NCBI GenBank assembly: GCA_949297765.1
Contig: CASFTV010000001.1
Coordinates: 1-64,000, forward strand
DNA: 64,000 bases
DNA from: an uncultured bacterium
Lineage (GTDB): Bacteria > Verrucomicrobiota > Lentisphaeria > Victivallales > UBA1829
Direction: 5' to 3'
The position numbers were made by a program, and so were the translations under genes. The notes below the pieces were generated by a model. The model saw only the letters and a list, made by a program, of their open reading frames with translations, did no database searches and was not told the DNA's origin. Below, piece after piece: positions 1 to 64,000 of this stretch. Position 1 is the first letter of the stretch. Every line of letters starts with the position of its first letter.

Positions 1-2
1 TT

Positions 3-983
3 TCTCGTTTTTCAGGAATAAGATACTGCATAATCAGAACTTTTTCTGCTGTAATTTATTCAATTTCAATAGATTTTATCGCATTCAGCAGACCCTACAA
101 TATCTCTGAGGAAAAATATACCCATTCGCATCAGCTTTCGCGGGTTGCCTGGGATTACGGTGCCCAGCATGCCTACCCCTGCTGGATTGGTTTTATTCTT
201 CGTGCCTTCTGGGATCAGAAGTCGGAATTTCTCCATACAAATCCTTCCCGGGCAGCCTTTGAGATCCCGCTGGAAGGGAATATGACGATCGAAATCGACG
301 GTCTTCCGAATCTCGTGAAGCCCGGGGAAATCCTGATCCTGCCTGCAGGGGTCCAGAACATCCTGCGGACCGGGCCCGCCGGGTTCTGCCGGAAACTTTC
401 CTTCGGCATTTCAGGAAGCATGCACCCGAGTCTCCTTACGTCGCTGGGACTGGAAGGAAACAGGGTCTATTCCCTGAAAAATCCCGACCGGATCATCGCC
501 CTGCTCGATACCGCTGTCCGGATCATGCGCGAGGCCGATCCCGCCCAGGCACCCCGTCTCGCCGGACTCACCATGGAGCTGCTGACCGAACTCGGCGAAC
601 AGTGCGCGACACGGAATCTCCGCAACGAAGTCGCCGACGCCATCCGGATTATCGAATACAATCTGATTCATAATATGAGCGTTGCTCAGATCGCTTCCAC
701 ACTCGGCATTTCCCGTCAGCAGCTCTATCTGTTCTTCCGCGAACAGTTCAATACTTCGCCGAAACGCTATATCATGAACCTCCGGATGCGGCAGGCGGAA
801 ACCATGCTGAAACAGAGCCGAATGCAGATAAAAACCATCGCCGCGAACGTCGGCTGCTCTTCCGTGGTCCATTTCATCCGGGAGTTCCGGAAACAGTTCG
901 GCGTTTCTCCCGGGACTTATCGGAAAAAATTCCGGGAAGCGGCCGCATCGCCTCTTCCCGGAGATTCTCCGGATCCCGGTTGA
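3..983 (+). CDS. AraC-family transcriptional regulator (5' end unresolved, probably partial)
   Basis: Likely sugar-responsive regulator. The C-terminal part, from about base 640, is a two-helix-turn-helix AraC domain: SVAQIASTLGISRQQLYLFF, then IKTIAANVGCSSVVHFIREF and a closing FGVSPGTYRKK. The part before it resembles a cupin sensor domain (VKPGEILILPAG). The first ATG is at 282 (233 aa), but this would cut the sensor domain short. The frame stays open upstream to the window edge, and the stretch from about base 110 reads like AraC sensor sequence (HQLSRVAWDYGAQHAYPCW). No ATG, GTG or TTG lies in frame between 3 and 282, so the true start is outside the window or unusual. It ends 11 bases before the convergent M20 gene. 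Confidence 0.75.
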   Translation, partial: SRFSGIRYCIIRTFSAVIYSISIDFIAFSRPYNISEEKYTHSHQLSRVAWDYGAQHAYPCWIGFILRAFWDQKSEFLHTNPSRAAFEIPLEGNMTIEIDGLPNLVKPGEILILPAGVQNILRTGPAGFCRKLSFGISGSMHPSLLTSLGLEGNRVYSLKNPDRIIALLDTAVRIMREADPAQAPRLAGLTMELLTELGEQCATRNLRNEVADAIRIIEYNLIHNMSVAQIASTLGISRQQLYLFFREQFNTSPKRYIMNLRMRQAETMLKQSRMQIKTIAANVGCSSVVHFIREFRKQFGVSPGTYRKKFREAAASPLPGDSPDPG

Positions 984-994
984 GCAGGAGACCG

Positions 995-2323
995 TCACCT
1001 TTTTTCCGGGAAACCCTCCGGCGGGAAGAGCGTATGGGACTCCAGGGCGGAGATCTGTTTCAGATACTCCGGAATCGGGAGCTTTTCTTTCTTTTCCATC
1101 GCAATTCTCCGTCCGGTTTCCGCATCCCCCGCGAGCAGCTCCAGCGCCATGCACGCAAGAAGTTTGGAGGAGAGAAGATAGGTCTGCTCCGGATTCCCGA
1201 TCCGGAATTCCGGGGAGTGGCACGGACCTTCACAGCCGGGGAAATATCCGTGCAGACTCGGAACGATCATGCTCATGTCGCCCATATCCGTGCATCCCGG
1301 CTGATAGTTGGTCTTGATCGAGATCCGGGCGCCGGGAAGCAGTTCCGAAACACAGCGGCGATAGAGTTCGCAGAGCGCGTCGCTGTTCTTCAGCGGGGAA
1401 CTGCCGTGACGGGTCTCAATTTCGCACGACGTTTCCAGCGCGTACGCCGCTCCGTTGAACGCCCGGTCGAACAGACGGCTCAGCATCGCCAGCATTTGGG
1501 GCGATCCTCCCCGGAGCATGTAGGAAAGCTCAACCCGGTCCGGCACAACATTGACCGCGTCTCCCGCATGCGACAGCAGTCCGTGAACACGGACGTACGG
1601 ATCGGCTGTCCAACGGTCTTTCGTCAGCGCCAGCGCATGCTGCGCCAGATTCGCCGCGCTTATCGCATTGATCCCCTCCTGCGGGAGCGCCGCATGCGAA
1701 CTTTTCCCGTGGAACGTGATCTCTTTCCGGAGATATCCATTGAAATCGTTTACGGAAAAGTCCCCACCCGCATGATTCATCAGTGCAATATCCACATCAT
1801 CAAAGACTCCGCAGCGGATCAGTTCGGGTTTTCCGCAGTCAAAGCGGATTTTTCCTTCGGCGCGCAGTTGTTTCACGAACGCCGGATCCAGCGTCTCTTC
1901 CGCCGGAACTCCGACCAGAGCAATCTTTCCGGAACAGCTGTCCAGCACCCCCGCCGCGGAAAGTCCGATCGCCGCACCGACCAGCGAGGTGATATGACAG
2001 TTGTGACCGCACGCATGAATCGCTCCGGTCACGGGGTCCGCCGCCGGATGGGTCGGAAGAAGCAGCGCGTCCATCTCGCCGAGCAGGGCCACAACCGGTC
2101 CCTCCCGCCCTGTATCCATGTCCGCACGGAATCCCGTTACGGCAAGACCGCGTTTCACGGTCAGTCCGAGTTCCTCCAGTTTTTCCGCCGCTCTTCCGGC
2201 GGTCCGGACTTCGCGATATCCGAGTTCCGGGTGATCCCAGATCTCCGTTCCGAAATCAAGCACTTCCTCACGATGCCGGTCAATTTCCCTGCAGACCTGA
2301 AGCTTGAGTTCTTGCAGATTCAT
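995..2323 (-). CDS. M20-family amidohydrolase/peptidase
   Basis: Cytosolic metal-dependent amide hydrolase of 442 aa, the usual length for the M20D group (HipO/AbgB-like aminoacylases and p-aminobenzoyl-glutamate hydrolases). The metal site is visible: GEMDALLLP near residue 85, followed by HACGHNCHITSLVGAA with the ligand histidines. The later GCTDMGDMSMIVPSLHGYFP segment matches the C-terminal ligand region. The central dimerisation insert contains FHGKSSHAALPQEGINA. No signal peptide. It has its own promoter upstream. The substrate cannot be told; the C-terminal family features favour an N-acyl amino acid or aminobenzoyl-glutamate-like compound. Confidence 0.85.
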   Translation of the reverse strand: MNLQELKLQVCREIDRHREEVLDFGTEIWDHPELGYREVRTAGRAAEKLEELGLTVKRGLAVTGFRADMDTGREGPVVALLGEMDALLLPTHPAADPVTGAIHACGHNCHITSLVGAAIGLSAAGVLDSCSGKIALVGVPAEETLDPAFVKQLRAEGKIRFDCGKPELIRCGVFDDVDIALMNHAGGDFSVNDFNGYLRKEITFHGKSSHAALPQEGINAISAANLAQHALALTKDRWTADPYVRVHGLLSHAGDAVNVVPDRVELSYMLRGGSPQMLAMLSRLFDRAFNGAAYALETSCEIETRHGSSPLKNSDALCELYRRCVSELLPGARISIKTNYQPGCTDMGDMSMIVPSLHGYFPGCEGPCHSPEFRIGNPEQTYLLSSKLLACMALELLAGDAETGRRIAMEKKEKLPIPEYLKQISALESHTLFPPEGFPEKR

Positions 2324-2386
2324 CTTTTCCGTTTCCCTTTTTTATAAAGATTCTTCCGCCCGTTTTTGCGGGTGTCTATTTCCGCT

Positions 2387-2414
2387 AACATACATTGTCT
2401 GACGGGAAAATCAA
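2387..2414 (-). promoter_or_regulatory. Promoter for the M20 amidohydrolase
   Basis: On the minus strand TTGATT (2409-2414) is followed after 16 bp by TATGTT (2387-2392), 64 bases upstream of the start codon at 2323. It lies between the AraC gene stop and the hydrolase, so the hydrolase can be transcribed separately. Confidence 0.55.
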
Positions 2415-2429
2415 CAGGCTGTTTTCTTT

Positions 2430-3296
2430 TTATAAAAGAAAAAGATCCGGTTTTCCGGCGGATTGGCCGGAATCCGTTTTTCCCCGTTCTCTTTTCCGGT
2501 ATTGTGTCGGAGAGATTCGCGCTTTTTCCTGAAAAAAGCGGCAGAACGAGCTGACATCGGGAATTCCGCAGCGTTTCGCGATCTCTTTGACCGGAAGAGT
2601 GCTTCCCCGGAGAAACGCTTCCGCCACATGGAAGCGGCGATTCCGGATCGCCTGGCCCGGCCGGGTCCCCAGATGCGTCTTGAACAGTTCCACCAGAGTC
2701 GAACGGTGAATCCGGAGGCGGTCGGCAAGAAAATTAACGTTCAGATCCGGATTTGTCAGATTTTCCCGGATGATTTCCAGAGCGTTCCGGACCGGATCGC
2801 TCTCCGTTTTCGCCGTTCCTCCCGCCAGCGCAAGCAGACGGCACAGCAGCGCCGGCATCGAACGGAACACCACCGGACTCGGATCGCCGATCTTCGATTG
2901 AATCTCCTCAAAAAGATCCAGCGGACACGGTCCCGCCGCGTGCATCTTGCGGGAATAGCCGTACCCCTCGAAAAAGACGGTCGCCGCAGGCCCGTCAAAC
3001 GCGATCCAGCGCACCTCCCACTGCTCGGAAAGCGCATGAAAGCTGTGCCGCTCATTCGGATAATAGAAAAAAACATCGTTCGGAAACAGCTGGAACGCCT
3101 CCTGAAACAGAATCACTTCGCCGATGCCGTGCGTACACCAGATCATTTCAAAAAAAGGACTGTGAAGCTCCGGGGAATGTTCCCGGTATCCTTTTTCCAT
3201 ATTCTTGTATCCGATGCTCCGCACATAGACCGGAAGAGGAAACGGCGTTTCCCGCGATTCGGGATCCACCCGCGTGTAAATTCTGAACTGATTCAT
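2430..3296 (-). CDS. AraC-family transcriptional regulator
   Basis: 288-aa regulator. An N-terminal cupin-like sensor (GIGEVILFQEAFQLFPNDVF, then PNERHSFHAL) covers about residues 20-140. Residues 185-280 form the DNA-binding domain: LNVNFLADRLRIHRSTLVEL and LPVKEIAKRCGIPDVSSFCRFF, then ARISPTQYRKR. It is divergent from the GH35 gene at 3534, and a 237-bp shared region carries a promoter for each, so control of the beta-galactosidase is the simplest role. It could also act on the M20 gene 107 bp downstream. Confidence 0.88.
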   Translation of the reverse strand: MNQFRIYTRVDPESRETPFPLPVYVRSIGYKNMEKGYREHSPELHSPFFEMIWCTHGIGEVILFQEAFQLFPNDVFFYYPNERHSFHALSEQWEVRWIAFDGPAATVFFEGYGYSRKMHAAGPCPLDLFEEIQSKIGDPSPVVFRSMPALLCRLLALAGGTAKTESDPVRNALEIIRENLTNPDLNVNFLADRLRIHRSTLVELFKTHLGTRPGQAIRNRRFHVAEAFLRGSTLPVKEIAKRCGIPDVSSFCRFFQEKARISPTQYRKRERGKTDSGQSAGKPDLFLL

Positions 3297-3349
3297 CCGA
3301 CATCCCGCAGGTTGAAAACATCATTCTGCACAAAAATCTTTCCATGAAT

Positions 3350-3378
3350 AGTATACCCGTTCTTTCATAAAAATTCAA
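3350..3378 (-). promoter_or_regulatory. Promoter for the AraC regulator at 2430-3296
   Basis: Minus-strand TTGAAT (3373-3378), 17 bp, TATACT (3350-3355). Spacing is ideal and the site lies about 55 bases upstream of the start codon. Confidence 0.65.
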
Positions 3379-3455
3379 ATCCAGCCGGAAAAATCTCCCC
3401 GAAGTCCGTATCCGCCCTTTTGACAGAATCACAATGCGTGACGACAGATTGACGA

Positions 3456-3484
3456 TTGACGAATCCCCCTTTCCGCTGTACAAT
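3456..3484 (+). promoter_or_regulatory. Promoter for the GH35 beta-galactosidase
   Basis: TTGACG (3456-3461), 17 bp, TACAAT (3479-3484). A second TTGACG starts 7 bases earlier at 3449. The predicted transcript starts near 3491, about 43 bases before the ATG at 3534, which confirms that the ATG at 3534, not the earlier in-frame ATG at 3456, begins the gene. Confidence 0.7.
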
Positions 3485-3533
3485 GAAAGAAACGAAAACA
3501 CCGAACCATTTCAGAAAAAAAGGAGTCCCCATC

Positions 3534-5294
3534 ATGCCGCACACCATATCCATTCAGAAAAAAACCTTCCTTGTGGATGGGAAACCAACCGTTTTCCGTT
3601 CCGGTTCAATGCACTATTTCCGGATTCATCCGGATGACTGGAAGGACCGTCTGATCAAACTCAAACAGTGCGGCCTGAACACGGTCGAAACCTACCTTCC
3701 GTGGAATCTTCACGAGGAGACGGAGGGATCATTCAACTTTTCCGGCGGACTGGATGTGGAACGGTATATCCTTCTGGCACAGTCGCTCGGACTGATGGTG
3801 ATTCTCCGTCCGGGACCCTACATCTGCTCGGAATGGGATTTCGGCGGACTCCCCGCCTGGCTGCTCAACAAACCGGGACTGCGGATCCGCTGTTCAAACC
3901 GCCCCTATCTGGATGCGGTGGACCGCTATTTTTCGGTTCTTCTTCCCCGCCTCCGGAAACTCCAGTGGACCGAGGGAGGTCCCGTTGTGCTGATGCAGAT
4001 CGAAAATGAATACGGCTCCGTCGGAAACGACACCCTCTATCTGAAACATCTTTACGAACTCTTCCGGAACGCCGGAATCACGATTCCTCTTTTCATCTCC
4101 GACTGGGGAAGCGAAGCGGTCATGGAGTGCGGCTCCCTTCCGGAGACGCTTCTGACTGTCAACTGCCCGAGTCATCCCGGAACTTTTCTGGACGCCGTTC
4201 AGAAAATCCGTCCGGAGACACCGGAATTCATCATGGAGCTCTGGTCGGGCGTTTCGCACCGCTGGAACGTCCCCTATCTCCGCCACAACGCCGAGGATGT
4301 CGCCCGCGATGTCGAAGAGATGCTCCGGCGTGGAAACTCCTTCAATTTCTACATGTTTCACGGCGGAACCTCGTTCGGATTCCTCAACGGCGCCATCCAG
4401 GCCGGTTCCTATTTCGAACCCTATCTGAACAGCTACGACACCGACGCCCTGCTGGACGAGGCCGGCAATCCCACCGCGAAATACTTCATTGTCCGCGACC
4501 TGATCCGCCGCTACTGCCCCGATGCGGAAACCGGTACTCCCGCTCCCTCCACGCTCCGGAGTTTCCCTTCCGCAGAATTTACCGAATCCGCGGAACTGTT
4601 CGATCAGCTTCCCGCTCTTTCCCGTCCGATCGAATCCACAACTCCCGAACCGATGGAACAGTTCGGTCAGAACTTCGGATTCATTCTCTATCGCACAACC
4701 CTTCATTTTCCCGAGGAATACGCCCCGCTCTCCCTCCGGAACCTTGCCGACAAAGCCTGGATTTTCGTCAACGGCAAATGCTACGGAAAGATCGACTGCA
4801 ACCGGAACGAATCCGTTCTGATTCCGCCCGGACGAGTAGACATCCTTGTGGAAAATCAGGGACGCATCAATGCGGACATGGGACGGGCGGAACACTGGAA
4901 CAAAGGAATCACCGGAGCATTGATCTCATCGCGACGTCTTTATCACTGGACAATCTACCCTCTTCCGCTGAAAGACCTTTCCTTCCTCCGGTTCACGTCC
5001 GGCCTTCCGGAATCGACAGGTCCGCGTTTCTACCGGGCGGAATTCGCCTTGGACACCCCGTCCGACACCTATATCCGCATCCCCTTCGGAACCCACGGAC
5101 AACTTTTCCTCAACGGCTTCAATCTGGGACGCTATCGCGTGCAGGGTCCGCAGTTTGCCCTGTACGCTCCCGCCGGCCTCCTGAAAACAGGGAAAAACGA
5201 ATTGATCGCCTTTGAGCTGGAAGGACTCCGGGAACCCCGGATCGACTTCCTGGACCACCCCGATTACACCCCGGTCCTTGAAATGGTCCGCTGA
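3534..5294 (+). CDS. GH35 beta-galactosidase
   Basis: 586-aa glycoside hydrolase that removes terminal beta-galactose (family knowledge). The GH35 barrel fills the first half: SGSMHYFRIHPDDW near residue 23, NTVETYLPWNLHE at 49-61, and LRPGPYICSEWDFGGLPAWL. The acid/base Glu is E159 in QIENEYGS and the nucleophile Glu is E235 in EFIMELWSG. Residues beyond about 400 form beta-sandwich domains (AWIFVNGKCYGKIDCN; GTHGQLFLNGFNLGRYRVQG). No signal peptide is seen, so it is probably cytoplasmic. The start follows an AAAAAGGAG SD at good spacing. The divergent AraC gene is the likely regulator. Confidence 0.93.
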   Translation: MPHTISIQKKTFLVDGKPTVFRSGSMHYFRIHPDDWKDRLIKLKQCGLNTVETYLPWNLHEETEGSFNFSGGLDVERYILLAQSLGLMVILRPGPYICSEWDFGGLPAWLLNKPGLRIRCSNRPYLDAVDRYFSVLLPRLRKLQWTEGGPVVLMQIENEYGSVGNDTLYLKHLYELFRNAGITIPLFISDWGSEAVMECGSLPETLLTVNCPSHPGTFLDAVQKIRPETPEFIMELWSGVSHRWNVPYLRHNAEDVARDVEEMLRRGNSFNFYMFHGGTSFGFLNGAIQAGSYFEPYLNSYDTDALLDEAGNPTAKYFIVRDLIRRYCPDAETGTPAPSTLRSFPSAEFTESAELFDQLPALSRPIESTTPEPMEQFGQNFGFILYRTTLHFPEEYAPLSLRNLADKAWIFVNGKCYGKIDCNRNESVLIPPGRVDILVENQGRINADMGRAEHWNKGITGALISSRRLYHWTIYPLPLKDLSFLRFTSGLPESTGPRFYRAEFALDTPSDTYIRIPFGTHGQLFLNGFNLGRYRVQGPQFALYAPAGLLKTGKNELIAFELEGLREPRIDFLDHPDYTPVLEMVR

Positions 5295-5324
5295 ACCGCC
5301 GAAAAGAGGGGCCGCAGGCCCGGT

Positions 5325-5383
5325 GCAGGTGCATTTAGCACCTGCTTCGGTCCAGCTGAACAAGCTGGTCGCCCCATGGGCGA
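5325..5383. repeat. Three consecutive hairpins between convergent genes
   Basis: In the 109-bp gap between the convergent GH35 and GH5 genes are three perfect inverted repeats in a row: GCAGGTGC/GCACCTGC (5325-5345), CCAGCT/AGCTGG (5352-5368) and TCGCCC/GGGCGA (5369-5383). No T-run follows. They may serve as a two-way transcription end or an mRNA end-protecting structure. A similar series lies at 41680-41766. Confidence 0.55.
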
Positions 5384-5403
5384 AACTCTCCCCGGAGTCA
5401 TAA

Positions 5404-7005
5404 TCATTTTCTTCCGGTGTACGGAGATGCGTTGCGCTTCCAGTATTTTCGGAGAACAAGATGCCGGGCAGTCGGACTTTTTGCCGGAGTTTTTTCCTGG
5501 AATGAATCCGGATATTCGAAACTCCAGTTTTCCCACTCTCTGTAACAGTGATACGCCCAGTCCCACCCGAGTTCTTCGAAAATGGAGCAGAGATCTTCGA
5601 GATATTGCGCCGCGCCCGGGGCCCAGCGGATTACGGAGAATTCTCCGCAGTAGATTTTGGCTCCATATTTTTTTTGAAAATCCACGACAGGCTGAAGAAT
5701 ATTGCGAAGAGTTGCGCGATTATAAAAAGAACCACCGATCTTTCCTGGATAAACAAAATACTTCCCCTTTTTAATATTCTCAATTGTTGTGCCGACCCCC
5801 TGATGCGTGTAAGCATAAGGATCATACATATGCACTTCATAGTAAATATTTTTTAACGGAAGAGGCTTGAGATAGGGGAAGGCATCGGGCTTGTCCCAGT
5901 TGTTGGCCGCAATGAAGACGGGGATGTCGGGATCGATTTCCCGGATTGCTTTTGCCGCCAGATACTGACAGAGAAGATAATCATACACAACCCGACCGGA
6001 CTGGGAAGGTTCATTCATTACGCTGTAGCCGTGAATGACGGGAGAACCTTTGAAGCGCCGGGCAATTTTTTCCCAGACATTCAAATATTTGTCCAGATAT
6101 TGTTTTTCAAAGAACAGACGGTAATTGTTCAGACTCCTTCCTTTTGCATTGTCCGGATTGATTCCGAGCCTGACCGGTTTGTGATAGCGTCCGCCTGGAA
6201 TCGTATTCAGGACCGGAATGAGCTTTATATGAAGTTTCCTGTATTCCGGGAGGAAGGCTTCAAGACGGTCGAGAGCACGGTCCAGCGTTTCCGGTTTTTC
6301 GGGATCCCATCGAATCCACCATCGGATCAGATTCGCTCCCTCTTTTGCGAGATCGCGCGCATCCTGAAGCGAAGAAATGGAGCGTAATCCGGCACCACGC
6401 AGGGGCGGAAGAGAGCGAAGCTCATCCGAATACTCGCAGCGGAAATTTTCCGGCACCGGGACCGGTGGAGGATAAAGATCCTGTTCTTCGATCTTCAGAT
6501 CGGAAACAAGAACTTCACCCCGGTTGTTCTGAATACCGACCAGAAGCGTGTTCTCCCCGACCGGATCGGGAACGAAAAATCCGAGTTCTTCCCGACGGTT
6601 TTCAAACGTTCCCCAGAGACCTGTCGACGAGGCTGTATACCGGATGCCCGCATTGTCGCGGTGCATTAGCATCAATTTGACACAGCAGTGCGATTTCGGA
6701 TTGCTCGGCACATTCTTCGCGGAAATGTTGGCAGAAATGACAATCTGTTTTCCTTTGTAGCGGGAAAGATCCAGCTTCAGATGAGCGCCGTATGTGAAAT
6801 CTCGGATCGGATCCTGAGGGGCAATTCGGATTCGCAGAGCGGTCTCTCCGTCGGGGAGGCGTGTCCACGAGGCATACTCTGTCAGATTCCATGACTGGTT
6901 GGAGGTCTTCTCCAGAAAGTTCTTTTCGGGTGTTTTTCCCGCCAGTCCGACCACGCAGAACATGGTCAGCACGCACAGATATAAATTCTTTTGTCTTCGA
7001 TTCAT
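5404..7005 (-). CDS. Secreted GH5-like glycoside hydrolase with N-terminal carbohydrate-binding-like domain
   Basis: 533 aa. Residues 1-23 are a signal peptide (basic start, then LYLCVLTMFCVVGLAG). Residues about 25-180 look like a CBM4/9-type jelly roll. The rest is a clan GH-A barrel: NLIRWWIRWDPE, acid/base Glu in HGYSVMNEPSQSG, and the nucleophile Glu in AKIYCGEFSVIRW. It probably cleaves an exported beta-glucan or mannan; the exact GH5 subfamily cannot be assigned by eye. It is the last gene of a minus-strand cluster, 46 bp after the pilin-like gene. Confidence 0.82.
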   Translation of the reverse strand: MNRRQKNLYLCVLTMFCVVGLAGKTPEKNFLEKTSNQSWNLTEYASWTRLPDGETALRIRIAPQDPIRDFTYGAHLKLDLSRYKGKQIVISANISAKNVPSNPKSHCCVKLMLMHRDNAGIRYTASSTGLWGTFENRREELGFFVPDPVGENTLLVGIQNNRGEVLVSDLKIEEQDLYPPPVPVPENFRCEYSDELRSLPPLRGAGLRSISSLQDARDLAKEGANLIRWWIRWDPEKPETLDRALDRLEAFLPEYRKLHIKLIPVLNTIPGGRYHKPVRLGINPDNAKGRSLNNYRLFFEKQYLDKYLNVWEKIARRFKGSPVIHGYSVMNEPSQSGRVVYDYLLCQYLAAKAIREIDPDIPVFIAANNWDKPDAFPYLKPLPLKNIYYEVHMYDPYAYTHQGVGTTIENIKKGKYFVYPGKIGGSFYNRATLRNILQPVVDFQKKYGAKIYCGEFSVIRWAPGAAQYLEDLCSIFEELGWDWAYHCYREWENWSFEYPDSFQEKTPAKSPTARHLVLRKYWKRNASPYTGRK

Positions 7006-7051
7006 TGGAACGACATCTCCTGAAATTTGATAAAGTTTTTTGAAAGCTCTT

Positions 7052-7801
7052 TTACATCAGCGGATTCCAGACACAGTCGGATGCATAGGTCAGAGGATAT
7101 TTGTTGAAAAATCCCATTATCGCAATGGATTCGTTGGAGGAACGGGCCTGTTCGGCAGAGCCGTGTCCGTCGCTGAAGATGATGTTGGCCGTCCGCGGAT
7201 GCCAGGAAAAACAGATCGCAAAATTCTCCCGATAGCCGGAATCCGGTATGATTCTGGCTATCATGGATTGTCCGGAGGATGCTCCGTTGCGGCTGTCGCC
7301 GAAGAGAATTTTCCGGGACGGATGTTTGATTTGTGCAAGCCGGATCGATGCCGAATTCAGAGCAGATCCGAATTTCACGTTCATGCCGGTGGAGAACTGC
7401 ATGGAATAATTTTCCCAGGTATACTTTCCCGGTCGGGCTTTTACAATCAACTCAGAGGCCCAAGTGGAAATCGGAAGTGCCGGACAGAGCAATTGGCGGC
7501 CCGATTGGACAAATCCCAGATACAGCAGGACATCTCCCCTGTATCTTCCGGAACTCCAGTCCGGTTCCTCCGGGAAAATAAAATCGTTTCCATAACATTT
7601 GACTGCAAAGTCGTCATAGGAGTCCGCATACAGGGTCCAGGCGAGAAAATTCTGTTTCTGATTGTTCATGCAGGCGATTGAACGAGCTTTGTCTCTTGCC
7701 CGTTTCAGCGAAGGAAGAAGCAGTCCGACAAGGATTGCAATCACTGCAATGACAATAAGCAGTTCGATTAAAGAAAATCTTTTTTTCCTTTCTCTTTCCA
7801 T
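7052..7801 (-). CDS. Pilin-like protein with prepilin N-terminal methylation motif (HX9DG type)
   Basis: 249 aa. The start at 7801 is chosen because GGAGGGAGTCAAATG gives a strong SD; the longer frame adds 46 unrelated residues. The N-terminus is a type IV prepilin signal (KRFSLIELLIVIAVIAILVG) with a hydrophobic helix, followed by RARDKARSIACMNNQKQN. Near the C-terminus HPRTANIIFSDGH matches the H-X9-DG motif of this family, which is greatly expanded in Lentisphaerota and Planctomycetota. It is probably exported and anchored by its N-terminal helix; function is unknown. It lies between an ADP-ribosylglycohydrolase-like gene and a GH5 gene. Confidence 0.85.
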   Translation of the reverse strand: MERERKKRFSLIELLIVIAVIAILVGLLLPSLKRARDKARSIACMNNQKQNFLAWTLYADSYDDFAVKCYGNDFIFPEEPDWSSGRYRGDVLLYLGFVQSGRQLLCPALPISTWASELIVKARPGKYTWENYSMQFSTGMNVKFGSALNSASIRLAQIKHPSRKILFGDSRNGASSGQSMIARIIPDSGYRENFAICFSWHPRTANIIFSDGHGSAEQARSSNESIAIMGFFNKYPLTYASDCVWNPLM

Positions 7802-7844
7802 TTGACTCCCTCCAGCTTTGGTTGTTTGTTCCGCGTCCCCCTGT

Positions 7845-9377
7845 TCAGCAGAACGCATGAACAAGGAAACGACTCCCGACTCCGATCCCCATTCCCCATC
7901 GAATCGAGGTCTCAAAGGGAAGGGGTTCGAGCGCAACAATCAGAACATGCCTCCCCTTCGAGAGCGGCATATGACGGCGATACTGATTCAGCGGTGCTCC
8001 GCCGAGCGTGGGACCGAAAATGATCGGACGCTCCGCACAGGCGAATTCTCCTCCCGGACGCTCGACGTCGAGAAAAAGACGCTGACGCCCGAAAAGCATG
8101 TGCTGATCATCATGCAGAACCTCGACATCAGGATCAAGATAGACCTGATTGGAGGTCGGAGAATTGAACATCAGCGTATATTCCCCATCTTCCTGCAGAT
8201 CGAACTGGAAGCGGAGAACAATCTGTCCGCCGCTTCCGCGGAAGGGTTCCGGAACTTCCAGCTTTCCGGCAATCGGATTGCAGAGCACGCTCTTCCAGTT
8301 CAGCACGCCCGGCTGGACACGATACCAGTGCGGATTCGTCTGCATCGACACATCAACATGAATCCGGAAAGGCGTATAGTCCGGTTCCGGAATTTCCACA
8401 GCATCCACACGGGCCGGAATCCGTTCCCGGAGAGAGAGAATCTGATCGGTGAACGCTTCAATCGTCGCGGGGAACTCCAGACCGGTGATCGCCGTATTCC
8501 GGACCACCAGCTCGTGACCGATCGGACGGCGCCACGCTTCAGAGATTCCCTCCGGATTCAGAATGCCGAGAATTGCTCCGGCGGTTGCTGCGGTGCAGTC
8601 GGTGTCCATTCCGCAGTTGGCCGCGTCGCAGATCGTTTTTCCGAAGTCGCCGTTCCCGGAAAGAAGCGCCAGAACCGTGAAGGGGATGTTGATCCGGACA
8701 TTGGTTTTGAATTCGGTCGCATAGCGCTCGAACAGCGCATCGCGGACGGTTTCCCAGTCTTTGGCGGAATCCCAGAGCGCACATGCCGTCCGGATTCCCT
8801 CCGCAAGCACGGAATCCGGAGAAAGATACGAAAGAGCGGAGTCGATCAGGCGGCGGATATCCGTTTCGACAAACGCGAGCGCTTCCAGCGCGGCGAAAAA
8901 AACTTCCGCCCCGATCCCGTCTCCGGCATGGTCGATGCAGGCATCCTCGCGGGCGAACTTCACCGCCAGGTCCGGATTCCCGGGCGCAAGGCATGCCCAC
9001 AGTTCACTGCGGATCGCCGCACCCATCCCGTTGATGTAGCAGTTGTCATAGGAACCCGACCACGGCGGACGGATCCCGAGCGCGAGATTGCGCATCGCAA
9101 CCGCGTACTCATCACAGTGAAAATTCATGTGCTTCAGCCAGATGTCCGCCAGAATCTCCCGGTTGACTTCCGGCTTTTCCATCCGGTCGAGCGCGGCGGC
9201 ATACATTGCCTGAAGTTCCAGATCGTCGTTCGGCATGGAGACCGTGGGAACCGGATCGTAATAGGTCAGATTGTTCTTGAACGGAAATCCTTCGAACGGG
9301 CCACCGAGAGTCCCGCCGATATTTTTCCCCAGCCAGCAGCCCAGAACCTTTTCCCGGTATTTTGCTGTTTCATTCAT
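7845..9377 (-). CDS. ADP-ribosylglycohydrolase-family protein with C-terminal beta domain
   Basis: 510 aa. The N-terminal 330 residues match the ADP-ribosylglycohydrolase fold: LGCWLGKNIGGTLGG near the start, metal-site acidic residues in MPNDDLELQAMYA, and GMDTDCTAATAGAILG, the counterpart of the usual GxDTDT motif. About 170 further residues form an apparent beta-sandwich (DGEYTLMFNSPTSNQVYLDP) not found in classic members. The ATG at 9377 is preferred over a TTG at 9386 because the SD GGAG sits 9 bases upstream. Sitting among carbohydrate genes, it may act on a glycoside rather than on ADP-ribosyl proteins; that is inference. Confidence 0.82.
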   Translation of the reverse strand: MNETAKYREKVLGCWLGKNIGGTLGGPFEGFPFKNNLTYYDPVPTVSMPNDDLELQAMYAAALDRMEKPEVNREILADIWLKHMNFHCDEYAVAMRNLALGIRPPWSGSYDNCYINGMGAAIRSELWACLAPGNPDLAVKFAREDACIDHAGDGIGAEVFFAALEALAFVETDIRRLIDSALSYLSPDSVLAEGIRTACALWDSAKDWETVRDALFERYATEFKTNVRINIPFTVLALLSGNGDFGKTICDAANCGMDTDCTAATAGAILGILNPEGISEAWRRPIGHELVVRNTAITGLEFPATIEAFTDQILSLRERIPARVDAVEIPEPDYTPFRIHVDVSMQTNPHWYRVQPGVLNWKSVLCNPIAGKLEVPEPFRGSGGQIVLRFQFDLQEDGEYTLMFNSPTSNQVYLDPDVEVLHDDQHMLFGRQRLFLDVERPGGEFACAERPIIFGPTLGGAPLNQYRRHMPLSKGRHVLIVALEPLPFETSIRWGMGIGVGSRFLVHAFC

Positions 9378-9414
9378 GACAGTCAACTCCTGTTTTTTGA
9401 TTGTTGTCTGTCAT

Positions 9415-9443
9415 ATTATACATCAAAGACAGGAAAATCGGAA
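9415..9443 (-). promoter_or_regulatory. Possible promoter for the ADP-ribosylglycohydrolase-pilin-GH5 cluster
   Basis: Minus-strand TATAAT (9415-9420), perfect and directly preceded by TG, 38 bases upstream of the ATG at 9377. The -35 at 17 bp is poor (TTCCGA, 9438-9443), as expected for an activator-dependent promoter; the AraC gene just upstream is the candidate activator. Confidence 0.45.
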
Positions 9444-9454
9444 TGAGAGATTAT

Positions 9455-10279
9455 TCAAAAAACATGTGTTTTCATACATTTATTTCTCCGGATCTCCTTT
9501 CGATAGAGAGAAGGAGAATACCCGGTCTGCTTTTTGAAACGAGCCGAAAAGTAAAACGGATCGGCAATACCGATCTGCCGGGCGATCTGCTGAAGCGGAA
9601 GATCGGTGCATTCCAGAAGGGTTTTTGACCATTCGATCCAGTGAAATTCCCGGAACTCCCGCGGGGAATGTCCCGTCTCTTTCCGGAAAAGATTGTAGAA
9701 CGCCGTGTGCGACATTCCGCATTGGCGAGCCACGGAATCCATATCCGCGGAGAAATCCGCAAGAAGAATTTTCTGCGCTTTGCGGATCCGCGGATCCCGG
9801 GAAGCCGGTTTCTCCATCCGGTCGCACGCCCGTTGAATCACCGATTCCACCAGCAGTTCTGCAAGCGGACTGGGGCGGTCCGCGCGAAAATGCTCCAGTT
9901 CAAACGCCTCCTCCAGCGCATCCTGGATTTTCTGCTTTTCCACCCCCTCGAAATGGATTTTCCCCGCGGAAGGAAAGTTCTCGTCCGGCCGGAACACTCT
10001 GTCCAGCGTCACATGCGGACGCAGGGAGAAGTGAAACCAGATGTACTGCCACTCTCCGGAGGAATGAAAGACATGCTGCGGTCCCGGAGGATACAGAACC
10101 AGATCGCCGGCGGAGGTGGTCAGCACCTTTCCGTCAAGCCGGAATTCAGCGTACCCCGCTATCGTGAACAGGCCGCCCCAGTGATTCACAATGCTCTGGG
10201 TGAAATGAACCGGTCCGGTAAACCGGTGGCTTCCGATGCTCAGAAAGAAATTCTGCGACGGATCGCTCAGAAAATTCAT
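9455..10279 (-). CDS. AraC-family transcriptional regulator
   Basis: 274 aa. The sensor half reads as a cupin (RLDGKVLTTSAGDLVLYPPG, PQHVFHSSGEWQYIWFHF). The DNA-binding half has MDSVARQCGMSHTAFYNLFR and LPLQQIARQIGIADPFYFSA, ending GYSPSLYRKE. It is upstream of and in line with the 9377-5404 cluster (gap 77 bp), so it is the probable regulator of the GH5 cluster. It is divergent from another AraC gene at 10384. Two copies of a 12-bp repeat lie upstream of its start. Confidence 0.88.
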   Translation of the reverse strand: MNFLSDPSQNFFLSIGSHRFTGPVHFTQSIVNHWGGLFTIAGYAEFRLDGKVLTTSAGDLVLYPPGPQHVFHSSGEWQYIWFHFSLRPHVTLDRVFRPDENFPSAGKIHFEGVEKQKIQDALEEAFELEHFRADRPSPLAELLVESVIQRACDRMEKPASRDPRIRKAQKILLADFSADMDSVARQCGMSHTAFYNLFRKETGHSPREFREFHWIEWSKTLLECTDLPLQQIARQIGIADPFYFSARFKKQTGYSPSLYRKEIRRNKCMKTHVF

Positions 10280-10285
10280 GATTCT

Positions 10286-10342
10286 CCGTAAAATGCACAG
10301 CGTTTTTTTTTCGATACGATATCCCTCTTTCCATAAAATGCA
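10286..10342. repeat. 12-bp direct repeat pair, possible AraC operator
   Basis: CCGTAAAATGCA (10286-10297) and CCATAAAATGCA (10331-10342), 11 of 12 identical, start-to-start 45 bp, in the region between divergent AraC genes. Widely spaced direct repeats are typical of AraC operator halves. Binding is inference. Confidence 0.35.
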
Positions 10343-10383
10343 ATCAGGGAAAAGAAGGTTTTTCCGGAGCTTTTCCGGAAAAA

Positions 10384-11337
10384 ATGTTTTCCGGACCGGA
10401 GAATACGGTTGAGATTTCGGGAAAACGGTTTATATTGTTCCAAAAAATGCCGAATCGGATGAAGTCACATCTCCTGTGGGAGAATTTTCCCTTCCGGACA
10501 CTTGTCTCCGAGCATATTTTGGAGAAAATGCCGCAGCATGTGCACGATGATTTTTATGAACTGGTGTTTGTCCGCGACGGGAAGGGGTATCATCAGCTGG
10601 AAGAGGAGGTGTATCCGATCCGGGCGGGAAATCTGTTCCTGATCCATCCCGGGGTCCGGCACAGTTATGTGAATTCGAAAATCACCATTTACAATATCCT
10701 GTTCGAGCCGTCGTTTCTGAATTATTTTCAGCAGGACATGTCCGGGTTCCCAAATTATCAGCTGCTGTTCCGGACGGGAGGGGATCTTCCCGCCCGGAGC
10801 CGGATGCTGAGCGTGGAACCCGACAGCTTCCCGCGCATGACCGCTCTGCTGGACGACATCGTATCCGAAGAGGCAAAACGGGAACAGGGGAGCATGACGG
10901 CGATCCTCGGTGATTTTCTGCATCTGTTTCTCCTGATCTGCCGCCACGCCCGTCCGGAGGAATCGGTGGAAAATCCGCATTATGCGTATCGTCTCAGTTC
11001 GCTGATGGCTCAGCTGGAGGAGCGGTATGCGGAATCGTGGAGCCTGGAACGGATGGCATCCCAGGTGCGGATGTCGGTCAGCAATTTCCGTCTCCGGTTC
11101 CGTGAGCTGAGCGGGATCAGTCCGATGGAGCATCTCTTGAGACTCCGTTTGGATAACGCTTCGAAACTTTTGAGGATGGAAAAGATTACTCTTTCGGAAA
11201 TCGCTTTCCTCTGCGGCTTTGCCGACAGCAACTATTTTTCCCGTCAGTTCAAGCGGAAATTCGGCGTTTCCCCCCGCGTTTTCCGGAAGAAATGGATCGG
11301 AGGAGAGAATCTCGGAAAGAGAATCGGGAAATTATGA
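10384..11337 (+). CDS. AraC-family transcriptional regulator (RhaS/RhaR-like)
   Basis: Up to 317 aa. The N-terminal cupin has the His-rich motif EKMPQHVHDDFYELVFVRDG and AGNLFLIHPGVRH, as in rhamnose-type regulators. The C-terminal domain has WSLERMASQVRMSVSNFRLR and ITLSEIAFLCGFADSNYFSR, ending FGVSPRVFRKKW. The start is uncertain: a promoter-like TTGAGA-16-TATATT (10409-10436) lies inside this frame, so translation may begin at the ATG at 10447 or 10459, just before the cupin. No target gene is obvious, since the next gene is a lipoprotein with its own promoter. Confidence 0.85.
   Translation: MFSGPENTVEISGKRFILFQKMPNRMKSHLLWENFPFRTLVSEHILEKMPQHVHDDFYELVFVRDGKGYHQLEEEVYPIRAGNLFLIHPGVRHSYVNSKITIYNILFEPSFLNYFQQDMSGFPNYQLLFRTGGDLPARSRMLSVEPDSFPRMTALLDDIVSEEAKREQGSMTAILGDFLHLFLLICRHARPEESVENPHYAYRLSSLMAQLEERYAESWSLERMASQVRMSVSNFRLRFRELSGISPMEHLLRLRLDNASKLLRMEKITLSEIAFLCGFADSNYFSRQFKRKFGVSPRVFRKKWIGGENLGKRIGKL
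10409..10436 (+). promoter_or_regulatory. Possible internal promoter of the AraC gene at 10384
   Basis: TTGAGA (10409-10414), 16 bp, TATATT (10431-10436). If real, transcription starts near 10443 and the protein starts at 10447 or 10459. Confidence 0.4.
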
Positions 11338-11346
11338 GAAAAAAAT

Positions 11347-11375
11347 TTGATTTCTCCTCTTCCCGGTGCTATTGT
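11347..11375 (+). promoter_or_regulatory. Promoter for the lipoprotein at 11432
   Basis: TTGATT (11347-11352), 17 bp, TATTGT (11370-11375), about 57 bases before the ATG. Confidence 0.5.
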
Positions 11376-11431
11376 GTATGGATAGGGAAATGTCAGTGGG
11401 GACGTTTCCGCGTCTGCAAGGAGTTTTCCGG

Positions 11432-11842
11432 ATGAAACGGAGTTTTTGGAAATATTGGATGCTGTGGAGCGCTCCGCTCGTTCTCTTTTTTCTGACCGCC
11501 TGCATCTCCCGAAATGAAAATTATGAAAAGACTTATCCCGAACTGATTACCCATTTTGCCAACTGCGGCATCAAGGTCGATTCCGTGACGCCGCTGGCCT
11601 ACTATCTCGCCCAGGCCGAATCCGGTTACGCACTCAAGATCGGTCCGCGGGAGGTCGGGATCTACAAATACAATCAGGAACGCAAAAAACAGAATTTCCG
11701 GTACCGCCTCGTGGAGGATTCCGGTGTGCTCTATATCAATGGAAAAAAATTCAAAGCTCTTTTGAACGGCTGCTTCGTGATGATTGATTTCGATACTCAT
11801 CCGGATCAGGAAAAAATCGTCAAGGCCTTTGAGTCTTTTTAA
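11432..11842 (+). CDS. Small putative lipoprotein of unknown function
   Basis: 136 aa. The ATG at 11432 is chosen because it follows AAGGAG at proper spacing and begins a typical signal sequence (MKRSFWKYWMLWSAPL) that ends in a lipobox, FFLTAC. The mature part has about 110 residues with no recognisable family; it is mixed polar and ends DTHPDQEKIVKAFESF. The ATG lies about 57 bases downstream of a clear promoter. The following ppdK gene is 110 bp away and has its own SD. No function can be assigned. Confidence 0.7.
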   Translation: MKRSFWKYWMLWSAPLVLFFLTACISRNENYEKTYPELITHFANCGIKVDSVTPLAYYLAQAESGYALKIGPREVGIYKYNQERKKQNFRYRLVEDSGVLYINGKKFKALLNGCFVMIDFDTHPDQEKIVKAFESF

Positions 11843-11952
11843 TCCACGGGAAAACAACGGAACGTTTTCCCGTTTTTGTTTCTGCCGCGGCGCGAGGGGC
11901 TGAAACTCCGCGACAGGCATAACCAGCAAAGAGAAGAGAAAGGGAGTCTTTT

Positions 11953-14900
11953 ATGGCACAAAGACGAAAAACAAACGATGCCGCTCCGAAAACAGTAAAA
12001 TCCGTATCGGCAAAAACTGCAAAAAATGTTGTGAAAGCCGCGCCTGCAAAGAAAAGCGTTCCGGCAAAAAAAGAGTCCGCTGCAAAAACGCCAGCCCCGG
12101 CGAAAAAAAGCGCGTCCGTGAAAAAAGAGACCGCCGCTCCGGCAAAGAAGACTGCACCTGCGAAAAAGGCCGCTCCGGCAAAGAAGACTGCACCTGCGAA
12201 AAAGGCCGCTCCGGCAAAGAAGACTGCATCCGTGAAGAAAGCCGCCCCCGCGAAAAAAACGGCTCCGGCAAAAAAGACCGCGTCCGCGAAAAAATATGTC
12301 TATCTGTTCGGCCGGGAGATTTCCGAAGGAAAGGCCGAGATGAAGGAACTGCTCGGCGGAAAAGGCGCGAATCTGGCGGAGATGGCCAATTTGAATCTGC
12401 CGGTTCCGGCCGGATTCACGATCACAACCGAGTGCTGCGTGGATTATTTCCGTTCCGGAGCGCTTCCCGCGTCCCTGGAGGCCGAGGTGCTTGCAGCTCT
12501 GGCGCGCGTGGAGAAGATGATGGGGATGAAGTTCGGATCGGAAACGAATCCGCTGCTGGTTTCCTGCCGTTCCGGAGCGCGCTCCTCGATGCCCGGAATG
12601 ATGGAAACCGTTCTCAATGTCGGACTTTCCGCCAAAACGATTCCCGGACTGGTCAAGAAGACCGGGAATGAGCGTTTCGTGTACGATGCGTACCGCCGTC
12701 TCATCATGATGTATTCCGACGTCGTGATGGAAAAGGCGGAAGGAATTGAGCCGGAAGAGGGCAGGGGAATCCGCAAACTTCTGGATGAACAGCTGGAAGA
12801 TCTCAAAAAGGCGAAGAAATACAAATCCGATACCGACCTGACGGTCGCCGATCTGAAGAAACTCTGCACCGATTTCAAAAAGACCGTCAAAAAAGTTCTC
12901 GGCAAAGAGTTCCCCGACGACGCAATGCAGCAGCTCTGGGGCGCAATTCTGGCCGTGTTCAAGAGCTGGAACGGAAAGAAAGCGGTCTCCTACCGCCGGA
13001 TCGAAGGAATTCCGGACGACTGGGGAACGGCGGTCAACGTGCAGTCGATGGTGTTCGGCAACATGGGCGACACCTCCGCGACCGGCGTTGCCTTCACCCG
13101 CGATCCCGCCACTGGCAGCAACAAGTTCTACGGCGAATGGCTCGTCAACGCACAGGGAGAGGACGTCGTGGCCGGAACCCGCACGCCGAACCCGCTGAAC
13201 GATGAGACGAAAAACGAACGCAATAAAAATCTTCCCTCCATGCAGGAACTCCTGCCCGCGATTTACAAGCAGCTTTTCGATATCCGGAACAAACTCGAAA
13301 AACATTATCACGACATGCTTGATATCGAGTTCACCATTCAGGAGAAGAAGCTCTACATGCTCCAGTGCCGCGTCGGAAAACGTACCGGAACGGCCGCGCT
13401 GAACATGGCGATGGATATGCTGGAGGAAAAGCTGATCGGAGAAAAAGAGGCCGTGATGCGTCTCTCCCCGGCACAGCTGGATGAACTCCTGCACCCGATT
13501 CTCGACCCGAAAGCGGAAAAAAAGGCAGAAGTGATCGTCAAAGGTCTTCCCGCCGGTCCGGGCGGAGCGGTCGGGCAGATCGTCTTCTCCTCGGAAAAGG
13601 CGATGGAACTCGCGGCGAAGAAGATCCCCTGCATTCTGGTCCGCGAAGAGACCAATCCGGAGGATGTCGAAGGCATGCGCGCCGCAAGCGGTATTCTGAC
13701 CGCCCGCGGAGGAATGACCAGTCATGCCGCGCTGGTCTGCCGCGGCTGGGGCAAATGCTGCATTGTCGGAGCCGGCGATCTCAGCATCTCCGAATCTGCC
13801 AGAACGCTGAAGATCGGGAAGAAAACCTTCAAGGAAGGCGATTTCCTGAGCTTGAACGGAAGCCGCGGTTATGTCTACGCGGGCAAGGTGGCGACGATGG
13901 ATTCCGGAAAGAATCCGCGCTTCCAGAAGTTCATGGCGCTGGTGGACAAGTTCCGCAAACTCGGCGTCCGGACCAATGCCGACACCGCGGATGATGCGGC
14001 GGTTGCCCGTTCGTTCGGCGCGGAAGGAATCGGCCTTTTCCGAATTGAGCACATGTTCTACGGAAAAGACTGCGAAAAGCCGCTGTTCGCCCTGCGCAAG
14101 ATGATCCTCTGTTCAAGCGAGGCGGAACGCGTCGCCGCGCTGAAGGAACTCTTCCCCTACATCAAGAAGGACATCAAGGCGACGATGACCGCGATGAAGG
14201 GATATCCGGTGACAATCCGTCTGATGGATCCGCCGCTGCATGAGTTCGTGCCGCAGAGCGCGGACAAGATCCGCGAGCTGGCAAAGAGCCTGAAAATCTC
14301 CGCAGCCGAGGTCCAGAAACGGGCGGATGCGCTCCACGAGTCCAATCCGATGATGGGACACCGCGGCGTGCGTCTCGGAATCACCTATCCGGAGATCACG
14401 GAGACCCAGGTCCGCGCGATCTTCGAGTGCGCCGCCGAACTGCTGAAGTCGGGCGCCGAGTGCAAGCCGGAGATCATGATCCCCGTCACCTGCGACTCGC
14501 TCGAACTGCGGGACCAGAAGGCGATCGTCTCCCGCGTCGCGGAAGAGGTCAAGGCCAAATTCAAGCTCAAAAAGTTTGAATATCTGGTCGGCACCATGAT
14601 CGAAATTCCGCGTGCCGCGCTGCTCGCGGACAAAATGGCGGAGGAGGCCGAATTCTTCTCCTTCGGAACCAACGACCTCACGCAGATGACCTTCGGGTTC
14701 AGCCGCGACGATGTCGGCGGTTTCCTCGGAGCGTATCTCGAAAAGAAGATTCTGCCGGCCGATCCGTTCCAGACCATCGACCGCGACGGCGTCGGGCTGC
14801 TGATTGAACATGCGGTCACTGCCGGCCGTTCGGTCCGTCCCGGTCTGAAGATCGGAATCTGCGGAGAACAGGGCGGCGAAGCGAAGTCCGTCGAGTTCTG

Positions 14901-15000
14901 CAACAGCATCGGGCTTTCGTACGTTTCGTGCAGTCCGTTCCGGGTTCCGCTGGCCCGTCTTGCCGCGGCTCAGGCCGCGATCAAGGCCGAACGGAAGTGA
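11953..15000 (+). CDS. ppdK: Pyruvate, phosphate dikinase with histone H1-like N-terminal tail
   Basis: 1015 aa. Interconverts pyruvate, ATP and phosphate with PEP, AMP and PPi (family knowledge). Residues from about 115 onward follow the normal PPDK order: KYVYLFGREISEGKAEMKEL; an ATP-grasp domain with SCRSGARSSMPGMMETVLN; the phosphohistidine loop TARGGMTSHAALVCRG; and the PEP-binding barrel with NPMMGHRGVRLG, SFGTNDLTQMTFG and GICGEQGG. The first 113 residues are extra: a Lys/Ala/Pro tail of repeated PAKK units like bacterial histone H1 homologues, which normal PPDK (about 880-900 aa) lacks. The ATG at 11953 follows GGGAG and no other start fits. The tail may bind nucleic acid or polyphosphate; that is speculation. 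Confidence 0.95.
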   Translation: MAQRRKTNDAAPKTVKSVSAKTAKNVVKAAPAKKSVPAKKESAAKTPAPAKKSASVKKETAAPAKKTAPAKKAAPAKKTAPAKKAAPAKKTASVKKAAPAKKTAPAKKTASAKKYVYLFGREISEGKAEMKELLGGKGANLAEMANLNLPVPAGFTITTECCVDYFRSGALPASLEAEVLAALARVEKMMGMKFGSETNPLLVSCRSGARSSMPGMMETVLNVGLSAKTIPGLVKKTGNERFVYDAYRRLIMMYSDVVMEKAEGIEPEEGRGIRKLLDEQLEDLKKAKKYKSDTDLTVADLKKLCTDFKKTVKKVLGKEFPDDAMQQLWGAILAVFKSWNGKKAVSYRRIEGIPDDWGTAVNVQSMVFGNMGDTSATGVAFTRDPATGSNKFYGEWLVNAQGEDVVAGTRTPNPLNDETKNERNKNLPSMQELLPAIYKQLFDIRNKLEKHYHDMLDIEFTIQEKKLYMLQCRVGKRTGTAALNMAMDMLEEKLIGEKEAVMRLSPAQLDELLHPILDPKAEKKAEVIVKGLPAGPGGAVGQIVFSSEKAMELAAKKIPCILVREETNPEDVEGMRAASGILTARGGMTSHAALVCRGWGKCCIVGAGDLSISESARTLKIGKKTFKEGDFLSLNGSRGYVYAGKVATMDSGKNPRFQKFMALVDKFRKLGVRTNADTADDAAVARSFGAEGIGLFRIEHMFYGKDCEKPLFALRKMILCSSEAERVAALKELFPYIKKDIKATMTAMKGYPVTIRLMDPPLHEFVPQSADKIRELAKSLKISAAEVQKRADALHESNPMMGHRGVRLGITYPEITETQVRAIFECAAELLKSGAECKPEIMIPVTCDSLELRDQKAIVSRVAEEVKAKFKLKKFEYLVGTMIEIPRAALLADKMAEEAEFFSFGTNDLTQMTFGFSRDDVGGFLGAYLEKKILPADPFQTIDRDGVGLLIEHAVTAGRSVRPGLKIGICGEQGGEAKSVEFCNSIGLSYVSCSPFRVPLARLAAAQAAIKAERK
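12133..12228 (+). repeat. 36-bp tandem repeat inside ppdK tail
   Basis: Two identical 36-bp units (12133-12168 and 12169-12204) plus 24 bases of a third (12205-12228). They encode the 12-residue unit AAPAKKTAPAKK. Near-perfect DNA identity points to recent slippage growth of the tail. Confidence 0.85.
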
Positions 15001-15030
15001 TCCGTCCGGAATCGGTTTGAACGATTGCTG

Positions 15031-15066
15031 CGCCGTCCGGAGCATTCCGCTCCCGGACGGCGTTTT
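15031..15066 (+). terminator. Rho-independent terminator after ppdK
   Basis: Perfect 10-bp stem CGCCGTCCGG (15031-15040) with CCGGACGGCG (15053-15062), 12-base loop, then TTTT. Confidence 0.75.
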
Positions 15067-15106
15067 CGATTCCATAAAAATTTTTCGTTTTTTTCTGAAA
15101 CGGCGC

Positions 15107-15134
15107 TTGCATTCTGAAAAAAAGAGGGTATACT
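15107..15134 (+). promoter_or_regulatory. trp operon promoter
   Basis: TTGCAT (15107-15112), 16 bp, TATACT (15129-15134). It predicts a transcript start near 15141, 23 bases before the leader peptide. No TrpR-like palindrome is seen over it. Confidence 0.65.
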
Positions 15135-15163
15135 ACACGTCTTCAGAAAGGGATTTTAACACA

Positions 15164-15244
15164 ATGAATCGTATCGGTTTCAACTTGTCCGTTCAGGGCT
15201 GGTGGCGTCGCAGAAGTCAATCTGCGGCGACTGATGCGTTTTAA
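15164..15244 (+). CDS. trpL: trp operon leader peptide
   Basis: 26-codon open frame starting MNRIGFNLSVQG and continuing with tandem Trp codons TGG TGG at 15200-15205, then RRRSQSAATDAF and a stop. An AAAGGGA SD lies 11 bases upstream. The Trp codons come immediately before the first strand of the attenuator hairpin, so a ribosome stalled for charged tRNA-Trp would cover that strand. Too small to be a functional enzyme; its role is sensing Trp supply by stalling. Confidence 0.88.
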   Translation: MNRIGFNLSVQGWWRRRSQSAATDAF

Positions 15245-15324
15245 AGAATTGTAAGTAAATCAGTCGTTTCTGAAACGGCGGATTGACGAACTTGAAAGAG
15301 TTTCTCAATCCGCCGTTTTTTTTT
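15206..15324 (+). promoter_or_regulatory. trp attenuator (1:2 pause hairpin, 2:3 antiterminator, 3:4 terminator)
   Basis: Four strands can be read. 1:2 is CGTCGCAGA (15206-15214) with TCTGCGGCG (15221-15229), 9 bp with one G-U. 3:4, the terminator, is CGGCGGATTGA (15276-15286) with TCAATCCGCCG (15305-15315), 11 bp perfect, followed by nine T (15316-15324). 2:3, the antiterminator, is TCAATCTGC (15217-15225) with GCGGATTGA (15278-15286), reinforced by a nested inner helix CGACTGAT (15228-15235) with ATCAGTCG (15259-15266). The pairs are mutually exclusive exactly as in classical trp attenuation. Confidence 0.88.
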
Positions 15325-15370
15325 GTTTCAAAAACTGAAATCAGACAGCAAACGATACAGGAGTTGAAAA

Positions 15371-16852
15371 ATGCTGAAGGAACTGGATTTCAAGACGTTC
15401 GAGGAACGCTGCGGAAAGGGCGCGGTGGTTCCGGTGTACCGGGAGTATCTTGCGGATATGGAGACGCCGGTGTCGGTCCTGAACAAATTCAAGGACGATG
15501 AAGAGGTGTTTCTGCTGGAATCGGTGGAGGGATCGGAACGGTGGGGACGGTATTCGTTCATCGGCGTGAATCCCCATGCGACGCTGATGGAGTTCCCGGA
15601 CCGGGTGGTTGTTGACGACCGGAAAAAAGGACGGATCGAACTGCCCGGCGCAGACGGACTCGAGGAACTGAAACGGATTCTGGAGGGAAGCCGTCTTGTG
15701 GAAAGCGCGGATCTGCCGCCGCTGACCGGAGGAGCGATCGGCTATGTGTCGTATGACGCGATCCGTAAATTCGAGCCGTCGGTCAAGCTGGAGTGCGAGG
15801 AGGGAACACCGCTTCTCTGCTTCATGCTCACGGACGAGATGATCGCGTTTGACAATGTGCGTCATACGATTGTGGTGTCGGTCTGTGCGCGTCCGTCGGA
15901 GGCGGCGTCTCTGCGGGAAGCCTACGACGATGCAATCCGGAGAATCGAATGTCTGCATGAACGGCTGAAAGGCGCTCATCCGCCGGTCGGGGAAAAAGCG
16001 CCGGAGAAGAGAGAGGCAAAGCCGTTCGAGTCGGAAATGTCCTGCGCGGAGTTCCGGACGATGGTTGAACAGGCAAAGGAGGCGATCCGGAACGGCGAAT
16101 GCATTCAGATCGTTCTTTCGCAGAAGTTCACGGCGGAGGCTCCGGCCGATGCGCTTCAGCTGTACCGGGCGCTCCGGCTGATCAATCCGTCGCCGTACAC
16201 CTTCTTCACGAAGTTCGGAGGACGGACCCTGATCGGCGCTTCTCCCGAGGAACTGGTCAAACTGACGGGACGCACCGCATCGGTCCGGCCGATCGCGGGA
16301 ACCCGTCCGAGAGGAAAGAACGAACAGGAGGATCTCCGCTTCGCCGCGGATCTGCTCGAAAACGAAAAGGAGCGCGCCGAACACATCATGCTGGTCGATC
16401 TGGGACGCAACGACGTCGGACGGGTCGCCGCAAAAGGCGCCGTCCAGGTCAAGGAGTTCATGACCGTGGAACGCTACTCCCATGTGATGCACCTGGTCTC
16501 CCATGTGGAGGCGGAGCTGAAGGAGGGATGCGACTGTTTCGATCTTTTCCGCTCGGCATTCCCCGCGGGAACCCTCTCCGGCGCTCCGAAGATCCGCGCG
16601 ATGCAGCTGATCGCCGAATATGAGCACTCCCCGCGCGGCATTTACGGCGGCGCGGCAGGATATTTCAGCTATTCCGGAAACATGGATTTCGCAATCGTGA
16701 TCCGGACGATGATTCTGGAAGGGAAGCGGCTCACCATGCGGGCGGGCGCCGGGATCGTCGCCGATTCCGTGCCGGAAGAGGAATATCAGGAAACTCTCAA
16801 CAAATCCAGAGCCGTGTTCAAGGCGGCGGAACTCGCAGCCCGCCTCGACTGA
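15371..16852 (+). CDS. trpE: Anthranilate synthase component I
   Basis: 493 aa, normal length. Converts chorismate to anthranilate with ammonia from TrpG; first committed step of Trp synthesis. The feedback site motif LLES is present in FLLESVEGSERWGRYSFIG. The chorismate-binding half holds GECIQIVLSQKF, IAGTRPRGKNEQED, ELLENEKERAEHIMLVDLGR-type sequence (here DLLENEKERAEHIMLVDLGR) and FPAGTLSGAPKIRAM. The start follows CAGGAG at good spacing. Its place behind the attenuator and directly before trpG favours TrpE over the similar PabB. Confidence 0.95.
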   Translation: MLKELDFKTFEERCGKGAVVPVYREYLADMETPVSVLNKFKDDEEVFLLESVEGSERWGRYSFIGVNPHATLMEFPDRVVVDDRKKGRIELPGADGLEELKRILEGSRLVESADLPPLTGGAIGYVSYDAIRKFEPSVKLECEEGTPLLCFMLTDEMIAFDNVRHTIVVSVCARPSEAASLREAYDDAIRRIECLHERLKGAHPPVGEKAPEKREAKPFESEMSCAEFRTMVEQAKEAIRNGECIQIVLSQKFTAEAPADALQLYRALRLINPSPYTFFTKFGGRTLIGASPEELVKLTGRTASVRPIAGTRPRGKNEQEDLRFAADLLENEKERAEHIMLVDLGRNDVGRVAAKGAVQVKEFMTVERYSHVMHLVSHVEAELKEGCDCFDLFRSAFPAGTLSGAPKIRAMQLIAEYEHSPRGIYGGAAGYFSYSGNMDFAIVIRTMILEGKRLTMRAGAGIVADSVPEEEYQETLNKSRAVFKAAELAARLD

Positions 16853-16865
16853 AAGGAGAACAGCA

Positions 16866-17456
16866 ATGATTTTCATGATCGACAATTACGATTCCTTCAC
16901 CTACAACCTGGTCCAGTACCTGGAGATGCTCGACGCGGAGGTGACGGTGCGGCGCAACGATAAAACCTCCATTGAGGAGATCGCCGCACTCGCTCCTGAG
17001 GCTCTGGTGATCTCGCCCGGACCGGGGCGACCCTCTTCCGCTGGAATCTCTCTGGAGGCCATCCGGTATTTTGCCGGGAAAATTCCGATTCTCGGTGTCT
17101 GCCTCGGCCATCAGGCGATTGGAGAGGCTTTCGGCGGAAAAGTGGTTCACGCAAAGAAGCTGATGCACGGGAAAACCAGTCCGGTCGCCCACGACGGAAA
17201 AGGGCTCTTTGAAGGCATTCCGCAGAATTTCAAGGCGATGCGTTACCATTCCCTCGCGGTGGAAGCGGCGTCTCTTCCCGCCTGCCTCCAGATCTCCGGG
17301 ACGAGCGACGACGGCGAAATCATGGCGCTGCGTCACTGCGAATACCCGATCGAATCCATTCAGTACCATCCGGAGTCGATCGCAACCGCGACCGGGAAAC
17401 GGCAGCTTGCCAACTTCCTCAAACTGGCGCGCCGGTTCCATGAAGGGAGAAAGTAA
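16866..17456 (+). CDS. trpG: Anthranilate synthase component II (glutamine amidotransferase)
   Basis: 196 aa class I amidotransferase that feeds ammonia from glutamine to TrpE. It starts IDNYDSFTYNLVQY. The nucleophile Cys is in ILGVCLGHQAIGEAFGG and the catalytic His-Glu pair in IQYHPESIAT. Starts 13 bases after trpE with an AAAGGAG SD; not fused to trpD. It could also serve folate synthesis as PabA, as in some bacteria, since no pabA is seen here. Confidence 0.95.
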   Translation: MIFMIDNYDSFTYNLVQYLEMLDAEVTVRRNDKTSIEEIAALAPEALVISPGPGRPSSAGISLEAIRYFAGKIPILGVCLGHQAIGEAFGGKVVHAKKLMHGKTSPVAHDGKGLFEGIPQNFKAMRYHSLAVEAASLPACLQISGTSDDGEIMALRHCEYPIESIQYHPESIATATGKRQLANFLKLARRFHEGRK

Positions 17457-17457
17457 A

Positions 17458-18468
17458 ATGCTGAGGCCCTATATCGCCGCTCTGATGGAGCGCCGGGATC
17501 TCGAAGAACAGGAGAGCTTTGAATGCTTCTCCCGCATCATGGAGGGCGCGTGCGACCCCGTTCAGATCGCCGCCCTGCTGACTGCGCTGCGCCTGAAAGG
17601 GGAAAACTCCGCCGAAATCACCGGAGCCGCACGGGCGATGCGCCGGAAAGCCGCGTTCATCGACACCGGAATGAGCCATGTGCTTGACATCGTCGGGACC
17701 GGAGGAGACGCCGCCGGAACGTTCAACATCTCCACCACCGCCTGTTTTGTCGCGGCGGGAGCGGGCGTGACGATCGCCAAGCACGGGAATCGCGCGGTCA
17801 GCGGGAAATCCGGATCGGCGGACCTGCTGGCCGAACTCGGATTCAACCTCGACGTCGAACCTTCCGTGATGGAGTGCTGCATCCAGGAAAACGGAATCGG
17901 ATTTCTCTTCGCGCAGAAGATGCACCCGGCGATGCGGCATGCCGCTCCCGTCCGGAATTCGCTCAAAATGCGCACGATTTTCAATCTGCTCGGCCCTCTG
18001 ACCAATCCGGCGGGCGCGCGGAATCATCTGATCGGGGTGTTCGCTCCGGAATATACGGAAGTGTTCGCCTCGGTGCTGAAGTCGCTCGGCAGCAGCCATG
18101 CGCTGATCGTCCACGGCGCGGACGGTCTCGACGAGATCAGTCCCGACTCCCCGACCCGGATCTGCGAACTGAAGGACGGCGCGATCAAAACCTTTGAATT
18201 CTTCCCGGAAATGGTGCTGGATGACGTTTATCCGCTCTCCTCGATCCTCGGCGGAACCCCGCGGGAAAACGCCCGGATCACCCTCGACATCCTGCGGGGG
18301 GAGGAGCGCGGCGGAAAACGGGCGGTTGTCCTTCTCAACGCCGGTGCGGCCATCTATGCGGCCGACGCGGCAAAGGATATCCGCGACGGAGTCCGGAAAG
18401 CGGCGGAATCCATCGACTCCGGCGCGGCTCTTAAAAAACTCGAACTTCTTCTGGAGGCTGGAAAATGA
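17458..18468 (+). CDS. trpD: Anthranilate phosphoribosyltransferase
   Basis: 336 aa, standard size. Joins anthranilate to PRPP. The PRPP and anthranilate site motifs are clear: DIVGTGGDAAGTFNISTTA, AKHGNRAVSGKSGSADLLAE, and NLLGPLTNPAGA. The ATG at 17458 (MLRPYIAALMERRDL) is preceded by a GGGAGAAAG SD inside the end of trpG; an earlier in-frame start at 17209 lies deep in trpG and is rejected. It overlaps trpC by 4 bases (ATGA). Confidence 0.95.
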   Translation: MLRPYIAALMERRDLEEQESFECFSRIMEGACDPVQIAALLTALRLKGENSAEITGAARAMRRKAAFIDTGMSHVLDIVGTGGDAAGTFNISTTACFVAAGAGVTIAKHGNRAVSGKSGSADLLAELGFNLDVEPSVMECCIQENGIGFLFAQKMHPAMRHAAPVRNSLKMRTIFNLLGPLTNPAGARNHLIGVFAPEYTEVFASVLKSLGSSHALIVHGADGLDEISPDSPTRICELKDGAIKTFEFFPEMVLDDVYPLSSILGGTPRENARITLDILRGEERGGKRAVVLLNAGAAIYAADAAKDIRDGVRKAAESIDSGAALKKLELLLEAGK

Positions 18469-19235
18469 ACGGAGAATCCATTCTTGAAAAACTTGTCAAA
18501 TCGCGGGCGTCGGCGCCGAAAACAATTCCGGAGTCCGAACTGCGCAAACGGATCGCAAACCTGCCGCCCTGCCGCGATTTCGCTTCGGTTTTCCGCGGAG
18601 AAGGGGTGCATGTGATCGCGGAACTGAAAAAGGCGTCTCCCTCCAAAGGGATGATCCGGGAAGATTTCCGTCCGCTCGAACTGGCGGCGGAGCTGGAGAA
18701 GGCCGGAGCCGCCGCATTGTCGGTCCTGACGGAACCGGACTGCTTTCTGGGATCTCTCCGCACTCTGGAAGAGGTCCGGAAATGTGTTTCTCTGCCGCTT
18801 CTCCGCAAGGATTTCATCACGACCGAATACCAGATCCTCGAAGCGCGGGCGGCCGGAGCGGATGCCGTTCTGCTGATCGCGGCGGCTCTGGACAAACGGC
18901 GTTTTGCGGAGCTGCACACGTTTGCGAAGTCGCTCGGACTTGCGGTGCTCTGCGAGGCCCACTCCCGGACCGAGCTGGAGATGCTCGCGGAGGGCGGCGC
19001 GGAAATCATCGGGATCAATGCACGGGATCTTTCGGATTTTTCCGTTTCCGTGGAGCGGTCGCTGAGTCTGGTGGGAGAGATCCCCGCCGGAATCGTCCGG
19101 ATTGCGGAAAGCGGCATCCGTTCCGCCGCCGACATCCGCCGCTTCCGGGAGGAGGGGGCCGATGGTTTCCTGATCGGCGAAACGCTGATGCGCGCCGTCT
19201 CTCCCGGAGAAAAACTCAAGGAGCTTCTCGCATGA
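18465..19235 (+). CDS. trpC: Indole-3-glycerol phosphate synthase
   Basis: 256 aa TIM barrel that closes the indole ring. Catalytic motifs: [15 protein letters not shown] (first catalytic Lys region), [29 protein letters not shown], and [12 protein letters not shown] near the C-terminal part. Start and stop overlap trpD and trpF in ATGA, giving coupled translation. Separate from trpF, unlike the TrpC-TrpF fusion of enteric bacteria. Confidence 0.95.
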
Positions 19236-19840
19236 GCGCCGCACTGAAAATCTGCGGAATCAACTCTCCGTATTTTGCAAACGCCGCGGCGGAGGCCGGA
19301 GCGGACTATCTCGGACTGATCTTTGTTCCCGAAAGTCCCCGGGCCGTGACGGTGGAGGAGGCGGTCCGGATCCGTGCCGCGGTCGAGCGGAAGGATGTCA
19401 AATTTGTCGGTGTTTTCGCCAACGAAGGGGAGGGGGCGATCCGCCGGACCGCGGAACGTCTGAAGCTCGATGTCATCCAGCTCCACGGCGCGGAGGATGC
19501 TTCGCTCGCCGGCTCTCTCCGGAAGGATTACGAAGTCTGGAAGGCCGTTTCGGACGCCTTCGACCCGGAATATCCGGCGGATGCGTTTCTGGCGGATTCT
19601 CCCCGGCCGGGCAGCGGAATGCGGGCGGATCGCAGCCTGGTCCGCCGGATCCGGGCGTCGGGAAAACGGCTGGTCCTCGCCGGAGGAATCTCCGCCGCGA
19701 ATCTGAAGGAGGCTCTCCGGAGCGGCGCCGACATCGTGGATGTCAACAGCTCGCTGGAGCGCTTCCCCGGACGGAAAAGCATTCTCAAACTGAATCAGTT
19801 CATGAAGGAATATCACCAGGATCAAGGAGACCGGAAATGA
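19232..19840 (+). CDS. trpF: Phosphoribosylanthranilate isomerase
   Basis: 202 aa TIM barrel doing the Amadori rearrangement before TrpC. The motif [15 protein letters not shown] carries the catalytic Cys, [14 protein letters not shown] follows, [11 protein letters not shown] is present, and the catalytic Asp and phosphate loop lie in [11 protein letters not shown] and [13 protein letters not shown]. In many family members DSPRPGSG reads D..GGTG. The ATG at 19232 overlaps the trpC stop in ATGA; the longer frame from 18782 is a run-through of another frame of trpC. Confidence 0.94.
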
Positions 19841-21030
19841 AAACGAGTTCCCATTATGGAATCTACGGCGGCCAGTACGTCGCCGAAACACTGATGACTC
19901 CGCTTGCGGAGCTGGAAGAGGCCTTTCTCGCGGCGCGGAACGATCCCGCGTTTCAGGAGGAGATGAACCGCCTTCTGCGGGATTACGTCGGGCGGGAGAG
20001 TCCGCTGTATTACGCGGAGCGGCTCACGAAACTCTGCGGAGGCGCGAAGATCCTGCTCAAGCGTGAAGACCTCAATCACACCGGAGCGCACAAGATCAAC
20101 AACACCATCGGACAGGCCCTGCTTGCCCGCCGGATGGGAAAGAAAAAACTTCTTGCGGAGACCGGCGCCGGCATGCACGGTGTCGCCACCGCCACGGTCG
20201 CGGCTCTGTTCGGAATGGAGTGCGATGTCTTCATGGGAGCGGTCGACGTGGAGCGTCAGGCGCCCAATGTGGAGCGCATGGAGATGCTCGGCGCAAAAGT
20301 GGTCGCCGTCAGCGAGGGAAGCGCCACGCTCAAGGATGCGATGAACGAGGCGATCCGCCGCTGGATCGAGGAGGTGGACAACGCATTCTATGTGATCGGA
20401 ACAGTGGCGGGACCGCATCCGTATCCGATGATGGTGCGCGAATTCCAGTCGGTGATCGGGCGCGAGGCGCGCCGCCAGTGCCTGGAGCAGTACGGAAAAC
20501 TGCCGGCCGAGGCAGTCGCCTGCGTCGGGGGAGGAAGCAATGCGATGGGGCTGTTCGCAGGATTCCTCGACGATCCGCAGGTCCGGCTTGTCGGCGTGGA
20601 AGCCGGCGGACTCGGCATCCCGACGGGACAGCATGCGGCAAGCATCAACGGCGGACGGGTCGGCGTGCTGCACGGCAGCAAGACCTATCTGCTCCAGACT
20701 CCCGACGGACAGATCATTGATACCTACAGCGTCTCCGCCGGACTGGATTATCCCGGCGTCGGCCCCGAACACGCCCATCTGCATGACACCGGACGCGCGC
20801 TTTATACGACGATCAATGACGCGGAGGCGGTTCACGCCTTCGATACGCTCGCCCGCTGTGAAGGGATCATTCCCGCGCTGGAGTCCAGCCATGCGGTTGC
20901 CGAGGCCATGCGCCGCGCACCGTCCATGAGTCCGGACGATCTGATCGTGGTCTGTCTCTCCGGCCGGGGCGACAAGGACATTCAGAACATCAAACGCTAC
21001 AAAGCATCCAGACAAGGAGTTGAAGCATGA
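19837..21030 (+). CDS. trpB: Tryptophan synthase beta chain
   Basis: 397 aa PLP enzyme joining indole and serine. The PLP lysine is in [20 protein letters not shown], the catalytic Glu region in [16 protein letters not shown], and the phosphate-binding loop in [15 protein letters not shown]. Forms an alpha2-beta2 complex with the product of the next gene. ATGA overlaps at both ends. Confidence 0.96.
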
Positions 21031-21812
21031 ACCGCATACAGAACCTCTTCGCCGCATCCCGCAGAAGCGGCAGAAAGATCTTTGCCGCCTATCTGACGAT
21101 GGGATTCCCCGATATGGAAATCAGCCGCCGTGCCGTCGAAGCACTGATCGAAAACGGTGCGGACATCATCGAATTCGGCGTCCCGTTCTCCGATCCGATG
21201 GCGGACGGACCCGTGATCCGGGAGGCCGGACGCAAATCGCTGGAACGCGGAACGACTCTGGAGTCTGTCCTGGCGACCATTGCGCAGCTCCGCGGAAAAT
21301 ATCCGCAGACGCCGTTTGTCCTTTTCTCCTACTACAACGTTCTGTTCAGCCGCGGACTGGAGAAATTCGCTTCCGAAGCGGAAGCCGCCGGAGTCGACGC
21401 TGTTCTTGCGGTCGATGTTGTGCTGGAGGACCGGGCGGAACTGCTGTCCGTTCTCCGCGCGCACGGAATGACGCTGGTTCCGCTGGTCGCCCCGACCACG
21501 CCGCTGGAACGTGTCGCGGAAATTGCGAAAGGCGTGGAGGACAGCTTCCTGTACGCCATTACGGTCAAAGGCGTCACCGGCGCCCGGACCGAACTGCCGC
21601 CGGAGCTGGAACAGAGACTCGGAGAGATCAAGTCCGTGTCGGGTATGCCGGTGCTTGCCGGTTTCGGCGTCAGCACGCCCCGTCAGGCGGAGATGATCGG
21701 TCATGCCGCGGACGGTTTCATCGTCGGCAGCGCAATCGTCCGGATTCTGCTCGATCATCCGGATGAGTCCGGAGTCGAAGAGCTCGGCCGTTTTGCCGCT
21801 TCGTTCCGCTGA
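21027..21812 (+). CDS. trpA: Tryptophan synthase alpha chain
   Basis: 261 aa TIM barrel that splits indole-3-glycerol phosphate and passes indole to TrpB. The catalytic Glu is in [18 protein letters not shown] and the same segment carries the catalytic Asp. The phosphate loops are in [13 protein letters not shown] and [14 protein letters not shown]. Last gene of the trp operon, followed by a strong hairpin. Confidence 0.95.
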
Positions 21813-21818
21813 TGTCTC

Positions 21819-21853
21819 CGGTACGGCGGAGGAAATCTTCCGCCGTACCGTTT
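21819..21853 (+). terminator. Terminator of the trp operon
   Basis: Perfect 12-bp stem CGGTACGGCGGA (21819-21830) with TCCGCCGTACCG (21839-21850), 8-base loop, then only TTT before C residues. Strong stem, weak T-run. Confidence 0.65.
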
Positions 21854-21902
21854 CCTGATCCTCCATCCTTCTTTTTTCGTCAACTATTCTGCACGGAAAG
21901 AC

Positions 21903-21931
21903 TTGAACTTTGCTCCGGGAAGAGGTATATT
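21903..21931 (+). promoter_or_regulatory. Promoter of the helicase operon
   Basis: TTGAAC (21903-21908), 17 bp, TATATT (21926-21931). Predicted start near 21938, leaving a leader of about 58 bases before the GTG at 21996. Confidence 0.65.
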
Positions 21932-21995
21932 TCAACAATGCCGTTGTATTTGAAAAAATACAGAAACCCGAACAAAAAAACTGAATCGATCAACC

Positions 21996-23555
21996 GTGTT
22001 TAAAAAGTTCATTGCTTTCATCAAGGGCGCATTCAATCCGACGAAATCAAGAAAAAGCCTTGTCAACACCTCCGTGAGGAAAGAGCTTTCCGGAAAAGGA
22101 AAGAGTGCGTCGCGCCGCCGCAAGAAAGGTGCAGGCCGTGCTGTTCCGGCCGCAGCCGCAAAAAAGAACACACCGAAAAAAAACGTCCCGAAAAAAGCCG
22201 CGGCATCTTCGCCGGAATCCGCCGGACGGGGAAAACAGCGGAAAACGGTTTCCGCTCCGCAGCCCCCGCCGCCGATGCCCGAACTGATGGAGATCGAACC
22301 GGCCGAAGGGAAAATCCGCTTCTGTGATCTGGATCTGGCAAAAGAGGTGCTGGTCGGAACCCAGCAGCTCGGATTCAAATACTGCTCGGTGATTCAGGAA
22401 AAATGCCTGCCGTATGCGCTGGCCGGACGCGATCTGGCGGCAAAGGCGCAGACCGGAACAGGAAAAACCGCCGCGTTTCTCGCTTCGTCCATGACCCGTC
22501 TTCTGCGGTCGCCGCTGCCGGAGCGGAAGGAGAAAACCTGCCGCGTCCTCGTGCTGGAGCCGACCCGCGAACTGGCCATGCAGATCGAAAAGGACGCCCG
22601 GGAACTCGGACGCTATACCGGATTGTACTGCAAGGCGATCTTCGGCGGAATGGATTACAAGGAACAGCGCGATGCGATCAACTGTCCGGTGGATCTCCTC
22701 GCGGGGACGCCGGGCCGGATTCTGGATTACGCGGGGAGCGGTTCGCTGGATCTTTCCCGGACCGAAATTCTGGTGATCGACGAAGCCGACCGGATGCTCG
22801 ACATGGGCTTTATCCCGGATGTGCGCCGGATCGTGGCAAAACTTCCGCCCGCGGGTCAGCGCCAGACCATGCTGTTCAGCGCCACTCTGGAGCCGGAAAT
22901 ACTGCGGCTGGTCGATCGCTGGCTGGTGGATCCGGTGTCGGTGGAGGCGGAACCGGAGCATGTGGTGACCGATCTGATCGACCAGCATTTCCTTGCGGTG
23001 TCCGGCGACGACAAACTCGCATGTCTCCTCTGGCTCATCCGGACGGAACCGATCGAACGCATGATTATCTTCGGAAACTGGAAACACAAGAATGCGGAAC
23101 TCGCGGAACAGCTGATCTCCTACGGAGTCGACTGTGAGGTCCTCTCCGGCGACATCGCCCAGAACAAGCGGATCCGGATTCTCGACCGTTTCAAACGGGG
23201 GGACTGCAAAGTCGTTGTGGCGACCGATGTCGCGGCGCGCGGCATCCATGTGGACGGCATCTCCCATGTGGTCAACTACGACGTCCCGGAACAGGCGGAG
23301 GATTACGTTCACCGGATCGGCCGGACCGGGCGCGCGGGGAAAAAAGGAAAGGCGATCACCTTTGTCTGCGAATTCGGCGCCTATTCCCTGCCGGCGATCG
23401 AGGAATACGCCGGCATCCGGGCGGTTACGGTTCAGCCGGAAGAGGAGGCCCTGGTGCTTCCCGAACGGGTGAAGGCACTCAAACACGCGGAGCGTCCTCC
23501 CCGCCGGACCGGAGAACGCAGATCCTCCGGACGCGGACATTCCCGCAGACGGTGA
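21996..23555 (+). CDS. DEAD-box ATP-dependent RNA helicase (RhlB/RhlE-like)
   Basis: 519 aa. All helicase motifs are present: Q motif region FKYCSVIQEKCLPYALAG, motif I AKAQTGTGKTAAF, Ia LEPTRELAMQ, II VIDEADRMLDMGF, III LFSATLE, and VI HRIGRTGRAGKKG. The first 95 residues form a basic Lys/Ala/Pro-rich tail and the C-terminal 30 residues are basic too, probably for RNA contact. The start is GTG at 21996 with no clear SD; no later ATG precedes the core closely, so GTG is kept with some doubt. First gene of an operon of five overlapping genes. Confidence 0.92.
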   Translation: MFKKFIAFIKGAFNPTKSRKSLVNTSVRKELSGKGKSASRRRKKGAGRAVPAAAAKKNTPKKNVPKKAAASSPESAGRGKQRKTVSAPQPPPPMPELMEIEPAEGKIRFCDLDLAKEVLVGTQQLGFKYCSVIQEKCLPYALAGRDLAAKAQTGTGKTAAFLASSMTRLLRSPLPERKEKTCRVLVLEPTRELAMQIEKDARELGRYTGLYCKAIFGGMDYKEQRDAINCPVDLLAGTPGRILDYAGSGSLDLSRTEILVIDEADRMLDMGFIPDVRRIVAKLPPAGQRQTMLFSATLEPEILRLVDRWLVDPVSVEAEPEHVVTDLIDQHFLAVSGDDKLACLLWLIRTEPIERMIIFGNWKHKNAELAEQLISYGVDCEVLSGDIAQNKRIRILDRFKRGDCKVVVATDVAARGIHVDGISHVVNYDVPEQAEDYVHRIGRTGRAGKKGKAITFVCEFGAYSLPAIEEYAGIRAVTVQPEEEALVLPERVKALKHAERPPRRTGERRSSGRGHSRRR

Positions 23556-23560
23556 TTCCG

Positions 23561-24025
23561 ATGCCGCGCCCGGAAATCCATATTGTTCTGGACCGTCTCC
23601 GCAGCGCGCACAATGTGGGGAATATCTTCCGTCTTGCCGACGCGGTCGGAGCGAAGGAGGTGGTCTGCTGCGGCTATACCGCGGCGCCGCCCCATCCGAA
23701 ACTCGTGAAGACCGCGATGGGGGCAGACCGGACCGTGCCGTTCCGTTCTTTCCCGTCGGCGGCGGAGGCCGTGGCGGAGCTGAAGCGGGAGGGATGTGCC
23801 GCGGTTGCCGTCGAGACTCTGGAGTCGGCGAAGGATGCGTGGGTGTTCGAGTATCCGGAAAAGCTGGCGCTGGTGTTCGGAAACGAGGCGCTCGGAATTG
23901 CTCCGGAGGCGCTGGAACTGTGTGATGCGGCGGTTTCTCTGCCGATGTTCGGATCGAAAGTTTCGATCAATGTCGGGAACTGTGCCGCGGTTGTTCTCTA
24001 TATGATCGTTGCGAAAGGAGCGTGA
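23561..24025 (+). CDS. SpoU-family (TrmH-like) RNA methyltransferase
   Basis: 154 aa SPOUT enzyme, probably 2'-O-methylating a tRNA or rRNA ribose. The three family motifs are present: DRLRSAHNVGNIFRLADAVG, LALVFGNEALGI, and LPMFGSKVSINVGNCAAVVL forming the knot. ATG at 23561 (MPRPEIHIVLDRL) is chosen; a GTG at 23552 overlapping the helicase stop is possible. Short, lacking an extra RNA-binding domain. The neighbouring helicase suggests work on the same RNA. Confidence 0.88.
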   Translation: MPRPEIHIVLDRLRSAHNVGNIFRLADAVGAKEVVCCGYTAAPPHPKLVKTAMGADRTVPFRSFPSAAEAVAELKREGCAAVAVETLESAKDAWVFEYPEKLALVFGNEALGIAPEALELCDAAVSLPMFGSKVSINVGNCAAVVLYMIVAKGA

Positions 24026-24030
24026 TTTCC

Positions 24031-24786
24031 ATGAAACTAGCCGTGGTTGGACAGAATGCCGGAAAACTCGCGGAACTGCTGGAAGCACGGGGGGTGCATC
24101 TTTGTGAGCCGGCCTGCGCGGATCTGCTGATTCCTTACGGCGGGGACGGCACCATGCTGGGCGCCGAACGGGAGTACCCCGGAATCCGGAAATTCCCGAT
24201 CCGGGATGAGGAGACCGCGCCGCTCTGCCCGAAACACAAGCCTGCCCTTCAGCTGGATGAACTCTTCGCGGGACGGCTGAAAATCTCCAGAATCCGGCGT
24301 CTGGAGGCGCGCTTCGGAACGGATCTGATCCGCGGCATGAACGATATTTTCATTCACAACAAGAACAATGCGTCGGCGCTCCGGTACAAGATCTGGATCG
24401 ACGGCGAACTCTATTCCCACGAGATCGTCGGCGACGGGGTCGGTGTGGCGACCGTTCACGGTTCGACCGCCTATTTCCGCAGCATCACGCACAGCGTCTT
24501 CCGGACCGGAATCGGACTGGCCTTCAGCAACAGCACGGAGCTGGTCAACCACATGATTCTCCCGGAAACGTCGGAGATCCGCGTGAAGATCAACCGGGGA
24601 CCGGGTGAAATGGTCGCCGACAACTATACCCATCCCGTTCTGATGCAGGTCGGCGATGAATGTGTGATCCGTCTTTCGGAAGACGCCGCGGAGTTCCTCG
24701 GCATGGATGTGTTCATGTGTCCGGAGTGCCGCCATCTGCGTCACGAGTACCGGCACTCCTTTTTTGAACCGGAGGTCCGCGCATGA
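24031..24786 (+). CDS. nadK: NAD kinase
   Basis: 251 aa; phosphorylates NAD to NADP. The key motif PYGGDGTMLGAEREYPG is present near residue 40, and the second conserved block reads GDGVGVATVHGSTAYFRS, where most bacteria have TPTGSTAY; the GSTAY core is kept. The C-terminus has HPVLMQVGDE. ATG at 24031 is chosen because AAAGGAG lies 10 bases upstream, whereas the GTG at 24022 is too close to it. It overlaps coaB by ATGA. Confidence 0.85.
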   Translation: MKLAVVGQNAGKLAELLEARGVHLCEPACADLLIPYGGDGTMLGAEREYPGIRKFPIRDEETAPLCPKHKPALQLDELFAGRLKISRIRRLEARFGTDLIRGMNDIFIHNKNNASALRYKIWIDGELYSHEIVGDGVGVATVHGSTAYFRSITHSVFRTGIGLAFSNSTELVNHMILPETSEIRVKINRGPGEMVADNYTHPVLMQVGDECVIRLSEDAAEFLGMDVFMCPECRHLRHEYRHSFFEPEVRA

Positions 24787-25424
24787 GAGTTCTGATCAGT
24801 GCCGGGCCGACCCGGGAGGCGATTGATCCGGTCCGTTTCATCTCCAACCGCTCCACCGGCAGAATGGGATACGCTCTGGCCGCCGCTTCGGTCGCCCGCG
24901 GATGGGAAACCGTTCTGGTTTCCGGACCGGTCGCCCTCTGCGCGCCGGAAGGTGTTTTCCGGCTGGTGCGCGTGGAGACCGCCGCGGAAATGGCGGAGGC
25001 GATGAAGCGGGAAGCGGGGGAGGCGGATTTGATCGTCATGTGCGCGGCGGTTGCCGATTACCGTCCGAAGACCGTCTCTCCCCTGAAAATGAAGAAGAAA
25101 GAGGAACGGATGGTCCTGGAGCTGGAACCTACCGAGGATATCCTGCTTTCCCTCGGACGGATGAAACGCCCGGATCAGATCCTGGTCGGCTTCGCAGCGG
25201 AAACGGATTGTGTGGAACAGTACGCGCTGGATAAAATGCGCCGGAAAAATCTGGACTGGATCGCCGCAAACCGGGTCGGGATTCCCGGTGAAGGGTTCGA
25301 ATCGGAAACGAATGCCGTGATCCTCTGCTCCCGGACCGGCGGACAGCACCGCCTCCCGCTGGATTCGAAAGACCGGATCGCGGAACAGATTTTCAACTGC
25401 ATTCTTCCCGAGGTGAGAGCATGA
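24783..25424 (+). CDS. coaB: Phosphopantothenoylcysteine synthetase domain protein (stand-alone CoaB)
   Basis: 213 aa. Matches the C-terminal half of Dfp/CoaBC: LISAGPTREAIDPVRFISNR and STGRMGYALAAASVARG at the start, MCAAVADYRPKTVSPLKMKK, the nucleotide lysine region, DILLSLG, VGFAAETD and IAANRVGIPGEGFESETNAV. The flavin decarboxylase half (CoaC) is absent, so it must be encoded elsewhere. Role in coenzyme A synthesis: joins 4'-phosphopantothenate and cysteine. Coupled to nadK and to the next gene by ATGA overlaps. Confidence 0.88.
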   Translation: MRVLISAGPTREAIDPVRFISNRSTGRMGYALAAASVARGWETVLVSGPVALCAPEGVFRLVRVETAAEMAEAMKREAGEADLIVMCAAVADYRPKTVSPLKMKKKEERMVLELEPTEDILLSLGRMKRPDQILVGFAAETDCVEQYALDKMRRKNLDWIAANRVGIPGEGFESETNAVILCSRTGGQHRLPLDSKDRIAEQIFNCILPEVRA

Positions 25425-27481
25425 GACGAATCCGATTTTTTCTGCCGCTGATTCTTCTGCCGGCGCTGCTTTTCCTGAGCGCGTGCGCCACGAAACCGGA
25501 TTTTTCCACGGAGCATCCGACCGATGTCGCCGGACAGCCGTGGACGCTCTCCATGGTCGAGGAGCAGCTCGGCGGTGACGATCCGATTGAGCCGTTCAAC
25601 CGTTCGATGTTCTGCGTGAACGATGTTTTCATGCAGTATCTGGTCTGGCCGGTTTCCTGGGTGTACGGCTCCATTCTTCCGGAACAGGTGATCCGGCGGA
25701 TCGACATGGCATCCGACAATCTGGCATTCCCCGGCCGGATGATGAGCTGTTTCCTCCAGCTCAAATTCAAGCACGGCGGAACGGAATTCCTGCGTTTTCT
25801 GACCAATACCACGATCGGCATCGCCGGACTGTTCGATCCGGCGGAGGCATGGTTCGATCTGCGCCGCCGCCACGAGAACATGGGACACGCATTCGCATCG
25901 TGGGGAATCGGTCCCGGATGCATGTTCGTGCTCCCCGGCTCCACGGCGACCAATCCGCGCGATCAGGTCGGACTTCTGTTCGATTCTCTGCTGGATGTGA
26001 AAATCATCATTCCCTATGCCGGAACGATCAGCAGCGTCAACCGCATCATCCGCAGCTACGACTCCTACAACGCCCTGACCGAAAGCAGCCCGGATGTCTA
26101 TGAAACCTTCAAGATGGCGATGCTGGCGCTCCGCTACGGTCAGCTCTGCGATCTCCCGGACCGCTCCCCCGTCCCGCGGGAACTCCCCGCCTACACGCCG
26201 CCGGAAAAGGAGGGATCCGTTCCCGTCGCCCGCTACTTCCACCCCGAAAATGAACTGAACGACACGCTCCGGGTCGCCGCGTTCACCATGCAGAACAACA
26301 ATCAGAGCTGGTGGATCAAAACATCGCTCTGGAACACGGATTTCATCATGCAGGGATCCAAACGGAGCATCCGCTTTTCCGAGGATCTTCCGCGCCTGCG
26401 CTACCGTCTCTGGGAGAAGAACAGCAACGGGACTCTTGCCGTGATCGTACCCGGAGTCGGAACCCATTATACGGGATCGACCCTCAGCGCTCTTGCGGAA
26501 CTGCTGAACTCCAACGGATATGCGGTGGCCGCCATGAGCAACTCCATGAACTGGGCGTTCGCCTCCGCCGCCGGACTTTCCGCTCCCGGATATGCGCCGG
26601 AGGATGCGGCAAAAGTCCGCGAAGCCATCCGGAAAATCGTCGAGGATGTCCGCGAAAACACCGATCTGAAGCAGTTCGATCTTGTGCTGGTCGGCTATTC
26701 CCTCGGCGGTCTCCAGACCCTCAAAATCGCGGAGATGGAGCGCAGGGAGCCGCTTCTGAACGCCAAACGCTATCTGGTCCTCAATCCTCCGGTGGACATC
26801 CTGAAATCCATGCAGCGCTTCGATGCTCTGGCGGAACTTTCAAAAGTCTGGAACCGCCGCGATTTCTTCCTCAATGCCGACGAGGTCATGGTGAAGTTCC
26901 TTCCGCAGGTGATGTCGAGCCGGACTCTTCCCCCGCTTCTCTCTCCGGAGGCTCTTGCAGAGGAAAACCGCCGCCGCGCCACGCTCGAAGATCCGCTTCC
27001 GCCGCTGAAACAGCCGGATCTCCGGACGAATCTGGACCGTCTTCAGGCCGGTGTCCTGATCGGACTTTCTTTCCGCATGACCATGCGCGAGCTGATGATG
27101 ACTCTGGTCCGTTCCGGCCGCGCGCCGGAAGGCGCAGTCAAAACCCCCTATTCCTGGTTCCGCCGGACCGCTCTCTATGCGGAACTGGATGCCATTTCCG
27201 GAATGGAGTACGTCAACCGCTTCATCCTTCCCCGCCATCCCGGAAAAACTCTGGAACAGCTCCAGTATGAATCCAGCCTCTATTCCAGTGCGGAATCCCT
27301 GAAGGAGGAATCCCGTATCCGGATCCTCCACAACGTGGACGACCCGATCCTCAATGACGAGGAAATCCGCTTCCTCGACCAGACCTTCGGCTCCCGGATC
27401 CTCTGGTTCGACTGCGGCGGTCACATGGGAAATCTTGCCCTGAAAGACTATCAGGACCTGCTTCTCCGCCAGCTCCGGTAA
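25421..27481 (+). CDS. MlaA/VacJ lipoprotein fused to an alpha/beta hydrolase
   Basis: 686 aa. A signal peptide ends in the lipobox LFLSAC (C22). Residues about 54-210 match MlaA, the outer-membrane lipid-transport lipoprotein: DPIEPFNRSMFCVNDVF, NTTIGIAGLFDPAEAWFDL, FASWGIGPGCMFVLPGST. Residues about 330-686 are an alpha/beta hydrolase: LAVIVPGVGTHYTGSTLSAL, nucleophile S427 in LVLVGYSLGGLQTL, acid D640/D641 in HNVDDPILND, and H668 in DCGGHMGNL. Normal MlaA has only about 250 residues. No MlaBCDEF genes are near. Probably acts on phospholipid at the outer membrane; the combined activity is inference. Confidence 0.85.
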   Translation: MRRIRFFLPLILLPALLFLSACATKPDFSTEHPTDVAGQPWTLSMVEEQLGGDDPIEPFNRSMFCVNDVFMQYLVWPVSWVYGSILPEQVIRRIDMASDNLAFPGRMMSCFLQLKFKHGGTEFLRFLTNTTIGIAGLFDPAEAWFDLRRRHENMGHAFASWGIGPGCMFVLPGSTATNPRDQVGLLFDSLLDVKIIIPYAGTISSVNRIIRSYDSYNALTESSPDVYETFKMAMLALRYGQLCDLPDRSPVPRELPAYTPPEKEGSVPVARYFHPENELNDTLRVAAFTMQNNNQSWWIKTSLWNTDFIMQGSKRSIRFSEDLPRLRYRLWEKNSNGTLAVIVPGVGTHYTGSTLSALAELLNSNGYAVAAMSNSMNWAFASAAGLSAPGYAPEDAAKVREAIRKIVEDVRENTDLKQFDLVLVGYSLGGLQTLKIAEMERREPLLNAKRYLVLNPPVDILKSMQRFDALAELSKVWNRRDFFLNADEVMVKFLPQVMSSRTLPPLLSPEALAEENRRRATLEDPLPPLKQPDLRTNLDRLQAGVLIGLSFRMTMRELMMTLVRSGRAPEGAVKTPYSWFRRTALYAELDAISGMEYVNRFILPRHPGKTLEQLQYESSLYSSAESLKEESRIRILHNVDDPILNDEEIRFLDQTFGSRILWFDCGGHMGNLALKDYQDLLLRQLR

Positions 27482-27520
27482 ACAACATCTTTTCCGTCCT
27501 GAAAAAAACGAGATAAAAAA

Positions 27521-27562
27521 CACGAGGAGAAAGAACTCTTTTCAAAGATCTTTCTCCCCGTG
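27521..27562. terminator. Hairpin between convergent genes, possible two-way terminator
   Basis: CACGAGGAGAAAGA (27521-27534) pairs with TCTTTCTCCCCGTG (27549-27562), 13 of 14 positions. No T-run on either side, so factor-independent termination is uncertain. Confidence 0.45.
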
Positions 27563-27603
27563 AGAAATGACATTAAACGATACGAAATATCACGGAACAG
27601 TAT

Positions 27604-27867
27604 TTAATTCCCGCCGTCCATCTCCTGCCAGGCGGCTTTTCCATCGCGGTCCTTGACAAGGATTTCCATCTTTTTTTTGAGGGATGCCAGTTTCTCCTGA
27701 CAGTAGGCGGCGATGGCGGCACCCTCTTCGAATTTTGCGATCATTTCATCCAGCGGGACGCCGCCCTGTTCCATGGCGGAAACGATCGAGTCCAGTTTCT
27801 CCATCGCCTGTTCGAACGTCAGGCGATGAAGCTCCTCCTGCTGTTTCCGCTGTTCTTCCTCGGTCAT
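27604..27867 (-). CDS. xseB: Exodeoxyribonuclease VII small subunit
   Basis: 87 aa. The typical XseB core is present: LTFEQAMEKLDSIVSAME, GGVPLDEMIAKFEEGAAIAA and YCQEKLASLKKKMEILVKD, a coiled-coil hairpin. Binds XseA to form the single-strand DNA exonuclease. ATG follows GGAG at 8 bases. It lies 15 bp after the BI-1 gene; xseA is not in this window. Confidence 0.92.
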   Translation of the reverse strand: MTEEEQRKQQEELHRLTFEQAMEKLDSIVSAMEQGGVPLDEMIAKFEEGAAIAAYCQEKLASLKKKMEILVKDRDGKAAWQEMDGGN

Positions 27868-27882
27868 TGGCGGGACTCCGGA

Positions 27883-28590
27883 TCAGTTTCTTCTTCCGCC
27901 GAAGATGCGCAGGAGGAACAGGAAGAGATTGATGAAATCCAGATAGAGTTCCAGCGCTCCGATGACCGTGAGTTTCCGGTTGGTTTCCGAATCTCCGCCC
28001 GCCTGAAGATAAAGACGCTTGATTTTCTGCGCATCATAAGCGGTCAGCCCGACGAAGATCAGAACGCCGATATAGGTGATGATCCAGCCGAACATTTCGT
28101 TCCGCATGAAGATGTTGATCAGCGATGCAATGATAAGCCCGATCAGCGCCATGAACAGAATGGAGCCGAGTTTGCTCAAATCCCGCTTTGTGACCGTTCC
28201 GATGATCGCCATTACGGCGAAGGTCGCCGCGGTTGTCAGGAACGCGCTTGTAATTGCCGGCAGCGAATACACGACAAAAATATATCCGAGCGTGACGCCG
28301 TTCAATGCCGCATAGAGCGCGAAGAGCGCGGTCGCCGTTGCCGCCGCCATCTTGTTGATTCCCCAGCTGATGCCGATCACCAGACCAAGTTCAGCAACAA
28401 TCAGAACGGTGAGGAGGACCGGATTCCGGAACACCATGGTTCTCAGAGCCGGAGTGGTCCCGACCGCCCACGCGCAGAGTGCGCTGAGCCCGAGGGCAAA
28501 CGTCATCCAGTAATAAACGCCGGTCAGAAACGCCGCAACTCCGGACGAGGTGCGGACAACGGCTTCCCGAATCATTCCATCTCGATACAT
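27883..28590 (-). CDS. Bax inhibitor-1/YccA-family membrane protein
   Basis: 235 aa, about seven hydrophobic helices. Family features: AFLTGVYYWMTFALGLSALC at the start, LSGAL-type helices, and the closing segment IGVLIFVGLTAYDAQKIKRL followed by GALELYLDFINLFLFLLRIF, which is typical of the YbhL/YccA group (proton/calcium leak or FtsH-linked proteins). SD AGGGGG precedes the ATG. Exact role unknown. Cotranscribed with xseB by spacing. Confidence 0.92.
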   Translation of the reverse strand: MYRDGMIREAVVRTSSGVAAFLTGVYYWMTFALGLSALCAWAVGTTPALRTMVFRNPVLLTVLIVAELGLVIGISWGINKMAAATATALFALYAALNGVTLGYIFVVYSLPAITSAFLTTAATFAVMAIIGTVTKRDLSKLGSILFMALIGLIIASLINIFMRNEMFGWIITYIGVLIFVGLTAYDAQKIKRLYLQAGGDSETNRKLTVIGALELYLDFINLFLFLLRIFGGRRN

Positions 28591-28655
28591 ACAAAACCCC
28601 CTTTTGTGTTGGTTTGGCTATACAGTAGCAAGGTTTTCGGAAAAATCAAGCCGAA

Positions 28656-30986
28656 TCAGGACATTCCGCCGAAAACAGCCTGTCCGATGCAGACGGATGA
28701 CTGGTCGGAGGAGGTCGTTTCGTGGACGTAGACCCGGAATCCCCGGCGCTCCAGCTCCCGGCGGACCTCTCTCATCAGCATGAGATTGAAAAAGACGGAA
28801 CCGGAAAGGACAACCGTCCGCCGTCCGGTCTGTTTTGCTCCGACATCCGCCATCTCCGCAAGCGCGCGGGCGACGGAAAGGAAAAATGCCAGATGAAGAT
28901 CCCCCGGCGGTTCTCCCGTCATCCAGCCCGGATCCTGAAAACTGCGGAAGGTCTCCGTCCAGTCCACCACGGTCAGTCCGTCATCATTGCGCAGGGTGAA
29001 CGGGAAGCGCGCGGCAAGGCGTTCCGCGTTCTCCCGGCTGGCTCCGCGGCAGACCGCCGCCTCCATCTGAACCAGAATCTGAATATCATACGTCTGCACA
29101 GGTCTGCGCGGCGGGAGCGCCGCCGCCACCGCTTCGAAAAACGGGAGCGCCGCATGAGTCTTCCGCAGTTCCGCGGTCTGTTTCCGCTCCGCGAGATCCC
29201 GTTCGTACTCCTCCCGGGAAAGTCCCAGATGACGGAGAAGGGGATCGGTCACTTCCAGACGGTTTGTCTCCAGAATCGAGAGCAGAATCGACGTCTGAGA
29301 GGGAAAAACTCCATCCCGGATCGCCGGAACCTTCTGCTGGCGGAAGGTCGCAAGACGCCGGAAGGAGGTGAAGGAGATCTCCATCATTTCCGCCCCCCAG
29401 GTGACGCCGTCGGGTCCGTATGCTCCTCCGTCGAGAATCAGCGCCAGAGATTCCTCCAGCGAGTGCTCCACCATGCAGGCGATGGCGTTCGCATGATGGC
29501 GCTGCGCCGTGGCAAGCGGAATGGAATATTTCTCCGAAAACCGGAACGCCTCCGCCGCGGAAAGTGAATTCACATCCATATCGCAGACCAGAATATCCGG
29601 AACCTGCGCATAGAGCAGGAGAAACCGTTCTCCGACCAGAGAGAGCGACCGGGCATTCCGATCGCTGGAGATCGTTCCCATCTGCTGGGAAACCGCTATA
29701 TTGTCGCGATATCCGAGCGCCACCGCGGAGGCCCGGTCGGATCCCAGCGCAAGGGCAACCCGCAGGAGCGGCGTTTTCAGCTTCAGCGGTGTCGGACAGA
29801 TCCCGCGGGAGCGCCGCCGCGTAATAATCTTCCCGTCCGATTCCAGCTGGACCGAGGAGCCTCCGTTCTGCCAGATCTTCAGGTCATGCGTGAGGACGTA
29901 ATCCGAATATCCGGCATTGGCAAAGAAATCCTCATCGCCGCCGGCGTCGTCGGGGTCGACCGGTTTCGGTCCGCCGATGAATGCAAACGCATCGAACTGC
30001 CCCTGCAGCGAATCCGGCGTCGGACGGCTTTCGAAGAGAAGGCGCAGCATGGCGGTCGGGGGGAGGGCGAGTCCCAGCGTTTCCGGAAAATCGGGACAGA
30101 ACAGCTTGTCATCCAGCGGAATATTCTCCTTCCGCCGGAGAATGACAACCGGCGCGGCGGGAGAACACAGGGCTTCGGCTTCCAGATCTGAGCAATGACA
30201 GTACCGCCTGGCGATTTCCAGCTCCCGGACCATTACGGATACCGGCTTGTCGAGAACATTCTTTCTCCGCCGCAGTTCCGCCACGGCATCCCGGTTGAGC
30301 GCATCGCAGAGCGTGATGAATCCGTCATAGGTCTTGACGGAAATGATCCCTCCCTGCTGGAGTTTTTCACACGCCGTCTCCAGCGGAGAGTAGGAGTCGA
30401 CAATGTCGCCGGAACTGTTCATCAGAAGAGCGCTCGGCCCGCAGAACGGACAGGTCTGATTGGGATTGCCGTCCGCTTCGGAACTGGACTCCTGCGAACA
30501 GAGCTTGCAGGGCGGAAATGCCATGAACGCGGAGTTCCTCCGGCTGAACGGCGCCATCGTCGCGATCGAATACCGCGGCCCGCAGTTCCGGCATGATACA
30601 AACGGATAATGATAAAATCTGGATTCCGGATCCAGCATTTTCCGGATGCAGTCCGGACACGGTGCCCGGTCGGCTTCGATTCCCGTTGCGCCGGCCGGCG
30701 GGCCGAGCAGACGGAAGAGCGGTCCTTCCTGCGGAAGCGGCTGCGCCGGATTTTTCTGCACCAGCCGGATGGCTGTCAGATGGAAGGTGCGGGGCAGTTT
30801 TACGGGAAGAGCCCGGATAAATTCCCCGATCTGTTCATCCTCTCCGGTCAGACGGAGTGCGGCTCCGCCGGGGGTTTCGGCAACCCATCCGCCAAGACGC
30901 GCCTCCGCTGCCATTTTCCAGATGAACGGGCGGAATCCCGGAGTATTCAGATGTCCTTTTAATTCAAATGTTACCGTACTGCGCAT
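28656..30986 (-). CDS. Divergent HypF-family carbamoyltransferase homologue
   Basis: 776 aa with HypF order: acylphosphatase (PGFRPFIWKMA, residues 16-26), four CxxC zinc knuckles between 110 and 182 (CPDC, CRNC, CKLC, CPFC), a YrdC domain (about 205-390) and a Kae1-like domain (400-776). Key residues are changed. The acylphosphatase Asn position is E37 (WVAETPGG). The usual HHHAH metal motif reads RHHAN, so its first and last His are R496 and N500. KGIGGF-like sequence is KTYDGF. The start at 30986 is preferred to a TTG at 31070, whose extra 28 residues are basic and unrelated. No other hyp or hydrogenase genes are nearby, so it may have another role. Confidence 0.8.
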   Translation of the reverse strand: MRSTVTFELKGHLNTPGFRPFIWKMAAEARLGGWVAETPGGAALRLTGEDEQIGEFIRALPVKLPRTFHLTAIRLVQKNPAQPLPQEGPLFRLLGPPAGATGIEADRAPCPDCIRKMLDPESRFYHYPFVSCRNCGPRYSIATMAPFSRRNSAFMAFPPCKLCSQESSSEADGNPNQTCPFCGPSALLMNSSGDIVDSYSPLETACEKLQQGGIISVKTYDGFITLCDALNRDAVAELRRRKNVLDKPVSVMVRELEIARRYCHCSDLEAEALCSPAAPVVILRRKENIPLDDKLFCPDFPETLGLALPPTAMLRLLFESRPTPDSLQGQFDAFAFIGGPKPVDPDDAGGDEDFFANAGYSDYVLTHDLKIWQNGGSSVQLESDGKIITRRRSRGICPTPLKLKTPLLRVALALGSDRASAVALGYRDNIAVSQQMGTISSDRNARSLSLVGERFLLLYAQVPDILVCDMDVNSLSAAEAFRFSEKYSIPLATAQRHHANAIACMVEHSLEESLALILDGGAYGPDGVTWGAEMMEISFTSFRRLATFRQQKVPAIRDGVFPSQTSILLSILETNRLEVTDPLLRHLGLSREEYERDLAERKQTAELRKTHAALPFFEAVAAALPPRRPVQTYDIQILVQMEAAVCRGASRENAERLAARFPFTLRNDDGLTVVDWTETFRSFQDPGWMTGEPPGDLHLAFFLSVARALAEMADVGAKQTGRRTVVLSGSVFFNLMLMREVRRELERRGFRVYVHETTSSDQSSVCIGQAVFGGMS

Positions 30987-31138
30987 GATGACATCCCGTG
31001 TTGCTCTCCGCCTCCGGGGGCGGAATCTCCGGGAGGGTTGTTTTTCCCGGTTCTTTTTCTTTTGCAGCAATTTAGCGCATCTTCTGTCATCTTTCCAGTG
31101 AAAAAATCAGAAAAAAAAGAAATATCCCTTCTTTCCGA

Positions 31139-31166
31139 TTGATTTTTTGCCGTTTTACTGTAAATT
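31139..31166 (+). promoter_or_regulatory. Promoter for hisB
   Basis: TTGATT (31139-31144), 16 bp, TAAATT (31161-31166), 24 bases before the ATG at 31190. Confidence 0.5.
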
Positions 31167-31189
31167 TTCCCAAAAAACAGGAGATTTCC

Positions 31190-31774
31190 ATGAGAACAGC
31201 AGAAGTGACCCGTCAGACAAAAGAAACCGATATCGCCATCTCCATCAATCTGGACGGGGAGGGGAACAGCTCCATCTCCACCGGAATCCCGTTTATGGAT
31301 CACATGCTGACCCTGTTCGCAAAACACGGGAATTTCGATCTCAATGTCAAAGTCGCCGGCGATCTGGAGGTCGACTGTCACCACACCATGGAGGATGCGG
31401 GGCTCGCTCTCGGAAAAGCCATCGCCGATGCCCTCGGCGACAAAGCCGGAATCACCCGTTACGGTCACATGATCCTCCCGATGGACGAAGTCCTGGCTCT
31501 GGTGGCGCTGGATCTTTCCGGCCGGCCGTATCTGGTGTATGAGGTGCCGGCGCCGACGTCCTACATCCGCGATCTGGATGTCGCCCTCTTCGGCGAGTTT
31601 TTCCGCGCCCTTTCCAACTCGGCGGGTATGAATCTGCATGTCAAAATCCTGAATTCCGGTGAGACGCATCATCTGTTCGAGGCGGTGTTCAAGGCCTTTG
31701 CCCGCGCTCTGAAAACAGCGGTTGTGCTGGATCCCCGGGTGAAGGGAATTCCTTCTACGAAGGGGTCTCTGTAA
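31190..31774 (+). CDS. hisB: Imidazoleglycerol-phosphate dehydratase
   Basis: 194 aa, monofunctional length; sixth step of histidine synthesis. Metal-site motifs: GIPFMDHMLTLFAKHGNFDL, CHHTMEDAGLALGKA, the FEVP-like block here YEVPAP, and SGETHHLFEAVFKAFARAL. ATG at 31190 follows CAGGAG; the longer frame from 31139 overlaps the promoter. It stands alone: no other his gene is adjacent. Its last 20 bases overlap the end of the convergent methyltransferase-like gene. Confidence 0.95.
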   Translation: MRTAEVTRQTKETDIAISINLDGEGNSSISTGIPFMDHMLTLFAKHGNFDLNVKVAGDLEVDCHHTMEDAGLALGKAIADALGDKAGITRYGHMILPMDEVLALVALDLSGRPYLVYEVPAPTSYIRDLDVALFGEFFRALSNSAGMNLHVKILNSGETHHLFEAVFKAFARALKTAVVLDPRVKGIPSTKGSL

Positions 31775-32537
31775 TCCGTTCCGCTTTTCCTCCGCGGGGG
31801 ATGTATTCCAGAGAGTTGATGTGCCATCCGCAGTAGGTGTAGCTGTCTGCCGCCGCACCTGGAATCTCCTTGCAGAGGGCGTTCAGCTCCTCCCGCGTAT
31901 AGGCCTTCAGGCGGGATATCACTCCGTCAATCAGAACCAGAAGCGGAATGACCGGCAGCGGATAGGTCCAGAGAAAACGCCGGAAACTCCACGGTCGGAG
32001 AAACGGCGTGCAGATCCAGACCAGCGGAATCGTCATCAGAAGAAGGAACGGGTACTGCAGAAGCGGAAACGGCGTGCAGTAATCGAAAAACGCCAGCGTT
32101 TTCCCCTCTTTCGCCGCGGTGCGCAGCATCTCTTTCAGCTCTTCCGGCGGGAAGTGGTGCAGAGCGGAAAACATCAGGAATGTTCCGTCGAATTTGCGGA
32201 TGGCCTCCTCCGCAGTGATCCCTTCCGGATGATAGCGGATCTCCAGTTCCCCGGACGAGAAGCCGTTCCGGTGCGGAAAACGATCGGTCAGCAGAATTGA
32301 ACACCGGATCCCGGGCGCGTGACGGCGGAGAAAAATCTGAAAGCATTCGGCATACTGGCCGCGCCCGCTGCACAGATCAATGAACACCGTCGGTTTCCGG
32401 GGAAGAATCCTGCGGATCGCGGTCCGGTAGATCGCTGAAATGCGAATGAAAAAACTGAGGAAATCGGTCAGGGCATCCCGGAAAAACTCCGGACACCATT
32501 CCGTTTCATGAATTTCCTTCCAGTTGTGACGGTTCAT
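31755..32537 (-). CDS. Class I SAM methyltransferase-like protein with hydrophobic C-terminal part
   Basis: 260 aa. The N-terminal half looks like a Rossmann methyltransferase: TVFIDLCSGRGQYAECF for motif I, TDRFPHRNGF near motif II, and GTFLMFSALHHFPPEEL resembling motif IV/post-IV. Residues about 165-215 contain two hydrophobic stretches (LQYPFLLLMTIPLVWICT; LWTYPLPVIPLLVLIDGV), so it may sit at the membrane. Substrate unknown. It is 113 bp downstream of the aminotransferase, on the same strand. Confidence 0.6.
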   Translation of the reverse strand: MNRHNWKEIHETEWCPEFFRDALTDFLSFFIRISAIYRTAIRRILPRKPTVFIDLCSGRGQYAECFQIFLRRHAPGIRCSILLTDRFPHRNGFSSGELEIRYHPEGITAEEAIRKFDGTFLMFSALHHFPPEELKEMLRTAAKEGKTLAFFDYCTPFPLLQYPFLLLMTIPLVWICTPFLRPWSFRRFLWTYPLPVIPLLVLIDGVISRLKAYTREELNALCKEIPGAAADSYTYCGWHINSLEYIPRGGKAERITETPS

Positions 32538-32650
32538 GCAGAAAACTCCGGAATTTTTCTCCCGGGAAATTTCCGCATGGCTGTTCCGCAGGTCTTTCCC
32601 CGGAATATGCGGAGAGACGGGACGATGTTCCGGCCTCTCCGGGATCGGAC

Positions 32651-33931
32651 TTATCGCTTATCCTTGAGAAGTTTGTGGACTCCGGCCAGCTGAACACAGA
32701 CACAGAAGAGTTCAATTGCCTTTTTCAGCTCTTCGACGGTCGGATAGGTCGGCGCAATGCGGATATTGGTATCGCGCGGATCTTTCCGGTAGGGGAAGGT
32801 CGCTCCGGCTCCGGTGAGTTTGACACCTGCATTTTTTGCAAGCTCAACGGTCTCCTTTGCACAGTTTTCGAGCGTGTCAACCGCGATGAAATATCCGCCT
32901 TTCGGAGTGGTCCATGAGGCCAGTCCGGTTCCGCCGAGTTCCCGTTCCAGCGTCTTGAGAACGATGTCGAATTTCGGACGGAGTTCATGTGCCAGTTTGC
33001 GCATATGGCTGCGGACCCCCTCCGCATCCTTCAGATAGCGGACCGTCCGGAGCTGGTTGAGCTTGTCCGGTCCGATGGTCTGGATGCCCATATGCTTTTT
33101 GTACTCCCGGATGTTCGGAAGGCTGGAAGCCTCCAGCGCAATTCCCGCTCCGGGGAAGGTGATTTTCGAGGTCGAGAAGAAGTAGATCGGGCGGTCCGGA
33201 TTGCCCGCTTTTTCGCAGAGCGTGAAGATGTCGGCCAGTTTTTCTTCCGAGTAGATATGGTGGACGCCGTAGGCATTGTCCCAGAAGATCCGGAAGTCGG
33301 GAGCCGCCGTTTTCATCGAGGCAAGACGTTCCACGACGCGGTCGCTGTAGCAGATCCCCTGCGGATTGGAGTACAGCGGAACGCACCAGATTCCCTTGAT
33401 GGAGTCATCTTCCGCAACGAGCTGCTCGATGCGGTCCATATCGGGTCCGTCTTCGTGCATGTCGATCGTGATCATTTCGATACCGAGGTCTTCGCAGATG
33501 GCAAAGTGGCGGTCGTAGCCGGGCGCCGGACAGAGGAATTTCACCTTCGGAAGATCTTTCCACGGGGTATGTCCCTGCGTTCCGAAAATATAATGGCGCA
33601 CAATCGTGTCATACATCATATTGAGACTGGAGTTGCCGCCGATGATGATTTTCTCCACCGGAATTCCGAGCAGATCGGAAAACAGTTTTTTTGCTTCGGG
33701 AATGCCGTCGAGCAGGCCGTAGTTGCGGGCATCGGTTCCGTCCACCGTGATATAGCTGTCCAACGTGTCCAGGATGCCGTTCACGAGATCCAGCTGGGTT
33801 CCGGCCGGTTTGCCCCGGGACATGTCCAGTTTCAGATTCTCGTTCACATAGCTTTCGTACTTCTTCTGAAGTTCGTCCTGACAGGAGAGCAGCTGGGCTT
33901 CGGATAATTCCAGATAGTTCACCGCATTCAT
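32651..33931 (-). CDS. Class I aminotransferase (aspartate aminotransferase Ic type)
   Basis: 426 aa PLP enzyme. The PLP lysine is in FFSTSKITFPGAGIALEASS; other ligands are in GGNSSLNMMYDTIVRHY, VPLYSNPQGICYS and FWDNAYGVHH. It ends with FPYRKDPRDTNIRIAPTYPT, carrying the substrate Arg. This pattern, with DMSRGKPAGTQLDL at the N-terminus, is that of the bacterial Ic aspartate aminotransferases (Pfam Asp_aminotransf). Probably interconverts aspartate/glutamate and oxo acids. Own promoter. Confidence 0.88.
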   Translation of the reverse strand: MNAVNYLELSEAQLLSCQDELQKKYESYVNENLKLDMSRGKPAGTQLDLVNGILDTLDSYITVDGTDARNYGLLDGIPEAKKLFSDLLGIPVEKIIIGGNSSLNMMYDTIVRHYIFGTQGHTPWKDLPKVKFLCPAPGYDRHFAICEDLGIEMITIDMHEDGPDMDRIEQLVAEDDSIKGIWCVPLYSNPQGICYSDRVVERLASMKTAAPDFRIFWDNAYGVHHIYSEEKLADIFTLCEKAGNPDRPIYFFSTSKITFPGAGIALEASSLPNIREYKKHMGIQTIGPDKLNQLRTVRYLKDAEGVRSHMRKLAHELRPKFDIVLKTLERELGGTGLASWTTPKGGYFIAVDTLENCAKETVELAKNAGVKLTGAGATFPYRKDPRDTNIRIAPTYPTVEELKKAIELFCVCVQLAGVHKLLKDKR

Positions 33932-34003
33932 TTTGTTCGTGTTCCCGTTCTGATTGTTTGTGGTTGGATGAAGAAGAGTTCATCCGTTTTCCCGTAAAAC
34001 AAT

Positions 34004-34032
34004 AATATATCATTTTTCTTCGACCGATTCAA
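34004..34032 (-). promoter_or_regulatory. Promoter of the aminotransferase gene
   Basis: Minus-strand TTGAAT (34027-34032), 17 bp, TATATT (34004-34009). It is back to back with the plus-strand promoter at 34042-34070. Confidence 0.65.
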
Positions 34033-34041
34033 GCAGAGAGC

Positions 34042-34070
34042 TTGATTTTTTCCCAAAAGAGTGGAATATT
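34042..34070 (+). promoter_or_regulatory. Promoter of the unknown gene pair at 34161
   Basis: TTGATT (34042-34047), 17 bp, AATATT (34065-34070), 91 bases before the ATG at 34161. Confidence 0.5.
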
Positions 34071-34160
34071 ACCGGTATGCGTTTCCGGACGCGGAGGGCT
34101 GTTCTCTCCGGGCGTTTTTCCTCCGGAACAAAACGGAATTTTCAGCGGGAGTATGCAGGC

Positions 34161-34832
34161 ATGTCAAAAGTTTCTTTTGTTTCCGGCTCGCTTCACCGGA
34201 TCAGCGGACAGATTTCCGAAGCGGCCAGCCGGATGCACAATCCGCCGCAGGAGATGGAGACAGCATCGAATCCCGATCCCGGGGAGCAGCCTGCGCCGAA
34301 AGCGGAGATGGAATCCTCAACAGCCGCACCCGTCCGTCGCGATCCCCCCCGGAATTCCGCCGCGCCGCATGCCGCGTTCAAACCCCGCTACGAGGAACTG
34401 CTGAGAATGAGACGCGATCTGACCGGTCAGCTCCAGGAGGCGGAGGCGCGGCTTTCCGCTGAATACGCCGCTCTGGAGTCCCGGATTTCCGAGAAGAACC
34501 GGAAACTTGCCGAAATCCGGAGTCTTCTTTCGCGCCTGGAGTCCTGCCGGATCCCGGAGTGGAACGATCCCGATTTCCAGCCCGCGTTCCATGAGGCTCT
34601 CCGCACATTTGAACATGGACGGATTGAGCTGATCCGGGCAATGGTTTCCGTCGAGCAGCCGTCCGCCGATTCCGGAAGGAATCCGGCACCGGAGCTGAAT
34701 CTTTCGTCCCTGACCGCTGGATTCCTGTTCCGGAAAGGGTGTGCCTTTTTTCTGCCGCTGATTCTGGCCCTTCTGGGGGGAGCGCTCTTTCTTGCCGCAG
34801 CCTTTGTCCTGGCCTGGAAAGTGGCGCTCTGA
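34161..34832 (+). CDS. Unknown coiled-coil protein with C-terminal membrane helix
   Basis: 223 aa, no family recognised. Residues 1-80 are polar and Pro/Ala-rich (low complexity), residues about 85-145 form a likely coiled coil (YEELLRMRRDLTGQLQEAEA, then heptad-like ALESRISEKNRKLAEIRSLL), and the C-terminus has one long hydrophobic helix (FFLPLILALLGGALFLAAAF) near the end. ATG at 34161 follows GGGAG. Probably anchored in the inner membrane by its tail. Paired with the next small gene 3 bases on. Confidence 0.65.
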   Translation: MSKVSFVSGSLHRISGQISEAASRMHNPPQEMETASNPDPGEQPAPKAEMESSTAAPVRRDPPRNSAAPHAAFKPRYEELLRMRRDLTGQLQEAEARLSAEYAALESRISEKNRKLAEIRSLLSRLESCRIPEWNDPDFQPAFHEALRTFEHGRIELIRAMVSVEQPSADSGRNPAPELNLSSLTAGFLFRKGCAFFLPLILALLGGALFLAAAFVLAWKVAL

Positions 34833-34835
34833 TTC

Positions 34836-35045
34836 ATGAAGTCCAACGATCCGAACATCGAACGCATCGACTACTGGCGCAGGGCGGGAGACCGCCGTCA
34901 GCTGACGGAATTTCTGCGTGTCGGGCATATCCGGATGGTCGCCGGACACGGCCAGCCGGGGACCAGAATCAAGCGCCGCCGTCTCGCGGTTGTCCTGCTT
35001 GCGCTGATTCTGCTGGGAATCGGCTTTTTTTTCGTTCTCTTCTGA
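34836..35045 (+). CDS. Small membrane protein of unknown function
   Basis: 69 aa. The first 45 residues are basic and polar (IERIDYWRRAGDRRQLTEFL; GTRIKRRR), followed by one C-terminal membrane helix (LAVVLLALILLGIGFFFVLF). Same topology as the protein encoded just upstream: cytosolic part first, tail helix last. The 3-base gap suggests joint translation. No homologue recognised. Confidence 0.6.
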   Translation: MKSNDPNIERIDYWRRAGDRRQLTEFLRVGHIRMVAGHGQPGTRIKRRRLAVVLLALILLGIGFFFVLF

Positions 35046-35065
35046 ACCGCTCCGCAGACGCTGTC

Positions 35066-35093
35066 TTGATTTCCGGGACATCCGGATTATAGT
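35066..35093 (+). promoter_or_regulatory. Promoter of the SGNH hydrolase at 35134
   Basis: TTGATT (35066-35071), 16 bp, TATAGT (35088-35093), 40 bases before the ATG. Confidence 0.6.
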
Positions 35094-35133
35094 ATTCCTC
35101 TGCAAGCAAAACCTCAACGGGGAGATTTTTCGT

Positions 35134-36420
35134 ATGAAACCTTTTGAATCCGGCGACCGGATCGCTTTCTTCGGCGACAGTCTGACACATGCCGGCTCCT
35201 ATCACCGTTTTCTCCGCAATTTCTGGTTCACCCGCCGTCCCGGAATGGACCTGAAAACCTTCAACTGCGGCAACGGAGGAAATTCCGCTCAGAACGCTCT
35301 TTTCCGCATGGATTTCGATCTGTTCAATTTTCATCCGAACAAGGTGTTTGTGCTGTTCGGCATGAACGATGTGAACCGGTTCTGCTACGGCGTGGAACAG
35401 CCCGATGCACAGAATCTCGCCGACCGCGAGACCGCGCTGAAGGTGTACGCGGAAAGTATGGAGATCCTGATCCGCCGCCTCCGGGAGAAGAACATCGAAG
35501 AGATCATCCTGCTCTCTCCCACGCCCTACGAGGAAGAGGCGGATATGGAGGAATTCAATCTCAGAGGAACTTTCGATGCCCTCCGCCGCTGTCAGGAGAT
35601 CAATGAACAGCTGGCGGAGGTCTGGGGATGCGCCACGGTCGATCTGCTTCATCCGATGCTGGCGCTGAACCGGAAGATGCGGGAGACGGATCCCGCGGCG
35701 TCTCTGGCCGGTCCCGACCGGGTGCATCCGACCACTCTCGGTCATGCCGTGATGGCCTCTCTGATCCTGATGGCTCAGCAGGTGCCGGCCAATGTGTTTT
35801 CGCTTTCCCTCGGTCTTTCGACGTCGACGGAAAACTGTGCGGTCTCTGATGTTCAGGCGGACGGGGATGGACTCCGCTTCCGTCTGATCCCGTTTTCCAT
35901 GCCGTATCCGCCGTTTCCGGAAGAAGAGGCGCTCAACCGCCTTCTCCCGTTTCGACAGCGTCTGAACGCCATGCCGTTTTCCGTCCGCGGACTGGAGGAC
36001 GGGGTGTATGAACTGAGCGTGGACGGCGCATTCTGCCGGAAGGTCTCCGCCGGAGAGCTGGCCGCGGGAATTGATCTGGCGCTCACCTCGCCGAAATCGG
36101 AGAAGGTCGGCGATCTCAATTTGCGCTATCAGACGGAGGAGGAAAAACTGCGGGAGATCATGAAGGTCGAAGTCTCCCTGCGTGAAAACAGGATCGCTCT
36201 GGACGACCGGTCGGCGATTGAGGCATATATGGCCGCTTTCCTGGAGGAAGTGAAGGATAAACCCTGGCTGCCCTATTACCGGAAGCTCTTCGGAAGCTAC
36301 TTTGAACTGAAGGCGGCGGAAAAGGAGATCGCGACGGCCATGCGGATCATTTCGGAGGAGCTGGCGGCGGATGTTCAGCCGGTCAGCCGTTTTATTTCTC
36401 TGCGGCGTTCTCCGGTCTGA
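35134..36420 (+). CDS. SGNH/GDSL-family hydrolase
   Basis: 428 aa. SGNH blocks: block I IAFFGDSLTHAGSYHRFL with the Ser near residue 16, block II FNCGNGGNSAQNALFRM, block III VFVLFGMNDVNRFCYG, and block V GPDRVHPTTLGHAVMAS with the Asp-x-x-His pair. No signal peptide, so cytoplasmic. Probably removes acetyl or other ester groups from a sugar. About 190 extra residues follow the catalytic domain, ending in helical sequence without a recognised family. SD GGGGAG. Confidence 0.87.
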   Translation: MKPFESGDRIAFFGDSLTHAGSYHRFLRNFWFTRRPGMDLKTFNCGNGGNSAQNALFRMDFDLFNFHPNKVFVLFGMNDVNRFCYGVEQPDAQNLADRETALKVYAESMEILIRRLREKNIEEIILLSPTPYEEEADMEEFNLRGTFDALRRCQEINEQLAEVWGCATVDLLHPMLALNRKMRETDPAASLAGPDRVHPTTLGHAVMASLILMAQQVPANVFSLSLGLSTSTENCAVSDVQADGDGLRFRLIPFSMPYPPFPEEEALNRLLPFRQRLNAMPFSVRGLEDGVYELSVDGAFCRKVSAGELAAGIDLALTSPKSEKVGDLNLRYQTEEEKLREIMKVEVSLRENRIALDDRSAIEAYMAAFLEEVKDKPWLPYYRKLFGSYFELKAAEKEIATAMRIISEELAADVQPVSRFISLRRSPV

Positions 36421-36440
36421 GTCTCTGTTCCGGATGTTCT

Positions 36441-36478
36441 CTTCCGCGCCGGAAGCCCCTGACGCGGAAGATTTTTTT
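36441..36478 (+). terminator. Terminator of the SGNH hydrolase gene
   Basis: Stem CTTCCGCG (36441-36448) with CGCGGAAG (36463-36470), 14-base loop, followed by A and eight T. Confidence 0.75.
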
Positions 36479-36501
36479 TCTTATTTTCCTGTTTTTCTCT
36501 C

Positions 36502-36530
36502 TTGAAAAAAAGAGGAAGGAAGAGTAGAGT
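36502..36530 (+). promoter_or_regulatory. Promoter of the secretin-MacAB operon
   Basis: TTGAAA (36502-36507), 17 bp, TAGAGT (36525-36530), directly after the upstream terminator and 44 bases before the ATG at 36575. Confidence 0.55.
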
Positions 36531-36574
36531 TTACTGCCCGAATAAAATCATGGAAATTGGAAAGGTTTCAACGT

Positions 36575-38086
36575 ATGGTATCCGCATGCTATGCCGGAAG
36601 GTGGGTGTCTGTTTTCGCGTTCGCTGCTCTGGCAGGGTTGTCTGTACTCTGCGCACAGGAGGCGAAGAAGGCGTCCCCCGCGCAGGTTTCTGATCGTAAA
36701 ATAGAGGAAAAACGGATCGCCGCAGGATTCACCGGCCGGGGAAAGGAGGCGGTGATCCAGCGTCTGGAGGCGCTGTTCACCAACAACTCCAGACCGGTGG
36801 TGACGCCGAAACGGTATATTCCTGACAAACCGTATCTGGTGGTGACGGATGTGGAGAACGAAAACCCGGAGGCGCCGAAACGGTCGGTGATTGTTTACCG
36901 CTTCCGGTTTGTCGATGCGGATTCCGCCAAGGATGCGGTCGAAGCGGCGCTCGCGGAGAGCGGAAGCTGTGAAACTTCTCCGAATCAGAACACCATCGTG
37001 ATCAATGTGCTCCGCGACAAGGTGCCGACCATCAAGGCCACTCTGATTGCGCTGGATGTGCCTCTGCCGCAGGTCCTTGTGGAAACGCAGATCATCGAGG
37101 TCTCCAACCAGCAGGGGGAACAGCGCGACGTGAAACTGCAGTTCTCGCATTACGACGCGCACACCAATACCAACAACGTGTTCGGCTATTCGCTGGACAG
37201 TCCGACGCAGAATTCCGTAGCCGGGGAAACATCCGGTTTTGATTTCTTTCCTGTTGCACTCGGCCGTCCGGGCGGGGATACCTCCACGCTTCAGGCGGCG
37301 CTCCGCTGGCTCACGACCAGTTCCGATGCCAGAATCCTCGCCGCGCCGAACGTGATCGCCGATCTGGGAATGAAGGCCAGCATGAGTACCGGAGAGGATC
37401 TCCCGTATCAGGAGAACACCGTGACCAACAGCGCCGTTTCCCAGAGCGCAAAGTTCAAGCGGACCGGAATCAAGCTCAACATCACGCCGACTTTGATTAA
37501 CAACGATACCGTGCAGCTGGAGATCAATCCGGAAATCACCATTGCGGTGCGGTATGAGAAATTCACGATTTCCGGTTCGTCGGACGATGCGCCGGTCTAC
37601 AACAACGTTCCGGTGGTTTCCGTCCGGAACATCAAGACCCGTCTGACCGCCGCCGACGGCGAAATCATCATGCTCGGCGGACTTTATTCGAGCGAAGTTT
37701 CCGAATCCCTGCGCAAGACCCCGTTCCTCAGCGATCTTCCGCTGATCGGGGAGCTGTTTACCGCAAAGGATGCCACAACCTATGACAAGCAGCTTGTCTT
37801 TTTCATGAAGGTGCATATTCTCCGCAATCCGTATTCGGTCACGGTCGATCCGGAAGCCACGGTCAAGGAGATCAAGGAGATCGGCGACGCATATCAGAAT
37901 TCCACGGTCATTTTCGACTCCAAAGATTATCCGCGCCGCTCCTCCTCCGCGGATAAAAAAGGCTTCTGGGCGCAGTTCTTTGATTTCGAATCGGAGGAAC
38001 CCGAAGTTCCGAAGGCGAAACAGGAGGCATCGGAACCTCCGCTCTACGGTCCTCTGGCGGCTCCCGCGGAAAGAGGACGGAAATGA
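36575..38086 (+). CDS. Secretin-family outer-membrane channel protein (GspD-like)
   Basis: 503 aa. Residues 1-28 are a signal peptide (VSVFAFAALAGLSVLCAQ). A short N1-like periplasmic domain (YRFRFVDADSAKDAVEAAL, NTIVINVLRDKVPTIKATL) leads to PLPQVLVETQIIEVSNQQGE and the secretin beta domain: SDARILAAPNVIADLGMKAS, GIKLNITPTLINNDTVQLEI, EIIMLGGLYSSEVSESLRKT, PFLSDLPLIGELF. Residues after about 450 are charged and may bind a partner. ATG at 36575 has an AAAGG SD; a TTG at 36557 is less likely. No other type II secretion or type IV pilus genes are adjacent; instead it heads an ABC exporter operon. Confidence 0.88.
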   Translation: MVSACYAGRWVSVFAFAALAGLSVLCAQEAKKASPAQVSDRKIEEKRIAAGFTGRGKEAVIQRLEALFTNNSRPVVTPKRYIPDKPYLVVTDVENENPEAPKRSVIVYRFRFVDADSAKDAVEAALAESGSCETSPNQNTIVINVLRDKVPTIKATLIALDVPLPQVLVETQIIEVSNQQGEQRDVKLQFSHYDAHTNTNNVFGYSLDSPTQNSVAGETSGFDFFPVALGRPGGDTSTLQAALRWLTTSSDARILAAPNVIADLGMKASMSTGEDLPYQENTVTNSAVSQSAKFKRTGIKLNITPTLINNDTVQLEINPEITIAVRYEKFTISGSSDDAPVYNNVPVVSVRNIKTRLTAADGEIIMLGGLYSSEVSESLRKTPFLSDLPLIGELFTAKDATTYDKQLVFFMKVHILRNPYSVTVDPEATVKEIKEIGDAYQNSTVIFDSKDYPRRSSSADKKGFWAQFFDFESEEPEVPKAKQEASEPPLYGPLAAPAERGRK

Positions 38087-39597
38087 AGTTCGGATTTTCT
38101 CGGAAAAAATGGATTCTTCCGGCGGTTCTTGTGGTTGCGCTGCTTGCCGGAGCGGTCCTTGTGTTCTATCCCCGCTACGCCGCAAAGCGCAAGGCGAAAA
38201 CGGGGACGGAAACCAAGGCTCCGGACCGGATCTTCACCGCGAAAAAAGGAGATCTGATCCTGGGCGTGATGCTGACCGGAAGCGTGAATGCAAAGAAAAA
38301 GCATAAACTCGCAATGGAGGCCCCGTGGGGAACCAAACTCATCAAGGTCGTGGATGAGAACAAGGAGGTCAAGGCGGGCGAGATCGTCGCGGAGTATGAA
38401 ACCTACGATCTGCTGCTGAAGATCGACGACCTGAAAGTGAATCTGGACAACCGGAGGAAGGATCTGGAAATCGCTCTGGACGAGCTGGCGATTCTGGTCA
38501 GCTCCAACGAGGCCGACATCCGGACCGCGCGCGACAGCGTCACCGACGCCGAAGACGCATACAGCAAATACTGGCGTCTGGAAGGCCCCAGAGACCGCGA
38601 TGAACAGAAACTCAAGGTCGATGAGGCGAAAAAAGCGCTCGACGACGCCGAGGATGAACTTTCCGCCCTGGAAAGCGAGGTCTCCACGACCGTCTATTCC
38701 GACGCCGCGGAAGAGGAAAAGGCGCAGCAGAGCATCGAAACCGCCGAACAGAAACGCGATACCGCAAAGACCAAGTACAACAGCGCCATTCTGGAACGCA
38801 AGATCTTCAAACGCTACACCCAGCCGAACAAGCTCAAGGAACTGCGCAACAAACTTGCCCAGGCAAAACTCAATTTGAAAAAGACGAAGGTCCGCACGGA
38901 AGCATCGCTTGCGCAGAAGAAAAAGCAGATTTTCCAGCATGAAACGCAGATTCGCAAACTGGAGCGGGATCTGAAGAAGCATCAGTCCTATCTGCCGATG
39001 ATGACGCTGCGCGCGCCGGTTTCAGGAATTGTCATGTACGGCGATCCCGACCGCCGCTGGGGAAATCCCGAGGTCAAGGTCGGAATGGACGCCCGCCGCA
39101 AACAGGTCATCATCACCATTCCGGATATGAGCAAGATGATTGTCGATGTGAATCTTCCGGAGCAGTACCGGTCCAAGGTTTCGGTCGGTGATCCGGTCAT
39201 CATCACGCCGGACTCCATTCAGACCATCAAGATCAAGGGGAAGATCGACCGTATCGCCCAGCTGCCGGTGAATCTGATTCCCTGGGATCAGAACAGTCCG
39301 AAAATTTACCGGACGATCGTGGATTTTTCCGGGAGGGATTCCCGGATCGTCAGCGGAATGAGCGTGCAGGTGGAGGTCGTCTCGCGGATTCTGCACGATG
39401 TCCTCTTCATTCCGATCGAGGCGGTGTTCGAGGAAAACGGAAAACTGCTGGTCTACCGGAAAGCGCTTTCCGGACCGGAGAAGGTCTTCATCAGGATCGG
39501 GCAGGCCAACAACAACTATGTCGAGATCGTCGAAGGGCTTTCCGAAGGCGACGACGTGTATCTTTACCGTCCTTTCCAGGGCGGCAGCAAGATCTGA
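38083..39597 (+). CDS. HlyD/MacA-family periplasmic adaptor
   Basis: 504 aa. One N-terminal membrane anchor (WILPAVLVVALLAGAVLVFY). Then a lipoyl-like half (LILGVMLTGSVNAKKKH; EVKAGEIVAEYETYDLLLKI), a very long coiled coil of about 200 residues (roughly 115-315; rich in E/K/A heptads), the second lipoyl half (LRAPVSGIVMYGDPDRRWGN) and a beta-barrel (MIVDVNLPEQYRSKVSVGDP). The coiled coil is longer than in E. coli MacA. ATGA overlap with the secretin gene means coupled translation. Its job is presumably to link the MacB-like pump to an outer-membrane channel. Confidence 0.88.
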   Translation: MKFGFSRKKWILPAVLVVALLAGAVLVFYPRYAAKRKAKTGTETKAPDRIFTAKKGDLILGVMLTGSVNAKKKHKLAMEAPWGTKLIKVVDENKEVKAGEIVAEYETYDLLLKIDDLKVNLDNRRKDLEIALDELAILVSSNEADIRTARDSVTDAEDAYSKYWRLEGPRDRDEQKLKVDEAKKALDDAEDELSALESEVSTTVYSDAAEEEKAQQSIETAEQKRDTAKTKYNSAILERKIFKRYTQPNKLKELRNKLAQAKLNLKKTKVRTEASLAQKKKQIFQHETQIRKLERDLKKHQSYLPMMTLRAPVSGIVMYGDPDRRWGNPEVKVGMDARRKQVIITIPDMSKMIVDVNLPEQYRSKVSVGDPVIITPDSIQTIKIKGKIDRIAQLPVNLIPWDQNSPKIYRTIVDFSGRDSRIVSGMSVQVEVVSRILHDVLFIPIEAVFEENGKLLVYRKALSGPEKVFIRIGQANNNYVEIVEGLSEGDDVYLYRPFQGGSKI

Positions 39598-39613
39598 CGG
39601 AGCGGAAGTAATC

Positions 39614-40345
39614 ATGGCCGGCGCCCGGGAACGAAAAGAGGCTCTTCATCTTGCCGATATCCGCAAAACCTACTATACGGAGACGGTCGAGGTCCCTGTG
39701 CTCAAAGGGGTCAACTACGACGTCTGGCGGGGGGAGTTCATCGGCATCATGGGATCGTCCGGATCGGGAAAATCGACGATGCTGAACATCCTCGGCCTGC
39801 TGGACAAGCCCACGGGCGGGGAGTACCGTCTTGACGGTCTCAATGTCGCGGAAATGAGCGACTTTGAACTTACGCGTGTCCGCAATGTCAAGATCGGTTT
39901 TGTGTTTCAGGCGTTCAATCTGTTTCCGCATCTCACGGTGCAGGAGAATATCGAGGTGCCGATGCTCTATGCGGAGGTCCCGGCGAAGAAGCGGCACGAG
40001 GTCTCCGCCTACATGGCGGAACGGGTGAAGCTCGCGCATCGACTGAACCACAGACCGACGCAGCTTTCGGGCGGAGAGTGTCAGAGAGTCGCTGTGGCGC
40101 GTTCGCTCGTGAACAATCCGACCTTCATTCTCGCCGATGAACCGACCGGAAATCTGGATGAGAAAACCGGCGCTGAAATCATGAATCTGTTTCATGAACT
40201 TCATGATGCCGGTACCACGATTGTCATGGTGACGCACAATCCCTATTATGAATCGCATTATGACCGCGTGATCTATCTGCGCAACGGAATGGTCTGGAAG
40301 ATCATCGACAATATTGCCGGATCCACACAGGAGTTCCCGACATGA
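39614..40345 (+). CDS. ABC transporter ATP-binding protein (MacB/LolD type)
   Basis: 243 aa. Walker A GIMGSSGSGKSTMLNILGLL, Q loop VFQAFNLFPHLTVQENIEVP, signature PTQLSGGECQRVAVARSLV, Walker B PTFILADEPTGNLDEKTG, and H loop VMVTHNP. Unlike MacB of E. coli, the ATPase and permease are separate polypeptides. ATG at 39614 begins the ATPase; 16 bases after the adaptor stop. It overlaps the permease by ATGA. Confidence 0.93.
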   Translation: MAGARERKEALHLADIRKTYYTETVEVPVLKGVNYDVWRGEFIGIMGSSGSGKSTMLNILGLLDKPTGGEYRLDGLNVAEMSDFELTRVRNVKIGFVFQAFNLFPHLTVQENIEVPMLYAEVPAKKRHEVSAYMAERVKLAHRLNHRPTQLSGGECQRVAVARSLVNNPTFILADEPTGNLDEKTGAEIMNLFHELHDAGTTIVMVTHNPYYESHYDRVIYLRNGMVWKIIDNIAGSTQEFPT

Positions 40346-41607
40346 AACTCCACGATCAGCTCTGGCTCTCCTTTCACAATCTGATGCTGCACAAAGTGCG
40401 TTCGATTCTGACCTCGCTGGGCATCATTTTCGGTGTCGGAAGCGTGATCGCGATGCTGGCGATTTCCGAGGGCGCAAAGATTCAGGCGCTCGCGCAGATC
40501 GAAGCGATGGGAACCGACAAGATCATCGTTTCGACCCGCAAGCCGCCCACTTCCGGCAAGGATGTCTCCGATTCCTCCGGAAACAGCATGATGGAGCGCT
40601 ACGGGATCACCATCGCCGATCTCGACCACATCCGGAAAATGGACAATGTGGAGGAGGTCGCCGTGGCGAGAAACTCCCGGAAGAAGATCCTCAGCGGAAT
40701 GAAGCGCCTTGATCTTTCCCTGGTCGGCGTTTCCATCGACTTCATGGAATTCAGCCGTTCCCAGCTCGTGCAGGGGCGATGGCTTTCCTCCATCGACGGA
40801 ATCACGAACAATTGCGTGATCGGGTCCAACGTCAAGCGGCAGCTCTTTTCGCTCGGCGAGCAGAATGTGATCGGAAGCACGATCATGGTGGAGCGCGATA
40901 TTTTCCGCGTGGTCGGTATCGTTGAAAATCTCCATGGAACTCATATTCCCGGTATCGGAAGTCCCAACGACTGTATTTTTATTACGATCATGGCTTCGGA
41001 TTCCATCTACGGGAAAAAATCCTATGAGACCAGCAACCGGAATCCCAGTGTGGAAGATGTCGATTTTGATACCTTCATCATCCGTGTCCGGGATGTCAGC
41101 TATATCGACTTCACCTCAAAACGAATCTCCTCCTACATGGCAAAACGGCATGCCGATACCAAGGACTGGACCATCCTCGTCCCGCTCGATCTCCTCAAGC
41201 AGCAGGAGCAGACTCAGAATATTTTTACCATCGTCATGAGTTCGATTGCGGGAATCTCCCTCCTTGTCGGCGGAATCGGGATTATGAATATTATGCTGGC
41301 GAATGTGTATGAACGCCGCAAGGAGATCGGTACCCGCCGCGCTCTCGGCGCTCAAAAGTCGGATATTATCAAGCAGTTCCTGTTTGAAACGATTTTTCTG
41401 ACCTCCATCGGCGGAAGCACCGGTGTCGCCCTCGGCGTTGTCATCGCGCTCTGCGTGACCCACTATGCCGGGATGCCGACCGCTTTTTCGCTCTGGTTTA
41501 TTCTGCTCGCTCTCCTCATCAGCGCCGTGATTGGCGTGCTTTTCGGAACTTATCCCGCATGGAAGGCCGCTCAGCAGAATCCAATTGAAGTTCTCCGCTC
41601 AGAGTAA
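40342..41607 (+). CDS. ABC transporter permease (MacB/FtsX type)
   Basis: 421 aa. MacB topology: N-terminal helix (SILTSLGIIFGVGSVIAMLA, residues about 16-40), a long periplasmic domain, then three C-terminal helices starting at SSIAGISLLVGGIGIMNIML. The cytoplasmic loop ERRKEIGTRRALGAQKSDII is the FtsX-family coupling motif. Last gene of the operon. Such mechanotransmission pumps act on substrates in the periplasm (family knowledge), which fits coupling to a secretin channel. Confidence 0.92.
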   Translation: MKLHDQLWLSFHNLMLHKVRSILTSLGIIFGVGSVIAMLAISEGAKIQALAQIEAMGTDKIIVSTRKPPTSGKDVSDSSGNSMMERYGITIADLDHIRKMDNVEEVAVARNSRKKILSGMKRLDLSLVGVSIDFMEFSRSQLVQGRWLSSIDGITNNCVIGSNVKRQLFSLGEQNVIGSTIMVERDIFRVVGIVENLHGTHIPGIGSPNDCIFITIMASDSIYGKKSYETSNRNPSVEDVDFDTFIIRVRDVSYIDFTSKRISSYMAKRHADTKDWTILVPLDLLKQQEQTQNIFTIVMSSIAGISLLVGGIGIMNIMLANVYERRKEIGTRRALGAQKSDIIKQFLFETIFLTSIGGSTGVALGVVIALCVTHYAGMPTAFSLWFILLALLISAVIGVLFGTYPAWKAAQQNPIEVLRSE

Positions 41608-41628
41608 GTGAAGCGCTCGGGAAGATCA

Positions 41629-41676
41629 GGGATGGAATGGGTGGGCGTGGAGATGGGATGGTATGGGTGGTATGGG
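41629..41676 (+). other. G-rich run downstream of the permease gene
   Basis: Six GGG runs in 48 bases, interrupted by short ATGG/TGG units. It could form a four-strand G structure in DNA or in the operon mRNA 3' end, though one loop is 9 bases. No open reading frame of note. Confidence 0.4.
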
Positions 41677-41679
41677 TTT

Positions 41680-41766
41680 CGTGCTCCGCACGACCAGCGT
41701 TTCGCCGCTGGACCGCGACAAGGACAGAGTCCTTGACCCGGGAAAAATACTTCTGTATTTTCCCCG
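41680..41766. repeat. Four consecutive hairpins before the terminator
   Basis: CGTGC/GCACG (41680-41692), CCAGCG/CGCTGG (41694-41711), CAAGGAC/GTCCTTG (41719-41735), and GGAAAAATAC paired with GTATTTTCC with one bulge (41741-41763). Each arm pair is unrelated to the next. The series resembles that at 5325-5383; both lie between convergent genes. Confidence 0.55.
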
Positions 41767-41770
41767 TAAA

Positions 41771-41806
41771 AAAACGGAGCGGAATTTTTGAATTCCGCTC
41801 CGTTTT
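41771..41806. terminator. Two-way terminator between convergent genes
   Basis: Perfect 16-bp stem AAAACGGAGCGGAATT (41771-41786) with AATTCCGCTCCGTTTT (41791-41806), 4-base loop, T-rich on plus and, by the A-run, T-rich on minus. Ends both the transporter operon and the thioredoxin-like gene. Confidence 0.9.
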
Positions 41807-41819
41807 TTGTTGAGGGGAG

Positions 41820-42269
41820 TTATTTCTGGATTTTTTTCAGGATGCCTTCGTAGTGGCGGGTGTATTCCTTGACGCCGCTGTTCTGGAGGTAGCCGGTCTG
41901 TGCGAGGACCTTTCCGTCGGAAGAGACGATCAGAACGGTCGGATAGCCTTCAATTCCGTATTTTCTGGCAAGGGCTTTGTTCTGCTGGACGATCCCGGGC
42001 TGGAGGGCTTTCTTTCTCGGGAAGTCCGCTTTGAAGAGAATGAAGTTTTTCGCAAGGAACTGTTCAAATTCCGGTTTGGAGAACGCGTTTTTTTCCATCC
42101 GGATGCAGTATCCGCACCAGTCGGAGCCGGTAAACAGCATCAGAATGGGTTTTTTCTGCTGTTTGGAGTCGGCGATTGCCTGCTGGAAGTTTTCGGTCCA
42201 GCTGGCGGTGGCTGCAAACGCGGCAATCGCGCTGCAAAACAGAAGAGCGGCAAGCATTGCTTTTTTCAT
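41820..42269 (-). CDS. Exported thioredoxin-like protein
   Basis: 149 aa. Signal peptide of about 20 residues (MKKAMLAALLFCSAIAAFA). The thioredoxin fold has the redox motif in MLFTGSDWCGYCIRMEKNAF (CGYC) and the cis-Pro region GIEGYPTVLIVSSDGK. Of the DsbD-gamma/thioredoxin_7 kind, so likely a periplasmic disulfide reductase. ATG at 42269 has the SD AGGAAAGG; the longer frame upstream has no support. Confidence 0.88.
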   Translation of the reverse strand: MKKAMLAALLFCSAIAAFAATASWTENFQQAIADSKQQKKPILMLFTGSDWCGYCIRMEKNAFSKPEFEQFLAKNFILFKADFPRKKALQPGIVQQNKALARKYGIEGYPTVLIVSSDGKVLAQTGYLQNSGVKEYTRHYEGILKKIQK

Positions 42270-42390
42270 TGAGTGAATCCTTTCCTGAGGGTTCATGGGT
42301 TTTTCTCCGTTTCGGAGAACTGGTGTATTCGACAATGAAAATGCGGCGCGGGTTCCGCCACAAAAACGGAATCCGCGCAATTCTTCCGGA

Positions 42391-43407
42391 TTACTCCCAT
42401 TCGGTGACAGCGCAGACCGCAGCCATATCGACAATATCGTCGATTGAGCATCCGCGGCTTCCGTCGACGAACGGCTTGCGCAGTCCGTTGCAGATCGGGC
42501 CGATGGCGGTGGCTCCGGCAAGGCGTTCCGTCGCTTTGTAGATGGAGTTGCCGCAGTTCAAATCCGGGAAGACCAGCACATTGGCATGGCCGGCGACCGG
42601 AGAACCGGCAAATTTCTTCTGTCCGATTTCCGGAACGATTGCCGCATCGAACTGCATCTCACCGTCGATCAGCAGATCCGGAGCGAGCGCTTTTGCTTTC
42701 GCGGTCGCCTGCACAACCTTGTCGATGATCGGGTCGTGGGCCGAGCCGTTGGTGGAGCAGGAGATCATGGCAACCTTCGGATCCGCTCCGGTGTACATCC
42801 GGAACCGTTTTGCCGTCTGCAGGGCGATTTCCGCCAGCTGATCGGCATCGGGGGCGATATTGAGTCCGCAGTCCGCATAGAAGAGAACGCCGTTGTATCC
42901 CCATTTCGGATCCGGCATCTGCATGATGAAGAAGCTGGAGGCGATTTTGTTGCCGGGCGCAACCTTGAACAGCTGAAGAGCGGGTTTGGTCTTCTGGGCG
43001 GTGTTGTGGGCGTAGCCTCTCGGATTGCCGCCGCAGGAGGCATAGCCGTGGGCGTCTCCGGCGCAGACCATCGCGGCGGAGAAGACGCAGGTATCCTTGA
43101 GCCATTCGCGTGCCTGTTCCGGTGTCAGACCTTTGTTTTTCCGGATTTCGACAACGGTCGCAATGTAGCGGTCGAGTTCCGGTGTCTGGAGAACATCGAC
43201 AAGTTCCACGCCGTCGAGGCAGACGGAGTTCTCCTGTGCGAGTTTCTTGATCTCCTCCGCGCATCCGACCAGCACCGGACGGGCGTAGCCGAGACGCACC
43301 AGCTTTTCCGCCGCCTTCAGATTGCGGGGATCGTCGCTTTCGGTCAGGCAGACTTTACGGTTCAGGGCTTTCGCCTGGGAACGGATCTTTTCAAGTACGG
43401 TTTCCAT
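42391..43407 (-). CDS. pta: Phosphate acetyltransferase
   Basis: 338 aa, the short single-domain form. Interconverts acetyl-CoA and acetyl phosphate, giving ATP through acetate kinase in fermentation. Motifs: KVCLTESDDPRNLKAAEKLV at the start, FSAAMVCAGDAHGYASCGG, DPKVAMISCSTNGSAHDPII, LLIDGEMQFDAAIVPEIG and the closing NVLVFPDLNCGNSIYKATER. No ackA is adjacent. The start ATG follows GGAAAG. Confidence 0.94.
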   Translation of the reverse strand: METVLEKIRSQAKALNRKVCLTESDDPRNLKAAEKLVRLGYARPVLVGCAEEIKKLAQENSVCLDGVELVDVLQTPELDRYIATVVEIRKNKGLTPEQAREWLKDTCVFSAAMVCAGDAHGYASCGGNPRGYAHNTAQKTKPALQLFKVAPGNKIASSFFIMQMPDPKWGYNGVLFYADCGLNIAPDADQLAEIALQTAKRFRMYTGADPKVAMISCSTNGSAHDPIIDKVVQATAKAKALAPDLLIDGEMQFDAAIVPEIGQKKFAGSPVAGHANVLVFPDLNCGNSIYKATERLAGATAIGPICNGLRKPFVDGSRGCSIDDIVDMAAVCAVTEWE

Positions 43408-43562
43408 ATCGCTCTTTCCTTTGATTGGTTATGCGTCGGGATCTTTCCCCGCGCGCGTTGTGTTCTCCCGTAATGTAGCATGGAAAACAGACCTTTAAAG
43501 GCTCTTTCGAATTTTTTTTGAAAAAGGGAGCCGGTTTCCCTGTGATTCTCTCCGGAATGGAA

Positions 43563-46500
43563 TCATTTCCATTCCAGAACCAGCGGAAGCTGCTGCGTTG
43601 GATTGAGATTGAAGATCACTCCACGGCGATCCCGGTCGCGATCCAGGAAGCAGCCGTGCATGCCCTGCGGCAGGTAGGCCGCATGGGATTCGTAAATGCG
43701 TCCGTCCTCCCAGAGCAGGATTCCGTCTTTCGGGACCAGTCCGATCCAGAACGGAACCTTCAGGACCCGGAACAGCTCGGTCTGCTCCCGGGAGTTCTTC
43801 CATGAGGGCAGGCGTGCTCCGAACGCCATGGCGGTCCGCCGGGCGGTTTCGTAATCCGTCAGAACCGGAATCAGCGAGTAGTATTTTCCGTTGATCTCCT
43901 GAGCCATGGAGCGCAGTTCCGTCTTTTTTTCCTGCAGGAAGATTTCCAGAATCCGGAGGCGGCGGATCAGAAATTCTGTCGCGGGCGTCGGCGCCACCCG
44001 GGCGGAAAGACGCTGAAGCTGTTCCAGTTTCATTTCCTTGTCCTGAAAGATGAACAGTTCCTTCGGCGGTTTCAGAAAAACCGTTCCGAACGAGGTGATC
44101 CCGCTGCCCGAAACAATCAGGGTCGTCAGATTCAGCGCGTTGAGCGGATCAAGTTCGTGGATCGGATTGTCCGAACAGTTCAATGTCTCCAGTCTTGTCA
44201 GGCGGGAGAGCGGCTGAAGATCCAGAATGCTGTTCCGCGGCGCAAGCAGATGAACCAGTTCCGTGCATTCCGACAGCGCTTTCAGATCGAAAATCCGGTT
44301 GTCGCCGATGTTCAGACGGGTCAGCTTTTTCATCCGTTTCAGCGCATGCAGATCGGAAATCCGGTTCCGCATCGCATAGAGCGTCTCCAGCTCCGTCGAA
44401 TTTTCCAGCGGAAGAAGGCTTTCAATTTCATTGCATTCCACATTGAGCTTCCGCAGCGGCATTCCGCGCAGCGGCGACAGATCGGAAATCCGGTTTCCCG
44501 AAAGATTCAGTTCTGCAATCGGCTGTCCTGTCAGCGGGAGAAGATCCTCGATCCGGTTCCCCGAAAGATTCAGCTCCTTCAGCGGCATCCCGTACAGCGG
44601 CAGCAGCGAACGGATCTGATTGTACGAAGCATGGAGGGTTTGCAGCGGCATTCCGCGCAGCGGCGACAGATCGGAAATCCGGTTCCGGCTGATGTTCAGG
44701 GTCTCCAGTTTCATTCCGCCAAGTGCACTTAATGTGTCGATGCCGCAGTTGTAGAGCGTGAGATTCTTCAGTTTCATCGGCTTCAGAAAATCAATGCTGC
44801 CGAGTGGTATGTTCGTGAAGACCAGTTCGGTAAGCGGAAGCCCGGCCAGCGGGGATGGATCGGGAATCCGGCAGTCGCGCAGATGCAGCCGGTTCAGCCT
44901 CATTTCCCGGATCGGTGTGAAATCCTGCGGGGCGGCGTTGTTCAAGGTCAGGCTGCTGATGGGAATATCCTTGAGGACCGAGAGGTCCCGGACGCTCTCC
45001 CCGGAGGCGGACAGGTGGAAGCCGCCATCCTCCAGATTGAGACGGATGTTCGCATCCTTCCAGGTTTTGCGCAGAAGTGCCTCCCAGTGCGGGATCCGGT
45101 TGCGGTATTCCGTGAAGAGTTTTGCCATGCGCAGTCCGTCCGCGGCTTTCTGCCGGCGCTGGGGGGTCGAGGAGGATTCCTCCGCCTCGCGGAACAGCTC
45201 GTATGCGGCGGAAAAGTTCCCTTTGCGGAGCTGGCGTTCCGCCATGTCGAGAATATCGGCCTTGATCGGGGTTCCGAGTGTCATGATTTTCACGCTCTGC
45301 AGGTCCAGGGTGCATTTCTGGAAGGAGAAGGCGCAGGCGCTGGTCCGTCCCGGGATGGCGCTCATGCGCCGCGGTTCGGTGTAGAGCAGGACCTCTTTGC
45401 CCTGCACGCTCATTTTCAGAGTTGTCCCGCTGGATTCGGAGGTGATGATGACGTCGATTTTCCAGGCTTCGCCCGGCGGCGGATTTTCCACGCGCGCTTC
45501 CGCGAGAGTTTCCTCGTTGTGTCCGCGGTGGAGCGTCACAAACGAGTTCCGGCGCGGAATCAGGGCAAACACATAGCCGTCGCCGAATCCGGTATTGTTC
45601 AAGGTCATCAGGATGGCGGCGCCGGGCGTCTGTTCCGAAATCCGGAATTCCGACAGCATCCGGAGATCGGTTGAGGTGATCGGCTCCCGGAAGAACATTT
45701 CTATCGGAACGGAACGGGAGAAAATCCGCAGTCCGTTCCCCGTCTTTTTGACATAGCGTTCCGCCTGCTTCTGCGACAGTTCATGCCGGCGGTTCAGCAG
45801 AAATTTCCAGCGGTCGAGAATATAGGTGTCGAAGAACGAGTCCTCGTATTTGAGCTTCCATTCCCGGTAGTTTTCCCGGCGGATCCTGCTTTCGAGTCCG
45901 GTGAACGCCTTTTCCGCCGCAATGCGCGCCTGTTCAGACCGCCCGTATACCCGCTCACTGAGCGTGACCGTGTAAATGTGGAGCGCCAGAAACAGCAGAA
46001 CGATCCCGATGGTCAGCAGGATCGACGAAATCACATAGATCCGGATCCGGTTCCGTTTCAGCCAGAGCAGAAAACGCGTGGAAAGTCCTGCGTTTTCCGC
46101 AACGGTCGCAAATCCGCTCTGGTACGCCACCACGTCGTCCTTGAGCGCTCCGACGCTTTCATAGCGCCGTTCCGGATTGCGCGACATCGCCCGGAGGATG
46201 ATGAATTCCAGCGGAAGCGGAATCCGCGCTCCGTTTTCCAGCCGCGGCGGAATGATCTCTCCGTTCAGGACATTCCGGAGCACCTCTTCCATGGTCTCTC
46301 CGCGGAACGGCGGATGCAGTGTAAGGATGGTGTAGAGAATCGCTCCGAGCGCATAGATGTCGGTCTGGCGGCTCCGTTTGCTGTTTTTGCCTGCGGCCTG
46401 TTCGGGCGACATGTATTCGGGAGTTCCCCGGATGACGCCGTCCAGTGTTGCTCCGACCGGGGGACGGCGGGGGATTCTGGCGTTTTCCGCATCCGTTTCC

Positions 46501-47069
46501 CGGTCGCGGATACGCCGGGCGATTCCCCAGTCCAGCACCAGCACTTCTCCGTAGTCGCCGACCTGGATGTTGTCCGGCTTGATATCCAGATGGAGAATCC
46601 CTTTGGAGTGGGCAAACGCGATCGCATCGCATATCTTCAGAAAAATTTCCAGCCGCGCATGCAGCGGAAAGCGTTTCTGGTATTCGGGATCCTTTTCCCG
46701 CAGTTTGACCAGAATCTGCGCCAGCGTGACGCCGTGGATCAGTTTCATTGTGAAGTAGGGAACGCCGCTTTTGCTCCGGCCGATGTCATGAACCGGGACG
46801 ATGTTCGGATGTTCGAGGGAGGCGGTGATGTGAGCCTCTTCCAGAAACTGCATCTGCTTGCGTTCGGAGGCGTCCTTGGAGATGGCCATCGCGATATCCC
46901 GGCCCACGTTCACGTCTTCGGACCGCACGATGATTTTCATTCCTCCGGAGCCGATGACATGTTTGGTATGATAGCGTTCATTCGGGGAAGCCGTGAGTCT
47001 GTCGGCCGGAATTCTGTCCGTCGAGCTTCCGATGATGGCTGTTTTCTGTTCCGCTTCCCGTTCGTCCAT
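43563..47069 (-). CDS. Membrane Ser/Thr kinase with leucine-rich repeats and C-type-lectin-like tail
   Basis: 1168 aa. Residues about 33-315 form a Hanks-type kinase with HLDIKPDN (catalytic D162, N167), DWG in place of DFG (D180) and GTPEYMSPEQ. The usual VAIK lysine is replaced: the segment reads GRDIAMAIS with A62. A lysine, K45, stands in the glycine loop GSGGMK, the position used by WNK kinases. One membrane helix follows (343-367). The outside part has a LamG-like stretch, about twelve 22-residue leucine-rich repeats (LKELNLSGNRIEDLLPLTGQ pattern), and a C-terminal C-type-lectin-like fold (ARRTAMAFGARLPSWKNSRE, FWIGLVPKDGILLWEDG). Probably senses an outer ligand. Confidence 0.85.
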   Translation of the reverse strand: MDEREAEQKTAIIGSSTDRIPADRLTASPNERYHTKHVIGSGGMKIIVRSEDVNVGRDIAMAISKDASERKQMQFLEEAHITASLEHPNIVPVHDIGRSKSGVPYFTMKLIHGVTLAQILVKLREKDPEYQKRFPLHARLEIFLKICDAIAFAHSKGILHLDIKPDNIQVGDYGEVLVLDWGIARRIRDRETDAENARIPRRPPVGATLDGVIRGTPEYMSPEQAAGKNSKRSRQTDIYALGAILYTILTLHPPFRGETMEEVLRNVLNGEIIPPRLENGARIPLPLEFIILRAMSRNPERRYESVGALKDDVVAYQSGFATVAENAGLSTRFLLWLKRNRIRIYVISSILLTIGIVLLFLALHIYTVTLSERVYGRSEQARIAAEKAFTGLESRIRRENYREWKLKYEDSFFDTYILDRWKFLLNRRHELSQKQAERYVKKTGNGLRIFSRSVPIEMFFREPITSTDLRMLSEFRISEQTPGAAILMTLNNTGFGDGYVFALIPRRNSFVTLHRGHNEETLAEARVENPPPGEAWKIDVIITSESSGTTLKMSVQGKEVLLYTEPRRMSAIPGRTSACAFSFQKCTLDLQSVKIMTLGTPIKADILDMAERQLRKGNFSAAYELFREAEESSSTPQRRQKAADGLRMAKLFTEYRNRIPHWEALLRKTWKDANIRLNLEDGGFHLSASGESVRDLSVLKDIPISSLTLNNAAPQDFTPIREMRLNRLHLRDCRIPDPSPLAGLPLTELVFTNIPLGSIDFLKPMKLKNLTLYNCGIDTLSALGGMKLETLNISRNRISDLSPLRGMPLQTLHASYNQIRSLLPLYGMPLKELNLSGNRIEDLLPLTGQPIAELNLSGNRISDLSPLRGMPLRKLNVECNEIESLLPLENSTELETLYAMRNRISDLHALKRMKKLTRLNIGDNRIFDLKALSECTELVHLLAPRNSILDLQPLSRLTRLETLNCSDNPIHELDPLNALNLTTLIVSGSGITSFGTVFLKPPKELFIFQDKEMKLEQLQRLSARVAPTPATEFLIRRLRILEIFLQEKKTELRSMAQEINGKYYSLIPVLTDYETARRTAMAFGARLPSWKNSREQTELFRVLKVPFWIGLVPKDGILLWEDGRIYESHAAYLPQGMHGCFLDRDRDRRGVIFNLNPTQQLPLVLEWK

Positions 47070-47176
47070 TCCGTCTCCCCGGTGTTGTCAAAAACTTCCG
47101 GTACAATAGCCGTTCGGAGGTCTGAATACAAGTCGGCTTCCGGTTTTTTCCCGGGAAAATGGAGGGGGTTTTCCTG

Positions 47177-47779
47177 TTATCCGAGCGAATGACGGACTCC
47201 CTCCAGAATCATTTTTGCGGCGATGGCGGAAAGAAAGAGTCCGGTGAGCTTTGTGATGACCTGGATTCCCTCTTTCCGGAACAGACGTTCCGCCTGAGTT
47301 CCCGCGGCGAGAAGAACGGTCAGAAGCAGCGTTGCCGCCGTCAGCGCGAGGAGACTTGAGATGGTTGTCCAGACCGCTTCCCGTTCCAGCCCGATGAGGA
47401 TGAGTCCGGCCGCGGTTCCCGGTCCGACCGCCATCGGGATCGCGATGGGGACCACCGCAATGCTTCCCCGCTCTCCGCCGGGGACCGCACGCTTCCGGGG
47501 ACCGCTTTCCCCCCAGACAAGACGGATCGCGCAGATCATCAGAATGACTCCGCCGCCTACTTTGAACAGATGAAGATCTATCCCGAGAAGAGAAAAGAAA
47601 CTCTGTCCGCAGAAAAACAGCAGAACCCCGGCGACAATCACCGCTCCGCCGCTTTTCAGGCTGATCCGCAGCCGTTCCCCCGGTGTGCAGTCCGCCGTCA
47701 GCGATAGAAACGTCGACAGAACGGCAAACGGGTTCAGAAGAATCAGAATCTTCAGTGAAGTCGCAAAAAAAACCTCCAT
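47177..47779 (-). CDS. MarC-family integral membrane protein
   Basis: 200 aa with six hydrophobic helices. Family motifs: ILILLNPFAVLSTFLSLTAD near the start (NP motif) and AIPMAVGPGTAAGLILIG in the middle. Function of the family is not settled; not proven to cause drug resistance. Divergent from the XRE-cupin gene with a 141-bp shared region. Confidence 0.9.
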   Translation of the reverse strand: MEVFFATSLKILILLNPFAVLSTFLSLTADCTPGERLRISLKSGGAVIVAGVLLFFCGQSFFSLLGIDLHLFKVGGGVILMICAIRLVWGESGPRKRAVPGGERGSIAVVPIAIPMAVGPGTAAGLILIGLEREAVWTTISSLLALTAATLLLTVLLAAGTQAERLFRKEGIQVITKLTGLFLSAIAAKMILEGVRHSLG

Positions 47780-47828
47780 CGTCTTCTCTCTCCTTTCCGA
47801 TCTTCAAAAGAACTTTTTTTGAAAATCA

Positions 47829-47920
47829 GTTTGATATTTTGAACTTTGTTTAGTATATTACTCCACAAAAAGAAAAAGTCAAGCAATTTTATAAAATATA
47901 TCAAACAAAAGGTTGATATA
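47829..47920. promoter_or_regulatory. Probable operator region of the XRE-cupin regulator
   Basis: A perfect 8-bp inverted repeat TATATCAA (47897-47904) and TTGATATA (47913-47920) with an 8-base spacer covers the SD and touches the start codon at 47921. A further half-site like it, TTTGATAT, lies at 47830-47837 nearer marC. The position fits self-repression and joint control of marC. The stretch 47780-47920 is otherwise AT-rich with no gene. Confidence 0.5.
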
Positions 47921-48499
47921 ATGAACAATGTATCGAACATACCGGATCTTCCCGCGATCGGGGAGAATCTTTACCGGGAGCGGAAGCGGCAGCAGCTTTC
48001 GATGGCGGAGCTGGCGGCGGCGAGCGGAATTTCGAAGGCGATGCTCTCTCAGATCGAGTCGGACAAAGTGAATCCGACGATTGCGACGCTCTGGAAGATC
48101 GCGCATGCGCTGCATGTGGATCTGGAATCGCTGATTTCCGGGGAAAAGCCGAAGAAGAAATTTGAAGTGACCCGGAAGGAGAATCTGATTTCCCTTGCGG
48201 CCGACCGGTCCGGAACCCGGTTCACGGTTCTTTCCCCTGCGTCGATGGCGGAGGATCTGGAGCTGTACCGGATGACGCTGGAAGCGAAAGGAGTCCATGC
48301 GTCCCAGCCGCACGCGAACGGCACGGAGGAATATCTGAACGTGCTGGAGGGACGGATCCGGGTGACGGCGGGCGGGGAAAGTTCCGTGCTGGAGAAAGGC
48401 GATTTCATCATCGTTCAGACCGATATCGAACATCAGATCGAAAATCTCTCCGCCGGCCGTGCCGAACTGTTCATGGTGGTTCGCTTCCGGAAAGCGTGA
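47921..48499 (+). CDS. XRE-family regulator with C-terminal cupin domain
   Basis: 192 aa. Residues 12-66 form a Cro/CI-type helix-turn-helix (LSMAELAAASGISKAMLSQI, then VNPTIATLWKIAHALHVDLE). Residues about 105-190 form a cupin (SQPHANGTEEYLNVLEGRIR, VLEKGDFIIVQTDIEHQIEN). Such regulators often bind a small ligand, for example in amino-acid or polyamine control. ATG at 47921 follows AAAGG. An inverted repeat at the start codon suggests autoregulation. murC-like gene follows 22 bases on. Confidence 0.9.
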   Translation: MNNVSNIPDLPAIGENLYRERKRQQLSMAELAAASGISKAMLSQIESDKVNPTIATLWKIAHALHVDLESLISGEKPKKKFEVTRKENLISLAADRSGTRFTVLSPASMAEDLELYRMTLEAKGVHASQPHANGTEEYLNVLEGRIRVTAGGESSVLEKGDFIIVQTDIEHQIENLSAGRAELFMVVRFRKA

Positions 48500-48521
48500 G
48501 AACACGGGAGAGTTCAGAACG

Positions 48522-49838
48522 ATGGAGTTCAATCTGCACGATTTCAAGTCCCGGGGCGGACATATTCATTTTATCGGCTGTGCGGGGGCGGGGACCCGTC
48601 CGCTGGCTTCGATTTTCCTGGAACTCGGGTTTCCCTGTTCAGGATCGGATCTTCTGCCGTCGCATCTGGAGGGCATGAGGACGTTCCGCGGACATGACGC
48701 CGCGAATCTTCCCGCGGGGGATTTTCCGCTTCTGGTGGTGCACACATCGGCGGCGGACCCGGAAAATCCCGAACTGGTGGAGGCGCGGCGGCGCGGCGCG
48801 GCGGTGATGCGCCGGGGAGAGGCGCTTGCGCATCTGGGAACGCTGTTCGGGAAAACGGTGGCGGTGGCGGGATCGCACGGAAAAACATCGGTTTCGGCGA
48901 TGATCGCCCATACACTCCGGGAACTCGGGGAAAATCCGGGGTTCCTGATCGGCGGATCGGTCGCGGGATGGGAGCGCTCCGGTGCGGCGGGCGGCGGAAA
49001 CGTGTTTGTGACGGAGGTCGATGAAAGCGATTCCACCCATGCGCTTTTCCGCGCCTCGGTCGCCGTCGTGACCAATATTGAGGACGATCACAGCTGGAGT
49101 GTCGGCGGAACGGAAAAGCTGTTCCGGAGTTTTGTCGAATTCGCGGAAAAGTCGGAAACGCTGATTGATGTGGAAGGGGAGAATACGGATCGTCTCTTTG
49201 CGCCCTTCGCCGGGAAGCGGAAACATCTTTCCCGGGTTCCGCCCGGCTGGAACTATCCTCCGCACTGGGGCGGATTCCAGCGCTTGAACGCGGCGACGGC
49301 GTTTGTGGCGGTCCGCGAAGTGACGGGGCAGGGGGAGGAGACGATCCGTTCCGCGCTGTTCCGTTTCCCCGGAGTGGAGCGGCGGATGTCGCTCCGGTTC
49401 GACAACAGAATTTTCCGTATCGTGGAGGATTATGCGCATCATCCCACGGAGCTGAAAGCCTCGCTGGAGGCCTTGCGCGAGACGAATCCGGGGCGGCGCA
49501 TGGTGCTGGTGTTCCAGCCGCACCGCTACGCCCGTCTGGCACGTTATTTCCGGGAGTTTGCGGCCCTGCTCGGCGCGCTGGAGGGACCCGTGTTTCTTCC
49601 TCCGGTGTTTGCCGCGTGGACAGAGCGTTCAGAGGTGGATTCCGCCCGTCTGGCATCGCGGATCGGCCCGTCGGCCCGGGCGCTTTCCGGTTCCTGGGAG
49701 GAGATGGCGGAGGAGGTTGCCGCCGCCGTCCGGCCCGGGGATCTGATCGCGATTGTCGGCGCGGGTGACGTGAAGGAGATCATTGCTCCGCTGACCGCGC
49801 GTCTGACGCGTTGTTCCGGCGCTCCCCGGACGGAATGA
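48522..49838 (+). CDS. MurC-like Mur ligase with shortened central domain
   Basis: 438 aa; MurC is usually 450-490. N-terminal UDP-MurNAc domain: GGHIHFIGCAGAGTRPLASI. ATP loop GSHGKTSVSAMIAHTLRELG (usually GTHGKTT). Metal/ligand segment TEVDESDSTHALFRASVAVV then TNIEDDHS. C-terminal domain: EDYAHHPTELKASLEALRET and VLVFQPHRYARLARYFREF. About 40 residues of the middle domain are missing and the usual GxHNxxNAxAA motif reads GGFQRLNAATA. It probably still joins L-Ala to UDP-MurNAc or a related substrate; as it lies outside a division-wall cluster, it may be a second paralogue. Confidence 0.8.
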   Translation: MEFNLHDFKSRGGHIHFIGCAGAGTRPLASIFLELGFPCSGSDLLPSHLEGMRTFRGHDAANLPAGDFPLLVVHTSAADPENPELVEARRRGAAVMRRGEALAHLGTLFGKTVAVAGSHGKTSVSAMIAHTLRELGENPGFLIGGSVAGWERSGAAGGGNVFVTEVDESDSTHALFRASVAVVTNIEDDHSWSVGGTEKLFRSFVEFAEKSETLIDVEGENTDRLFAPFAGKRKHLSRVPPGWNYPPHWGGFQRLNAATAFVAVREVTGQGEETIRSALFRFPGVERRMSLRFDNRIFRIVEDYAHHPTELKASLEALRETNPGRRMVLVFQPHRYARLARYFREFAALLGALEGPVFLPPVFAAWTERSEVDSARLASRIGPSARALSGSWEEMAEEVAAAVRPGDLIAIVGAGDVKEIIAPLTARLTRCSGAPRTE

Positions 49839-49853
49839 CCGTTCCCGCGATCT

Positions 49854-51659
49854 CTACGCTTCCTGCCCGGGAGCTTCCGGAATGAGTTCGAACAGTGCGG
49901 TTTCCGGTCCGTCGAAGGTGTAGTCGAAGTCGGCGGTCCGTTCGGCAACCGTGCGTCCGGAGAAGAGTTCGACGATCTGCGCCGCCCTGCGCTTCAGATG
50001 GAAATGCCGGGTCCCGGATTCCGCACTGTGGCACGAGAGAAGATGCTCCGTCGCCCAGAGCGGAAGATGGAGTTCCCCGTACAGATGTACGCCCGCCGCC
50101 TCCGCTTCCCGGCGCAGAAGTTCCGGAGTGAAATCGGAAATTTCCGGAAGATGCAGTCCGGGAAGAGACTGCTGTTTCCAGTTCTGTCCGTTGGTGAGTC
50201 CGCATGGACCGAGCCAGATCAGGCGCGTTCCGGGGAGGGCGCGTTCGAGAAGCTCCCGCCGCGCATCGTCCAGTTCAACCCACAGCGGGAGAATGGCGAG
50301 TTTCGGAATCCGGCGGAGATTCGGGAGATCGGAGCGGTCGTACAGAACATACGGTGCGCCGAACCGGTTGCAGACCCTCTGGCAGGTTTGAAAAATATGG
50401 CACAGAGGATTCCCTTTGAGAAGATCGTTGCAGTAGAGAACGCTTTCCGGATCGGCGATCATGGCGACCTCGGCATCGGGCTGGAGAGAGGAGTCTGCGA
50501 GCCGGTCCCAGAGTTTTTTCATCTCTCCGATGGCGCGGAGGACCTGCGGATCCGAATAGTATCCTCCCCACATGTCGAACCACCAGAGGGAGGCTCCATG
50601 AAGGAGGGTCCGGCAGAATTCGCGTCGGAGTCCGGCGATGTCCGCCTTCGCGTTCGGCCAGGGGTTCCACCAGGTGACCCGGAGGTGCGGCGTCAGCTGA
50701 AGATTCGCGGTGTGCGTGTGATGATCCAGTTCATGAAGAAAATGCTTGCCGTTGAGACGGATGCTTCCGTTCAGGCTCTGGAAGCCGCCGCCTCCGCCGA
50801 TCGCGCGGTCGCAGTAGTCGCCGGGTGAGATGAAAAAGTCGATCTCCTTCGAGCGGAAGGTCCGTTCATATCCCAGATGTCCGCAGCTTACGAGGCTCTT
50901 TTCCCCCAGCTCCATCAGATATCCGTAAAACACGCCGATTTCCTGGTCGGCGCGCAGATGGCGGCGGGCCGTCGCGGCGAATTTGCAGATGCCGTCCGCG
51001 ACAAGTTCGCTGTGGAACTTCCAGTAGTCGATCGCCGTCCGGTCCTCGGCCGGATCGCGGAGCGCGCCGCCGTTGTGCGGGGCGTGGCAGCGGCGGGAGA
51101 TGTCGGGAATCGACTCCTGATCCGGACGTCCGTTTCTGCGCAGCCATTCACGAAAATGGCGGAGCTTGTCCTCCGATTCGGCTCCGAGGGAGTAGTCCAT
51201 CCATTCGTCGGTTGCGCCGCAGGCGAGAATGACGCAGCGGATATGGTCGGCATATTTGGACTGCGCATGGTCCAGAAGAGATTCCAGATAATGCGTGGTT
51301 GTCTCGTTCCAGAACGGGTTGCAGAGGGTGCCGGAGACATCGGAAAAACTGTCGCCGATCTGACGGAGGCACTGGAGTTTCCGGACAAGCCACGGTGGAG
51401 AATTCAAATCCGCCATCAGAAGGAATTCCGCATCGGGACAGAAGGAGAGAATCTCGTCGAACGGGCGGTCGAACGCATCGAAGTCGTAGCAGCGGTCGCC
51501 GAGCCAGACGGGCGGATACTCCGAATAGGGCTGTCCGAGGGCGTTCACGGTGTTGGCGGGAAATACACAGAACTGCCGGATGCCGAGTTCGGCAAACCGT
51601 TTTCGTGTTTCCAGTTCCTTCCGGAAGGAGCGATAAGCGAAAAAGGGGAGTCGTTTCAT
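49854..51659 (-). CDS. Putative clan GH-A glycoside hydrolase (GH42-like)
   Basis: 601 aa, no signal peptide. Barrel-like features in the first 400 residues: IRQFCVFPANTVNALG, CVILACGATDEWMDYSLG, where E is a candidate acid/base, and KHFLHELDHHTHTANLQLTP, where the first E is a candidate nucleophile. A later Rossmann-like part (VLYDRSDLPNLRRIPKLAIL) matches the trimerisation-type domain of GH42-like enzymes, and a beta-domain ends the protein. The family is inferred from these patterns and the neighbours, not proven. Last gene of the LacI-GH1 operon, 15 bp behind GH1. Confidence 0.6.
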   Translation of the reverse strand: MKRLPFFAYRSFRKELETRKRFAELGIRQFCVFPANTVNALGQPYSEYPPVWLGDRCYDFDAFDRPFDEILSFCPDAEFLLMADLNSPPWLVRKLQCLRQIGDSFSDVSGTLCNPFWNETTTHYLESLLDHAQSKYADHIRCVILACGATDEWMDYSLGAESEDKLRHFREWLRRNGRPDQESIPDISRRCHAPHNGGALRDPAEDRTAIDYWKFHSELVADGICKFAATARRHLRADQEIGVFYGYLMELGEKSLVSCGHLGYERTFRSKEIDFFISPGDYCDRAIGGGGGFQSLNGSIRLNGKHFLHELDHHTHTANLQLTPHLRVTWWNPWPNAKADIAGLRREFCRTLLHGASLWWFDMWGGYYSDPQVLRAIGEMKKLWDRLADSSLQPDAEVAMIADPESVLYCNDLLKGNPLCHIFQTCQRVCNRFGAPYVLYDRSDLPNLRRIPKLAILPLWVELDDARRELLERALPGTRLIWLGPCGLTNGQNWKQQSLPGLHLPEISDFTPELLRREAEAAGVHLYGELHLPLWATEHLLSCHSAESGTRHFHLKRRAAQIVELFSGRTVAERTADFDYTFDGPETALFELIPEAPGQEA

Positions 51660-51674
51660 CGGAAAAACACCCGC

Positions 51675-52952
51675 TCAGTTATGGTAGATGGTCCAGTCGC
51701 GGAACTCCGGGAGATAGTGGAGGAGGAGTTCGCGGTCGAAACCGTTGCGGCGGATGACGTCGCGGAAGAACAGCGCGCTCGGTTTCGGCGTGCGGCGGAA
51801 GGTCTTGAAATCGACGTCGACCATGCCGAACCGGGGAACAAAGCTGCTCCATTCGTAGTTGTCGAGAAACGACCAGTAGAGATAGGTGCGGACATCGCAG
51901 GAACGCTTCATCGCTTCGGCGAGCGCCTGAAGGTGGCGCGCCAGATAGAGAATGCGCAGGCGGTCGTCGTCGCAGCAGAATCCGTTTTCCGTGATGTGGA
52001 TCGGAAGATCCCGCAGGGAGCAGAGTCCGTCGACCAGTCCCTGCGGATAGAATTCCTCCAGGTAGAAGTCCCGGGAAATCGGGCGGATCCGGTGGCACTC
52101 GTACCGTTTCGCGGTTCCTCCCGCGCTCCGCGCCGTGACGAAGTGGCGGGTATAGTAATTGATCGACCAGAAATCGCAGGAGTGTTTCAGTCCCGGAATT
52201 TCCTCGCCGTCGCGGTAGGGGAAGAGGATTTCGCCGGTCCGGATCGCATGATAGAAGAAGTCGTTGATGACCCAGTTGCGGATGCGCGTCCGCGTTATGT
52301 CGAACTCATCCTCGGGATCGTAGGGCTGATAGGGACACATCGCGTGCGCGGTGCTGATCGGCGCCCTCGAACAGGTCCGGATCAGCGCCGCGGCGCGGGC
52401 GTGCGCCACCAGACAGTTCGCTTTCCGGTCGTACAGTTCCGGCGAATCCCCGTTGTTGAACTCGTTGAAGATGTTCCAGAGATCCACATAGGGCGCGATT
52501 TTCGGAACCAGATACTCCAGATGACGGAGAAAGAAATCCGTGTTTTCCCGTTTCCGGAATTCCCCTTTTTCCTCGAACCACTGCGGATGCGAAAAGTGAT
52601 GCAGTGTCAGACAGAGCTGAATGCCGCGCTGTTTCAGGTTTTCGAACATCTCCAGGTACCGCTTCAGCGCGTCTTCGTCATGGCGTCCCTCTTCCGGTTC
52701 GATCCGCGACCATTCGATCGACATGCGGAACATCCGGTGTTCCAGTTCGCTCAGAAGCGCGAAGTCCTCCTTCCAGAGATTCCAGAAGTTGCACGCTTTT
52801 CCGGAGGGTTCCGCATAGTGCTTTTCCTGTTCCCTGTGCCAGTTGGAGCTGTGGATGTTGTCGCCTTCGATCTGGTGGCCCGCCGTTGCCGATCCCCAGA
52901 CAAATCCTTCCGGGAAACGGATTTCATCTTCCATGGAAAAAATACCGAGCAT
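51675..52952 (-). CDS. GH1 beta-glucosidase/beta-galactosidase
   Basis: 425 aa. GH1 start FPEGFVWGSATAGHQIEGDN. The acid/base Glu is in DLWNIFNEFNNGD, where most members have TxNEP; the Pro is replaced by Phe. The nucleophile Glu is in PIHITENGFC. Other blocks: FRMSIEWSRIEPEEG and LTLHHFSHPQWFEEKGEF. ATG at 52952 follows AAGGAG; the longer frame lies in the lacI gene. No signal peptide, so it works inside the cell on short sugars. Regulated by the LacI protein encoded 11 bp upstream. Confidence 0.92.
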   Translation of the reverse strand: MLGIFSMEDEIRFPEGFVWGSATAGHQIEGDNIHSSNWHREQEKHYAEPSGKACNFWNLWKEDFALLSELEHRMFRMSIEWSRIEPEEGRHDEDALKRYLEMFENLKQRGIQLCLTLHHFSHPQWFEEKGEFRKRENTDFFLRHLEYLVPKIAPYVDLWNIFNEFNNGDSPELYDRKANCLVAHARAAALIRTCSRAPISTAHAMCPYQPYDPEDEFDITRTRIRNWVINDFFYHAIRTGEILFPYRDGEEIPGLKHSCDFWSINYYTRHFVTARSAGGTAKRYECHRIRPISRDFYLEEFYPQGLVDGLCSLRDLPIHITENGFCCDDDRLRILYLARHLQALAEAMKRSCDVRTYLYWSFLDNYEWSSFVPRFGMVDVDFKTFRRTPKPSALFFRDVIRRNGFDRELLLHYLPEFRDWTIYHN

Positions 52953-52963
52953 ACTGAAACTCC

Positions 52964-53953
52964 TTATTTGCTGTTTGAAAACCTGGAAGCCGGAATCATC
53001 ACGGGGACGTTTCCGGCGGTGTAGTCGATGAATCTTGCCGGGGTGAGGTGGACGGTTCCTTCCCGGGGCAGGGCGGGATCCTCTATACATTCCACCAGAA
53101 GACGGATTCCGGTCCGGGCCACTTCCGCCGTATCGGTCCGGATTCCGCCCGCAATCAGCGGACTTTCCAGAAAGGTGTGGAATTCGTCAACGCCGATGAT
53201 CAGATCCGGGCGGTAGTCTTCCCTCTCGGAAATGAGATTCAGAACCGGATACAGAATTTGTCCGTTCAGGACAATGGCTCCGGGCCGTTCTCCCGCAATA
53301 TGCGCCAGAAACTCCTGCGGCGTGGCGACGTCGGGCCGCAGAAGCGGAAAACCGCTTTCTCCGGAACACGTTTCCGCATCCGCATTCCAGGAGATCCCCG
53401 CTCCGAAAAAGGTCAGCGCCGCCGAGTGTCCGCGGGAGCGGAGAAAATGTATCATCTCCCGGAACGCATCGTCCGCCCTGTGCTGAAGCGACAAAATCCC
53501 GGGTTCCGGAAATGCCGGACGAACGGTCGGGAATTCCTTCTTCTGCTCCTCCCGTTCCCCGGCGGAATCCGGAAGGCGGATGGTGGTGAAAAGTCCGTCG
53601 ATCCGGTTGCGCCGCAGAAATTCCAGCGCCTCTTTTTCCCGCGCGGGATTCCCGTTTGTCAGCGCGGGAATCAGCGAATAATCCAGCTTCTGCGCCTCCT
53701 CCATCACCTCTTCCGCCAGATGTCCCACATACGGATTGGCAATGTTGCCGGCCAGAAAGCCGATGCTTCTGCTTCTCCCCGTCCGCAGCGAGCGGGCAAG
53801 ACGGTTCGGACGGTATCCGAGTTTGCGGATCGCCTCCTCGATTCTCCGGCGCGTCTCTTCCCGCATCCGTCCTGTCGCCGTCCCGTTCAGATAATAGGAG
53901 ACCAGCGCTCCGGAAACCCCTGCTTCCCGGGCAATCTCCTTCAACGTTGTCAT
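52964..53953 (-). CDS. LacI-family transcriptional repressor
   Basis: 329 aa. N-terminal helix-turn-helix and hinge: MTTLKEIAREAGVSGALVSY, YLNGTATGRMREETRRRIEE, then KLGYRPNRLARSLRTGRS. The rest is a periplasmic-binding-protein fold (SIGFLAGNIANPYVGHLAEE; IIGVDEFHTFLESPLIAGGI). First gene of the operon with GH1 and a second hydrolase. An operator-like palindrome overlaps its own promoter, so autorepression relieved by a sugar is likely. Confidence 0.93.
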   Translation of the reverse strand: MTTLKEIAREAGVSGALVSYYLNGTATGRMREETRRRIEEAIRKLGYRPNRLARSLRTGRSRSIGFLAGNIANPYVGHLAEEVMEEAQKLDYSLIPALTNGNPAREKEALEFLRRNRIDGLFTTIRLPDSAGEREEQKKEFPTVRPAFPEPGILSLQHRADDAFREMIHFLRSRGHSAALTFFGAGISWNADAETCSGESGFPLLRPDVATPQEFLAHIAGERPGAIVLNGQILYPVLNLISEREDYRPDLIIGVDEFHTFLESPLIAGGIRTDTAEVARTGIRLLVECIEDPALPREGTVHLTPARFIDYTAGNVPVMIPASRFSNSK

Positions 53954-53973
53954 GGTCTCTCTCCCGACTTTGC

Positions 53974-54016
53974 TTAATCGTTTAACTTATTATATCATAT
54001 TTCCCGGAAAAGTCAA
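53974..54016 (-). promoter_or_regulatory. lacI-GH1 operon promoter with LacI-type operator
   Basis: Minus-strand TTGACT (54011-54016), 16 bp, TATAAT (53989-53994). Just downstream, over the expected transcript start, lies TTAATCGTTTAA (53974-53985), a near-palindrome with the central CG typical of LacI-family operators. Confidence 0.7.
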
Positions 54017-54059
54017 GAGGGAATCCGGGGAGGAGATCCTCTTTCCGGGAGAGAAAGAG

Positions 54060-54087
54060 TTGAAAGATGGCGCATGTGTGATATATT
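54060..54087 (+). promoter_or_regulatory. Promoter of the GxDLY-SGNH hydrolase gene
   Basis: TTGAAA (54060-54065), 16 bp, TATATT (54082-54087), 87 bases before the ATG at 54175. Confidence 0.6.
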
Positions 54088-54174
54088 TCCCGATAAGATG
54101 ATTTTCTTTTGAACGGGGATTCCCGCGGGGAAGTGTGAAAATCAGAAGATGCCAGCGGAAACGGGAGAGAAACA

Positions 54175-55200
54175 ATGTGCCGGAAGAAAAGATGGATTGC
54201 ATTTCAGAAGATCGGTCTGGAGGGACAGGCGTGGCAGGGAAAACGGTTTGAACGGCCGTTCGACCGGATTCCGCTCTGCGCGAAGAAGAGTCTTCCGGAA
54301 TCGGTCTGGAACAACTCCCGTTCGTCGACGGGGATGAGCATTTCGTTTGTCACGGATTCCCCGTATCTGTTCATCCGCCGGAAATTCGAGTCGGAACAGC
54401 TGGAAGAGCATAATTTCAACAACTGCTCTTTCAGCGGATTTGATCTTTATGCGGAGAGAAACGGGAAACTCCGGTGGGTCTGCACGACCAATCACAAGTA
54501 CGGGGATTCGGAGGAGTATCCGCTGAATCTGGATCGTCTGGAGGGACGGCATGTCTACCGGCTGTATCTTCCCTGCCGGAACCGTCTGCTGAAGGCGGAG
54601 CTGGGGATTGCGGACGGCGCCTTTTTCGAGCCGGTCGCGCCGCGTCCGGAGAAGGATTCCATCGTCTATTACGGATCCTCCATCATCCATGGCGCCTACA
54701 CGTCGCATGCCGGACTCTGTCCGCCGGCATGGCTCGGACGCCGATTCGGTCGTCCTTCGTACAACTTCGGTTTTTCCGGCGCGGCAAAGATGGAGTCCGC
54801 GGTTGCGGATCTGCTCGGGACGCTCCGTCCGGCGGTGTTTGTGCTGGATCCGGTGCCGAATATGAGTCTGGAGGAGATCCGGACGCGGGCAAAGGCGTTT
54901 CTGATCCGTCTTCGGAGTCTCTGTCCGGAGACGCCTTTCCTGCTGGTGGAGGACGCTCCGAAAACCAACGGATGGATCTTTCCGGAAAAACTCCGCGACA
55001 ACGTCCGGCGCTGGAATGCCATGCGCCGGATCTGGAAGGAGCTCCGGGACGAAGGCGATCACCGGATTTTCTATCAAAAAGGCAATTCCCTGTTCGGGAC
55101 GGACGGCGAAGCCTGTGTGGACGGCGTCCATCCGAGCGATCTGGGATATGTCCGGATGATGGAGGAGCTGACTCCCGCACTGAAAAAAATCCTGAAATAA
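54175..55200 (+). CDS. SGNH hydrolase with GxDLY N-terminal domain
   Basis: 341 aa. Residues about 1-155 form the beta domain named for GxDLY, here FSGFDLYAERNGKLRWV. The SGNH part follows: catalytic Ser in VYYGSSIIHGAYTSHAG, YNFGFSGAAKMESAVADLL, VLDPVPNMSLEEI, LLVEDAPKTNGWIF, and the Asp-His pair in VDGVHPSDLGYVRMM. Probably a cytoplasmic sugar esterase; no signal peptide. SD GGGAG. Divergent from lacI, but its own promoter lies clear of the LacI operator. Confidence 0.87.
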   Translation: MCRKKRWIAFQKIGLEGQAWQGKRFERPFDRIPLCAKKSLPESVWNNSRSSTGMSISFVTDSPYLFIRRKFESEQLEEHNFNNCSFSGFDLYAERNGKLRWVCTTNHKYGDSEEYPLNLDRLEGRHVYRLYLPCRNRLLKAELGIADGAFFEPVAPRPEKDSIVYYGSSIIHGAYTSHAGLCPPAWLGRRFGRPSYNFGFSGAAKMESAVADLLGTLRPAVFVLDPVPNMSLEEIRTRAKAFLIRLRSLCPETPFLLVEDAPKTNGWIFPEKLRDNVRRWNAMRRIWKELRDEGDHRIFYQKGNSLFGTDGEACVDGVHPSDLGYVRMMEELTPALKKILK

Positions 55201-55242
55201 GGAACGCTGTCGCCGGACGTTCCGCCGGAGGAGATGTTCCGT

Positions 55243-58200
55243 TCAGGGCGAGGGGCGGAGGAGACGCACTTTGCCGTAGCGTGTCGCATCCTTGCGGAAA
55301 ATTCCGTTGAAGTAGTTCAGGACTTTCCGCTGTTCCCCCGGATTGCGGTCGTTGACCAGAAGGGAAAACCCGAGATGGGAATCCGGTTCCGGAGGCGTTT
55401 TGATGCCGAGATACTTCCACTCGAAAAAGAGGGTGTAGACGGTCTGTCCCCTACGTTCATCCCGCTGCACAGTTCCTTTTTTCCGGACCTCGAACGGCAT
55501 TTTGGGCAGATCTTCCGCGTGTCGGAGGAAATAGAGCATGGCCGGAACCGTTTTCCCGTGGTCGAATGCCGCGCCGAATTCTACAATCCGGTGTCCGTTG
55601 AGGGAGTGAAAGAAATTGTTCGGGTCCCATTCTTTATCCGCATCGGCGTCGAAGGCGACCTGAATGGAATCCTCTTTCCAGAGCGTTCCCCACGTTTTGC
55701 TCCGGACAAGAACCGGGTCCTCGACGCACACCCGCAGATGGACTCCTTTTTCCTCCGCCCAGAGCTGGAAGTACGCCTTGGCGGAGGAGCGCTCTTCCGG
55801 TTTGATTTCATCCCGCCCCCATTGGTGGACGGGGATCGGTTCCAGAGAGGACCACGGGTCGGCCGGAGGCGTTTGGTAATAAGGCGCCGTCAGCGGGGTG
55901 AAATCCACCGGAGAATGGAAGGTCCATGCGATCGGTTCCCGGAACGACACGCTCAGCTTTCCTGTCTGGCGGTGTCCGTTGGGGAGATCCGGAACGGAGA
56001 AGGAAACGGAGGTTCCTTCCGCAGAGAGAAGCGCCTTTGCCGGGAGGACCCGGCCGCTGTCCAGAGTCAGTTTGACATCGGCGGGGATCTTCCCCGGAAG
56101 ACGGGTCGTCAGACAGAATGAAAGTTCGGTTGTCCGTCCTGTGCAGAGGACGTGGAGCAGTTCGCTGCGGACCGGATCCATCAGTTCAAAGCGCTGGATG
56201 GTCCATGTTCCGTTCCGGCGGACGGGAACCGCATATTCCCCGAACGGGGCGCCGCGGCGGAAAACGAAAGAGCCGTCTTCGCGGCAGTGCAGTCCGGGAG
56301 GCAGGAGAAGCGCATCCCCGTCGAGACGGAATCCGGTTTCGGGAAGAAGTTTCCGGACAGCGCTTTTCCGTGCTTCCGCCAGTTCCGTTCCCGGAAAAAC
56401 GGCATAGAGCGGACTTGGGGAGAGCGTGATTTTCCCTTTTTCCGTCTTGCGCGGAGTCCCTGTCATGGAGCGGAGACGGACGGGCGCGGCTCCCCGGAAT
56501 TCAAGCTCCCGTGTCCCTGTCATGCACCAGGCGGCGGAAACGGTCTCCGAACCGCGGCGGAAGGTGCAGAAGTGAACGTCCGGAGCCATCCGGATCCATT
56601 GTCCGCCTCCTTTGACGGAGGCCAGTTCCCGGATCAGAGCCTGATAGCTCGCCATTGCGGGAAGGGGGGAGAGATCCGGTTTCACGATGCTGTACGCATA
56701 CTGGTTCCGGCGCGGATAATATTTGGCGGCAAAGTACATGAGATGATGGATATCCCGCACGGTGCAGAGAAGCATGGATCGGGCAAGATAACGGGCTTTG
56801 GTCAGTTCGTCAACGGGTTTCTGCCAGTCGCCCGGCTCGCTGCACCAGCCGAATTCCGTGAAGGCAATCGGAAGATGCGCCCAGGGAGTCGTCTTCATAA
56901 AGTCCTGGAGATCCATGATGTTCCGGATGAACTCCTGTTCCGGCGGTGTGGCGTAGACATAGGCGTGCATGATCAGAAAATCCATGTTTTTGAGGATTCC
57001 CGCCTGCACATACGGCTTGAACTCTTCGAGTTTGATCCGGGAGAAGCCCGGACCGCCGGTTTTCAGATCCGGCCGTTCCTTCCGGATTGCTTCTGAAATC
57101 ACATTGTGAAATTTGACCAGCTCTTCGCGGGTTCCCTTCCAGCGGCTGGTCGGTTCGTTGAATATGTTGACGACATCCGGAAGATCGGGGGTGTTGCGCG
57201 CCCAGAGACGGACCGCTTCGGAAAGCATGTTCCAGTCGTCCGGCGGATAGATTCCCCCGTCCGATTTTCCCCCGTTGAGAAATTTCGGCAGTCCGAACAG
57301 AGCGGCGTGGCGGAAGAGTGCTTTGGAGTTGAGAACCCGTCCCGGATTGCGCTGATAGCGGAGGGAACCGTCCGGATTCCGGCGGATTTCACTCAGGCCC
57401 CAGCTGTTGTAGTGCATGGAGAAGTTGTGCTTCTTTCCCCATTCGGGCGTCGCGTAGACAAGACAGATGCCGTAGCGGGAGTGTCTGCGGATCTCTTCGG
57501 AAAGCGGAAGACCGGTCACGGCAAATGTGGCGGAGTCGGTTCTCCGTTTTCCGTCCCGTCGGAGAAGGTCGCATTGGAGCGTGTAGAATCCCCGTTCCTT
57601 CAGAACGATCGAAGCGGTCGGACTGCCTGCGGGAAGGACGGTGGTGAAGAGAAGACGTCCTTCCTCGTCGGTTGCGCTCAGCGTCGCCCGGAGAACGTTC
57701 TCCGGATCCGGGATCCGGACGGTCACACGTCCCGATTCCGCCTGAATAACGGGATCTCCGCCCTCCGGAATGAAGCGGACCCGGTCCAGACCGGTTTCCG
57801 CAATGCGCAGAGACCGGATCTGCAGCTCTCCATTCTTCACCGGAGAGAGAAAAATCAGAACCTTTCCCTCCGTTTCTCCCGGCGGAAGGTAGAAGGTCCG
57901 TTCCTCGGTGATCCATTCTCCGCTTTTTCCTGCGTCGCGGAAGGCGAGCTGATAGATGTTTTCGGAAATTTTCCGGTCACCTTCCAGCCATCGTCCGTTT
58001 TTTCCCCGGATCCGGAACTGGGCGAAGTCCGTTTTCCCGGATACGCGATAGCGGGTCCGGATGCGGAAGGAGCGTTCAAACTTTTCCGCCGGACCGAACG
58101 TCAGATCAGGTCCCGGGACGGTCAGCAGTCCTCCCTTTTCCGGAATCGTGCGGAAGGAAAGAAGATTTTCCTTGTCTTGGCGGATCGCGACACCGGGCCC

Positions 58201-58320
58201 GGCGGAAAAACCGGATTCTCCACCGCGTTCCGCGTTCCACTCATAGACAGGAGCGGCTGAGGACGTCAGGACGGTCAGAATCGATACGGCGGTCAGAAGT
58301 GAAATGAGACAGGGGTTCAC
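55243..58320 (-). CDS. Large secreted GH39-like glycoside hydrolase with C-terminal CBM9-like domain
   Basis: 1025 aa. Signal peptide about 1-22 (LISLLTAVSILTVLTSSA). The N-terminal 270 residues look like beta domains (SFRIRTRYRVSGKTDFAQFR). The barrel runs from about residue 280 to 560: acid/base Glu in DVVNIFNEPTSRWKGTREEL, nucleophile Glu in LPIAFTEFGWCSEPGDW. The last 200 residues match a CBM9-type domain (AYFQLWAEEKGVHLRVCVED, FHSLNGHRIVEFGAAFDHGK). GH39 or a related GH-A family; the substrate is a plant or host glycan by inference. Followed 16 bp upstream on the map by a pilin-like gene in the same operon. Confidence 0.8.
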   Translation of the reverse strand: MNPCLISLLTAVSILTVLTSSAAPVYEWNAERGGESGFSAGPGVAIRQDKENLLSFRTIPEKGGLLTVPGPDLTFGPAEKFERSFRIRTRYRVSGKTDFAQFRIRGKNGRWLEGDRKISENIYQLAFRDAGKSGEWITEERTFYLPPGETEGKVLIFLSPVKNGELQIRSLRIAETGLDRVRFIPEGGDPVIQAESGRVTVRIPDPENVLRATLSATDEEGRLLFTTVLPAGSPTASIVLKERGFYTLQCDLLRRDGKRRTDSATFAVTGLPLSEEIRRHSRYGICLVYATPEWGKKHNFSMHYNSWGLSEIRRNPDGSLRYQRNPGRVLNSKALFRHAALFGLPKFLNGGKSDGGIYPPDDWNMLSEAVRLWARNTPDLPDVVNIFNEPTSRWKGTREELVKFHNVISEAIRKERPDLKTGGPGFSRIKLEEFKPYVQAGILKNMDFLIMHAYVYATPPEQEFIRNIMDLQDFMKTTPWAHLPIAFTEFGWCSEPGDWQKPVDELTKARYLARSMLLCTVRDIHHLMYFAAKYYPRRNQYAYSIVKPDLSPLPAMASYQALIRELASVKGGGQWIRMAPDVHFCTFRRGSETVSAAWCMTGTRELEFRGAAPVRLRSMTGTPRKTEKGKITLSPSPLYAVFPGTELAEARKSAVRKLLPETGFRLDGDALLLPPGLHCREDGSFVFRRGAPFGEYAVPVRRNGTWTIQRFELMDPVRSELLHVLCTGRTTELSFCLTTRLPGKIPADVKLTLDSGRVLPAKALLSAEGTSVSFSVPDLPNGHRQTGKLSVSFREPIAWTFHSPVDFTPLTAPYYQTPPADPWSSLEPIPVHQWGRDEIKPEERSSAKAYFQLWAEEKGVHLRVCVEDPVLVRSKTWGTLWKEDSIQVAFDADADKEWDPNNFFHSLNGHRIVEFGAAFDHGKTVPAMLYFLRHAEDLPKMPFEVRKKGTVQRDERRGQTVYTLFFEWKYLGIKTPPEPDSHLGFSLLVNDRNPGEQRKVLNYFNGIFRKDATRYGKVRLLRPSP

Positions 58321-58336
58321 GGGACGGATCCTCGGA

Positions 58337-58966
58337 TTATTTTTTGATGTTGTAATAGCTTGCGGAAGCGGTGGAGCCGATCAGCTGTGCGGCGGGCCGT
58401 TTTGCCACATGGCCGTCGAGCCAGAGGCAGTTTGCATCCCGTTCGCCGTGCCGGGGATAGGGATAGTATTTTTCGGAGTAGGCGTTGATGACACGTCCCG
58501 CACCTTTTTCCGGGGAATTTTCCGCGAGGTAGAGTTTGCGGGATGGCGAGACGATCTTCAGGATTTTTTCCGGTCCCGATGCGCTGACGTTCTGATAGTT
58601 CGTGCCATACATGATCCAGCCGACGCCGAATCCGCTGACGGTCTCATATTCCTGGTTCGAGCATTTGCGCACCGGACAGCGCAGGATGATGTTTTTATCC
58701 GCGACATAAGCGTCATAACGGGCCTTGGTATTCGGATAACGGTAGAAATCCAGATCGCTTTCCCAGCTGCTCCAGTTCGGATAGTAGTTGTCCCAGTCGT
58801 TCAGGTAGCTCTGAAGGTTCAGGGAAACCTGTTTCAGATTGCTGGTGCAGGTGGTCAGTTTCGCATGTTCCCGGGCCTTGTTCAGGGCGGGAAGAAGCAG
58901 AGCGGCAAGAATCAGGATGATGGCAATGACAATCAGCATTTCCACGAGGGTGAAGATCCGTTTCAT
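58337..58966 (-). CDS. Pilin-like protein with prepilin N-terminal motif
   Basis: 209 aa. Prepilin signal and helix: [20 protein letters not shown], then [20 protein letters not shown]. Near the C-terminus [14 protein letters not shown] resembles the H-X9-DG motif with one extra residue. First gene of a two-gene operon with the GH39-like hydrolase, as the other pilin-like gene (7052) pairs with GH5. SD GGGAG precedes the ATG. Function unknown. Confidence 0.87.
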
Positions 58967-59011
58967 TTTTTCTCCCTTGCTCTCTTTTTGTGCAGTTTGA
59001 AATTCTCTATA

Positions 59012-59040
59012 ATTATAGTATATTTGAGTTGATTTGTAAA
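59012..59040 (-). promoter_or_regulatory. Promoter of the pilin-GH39 operon
   Basis: Minus-strand TTTACA (59035-59040), 17 bp, TATAAT (59012-59017). The -10 lies in a 12-bp perfect palindrome CTATAATTATAG (59008-59019). Confidence 0.65.
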
Positions 59041-59066
59041 TGCACGAATTGAAAAAGAATATGCAC
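59040..59066. repeat. ATGCAC direct repeat, possible AraC site
   Basis: ATGCAC at about 59040-59045 and again at 59061-59066, 21 bp apart (two helix turns), just upstream of the -35 of the pilin-GH39 promoter and just before the AraC gene. Spacing and place fit an AraC-type activator site. Confidence 0.35.
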
Positions 59067-59076
59067 TTTTTGCAGA

Positions 59077-59925
59077 ATGAGGGGTTTTATGCTGCGTCAC
59101 AGGCAATATCGGAATATCCGTTCTCTTCCGTTCAATCATCTTCTCGGCAGGCTGGATGTCGAGGTGTTTGTCGGCGGATTGAGTGAGAATACGCGGGAGT
59201 GGCCGAGGCACCGCCTGTCGGAAGATCCGTTCTGGAGGCTCTATCTTCCGATTTCCGGTTCGTTCCGGATGATTTATCCGGACGCCTGTTTCACCGTGCG
59301 TCCGGGCGGGATCTTTCTGGTTCCGCCCCGGAAACCGTTCCAGTATGAAAGCATATCGCCCTGCACACACTGCTGGGTGCATTTTTTTTCGGATCAGCTG
59401 GCGTCCTTTCCGCTCCTCGGCAGCGGAGTGACGGAGCTTCCCGTCGATCCGGAGCAGGAGAGAAAAGAGTTCAACACGATTCTGGACCGTCTGAACTCCT
59501 GTTCAACAATGGAAGATATCCTCGAACTGAAATCCGCCGTGACCCGAAAACTTCTGCCGTTCCTGAAGCAGTTTGCGGACGGAACCTCTTCGCAGGACAG
59601 CCCGGAAGTGTTCGCGGAACTGCTGGATTACATTGACCGGAATCTGGACCGGGATCTGGAAATGGAAGAGCTTTTTCTGCATTCCGGACTTTCCCGTGCT
59701 AAACTTTCCGCTCTGTTCCACAAATCCTTTCAGGTTTCGCCGAAACGCTATCTTCTGAACCGGCGGATTTCGCGCGCCAGGATGCTTCTTCTCCGCACGT
59801 CTCTTTCAATCAAGGAAATCGCCGCGCAGGTCGGGTACGAAAATGAGTTCTTCTTCTACCGGATCTTCAAAAAATATACGAACCTGACACCGAACACATT
59901 CCGAAAACGCGGATTCTATGAGTGA
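59077..59925 (+). CDS. AraC-family transcriptional regulator
   Basis: 282 aa. Sensor domain with [23 protein letters not shown]-binding part: [20 protein letters not shown] and [20 protein letters not shown], ending [10 protein letters not shown]. An ATG at 59089 has a better SD (AGGGG) than that at 59077, so the true start may be 4 codons later. It is divergent from the pilin-GH39 operon and convergent with the operon ending at 59933; the former is the likely target. Confidence 0.88.
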
Positions 59926-59932
59926 CCGCGCT

Positions 59933-61132
59933 TCACCATTCGGAAATCACATTCTCCAGCAGATAGAACGAAACATCGCTCAGTCTGCCGGGTTCCAGTT
60001 CTTCAAAGATCCCCTGAAGATCCGCATGAACTTTTTCTTTCAGTTCCGGAATCCCGCTCAGAAGAACCATCCACGCGGCGGCGAGAGAGAAGCGGATCGT
60101 GTTCTTTTCCTCCTTGATCCGCGGGGATTCCGCATTCCAGAGCGGCAGTTCCGCCAGAGCGATCTTCTCTCCTTCCGCGCAGTTGTCATGAGGAATCCAG
60201 CGTGACCGGCAGATCCGCCAGTCCGGAGAAAATGCAGCACCCCGCCGCCAGCGCTTCCATTCCGGAAGAGCCGGAAGAAAGTGACGGGCGGATGCTTCCA
60301 TTCCTTTTTCCGCGGCTTCCCGAACCTCCGGCAACGGGGAGATCTCCGAAAGCAGACGCATGGCATAGACCGTGTGGACAAGAAACCAGCCCATCCACAG
60401 GGGATGGGTCGAAAGTCCGGTTTCCAGAATCCGCAGGCGACTTCCGCCGAACGGCAGCGGATCGACTGCGCTTCGGATATGAAGGATCCGGTCCGCTTCC
60501 TCCCCGCTCAGACCGCTCAGGAGCGCGGTCGCCAGAAGAAGATTGACGGAAGAAACCGCCGCTTCCGCCGGAGTGTTGCCGGAGAGAAAACTTCCCCGTT
60601 CGCATCCCGGTCTTTCTCCGGGAATGGTCCAGTTCCGTTCCCGGAGAGCGTTCAGGACGCGGAGCAGGCGGAGACGGCACTCCGCACGTTCCTCTTCCGA
60701 TGCAAGCGGGTGGTGCTGAAACTCATACAGCGCCAGAAGCCACGGGACGACCTGATCGCAGGACGTCGCCGGATAATGGCATTTTCCGTCGGCACCGACT
60801 CCCCGGAGGATACATCCTTCCGTCTCTGCCGCATCCTGAAGATGGAAGAGACCGTGCAGGAGAGTCCGGCACCATTGGATTCGTTCCTCCGTTGCGGCTT
60901 CGCGGGTGTTGCGGAGGAGACCGAGAAGATAATCTCCCGTGAAGAATGCACCGTTTTCGATCGGCGTCCACCAGCCGAACACATTGGGGAAGGTGGCGCG
61001 GCACTCTTCCGGAGTCGGCCGTTCGACTTCGCCGTTTTCCCCTGCATAATCGTACAGGACTCCCTGCGGGGAGAGAAAGCGTTTTTTCAGTTCGTTCTGA
61101 ATGTGTTCCGGAGAAAGGTTTCCGCGGATCAT
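59933..61132 (-). CDS. Unknown protein, possibly alpha-helical barrel enzyme
   Basis: 399 aa, no signal peptide and no certain family. Rich in helices with Trp and Tyr (VFGWWTPIENGAFFTGDYLL; SCDQVVPWLLALYEFQHHPL), a pattern seen in helical-toroid carbohydrate enzymes, but no catalytic motif can be named. ATG at 61132 overlaps the stop of the gene upstream in ATGA and has an AGGAG SD. Last gene of a four-gene operon whose other members carry sugar-binding domains. Confidence 0.6.
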   Translation of the reverse strand: MIRGNLSPEHIQNELKKRFLSPQGVLYDYAGENGEVERPTPEECRATFPNVFGWWTPIENGAFFTGDYLLGLLRNTREAATEERIQWCRTLLHGLFHLQDAAETEGCILRGVGADGKCHYPATSCDQVVPWLLALYEFQHHPLASEEERAECRLRLLRVLNALRERNWTIPGERPGCERGSFLSGNTPAEAAVSSVNLLLATALLSGLSGEEADRILHIRSAVDPLPFGGSRLRILETGLSTHPLWMGWFLVHTVYAMRLLSEISPLPEVREAAEKGMEASARHFLPALPEWKRWRRGAAFSPDWRICRSRWIPHDNCAEGEKIALAELPLWNAESPRIKEEKNTIRFSLAAAWMVLLSGIPELKEKVHADLQGIFEELEPGRLSDVSFYLLENVISEW

Positions 61133-62586
61133 CGGTCCTCTCCTTTTGCCCGGCCGACACACCAGCGCTCGGTCAGGGAGATGCTTTCGCCCGGCTTTAG
61201 AAGGCGGACCGGCGAATGCGATTCCTCCTCGGTCAGCGCTCCGTTGACAAAAAGATGGACCGGATATTCTCCATTCAGATCCTCTTTGGGGCGGTCGTAA
61301 CGGATCGTCATCCATCCGCCGTTCCGCCCTTCTGTCCGGATTTCCGGCGGATCACTCCAGATGCGGAACTCGGAGAAAGCGGTATGCGTTCCCGGTTTTC
61401 CGGAGAAAAGAAGAACGGTCTTTTCCGGCGATTTCCGGAGTTCCAGAAGAGAACCTTTCTGCTCAAAGCGGAGTTTCGCCGGAGCATTTTTCTGTTCCGG
61501 AGGAAGAAGAATCCTCTTCAGGAGAGAGGTCTCCAGACGGGTGATGCTCCAGACTCCGAGCGGACGCGGAAAGGGGGCTTTGCTGAGGATCCGGTTTTCC
61601 AGATCAAAACCGTCCTCCCGGATCCGCAGGCGGTATTCGTAGACAATGCGGAAGAGCGTGCTTTCGGAAGAGCGCATCACGATTTCGCCGTCGGCGGGGA
61701 AGACGATCGTATAGGGCGCATGCTTCAGAATCGGATCGTTCGGATAGAACGCGGGGGAGGGGTGACAGCGCATGAAGTGTCCGCCGCTGCGGTCCGGCGT
61801 CCGCCCGCGCAGAAGACGGTCCGCTCCGGGGAAGACGGTCGTTTTCAAAAGGTTCTCCCCGTCCTTTTCCCTGAATTCCAGAATGCGGCCACCGTATTCC
61901 GGAACGAGGAGCGCTTCGAACTCTTTCCCTTCGATCCGGTAGGCGTTTGCGAATCCGTTCCATTCAAGTTTCCGGATTCTGCACGATTTCCAGTCTGCCG
62001 GAGGCGCCGGGTACTCCGGGACGAACGCCAGAATAGTCTCGTGTTTCCGCCGGTTCCGCTCCAGAGCCGACCGGAGCGCATCCGGCGTCCGGGTCCGGAA
62101 GACGGGATTGCCCCAGGCGACGCGCTGAAGACGGAAGCCCCGTCCATACTCTCCGCGCAGCTCCAGCTGATGGATTCCGCGCAGATCAACGTCCACTCGT
62201 TCCGGTTCTGCTCCGAGAGCCAGAGTCCGTTTCAGGACAATCCGGTGATCCGCGAGAATCACGAAGTGAACGTCGGTTTCTTCCGGTCGATCGTTCGGAA
62301 GGTGTTCTTCGTCAACTCCGATCATTGCGGAGAAGGCGTCGGCACACCCGTCCAGGCGATAGACGATGCTGAAACCGGTGTGTCCGCAGATTCCTTTCGG
62401 AAAGACCGTTCCGCCGATCCGGATCGGACCTTTCCCGCTGAGGTTCCGGTTGATCCGGGGAAGCTGCGGTCCGTCGGGCGTCCAGCTGTATGCCGCGTCG
62501 GTCCACGGCAGCGTGTCGAGGCCGATCTCCTCCGCCCCGCAGAACAGGACAAGGAAAAGAAGCAGAAAACGGATTGTTCCACGCAT
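61129..62586 (-). CDS. Secreted NPCBM-domain protein with mutarotase-like (DUF4380-like) domain
   Basis: 485 aa. Signal peptide of about 18 residues (FLLLFLVLFCGAEEI). Residues about 20-165 match the NPCBM sugar-binding domain (PIRIGGTVFPKGICGHTGFS, VYRLDGCADAFSAMIGVDEE). Residues 215-480 look like a galactose-mutarotase-type beta-sandwich as in DUF4380 (EALLVPEYGGRILEFREKDG; YEYRLRIREDGFDLENRILS). No known catalytic residues can be named. Coupled by ATGA to the next gene, 6 bp after the one before. Confidence 0.75.
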   Translation of the reverse strand: MRGTIRFLLLFLVLFCGAEEIGLDTLPWTDAAYSWTPDGPQLPRINRNLSGKGPIRIGGTVFPKGICGHTGFSIVYRLDGCADAFSAMIGVDEEHLPNDRPEETDVHFVILADHRIVLKRTLALGAEPERVDVDLRGIHQLELRGEYGRGFRLQRVAWGNPVFRTRTPDALRSALERNRRKHETILAFVPEYPAPPADWKSCRIRKLEWNGFANAYRIEGKEFEALLVPEYGGRILEFREKDGENLLKTTVFPGADRLLRGRTPDRSGGHFMRCHPSPAFYPNDPILKHAPYTIVFPADGEIVMRSSESTLFRIVYEYRLRIREDGFDLENRILSKAPFPRPLGVWSITRLETSLLKRILLPPEQKNAPAKLRFEQKGSLLELRKSPEKTVLLFSGKPGTHTAFSEFRIWSDPPEIRTEGRNGGWMTIRYDRPKEDLNGEYPVHLFVNGALTEEESHSPVRLLKPGESISLTERWCVGRAKGEDR

Positions 62587-62592
62587 CGCCGG

Positions 62593-63351
62593 TTACTCTT
62601 TCGCCATCCGGTCCAGCATGTCTTCCGCTTCCCGGAGAATCTCCGTCGAGCTCAGAAGTTCGTTGCGGATGGAAAGTTCCGCAATGTCGATCCGGATCGG
62701 CTGTTCCGCATCCTCTTGCCCTTTGGGAAGAAGCGTGGAGAACAGCGGCTTTTTCGGATAGAGATTCTCCTTTTCGTACGCCCGGATCGACTTCGATGCC
62801 GCAAGTTCTCCGTTCACAAACAGCTGAAGATCGCCGGAACGGTTCGCCGAAAGCGTCAGAACAGTCCACTTGCCCGGCTCGATGCGGAGATCCCGGTTCA
62901 TGCGGACGGAGACAAAGTGGTTGCTTTTTTCATTGCCGGACACCGCCACAAACAAGCCGTATGCCTGCAGCCCCTCCTTGTCCGCCCGGATGCCGAGACG
63001 AAGTCCCGGTTTCCGAAGACTGCCCGCTCCCGCGTAGAGCGGGTAGGCCTCTCCCGATTTTCCTTCCGCACGAAGCAGAACCGTGAAGGTCAGGTTCTCC
63101 GTTCCGCAGCCTTCTCCGCCGGAAAGCTGATACAGCGTGCTGGAGCCGCTCTGATACCGCGCGATCGTTTTTCCCTTTTCCTGTACGGCTTCGACTCCGG
63201 TTTTGCTGGAGCCGGTGGAGAAGTTCTTATGCAGTTTTTTGTTCCAGCGGTCCTGAAGAACCGTACCCGGAGCAACCTCCAGGAGCGTATCGGCCGGAAG
63301 AAGCGCGGCGGTGCACAATGCGCCGAGGACGATGGAAAGTTTTGCGTTCAT
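62593..63351 (-). CDS. Exported LamG/concanavalin-like domain protein
   Basis: 252 aa. Signal peptide MNAKLSIVLGALCTAALL then PADTLL. The rest reads as one concanavalin-A-like sandwich: LTFTVLLRAEGKSGEAYPLY, and the LamG-type strand pair KWTVLTLSANRSGDLQLFVN. The ATG at 63351 has an AAGGAGG SD and overlaps the stop of the upstream gene in ATGA. Probably binds or presents a glycan; no enzyme motif. Confidence 0.78.
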   Translation of the reverse strand: MNAKLSIVLGALCTAALLPADTLLEVAPGTVLQDRWNKKLHKNFSTGSSKTGVEAVQEKGKTIARYQSGSSTLYQLSGGEGCGTENLTFTVLLRAEGKSGEAYPLYAGAGSLRKPGLRLGIRADKEGLQAYGLFVAVSGNEKSNHFVSVRMNRDLRIEPGKWTVLTLSANRSGDLQLFVNGELAASKSIRAYEKENLYPKKPLFSTLLPKGQEDAEQPIRIDIAELSIRNELLSSTEILREAEDMLDRMAKE

Positions 63352-64000
63352 TGCTGTTCCTCCTTGAAAATTTCGATTCCGTTGATGGCGGGGTCGCCGC
63401 CGGCCTTGATGGTCAGCAGTCCCCGTTTGACTTCCACATGTTTCCACGTCTCCACCGCCGCGGACTGGAAGCCGCCGCCGAGATGGACCGGATTCAGATT
63501 TTTCCGGCTCGTGCCGCCGACCTGAAGATGGAAGGTCCGGCCGTTTTCGCGGTTCGGCGCATAGGTCTCCGCAAAATGGATCTTTACGGTATAGTGTCCG
63601 TTCGGGAGGGGAATCTGATAGAACATCTGCGAGCCGTAGGCTTCGGTTGTGAAGATCTCGGGAAAGTCCGTGTTTTTCACGGTGATTCTGCCGCGCGAGA
63701 CAAATGTGCCGTATTCGCAGCCGTAGGCGTTGAAGCCGGTGTAGAGCTGATCGGCGAACCAGAGGTTGCCTTTGGAATCGGTCAGGTCCTCCGGTGCGCC
63801 GCAGTTGATCCGCGCTACGCCGCGCTCATTCAGTTCCCGGACGAGGCGCTGCTGTTTTTCCATCTGCGGTTTGCTGTCGAAGAAGCGTTTGGCATAGAAG
63901 AGAACTTCAAAATCGTCCATCTCCTTTTTCAGAGCATAGATGTCCCTGGTTTTCAGGAACTTCGCAATCCGGCGGAGATTTTCTTCCGGGATTTTCCGGG
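63348..64000 (-). CDS. C-terminal part of a protein ending in a malectin domain (partial)
   Basis: The frame is open through base 64000, so only the last 217 or so residues are seen. A helical segment comes first (KIPEENLRRIAKFLKTRDIY), then a malectin-type domain: VARINCGAPEDLTDSKGNLW, YGSQMFYQIPLPNGHYTVKI, HFAETYAPNRENGRTFHLQV and GLLTIKAGGDPAINGIEIF. Malectin domains bind glucose-type sugars. The missing N-terminal part may hold the enzyme of this operon. Confidence 0.8.
   Translation of the reverse strand, partial: RKIPEENLRRIAKFLKTRDIYALKKEMDDFEVLFYAKRFFDSKPQMEKQQRLVRELNERGVARINCGAPEDLTDSKGNLWFADQLYTGFNAYGCEYGTFVSRGRITVKNTDFPEIFTTEAYGSQMFYQIPLPNGHYTVKIHFAETYAPNRENGRTFHLQVGGTSRKNLNPVHLGGGFQSAAVETWKHVEVKRGLLTIKAGGDPAINGIEIFKEEQQ

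Follow-up and report, generated by a model that had tools for sequence, protein, structure and literature searches.

The operon at positions 36575-41607 (forward strand) of the window, by which we mean the whole 64 000-nucleotide stretch of DNA that was analysed, probably specifies a tripartite exporter of the MacAB type (type VII ABC) with a secretin substituted for TolC; judging from sequence, we put the probability of this reading at about 0.85. A preliminary description of the same DNA had proposed a tripartite exporter with a secretin as its exit, and the proposal is strongly supported by a conserved gene order, by a secretin that falls outside the GspD and PilQ families and by sister cassettes in which a TolC-family gene occupies the slot of the secretin. 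Four intact reading frames make up the operon, encoding a secretin, a MacA/HlyD-like adaptor, a MacB-like ATPase and a MacB-like permease. The features are as follows.

36502-36530, + strand: promoter-like match TTGAAA-17-TAGAGT (9/12 match, candidate only).
36575-38086, + strand: gene 1, secretin, 503 aa, with a signal peptide, a KH-like N domain, a secretin domain and a charged C-terminal tail.
36833-37054, + strand: KH-like (N1/N3-type) periplasmic domain of the secretin, aa 87-160 (structure model, pLDDT about 87-95).
37310-37825, + strand: secretin barrel domain, aa 246-417 (PF00263, E 2.6e-37, and fold matches).
38083-39597, + strand: gene 2, periplasmic adaptor of the MacA/HlyD type, 504 aa, with an N-terminal membrane helix at aa 7-35.
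38404-38991, + strand: long α-hairpin of the adaptor, aa 108-303 (structure model, helices of 95 and 96 residues).
38689-38703, + strand: hairpin tip of the adaptor, aa 203-207, with the TolC-docking motif absent (model and motif comparison).
39614-40345, + strand: gene 3, ATPase of the MacB/LolD type, 243 aa, encoded apart from the permease (Pfam ABC_tran, 111.8 bits, above cut-off).
40342-41607, + strand: gene 4, MacB-like permease, 421 aa, with a MacB periplasmic core at aa 21-253 and an FtsX domain at aa 301-414.

The four genes had been described as having coupled starts. ATGA overlaps are present at two of the three junctions (38083-38086 between the secretin and adaptor genes and 40342-40345 between the ATPase and permease genes), but the adaptor and ATPase genes are separated by a gap of 16 bases. 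A promoter had also been placed ahead of the genes; a candidate does lie upstream, but promoter-type matches are no commoner in this region than expected by chance (4 found versus 2.2 ± 1.4 expected). The operon is flanked on one side by a GDSL hydrolase gene, which shares its strand, and on the other by a thioredoxin-like gene, which is on the opposite strand. Just 3' of it, at 41680-41801, is an array of five hairpins (predicted energy -54 kcal/mol, z -6.8), the 24-base core of which is found in 12 copies in the genome at ≤1 mismatch; the array is thus a dispersed intergenic repeat. Further on, at 43563-47069 on the reverse strand, a frame of 1168 aa resembles a Ser/Thr protein kinase with a membrane helix and leucine-rich repeats.

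The product of gene 1 scores 128.5 bits against PF00263 (Pfam cut-off 27.5), which places it in the secretin superfamily; the same domain is found in all 30 members of its family that were scanned, and PF03958 is matched by 18 of them. The structure model has a single KH-like domain ahead of the barrel, in agreement with the earlier account of a secretin with only a short N1-like domain, and its best fold matches are PilQ and GspD, with InvG also matched. Pfam finds the N0 domain (PF21305) neither in the operon secretin nor in any of the 30 relatives scanned. The scores against the GspD model TIGR02517 (140.9 bits, cut-off 351) and the PilQ model TIGR02515 (136.2 bits, cut-off 284) assign the protein to neither family. 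The charged C-terminal tail, once put forward as a docking part, does exist, but it is variable and is short in many family members, which leaves that role unsupported. Elsewhere in the genome of the window (L096; G000 contig 24, 14000-33900) there are two adjacent large secretins of 845 and 917 aa with TPR repeats.

The adaptor matches the Pfam families HlyD_D23 and HlyD_3, both above cut-off. MacA is its best match both in fold (MacAB-TolC structures 5nik and 9qgy) and in sequence, while its score against the NCBIfam MacA equivalog NF008606 is 36.4 bits, with a cut-off of 342. The unusually long coiled coil noticed earlier is seen in the model as two unbroken helices, aa 108-202 and 208-303, corresponding to ∼140 Å at 1.5 Å per residue. 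Between two fixed positions most secretin-linked adaptors span about 216 residues; the span between the same two positions in Escherichia coli MacA, read from the alignment, is about 106 residues. The length of the adaptor had likewise been suggested as a docking part, but TolC-linked sister adaptors (described below) span nearly as much, at 208 residues; the long hairpin is therefore a trait of the wider family rather than an adaptation to the secretin, and we rejected length as a secretin-docking feature. Four secretin-linked adaptors (L083, L084, L110 and L116) have still longer hairpins, with spans of 274 or 332 residues instead of 216, the additional residues lying in both helices of the alignment.

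The ATPase contains a Walker A motif (GSSGSGKST, aa 47-55), the signature LSGGECQR and a Walker B motif (ILADEPTGNLD). The permease scores 91.6 bits against MacB_PCD (PF12704, cut-off 27) and 86.4 against FtsX (PF02687, cut-off 25.5), and its best solved relatives are MacB structures (5lil, E 8e-44). A permease with a core domain and an FtsX domain, together with a LolD/MacB-type ATPase, places the pair in the MacB/type VII ABC superfamily. The two are separate proteins, and neither the ATPase (230.8 bits) nor the permease (192.1 bits) reaches the cut-off of 966 bits for NF007826, the equivalog for the fused MacB.

We examined conservation in 289 genomes of the phylum of the window. Secretin orthologs were taken as matches with E ≤ 3.2e-35, a threshold well separated from the next secretins, which score 87 bits, and adaptor orthologs as matches of at least 373 bits in a profile search, the next being a second adaptor family at 313 bits. 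The two ortholog sets occupy an identical set of 55 genomes. In 54 of these the adaptor gene follows the secretin gene immediately, and the four-gene order, which the preliminary description had suggested looking for in relatives, proved to be conserved: the full series of secretin, adaptor, ATPase and permease is found in 50 of the 55 carriers, the window counted. The set of genes expected of a secretin-coupled MacB-type exporter is thus present, in order, in the window and complete in 50/55 genomes of the phylum sample. Two of the exceptions are at contig ends (L017 and L047). In another, G126, the secretin (L045, G126:C150) and the adaptor (G126:C340) are on separate contigs and contain internal stops, one TAA in the secretin match and two in the adaptor match, which would be explained by decay or another genetic code. 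The last two (L086 and L088) come from related genomes and have the secretin and adaptor genes without an adjoining ATPase and permease. The genes flanking the unit vary between genomes, so that the conserved unit consists of these four genes only. Comparison of the flanks across genomes found no pilus genes belonging to the conserved unit, and no cargo gene was found among the conserved neighbours; those neighbours that recur and could be identified have housekeeping or regulatory roles. For the window itself it had been noted that no type II or type IV pilus genes accompany the secretin.

The range of the family was checked in Verrucomicrobiota, Planctomycetota and Sumerlaeota. A narrow secretin scan of a collection of species genomes gave eight loci, from Opitutae, Opitutales, Lentisphaerae, one Planctomycetota and one Sumerlaeota. 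The adaptor type occurs in just one of 40 Sumerlaeota genomes, so transfer or mis-binning is possible there. Among the Planctomycetota, the cassettes L159 and L164 have a secretin in place of the TolC-family gene; in G289 and G417 the secretin-type adaptor is unlinked, yet each genome has a secretin ortholog elsewhere, and in G532 the adaptor type is present without a clear secretin ortholog.

The comparison that carries most weight is with the second adaptor family, from Planctomycetota and other Verrucomicrobiota. It is accompanied by homologous ATPase and permease genes in the same order, and the first gene of these cassettes, i.e. the one in the slot of the secretin, encodes a TolC-family outer-membrane efflux protein (OEP). 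Among the upstream genes that were scanned, 12 exceed the Pfam cut-off for OEP; nearly all of the others are likewise identified by a local OEP profile, giving 60 TolC-linked adaptors in total. Four of the TolC-linked Planctomycetota loci (L160, L163, L199 and L209) have two or three adaptor genes in tandem. In a tree of 126 adaptors, of which 60 were labelled as secretin-linked and 60 as TolC-linked, a single branch (SH-aLRT 99) parts the two groups; one change of partner suffices, compared with about 40 when the labels are shuffled. The permease tree shows the same split by partner, and the linked secretins group in a single clade (SH-aLRT 99), distinct from the other secretins of those genomes. 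With this clean split in two trees and a single secretin clade, the outer-membrane part appears to have been exchanged once, long ago, in either direction on these unrooted trees, and the components to have been inherited together since. The low adaptor scores of L159 and L164 raised the question of an independent recruitment of a secretin, which we rejected, as both the adaptor and the secretin trees group the two loci with the secretin-linked members, although this placement is not certain owing to long branches.

The tip of the adaptor hairpin differs with the partner. MacA, AcrA and HlyD dock on TolC through a hairpin-tip motif, RxxxLxxxxxxS or T (PMC3391258). The consensus of the TolC-linked adaptors retains the leucine and the hydroxyl residue at the spacing of this RLS motif (L or M, then [FY]-x-[ST]), and a tip signature with L-x6-[ST] spacing is found in 44 of 60 TolC-linked adaptors versus one of 60 secretin-linked adaptors. 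The strict RLS motif is found in none of 61 secretin-linked adaptors, and with a secretin in the slot the operon lies outside MacAB-TolC as defined by a TolC-family duct and an RLS tip. The difference at the tip is what a loss of docking on TolC would predict; it could in part reflect ancestry, since the partner changed once on the tree.

A different possibility is that the operon encodes a normal MacAB pump that uses the orphan TolC of the genome, the secretin being a pore of independent function that only happens to lie in the operon. It had been stated that there is no TolC here; this holds for the operon, but one TolC-family gene is present elsewhere in the genome, adjoining a glutamyl-tRNA synthetase-type gene and with no adaptor beside it. 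The notion that cassette genomes are without TolC is false, as 54 of the 55 have TolC-family genes, and the absence of TolC is therefore no argument for a secretin exit. The tolC gene of E. coli is likewise unlinked to macAB. We nevertheless regard this explanation as very unlikely given the perfect co-occurrence of secretin and adaptor in 55 genomes, their adjacency across two phyla, the lack of a TolC-type tip and the fact that the sister cassettes have a TolC-family gene where the secretin gene is here. A TolC homologue paired with the pump, which the preliminary description would have taken as telling against it, was not found in this genome, where the sole TolC-family gene stands alone; its use by the pump would be formally possible.

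The adaptor and the MacB-like proteins might also serve to assemble or insert the secretin, or to extract a lipid or lipoprotein for it, with the secretin working for a type II system or pilus. Type II and type IV pilus parts do occur in the genome, and some type VII ABC systems, LolCDE and YbbAP among them, are not exporters. Six further secretin matches are found besides the operon secretin, and the one on contig 5 is GspD-like, carries both an N0 and an N1 domain and is encoded some 600 bases away from a match to a GspE-type ATPase, so that the type II/pilus machinery has a secretin of its own. The operon secretin, on the other hand, is without N0, the usual inner-membrane docking domain of secretins, and the sister cassettes hold in its slot TolC, which is an exit duct; an assembly role thus seems improbable to us. 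An accidental position of a GspD or PilQ paralog serving distant pilus or type II genes would account for GspD and PilQ being the closest curated models, but the scores fall far short of both cut-offs and the linked secretins are a separate clade. Kinship to GspD or PilQ combined with an unconserved order had been named at the outset as grounds for abandoning the exporter; the order is instead kept in 50/55 genomes, and this order and the co-occurrence in practice refute the paralog explanation, to which we give almost no weight.

For the tripartite exporter with a secretin exit, a working model can be drawn from MacAB-TolC. In MacB, ATP hydrolysis is coupled to periplasmic movements, and substrates already in the periplasm are expelled through TolC (PMC5985334). 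By analogy, the ATPase and permease of the operon would dimerise in the inner membrane, ATP hydrolysis would move the periplasmic domains of the permease and the adaptor would form a ring, probably a hexamer, giving a ∼140 Å tube across the periplasm, the tip of which may contact the short collar that the secretin ring extends into the periplasm. The same precedent underlies what the model says of assembly, stoichiometry, direction, substrate capture and gating. Secretin rings have symmetries of 12-16 and adaptor rings of 6, and this mismatch counts against the model until it is reconciled. The retention of TolC-family genes, the absence of an adjoining ATPase and permease in L086 and L088 and the absence of a clear secretin ortholog in G532 would also speak against it.

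The wide pore of a secretin allows, without proving, cargo larger than that passed by TolC. We suggest tentatively, and with more doubt than conviction, that the operon could represent a secretion system in its own right, with a MacB-type motor that pushes sizeable cargo from the periplasm (for example folded proteins, lipoproteins or polymers) out through a gated secretin with a bore far wider than that of TolC, the swap of the duct having turned an efflux-type pump into a macromolecule exporter. The exchange of ducts in one gene slot means that the outer-membrane part of tripartite ABC exporters is modular. The secretin and TolC families offer a natural comparison for the adaptor residues that choose the duct, and the family allows a test of whether an adaptor with six-fold symmetry is able to drive a secretin with 12- to 16-fold symmetry. 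Such pumps probably also serve as a route of export in Lentisphaeria, Verrucomicrobiota and Planctomycetota, which are poorly studied.

Secretins are otherwise assigned to type II and type III secretion, pili and phage export, and TolC-family ducts are treated as the defining third part of tripartite ABC exporters. The preliminary description knew of no pump of this composition, and in the open-licence PubMed Central literature we likewise came across no account of MacAB working with a secretin; two reviews, of MacB and of ABC nanomachines, are without mention of secretins. Among known systems, MacAB-TolC of Enterobacteria, of which PvdRT-OpmQ is a relative, shares with the operon the MacA-type adaptor fold, the MacB-type permease and ATPase and the clustering of the genes, and presumably also mechanotransmission and the capture of substrates in the periplasm. 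The operon differs from it in having a secretin for TolC, separate ATPase and permease genes and an adaptor hairpin about twice as long (216 versus about 106 residues) with no RLS tip. The long-hairpin TolC/OEP cassettes are closer, with homologous proteins, the same order of adaptor, ATPase and permease and a long hairpin of 208 residues, but they have a TolC-family gene in the first slot and the L-x6-[ST] tip and lie on the other side of the adaptor and permease trees. Type I secretion (HlyBD-TolC) is likewise energised by an ABC protein and has an adaptor that spans the periplasm, whereas the operon has a MacB-type permease rather than an HlyB-type exporter, and a secretin for TolC. GspD of type II secretion and PilQ of the type IV pilus share with the operon secretin the barrel and a KH-like N domain; the operon secretin has no N0 and a single N domain, scores below the cut-offs of both families and has as its partner an ABC exporter rather than a (pseudo)pilus.
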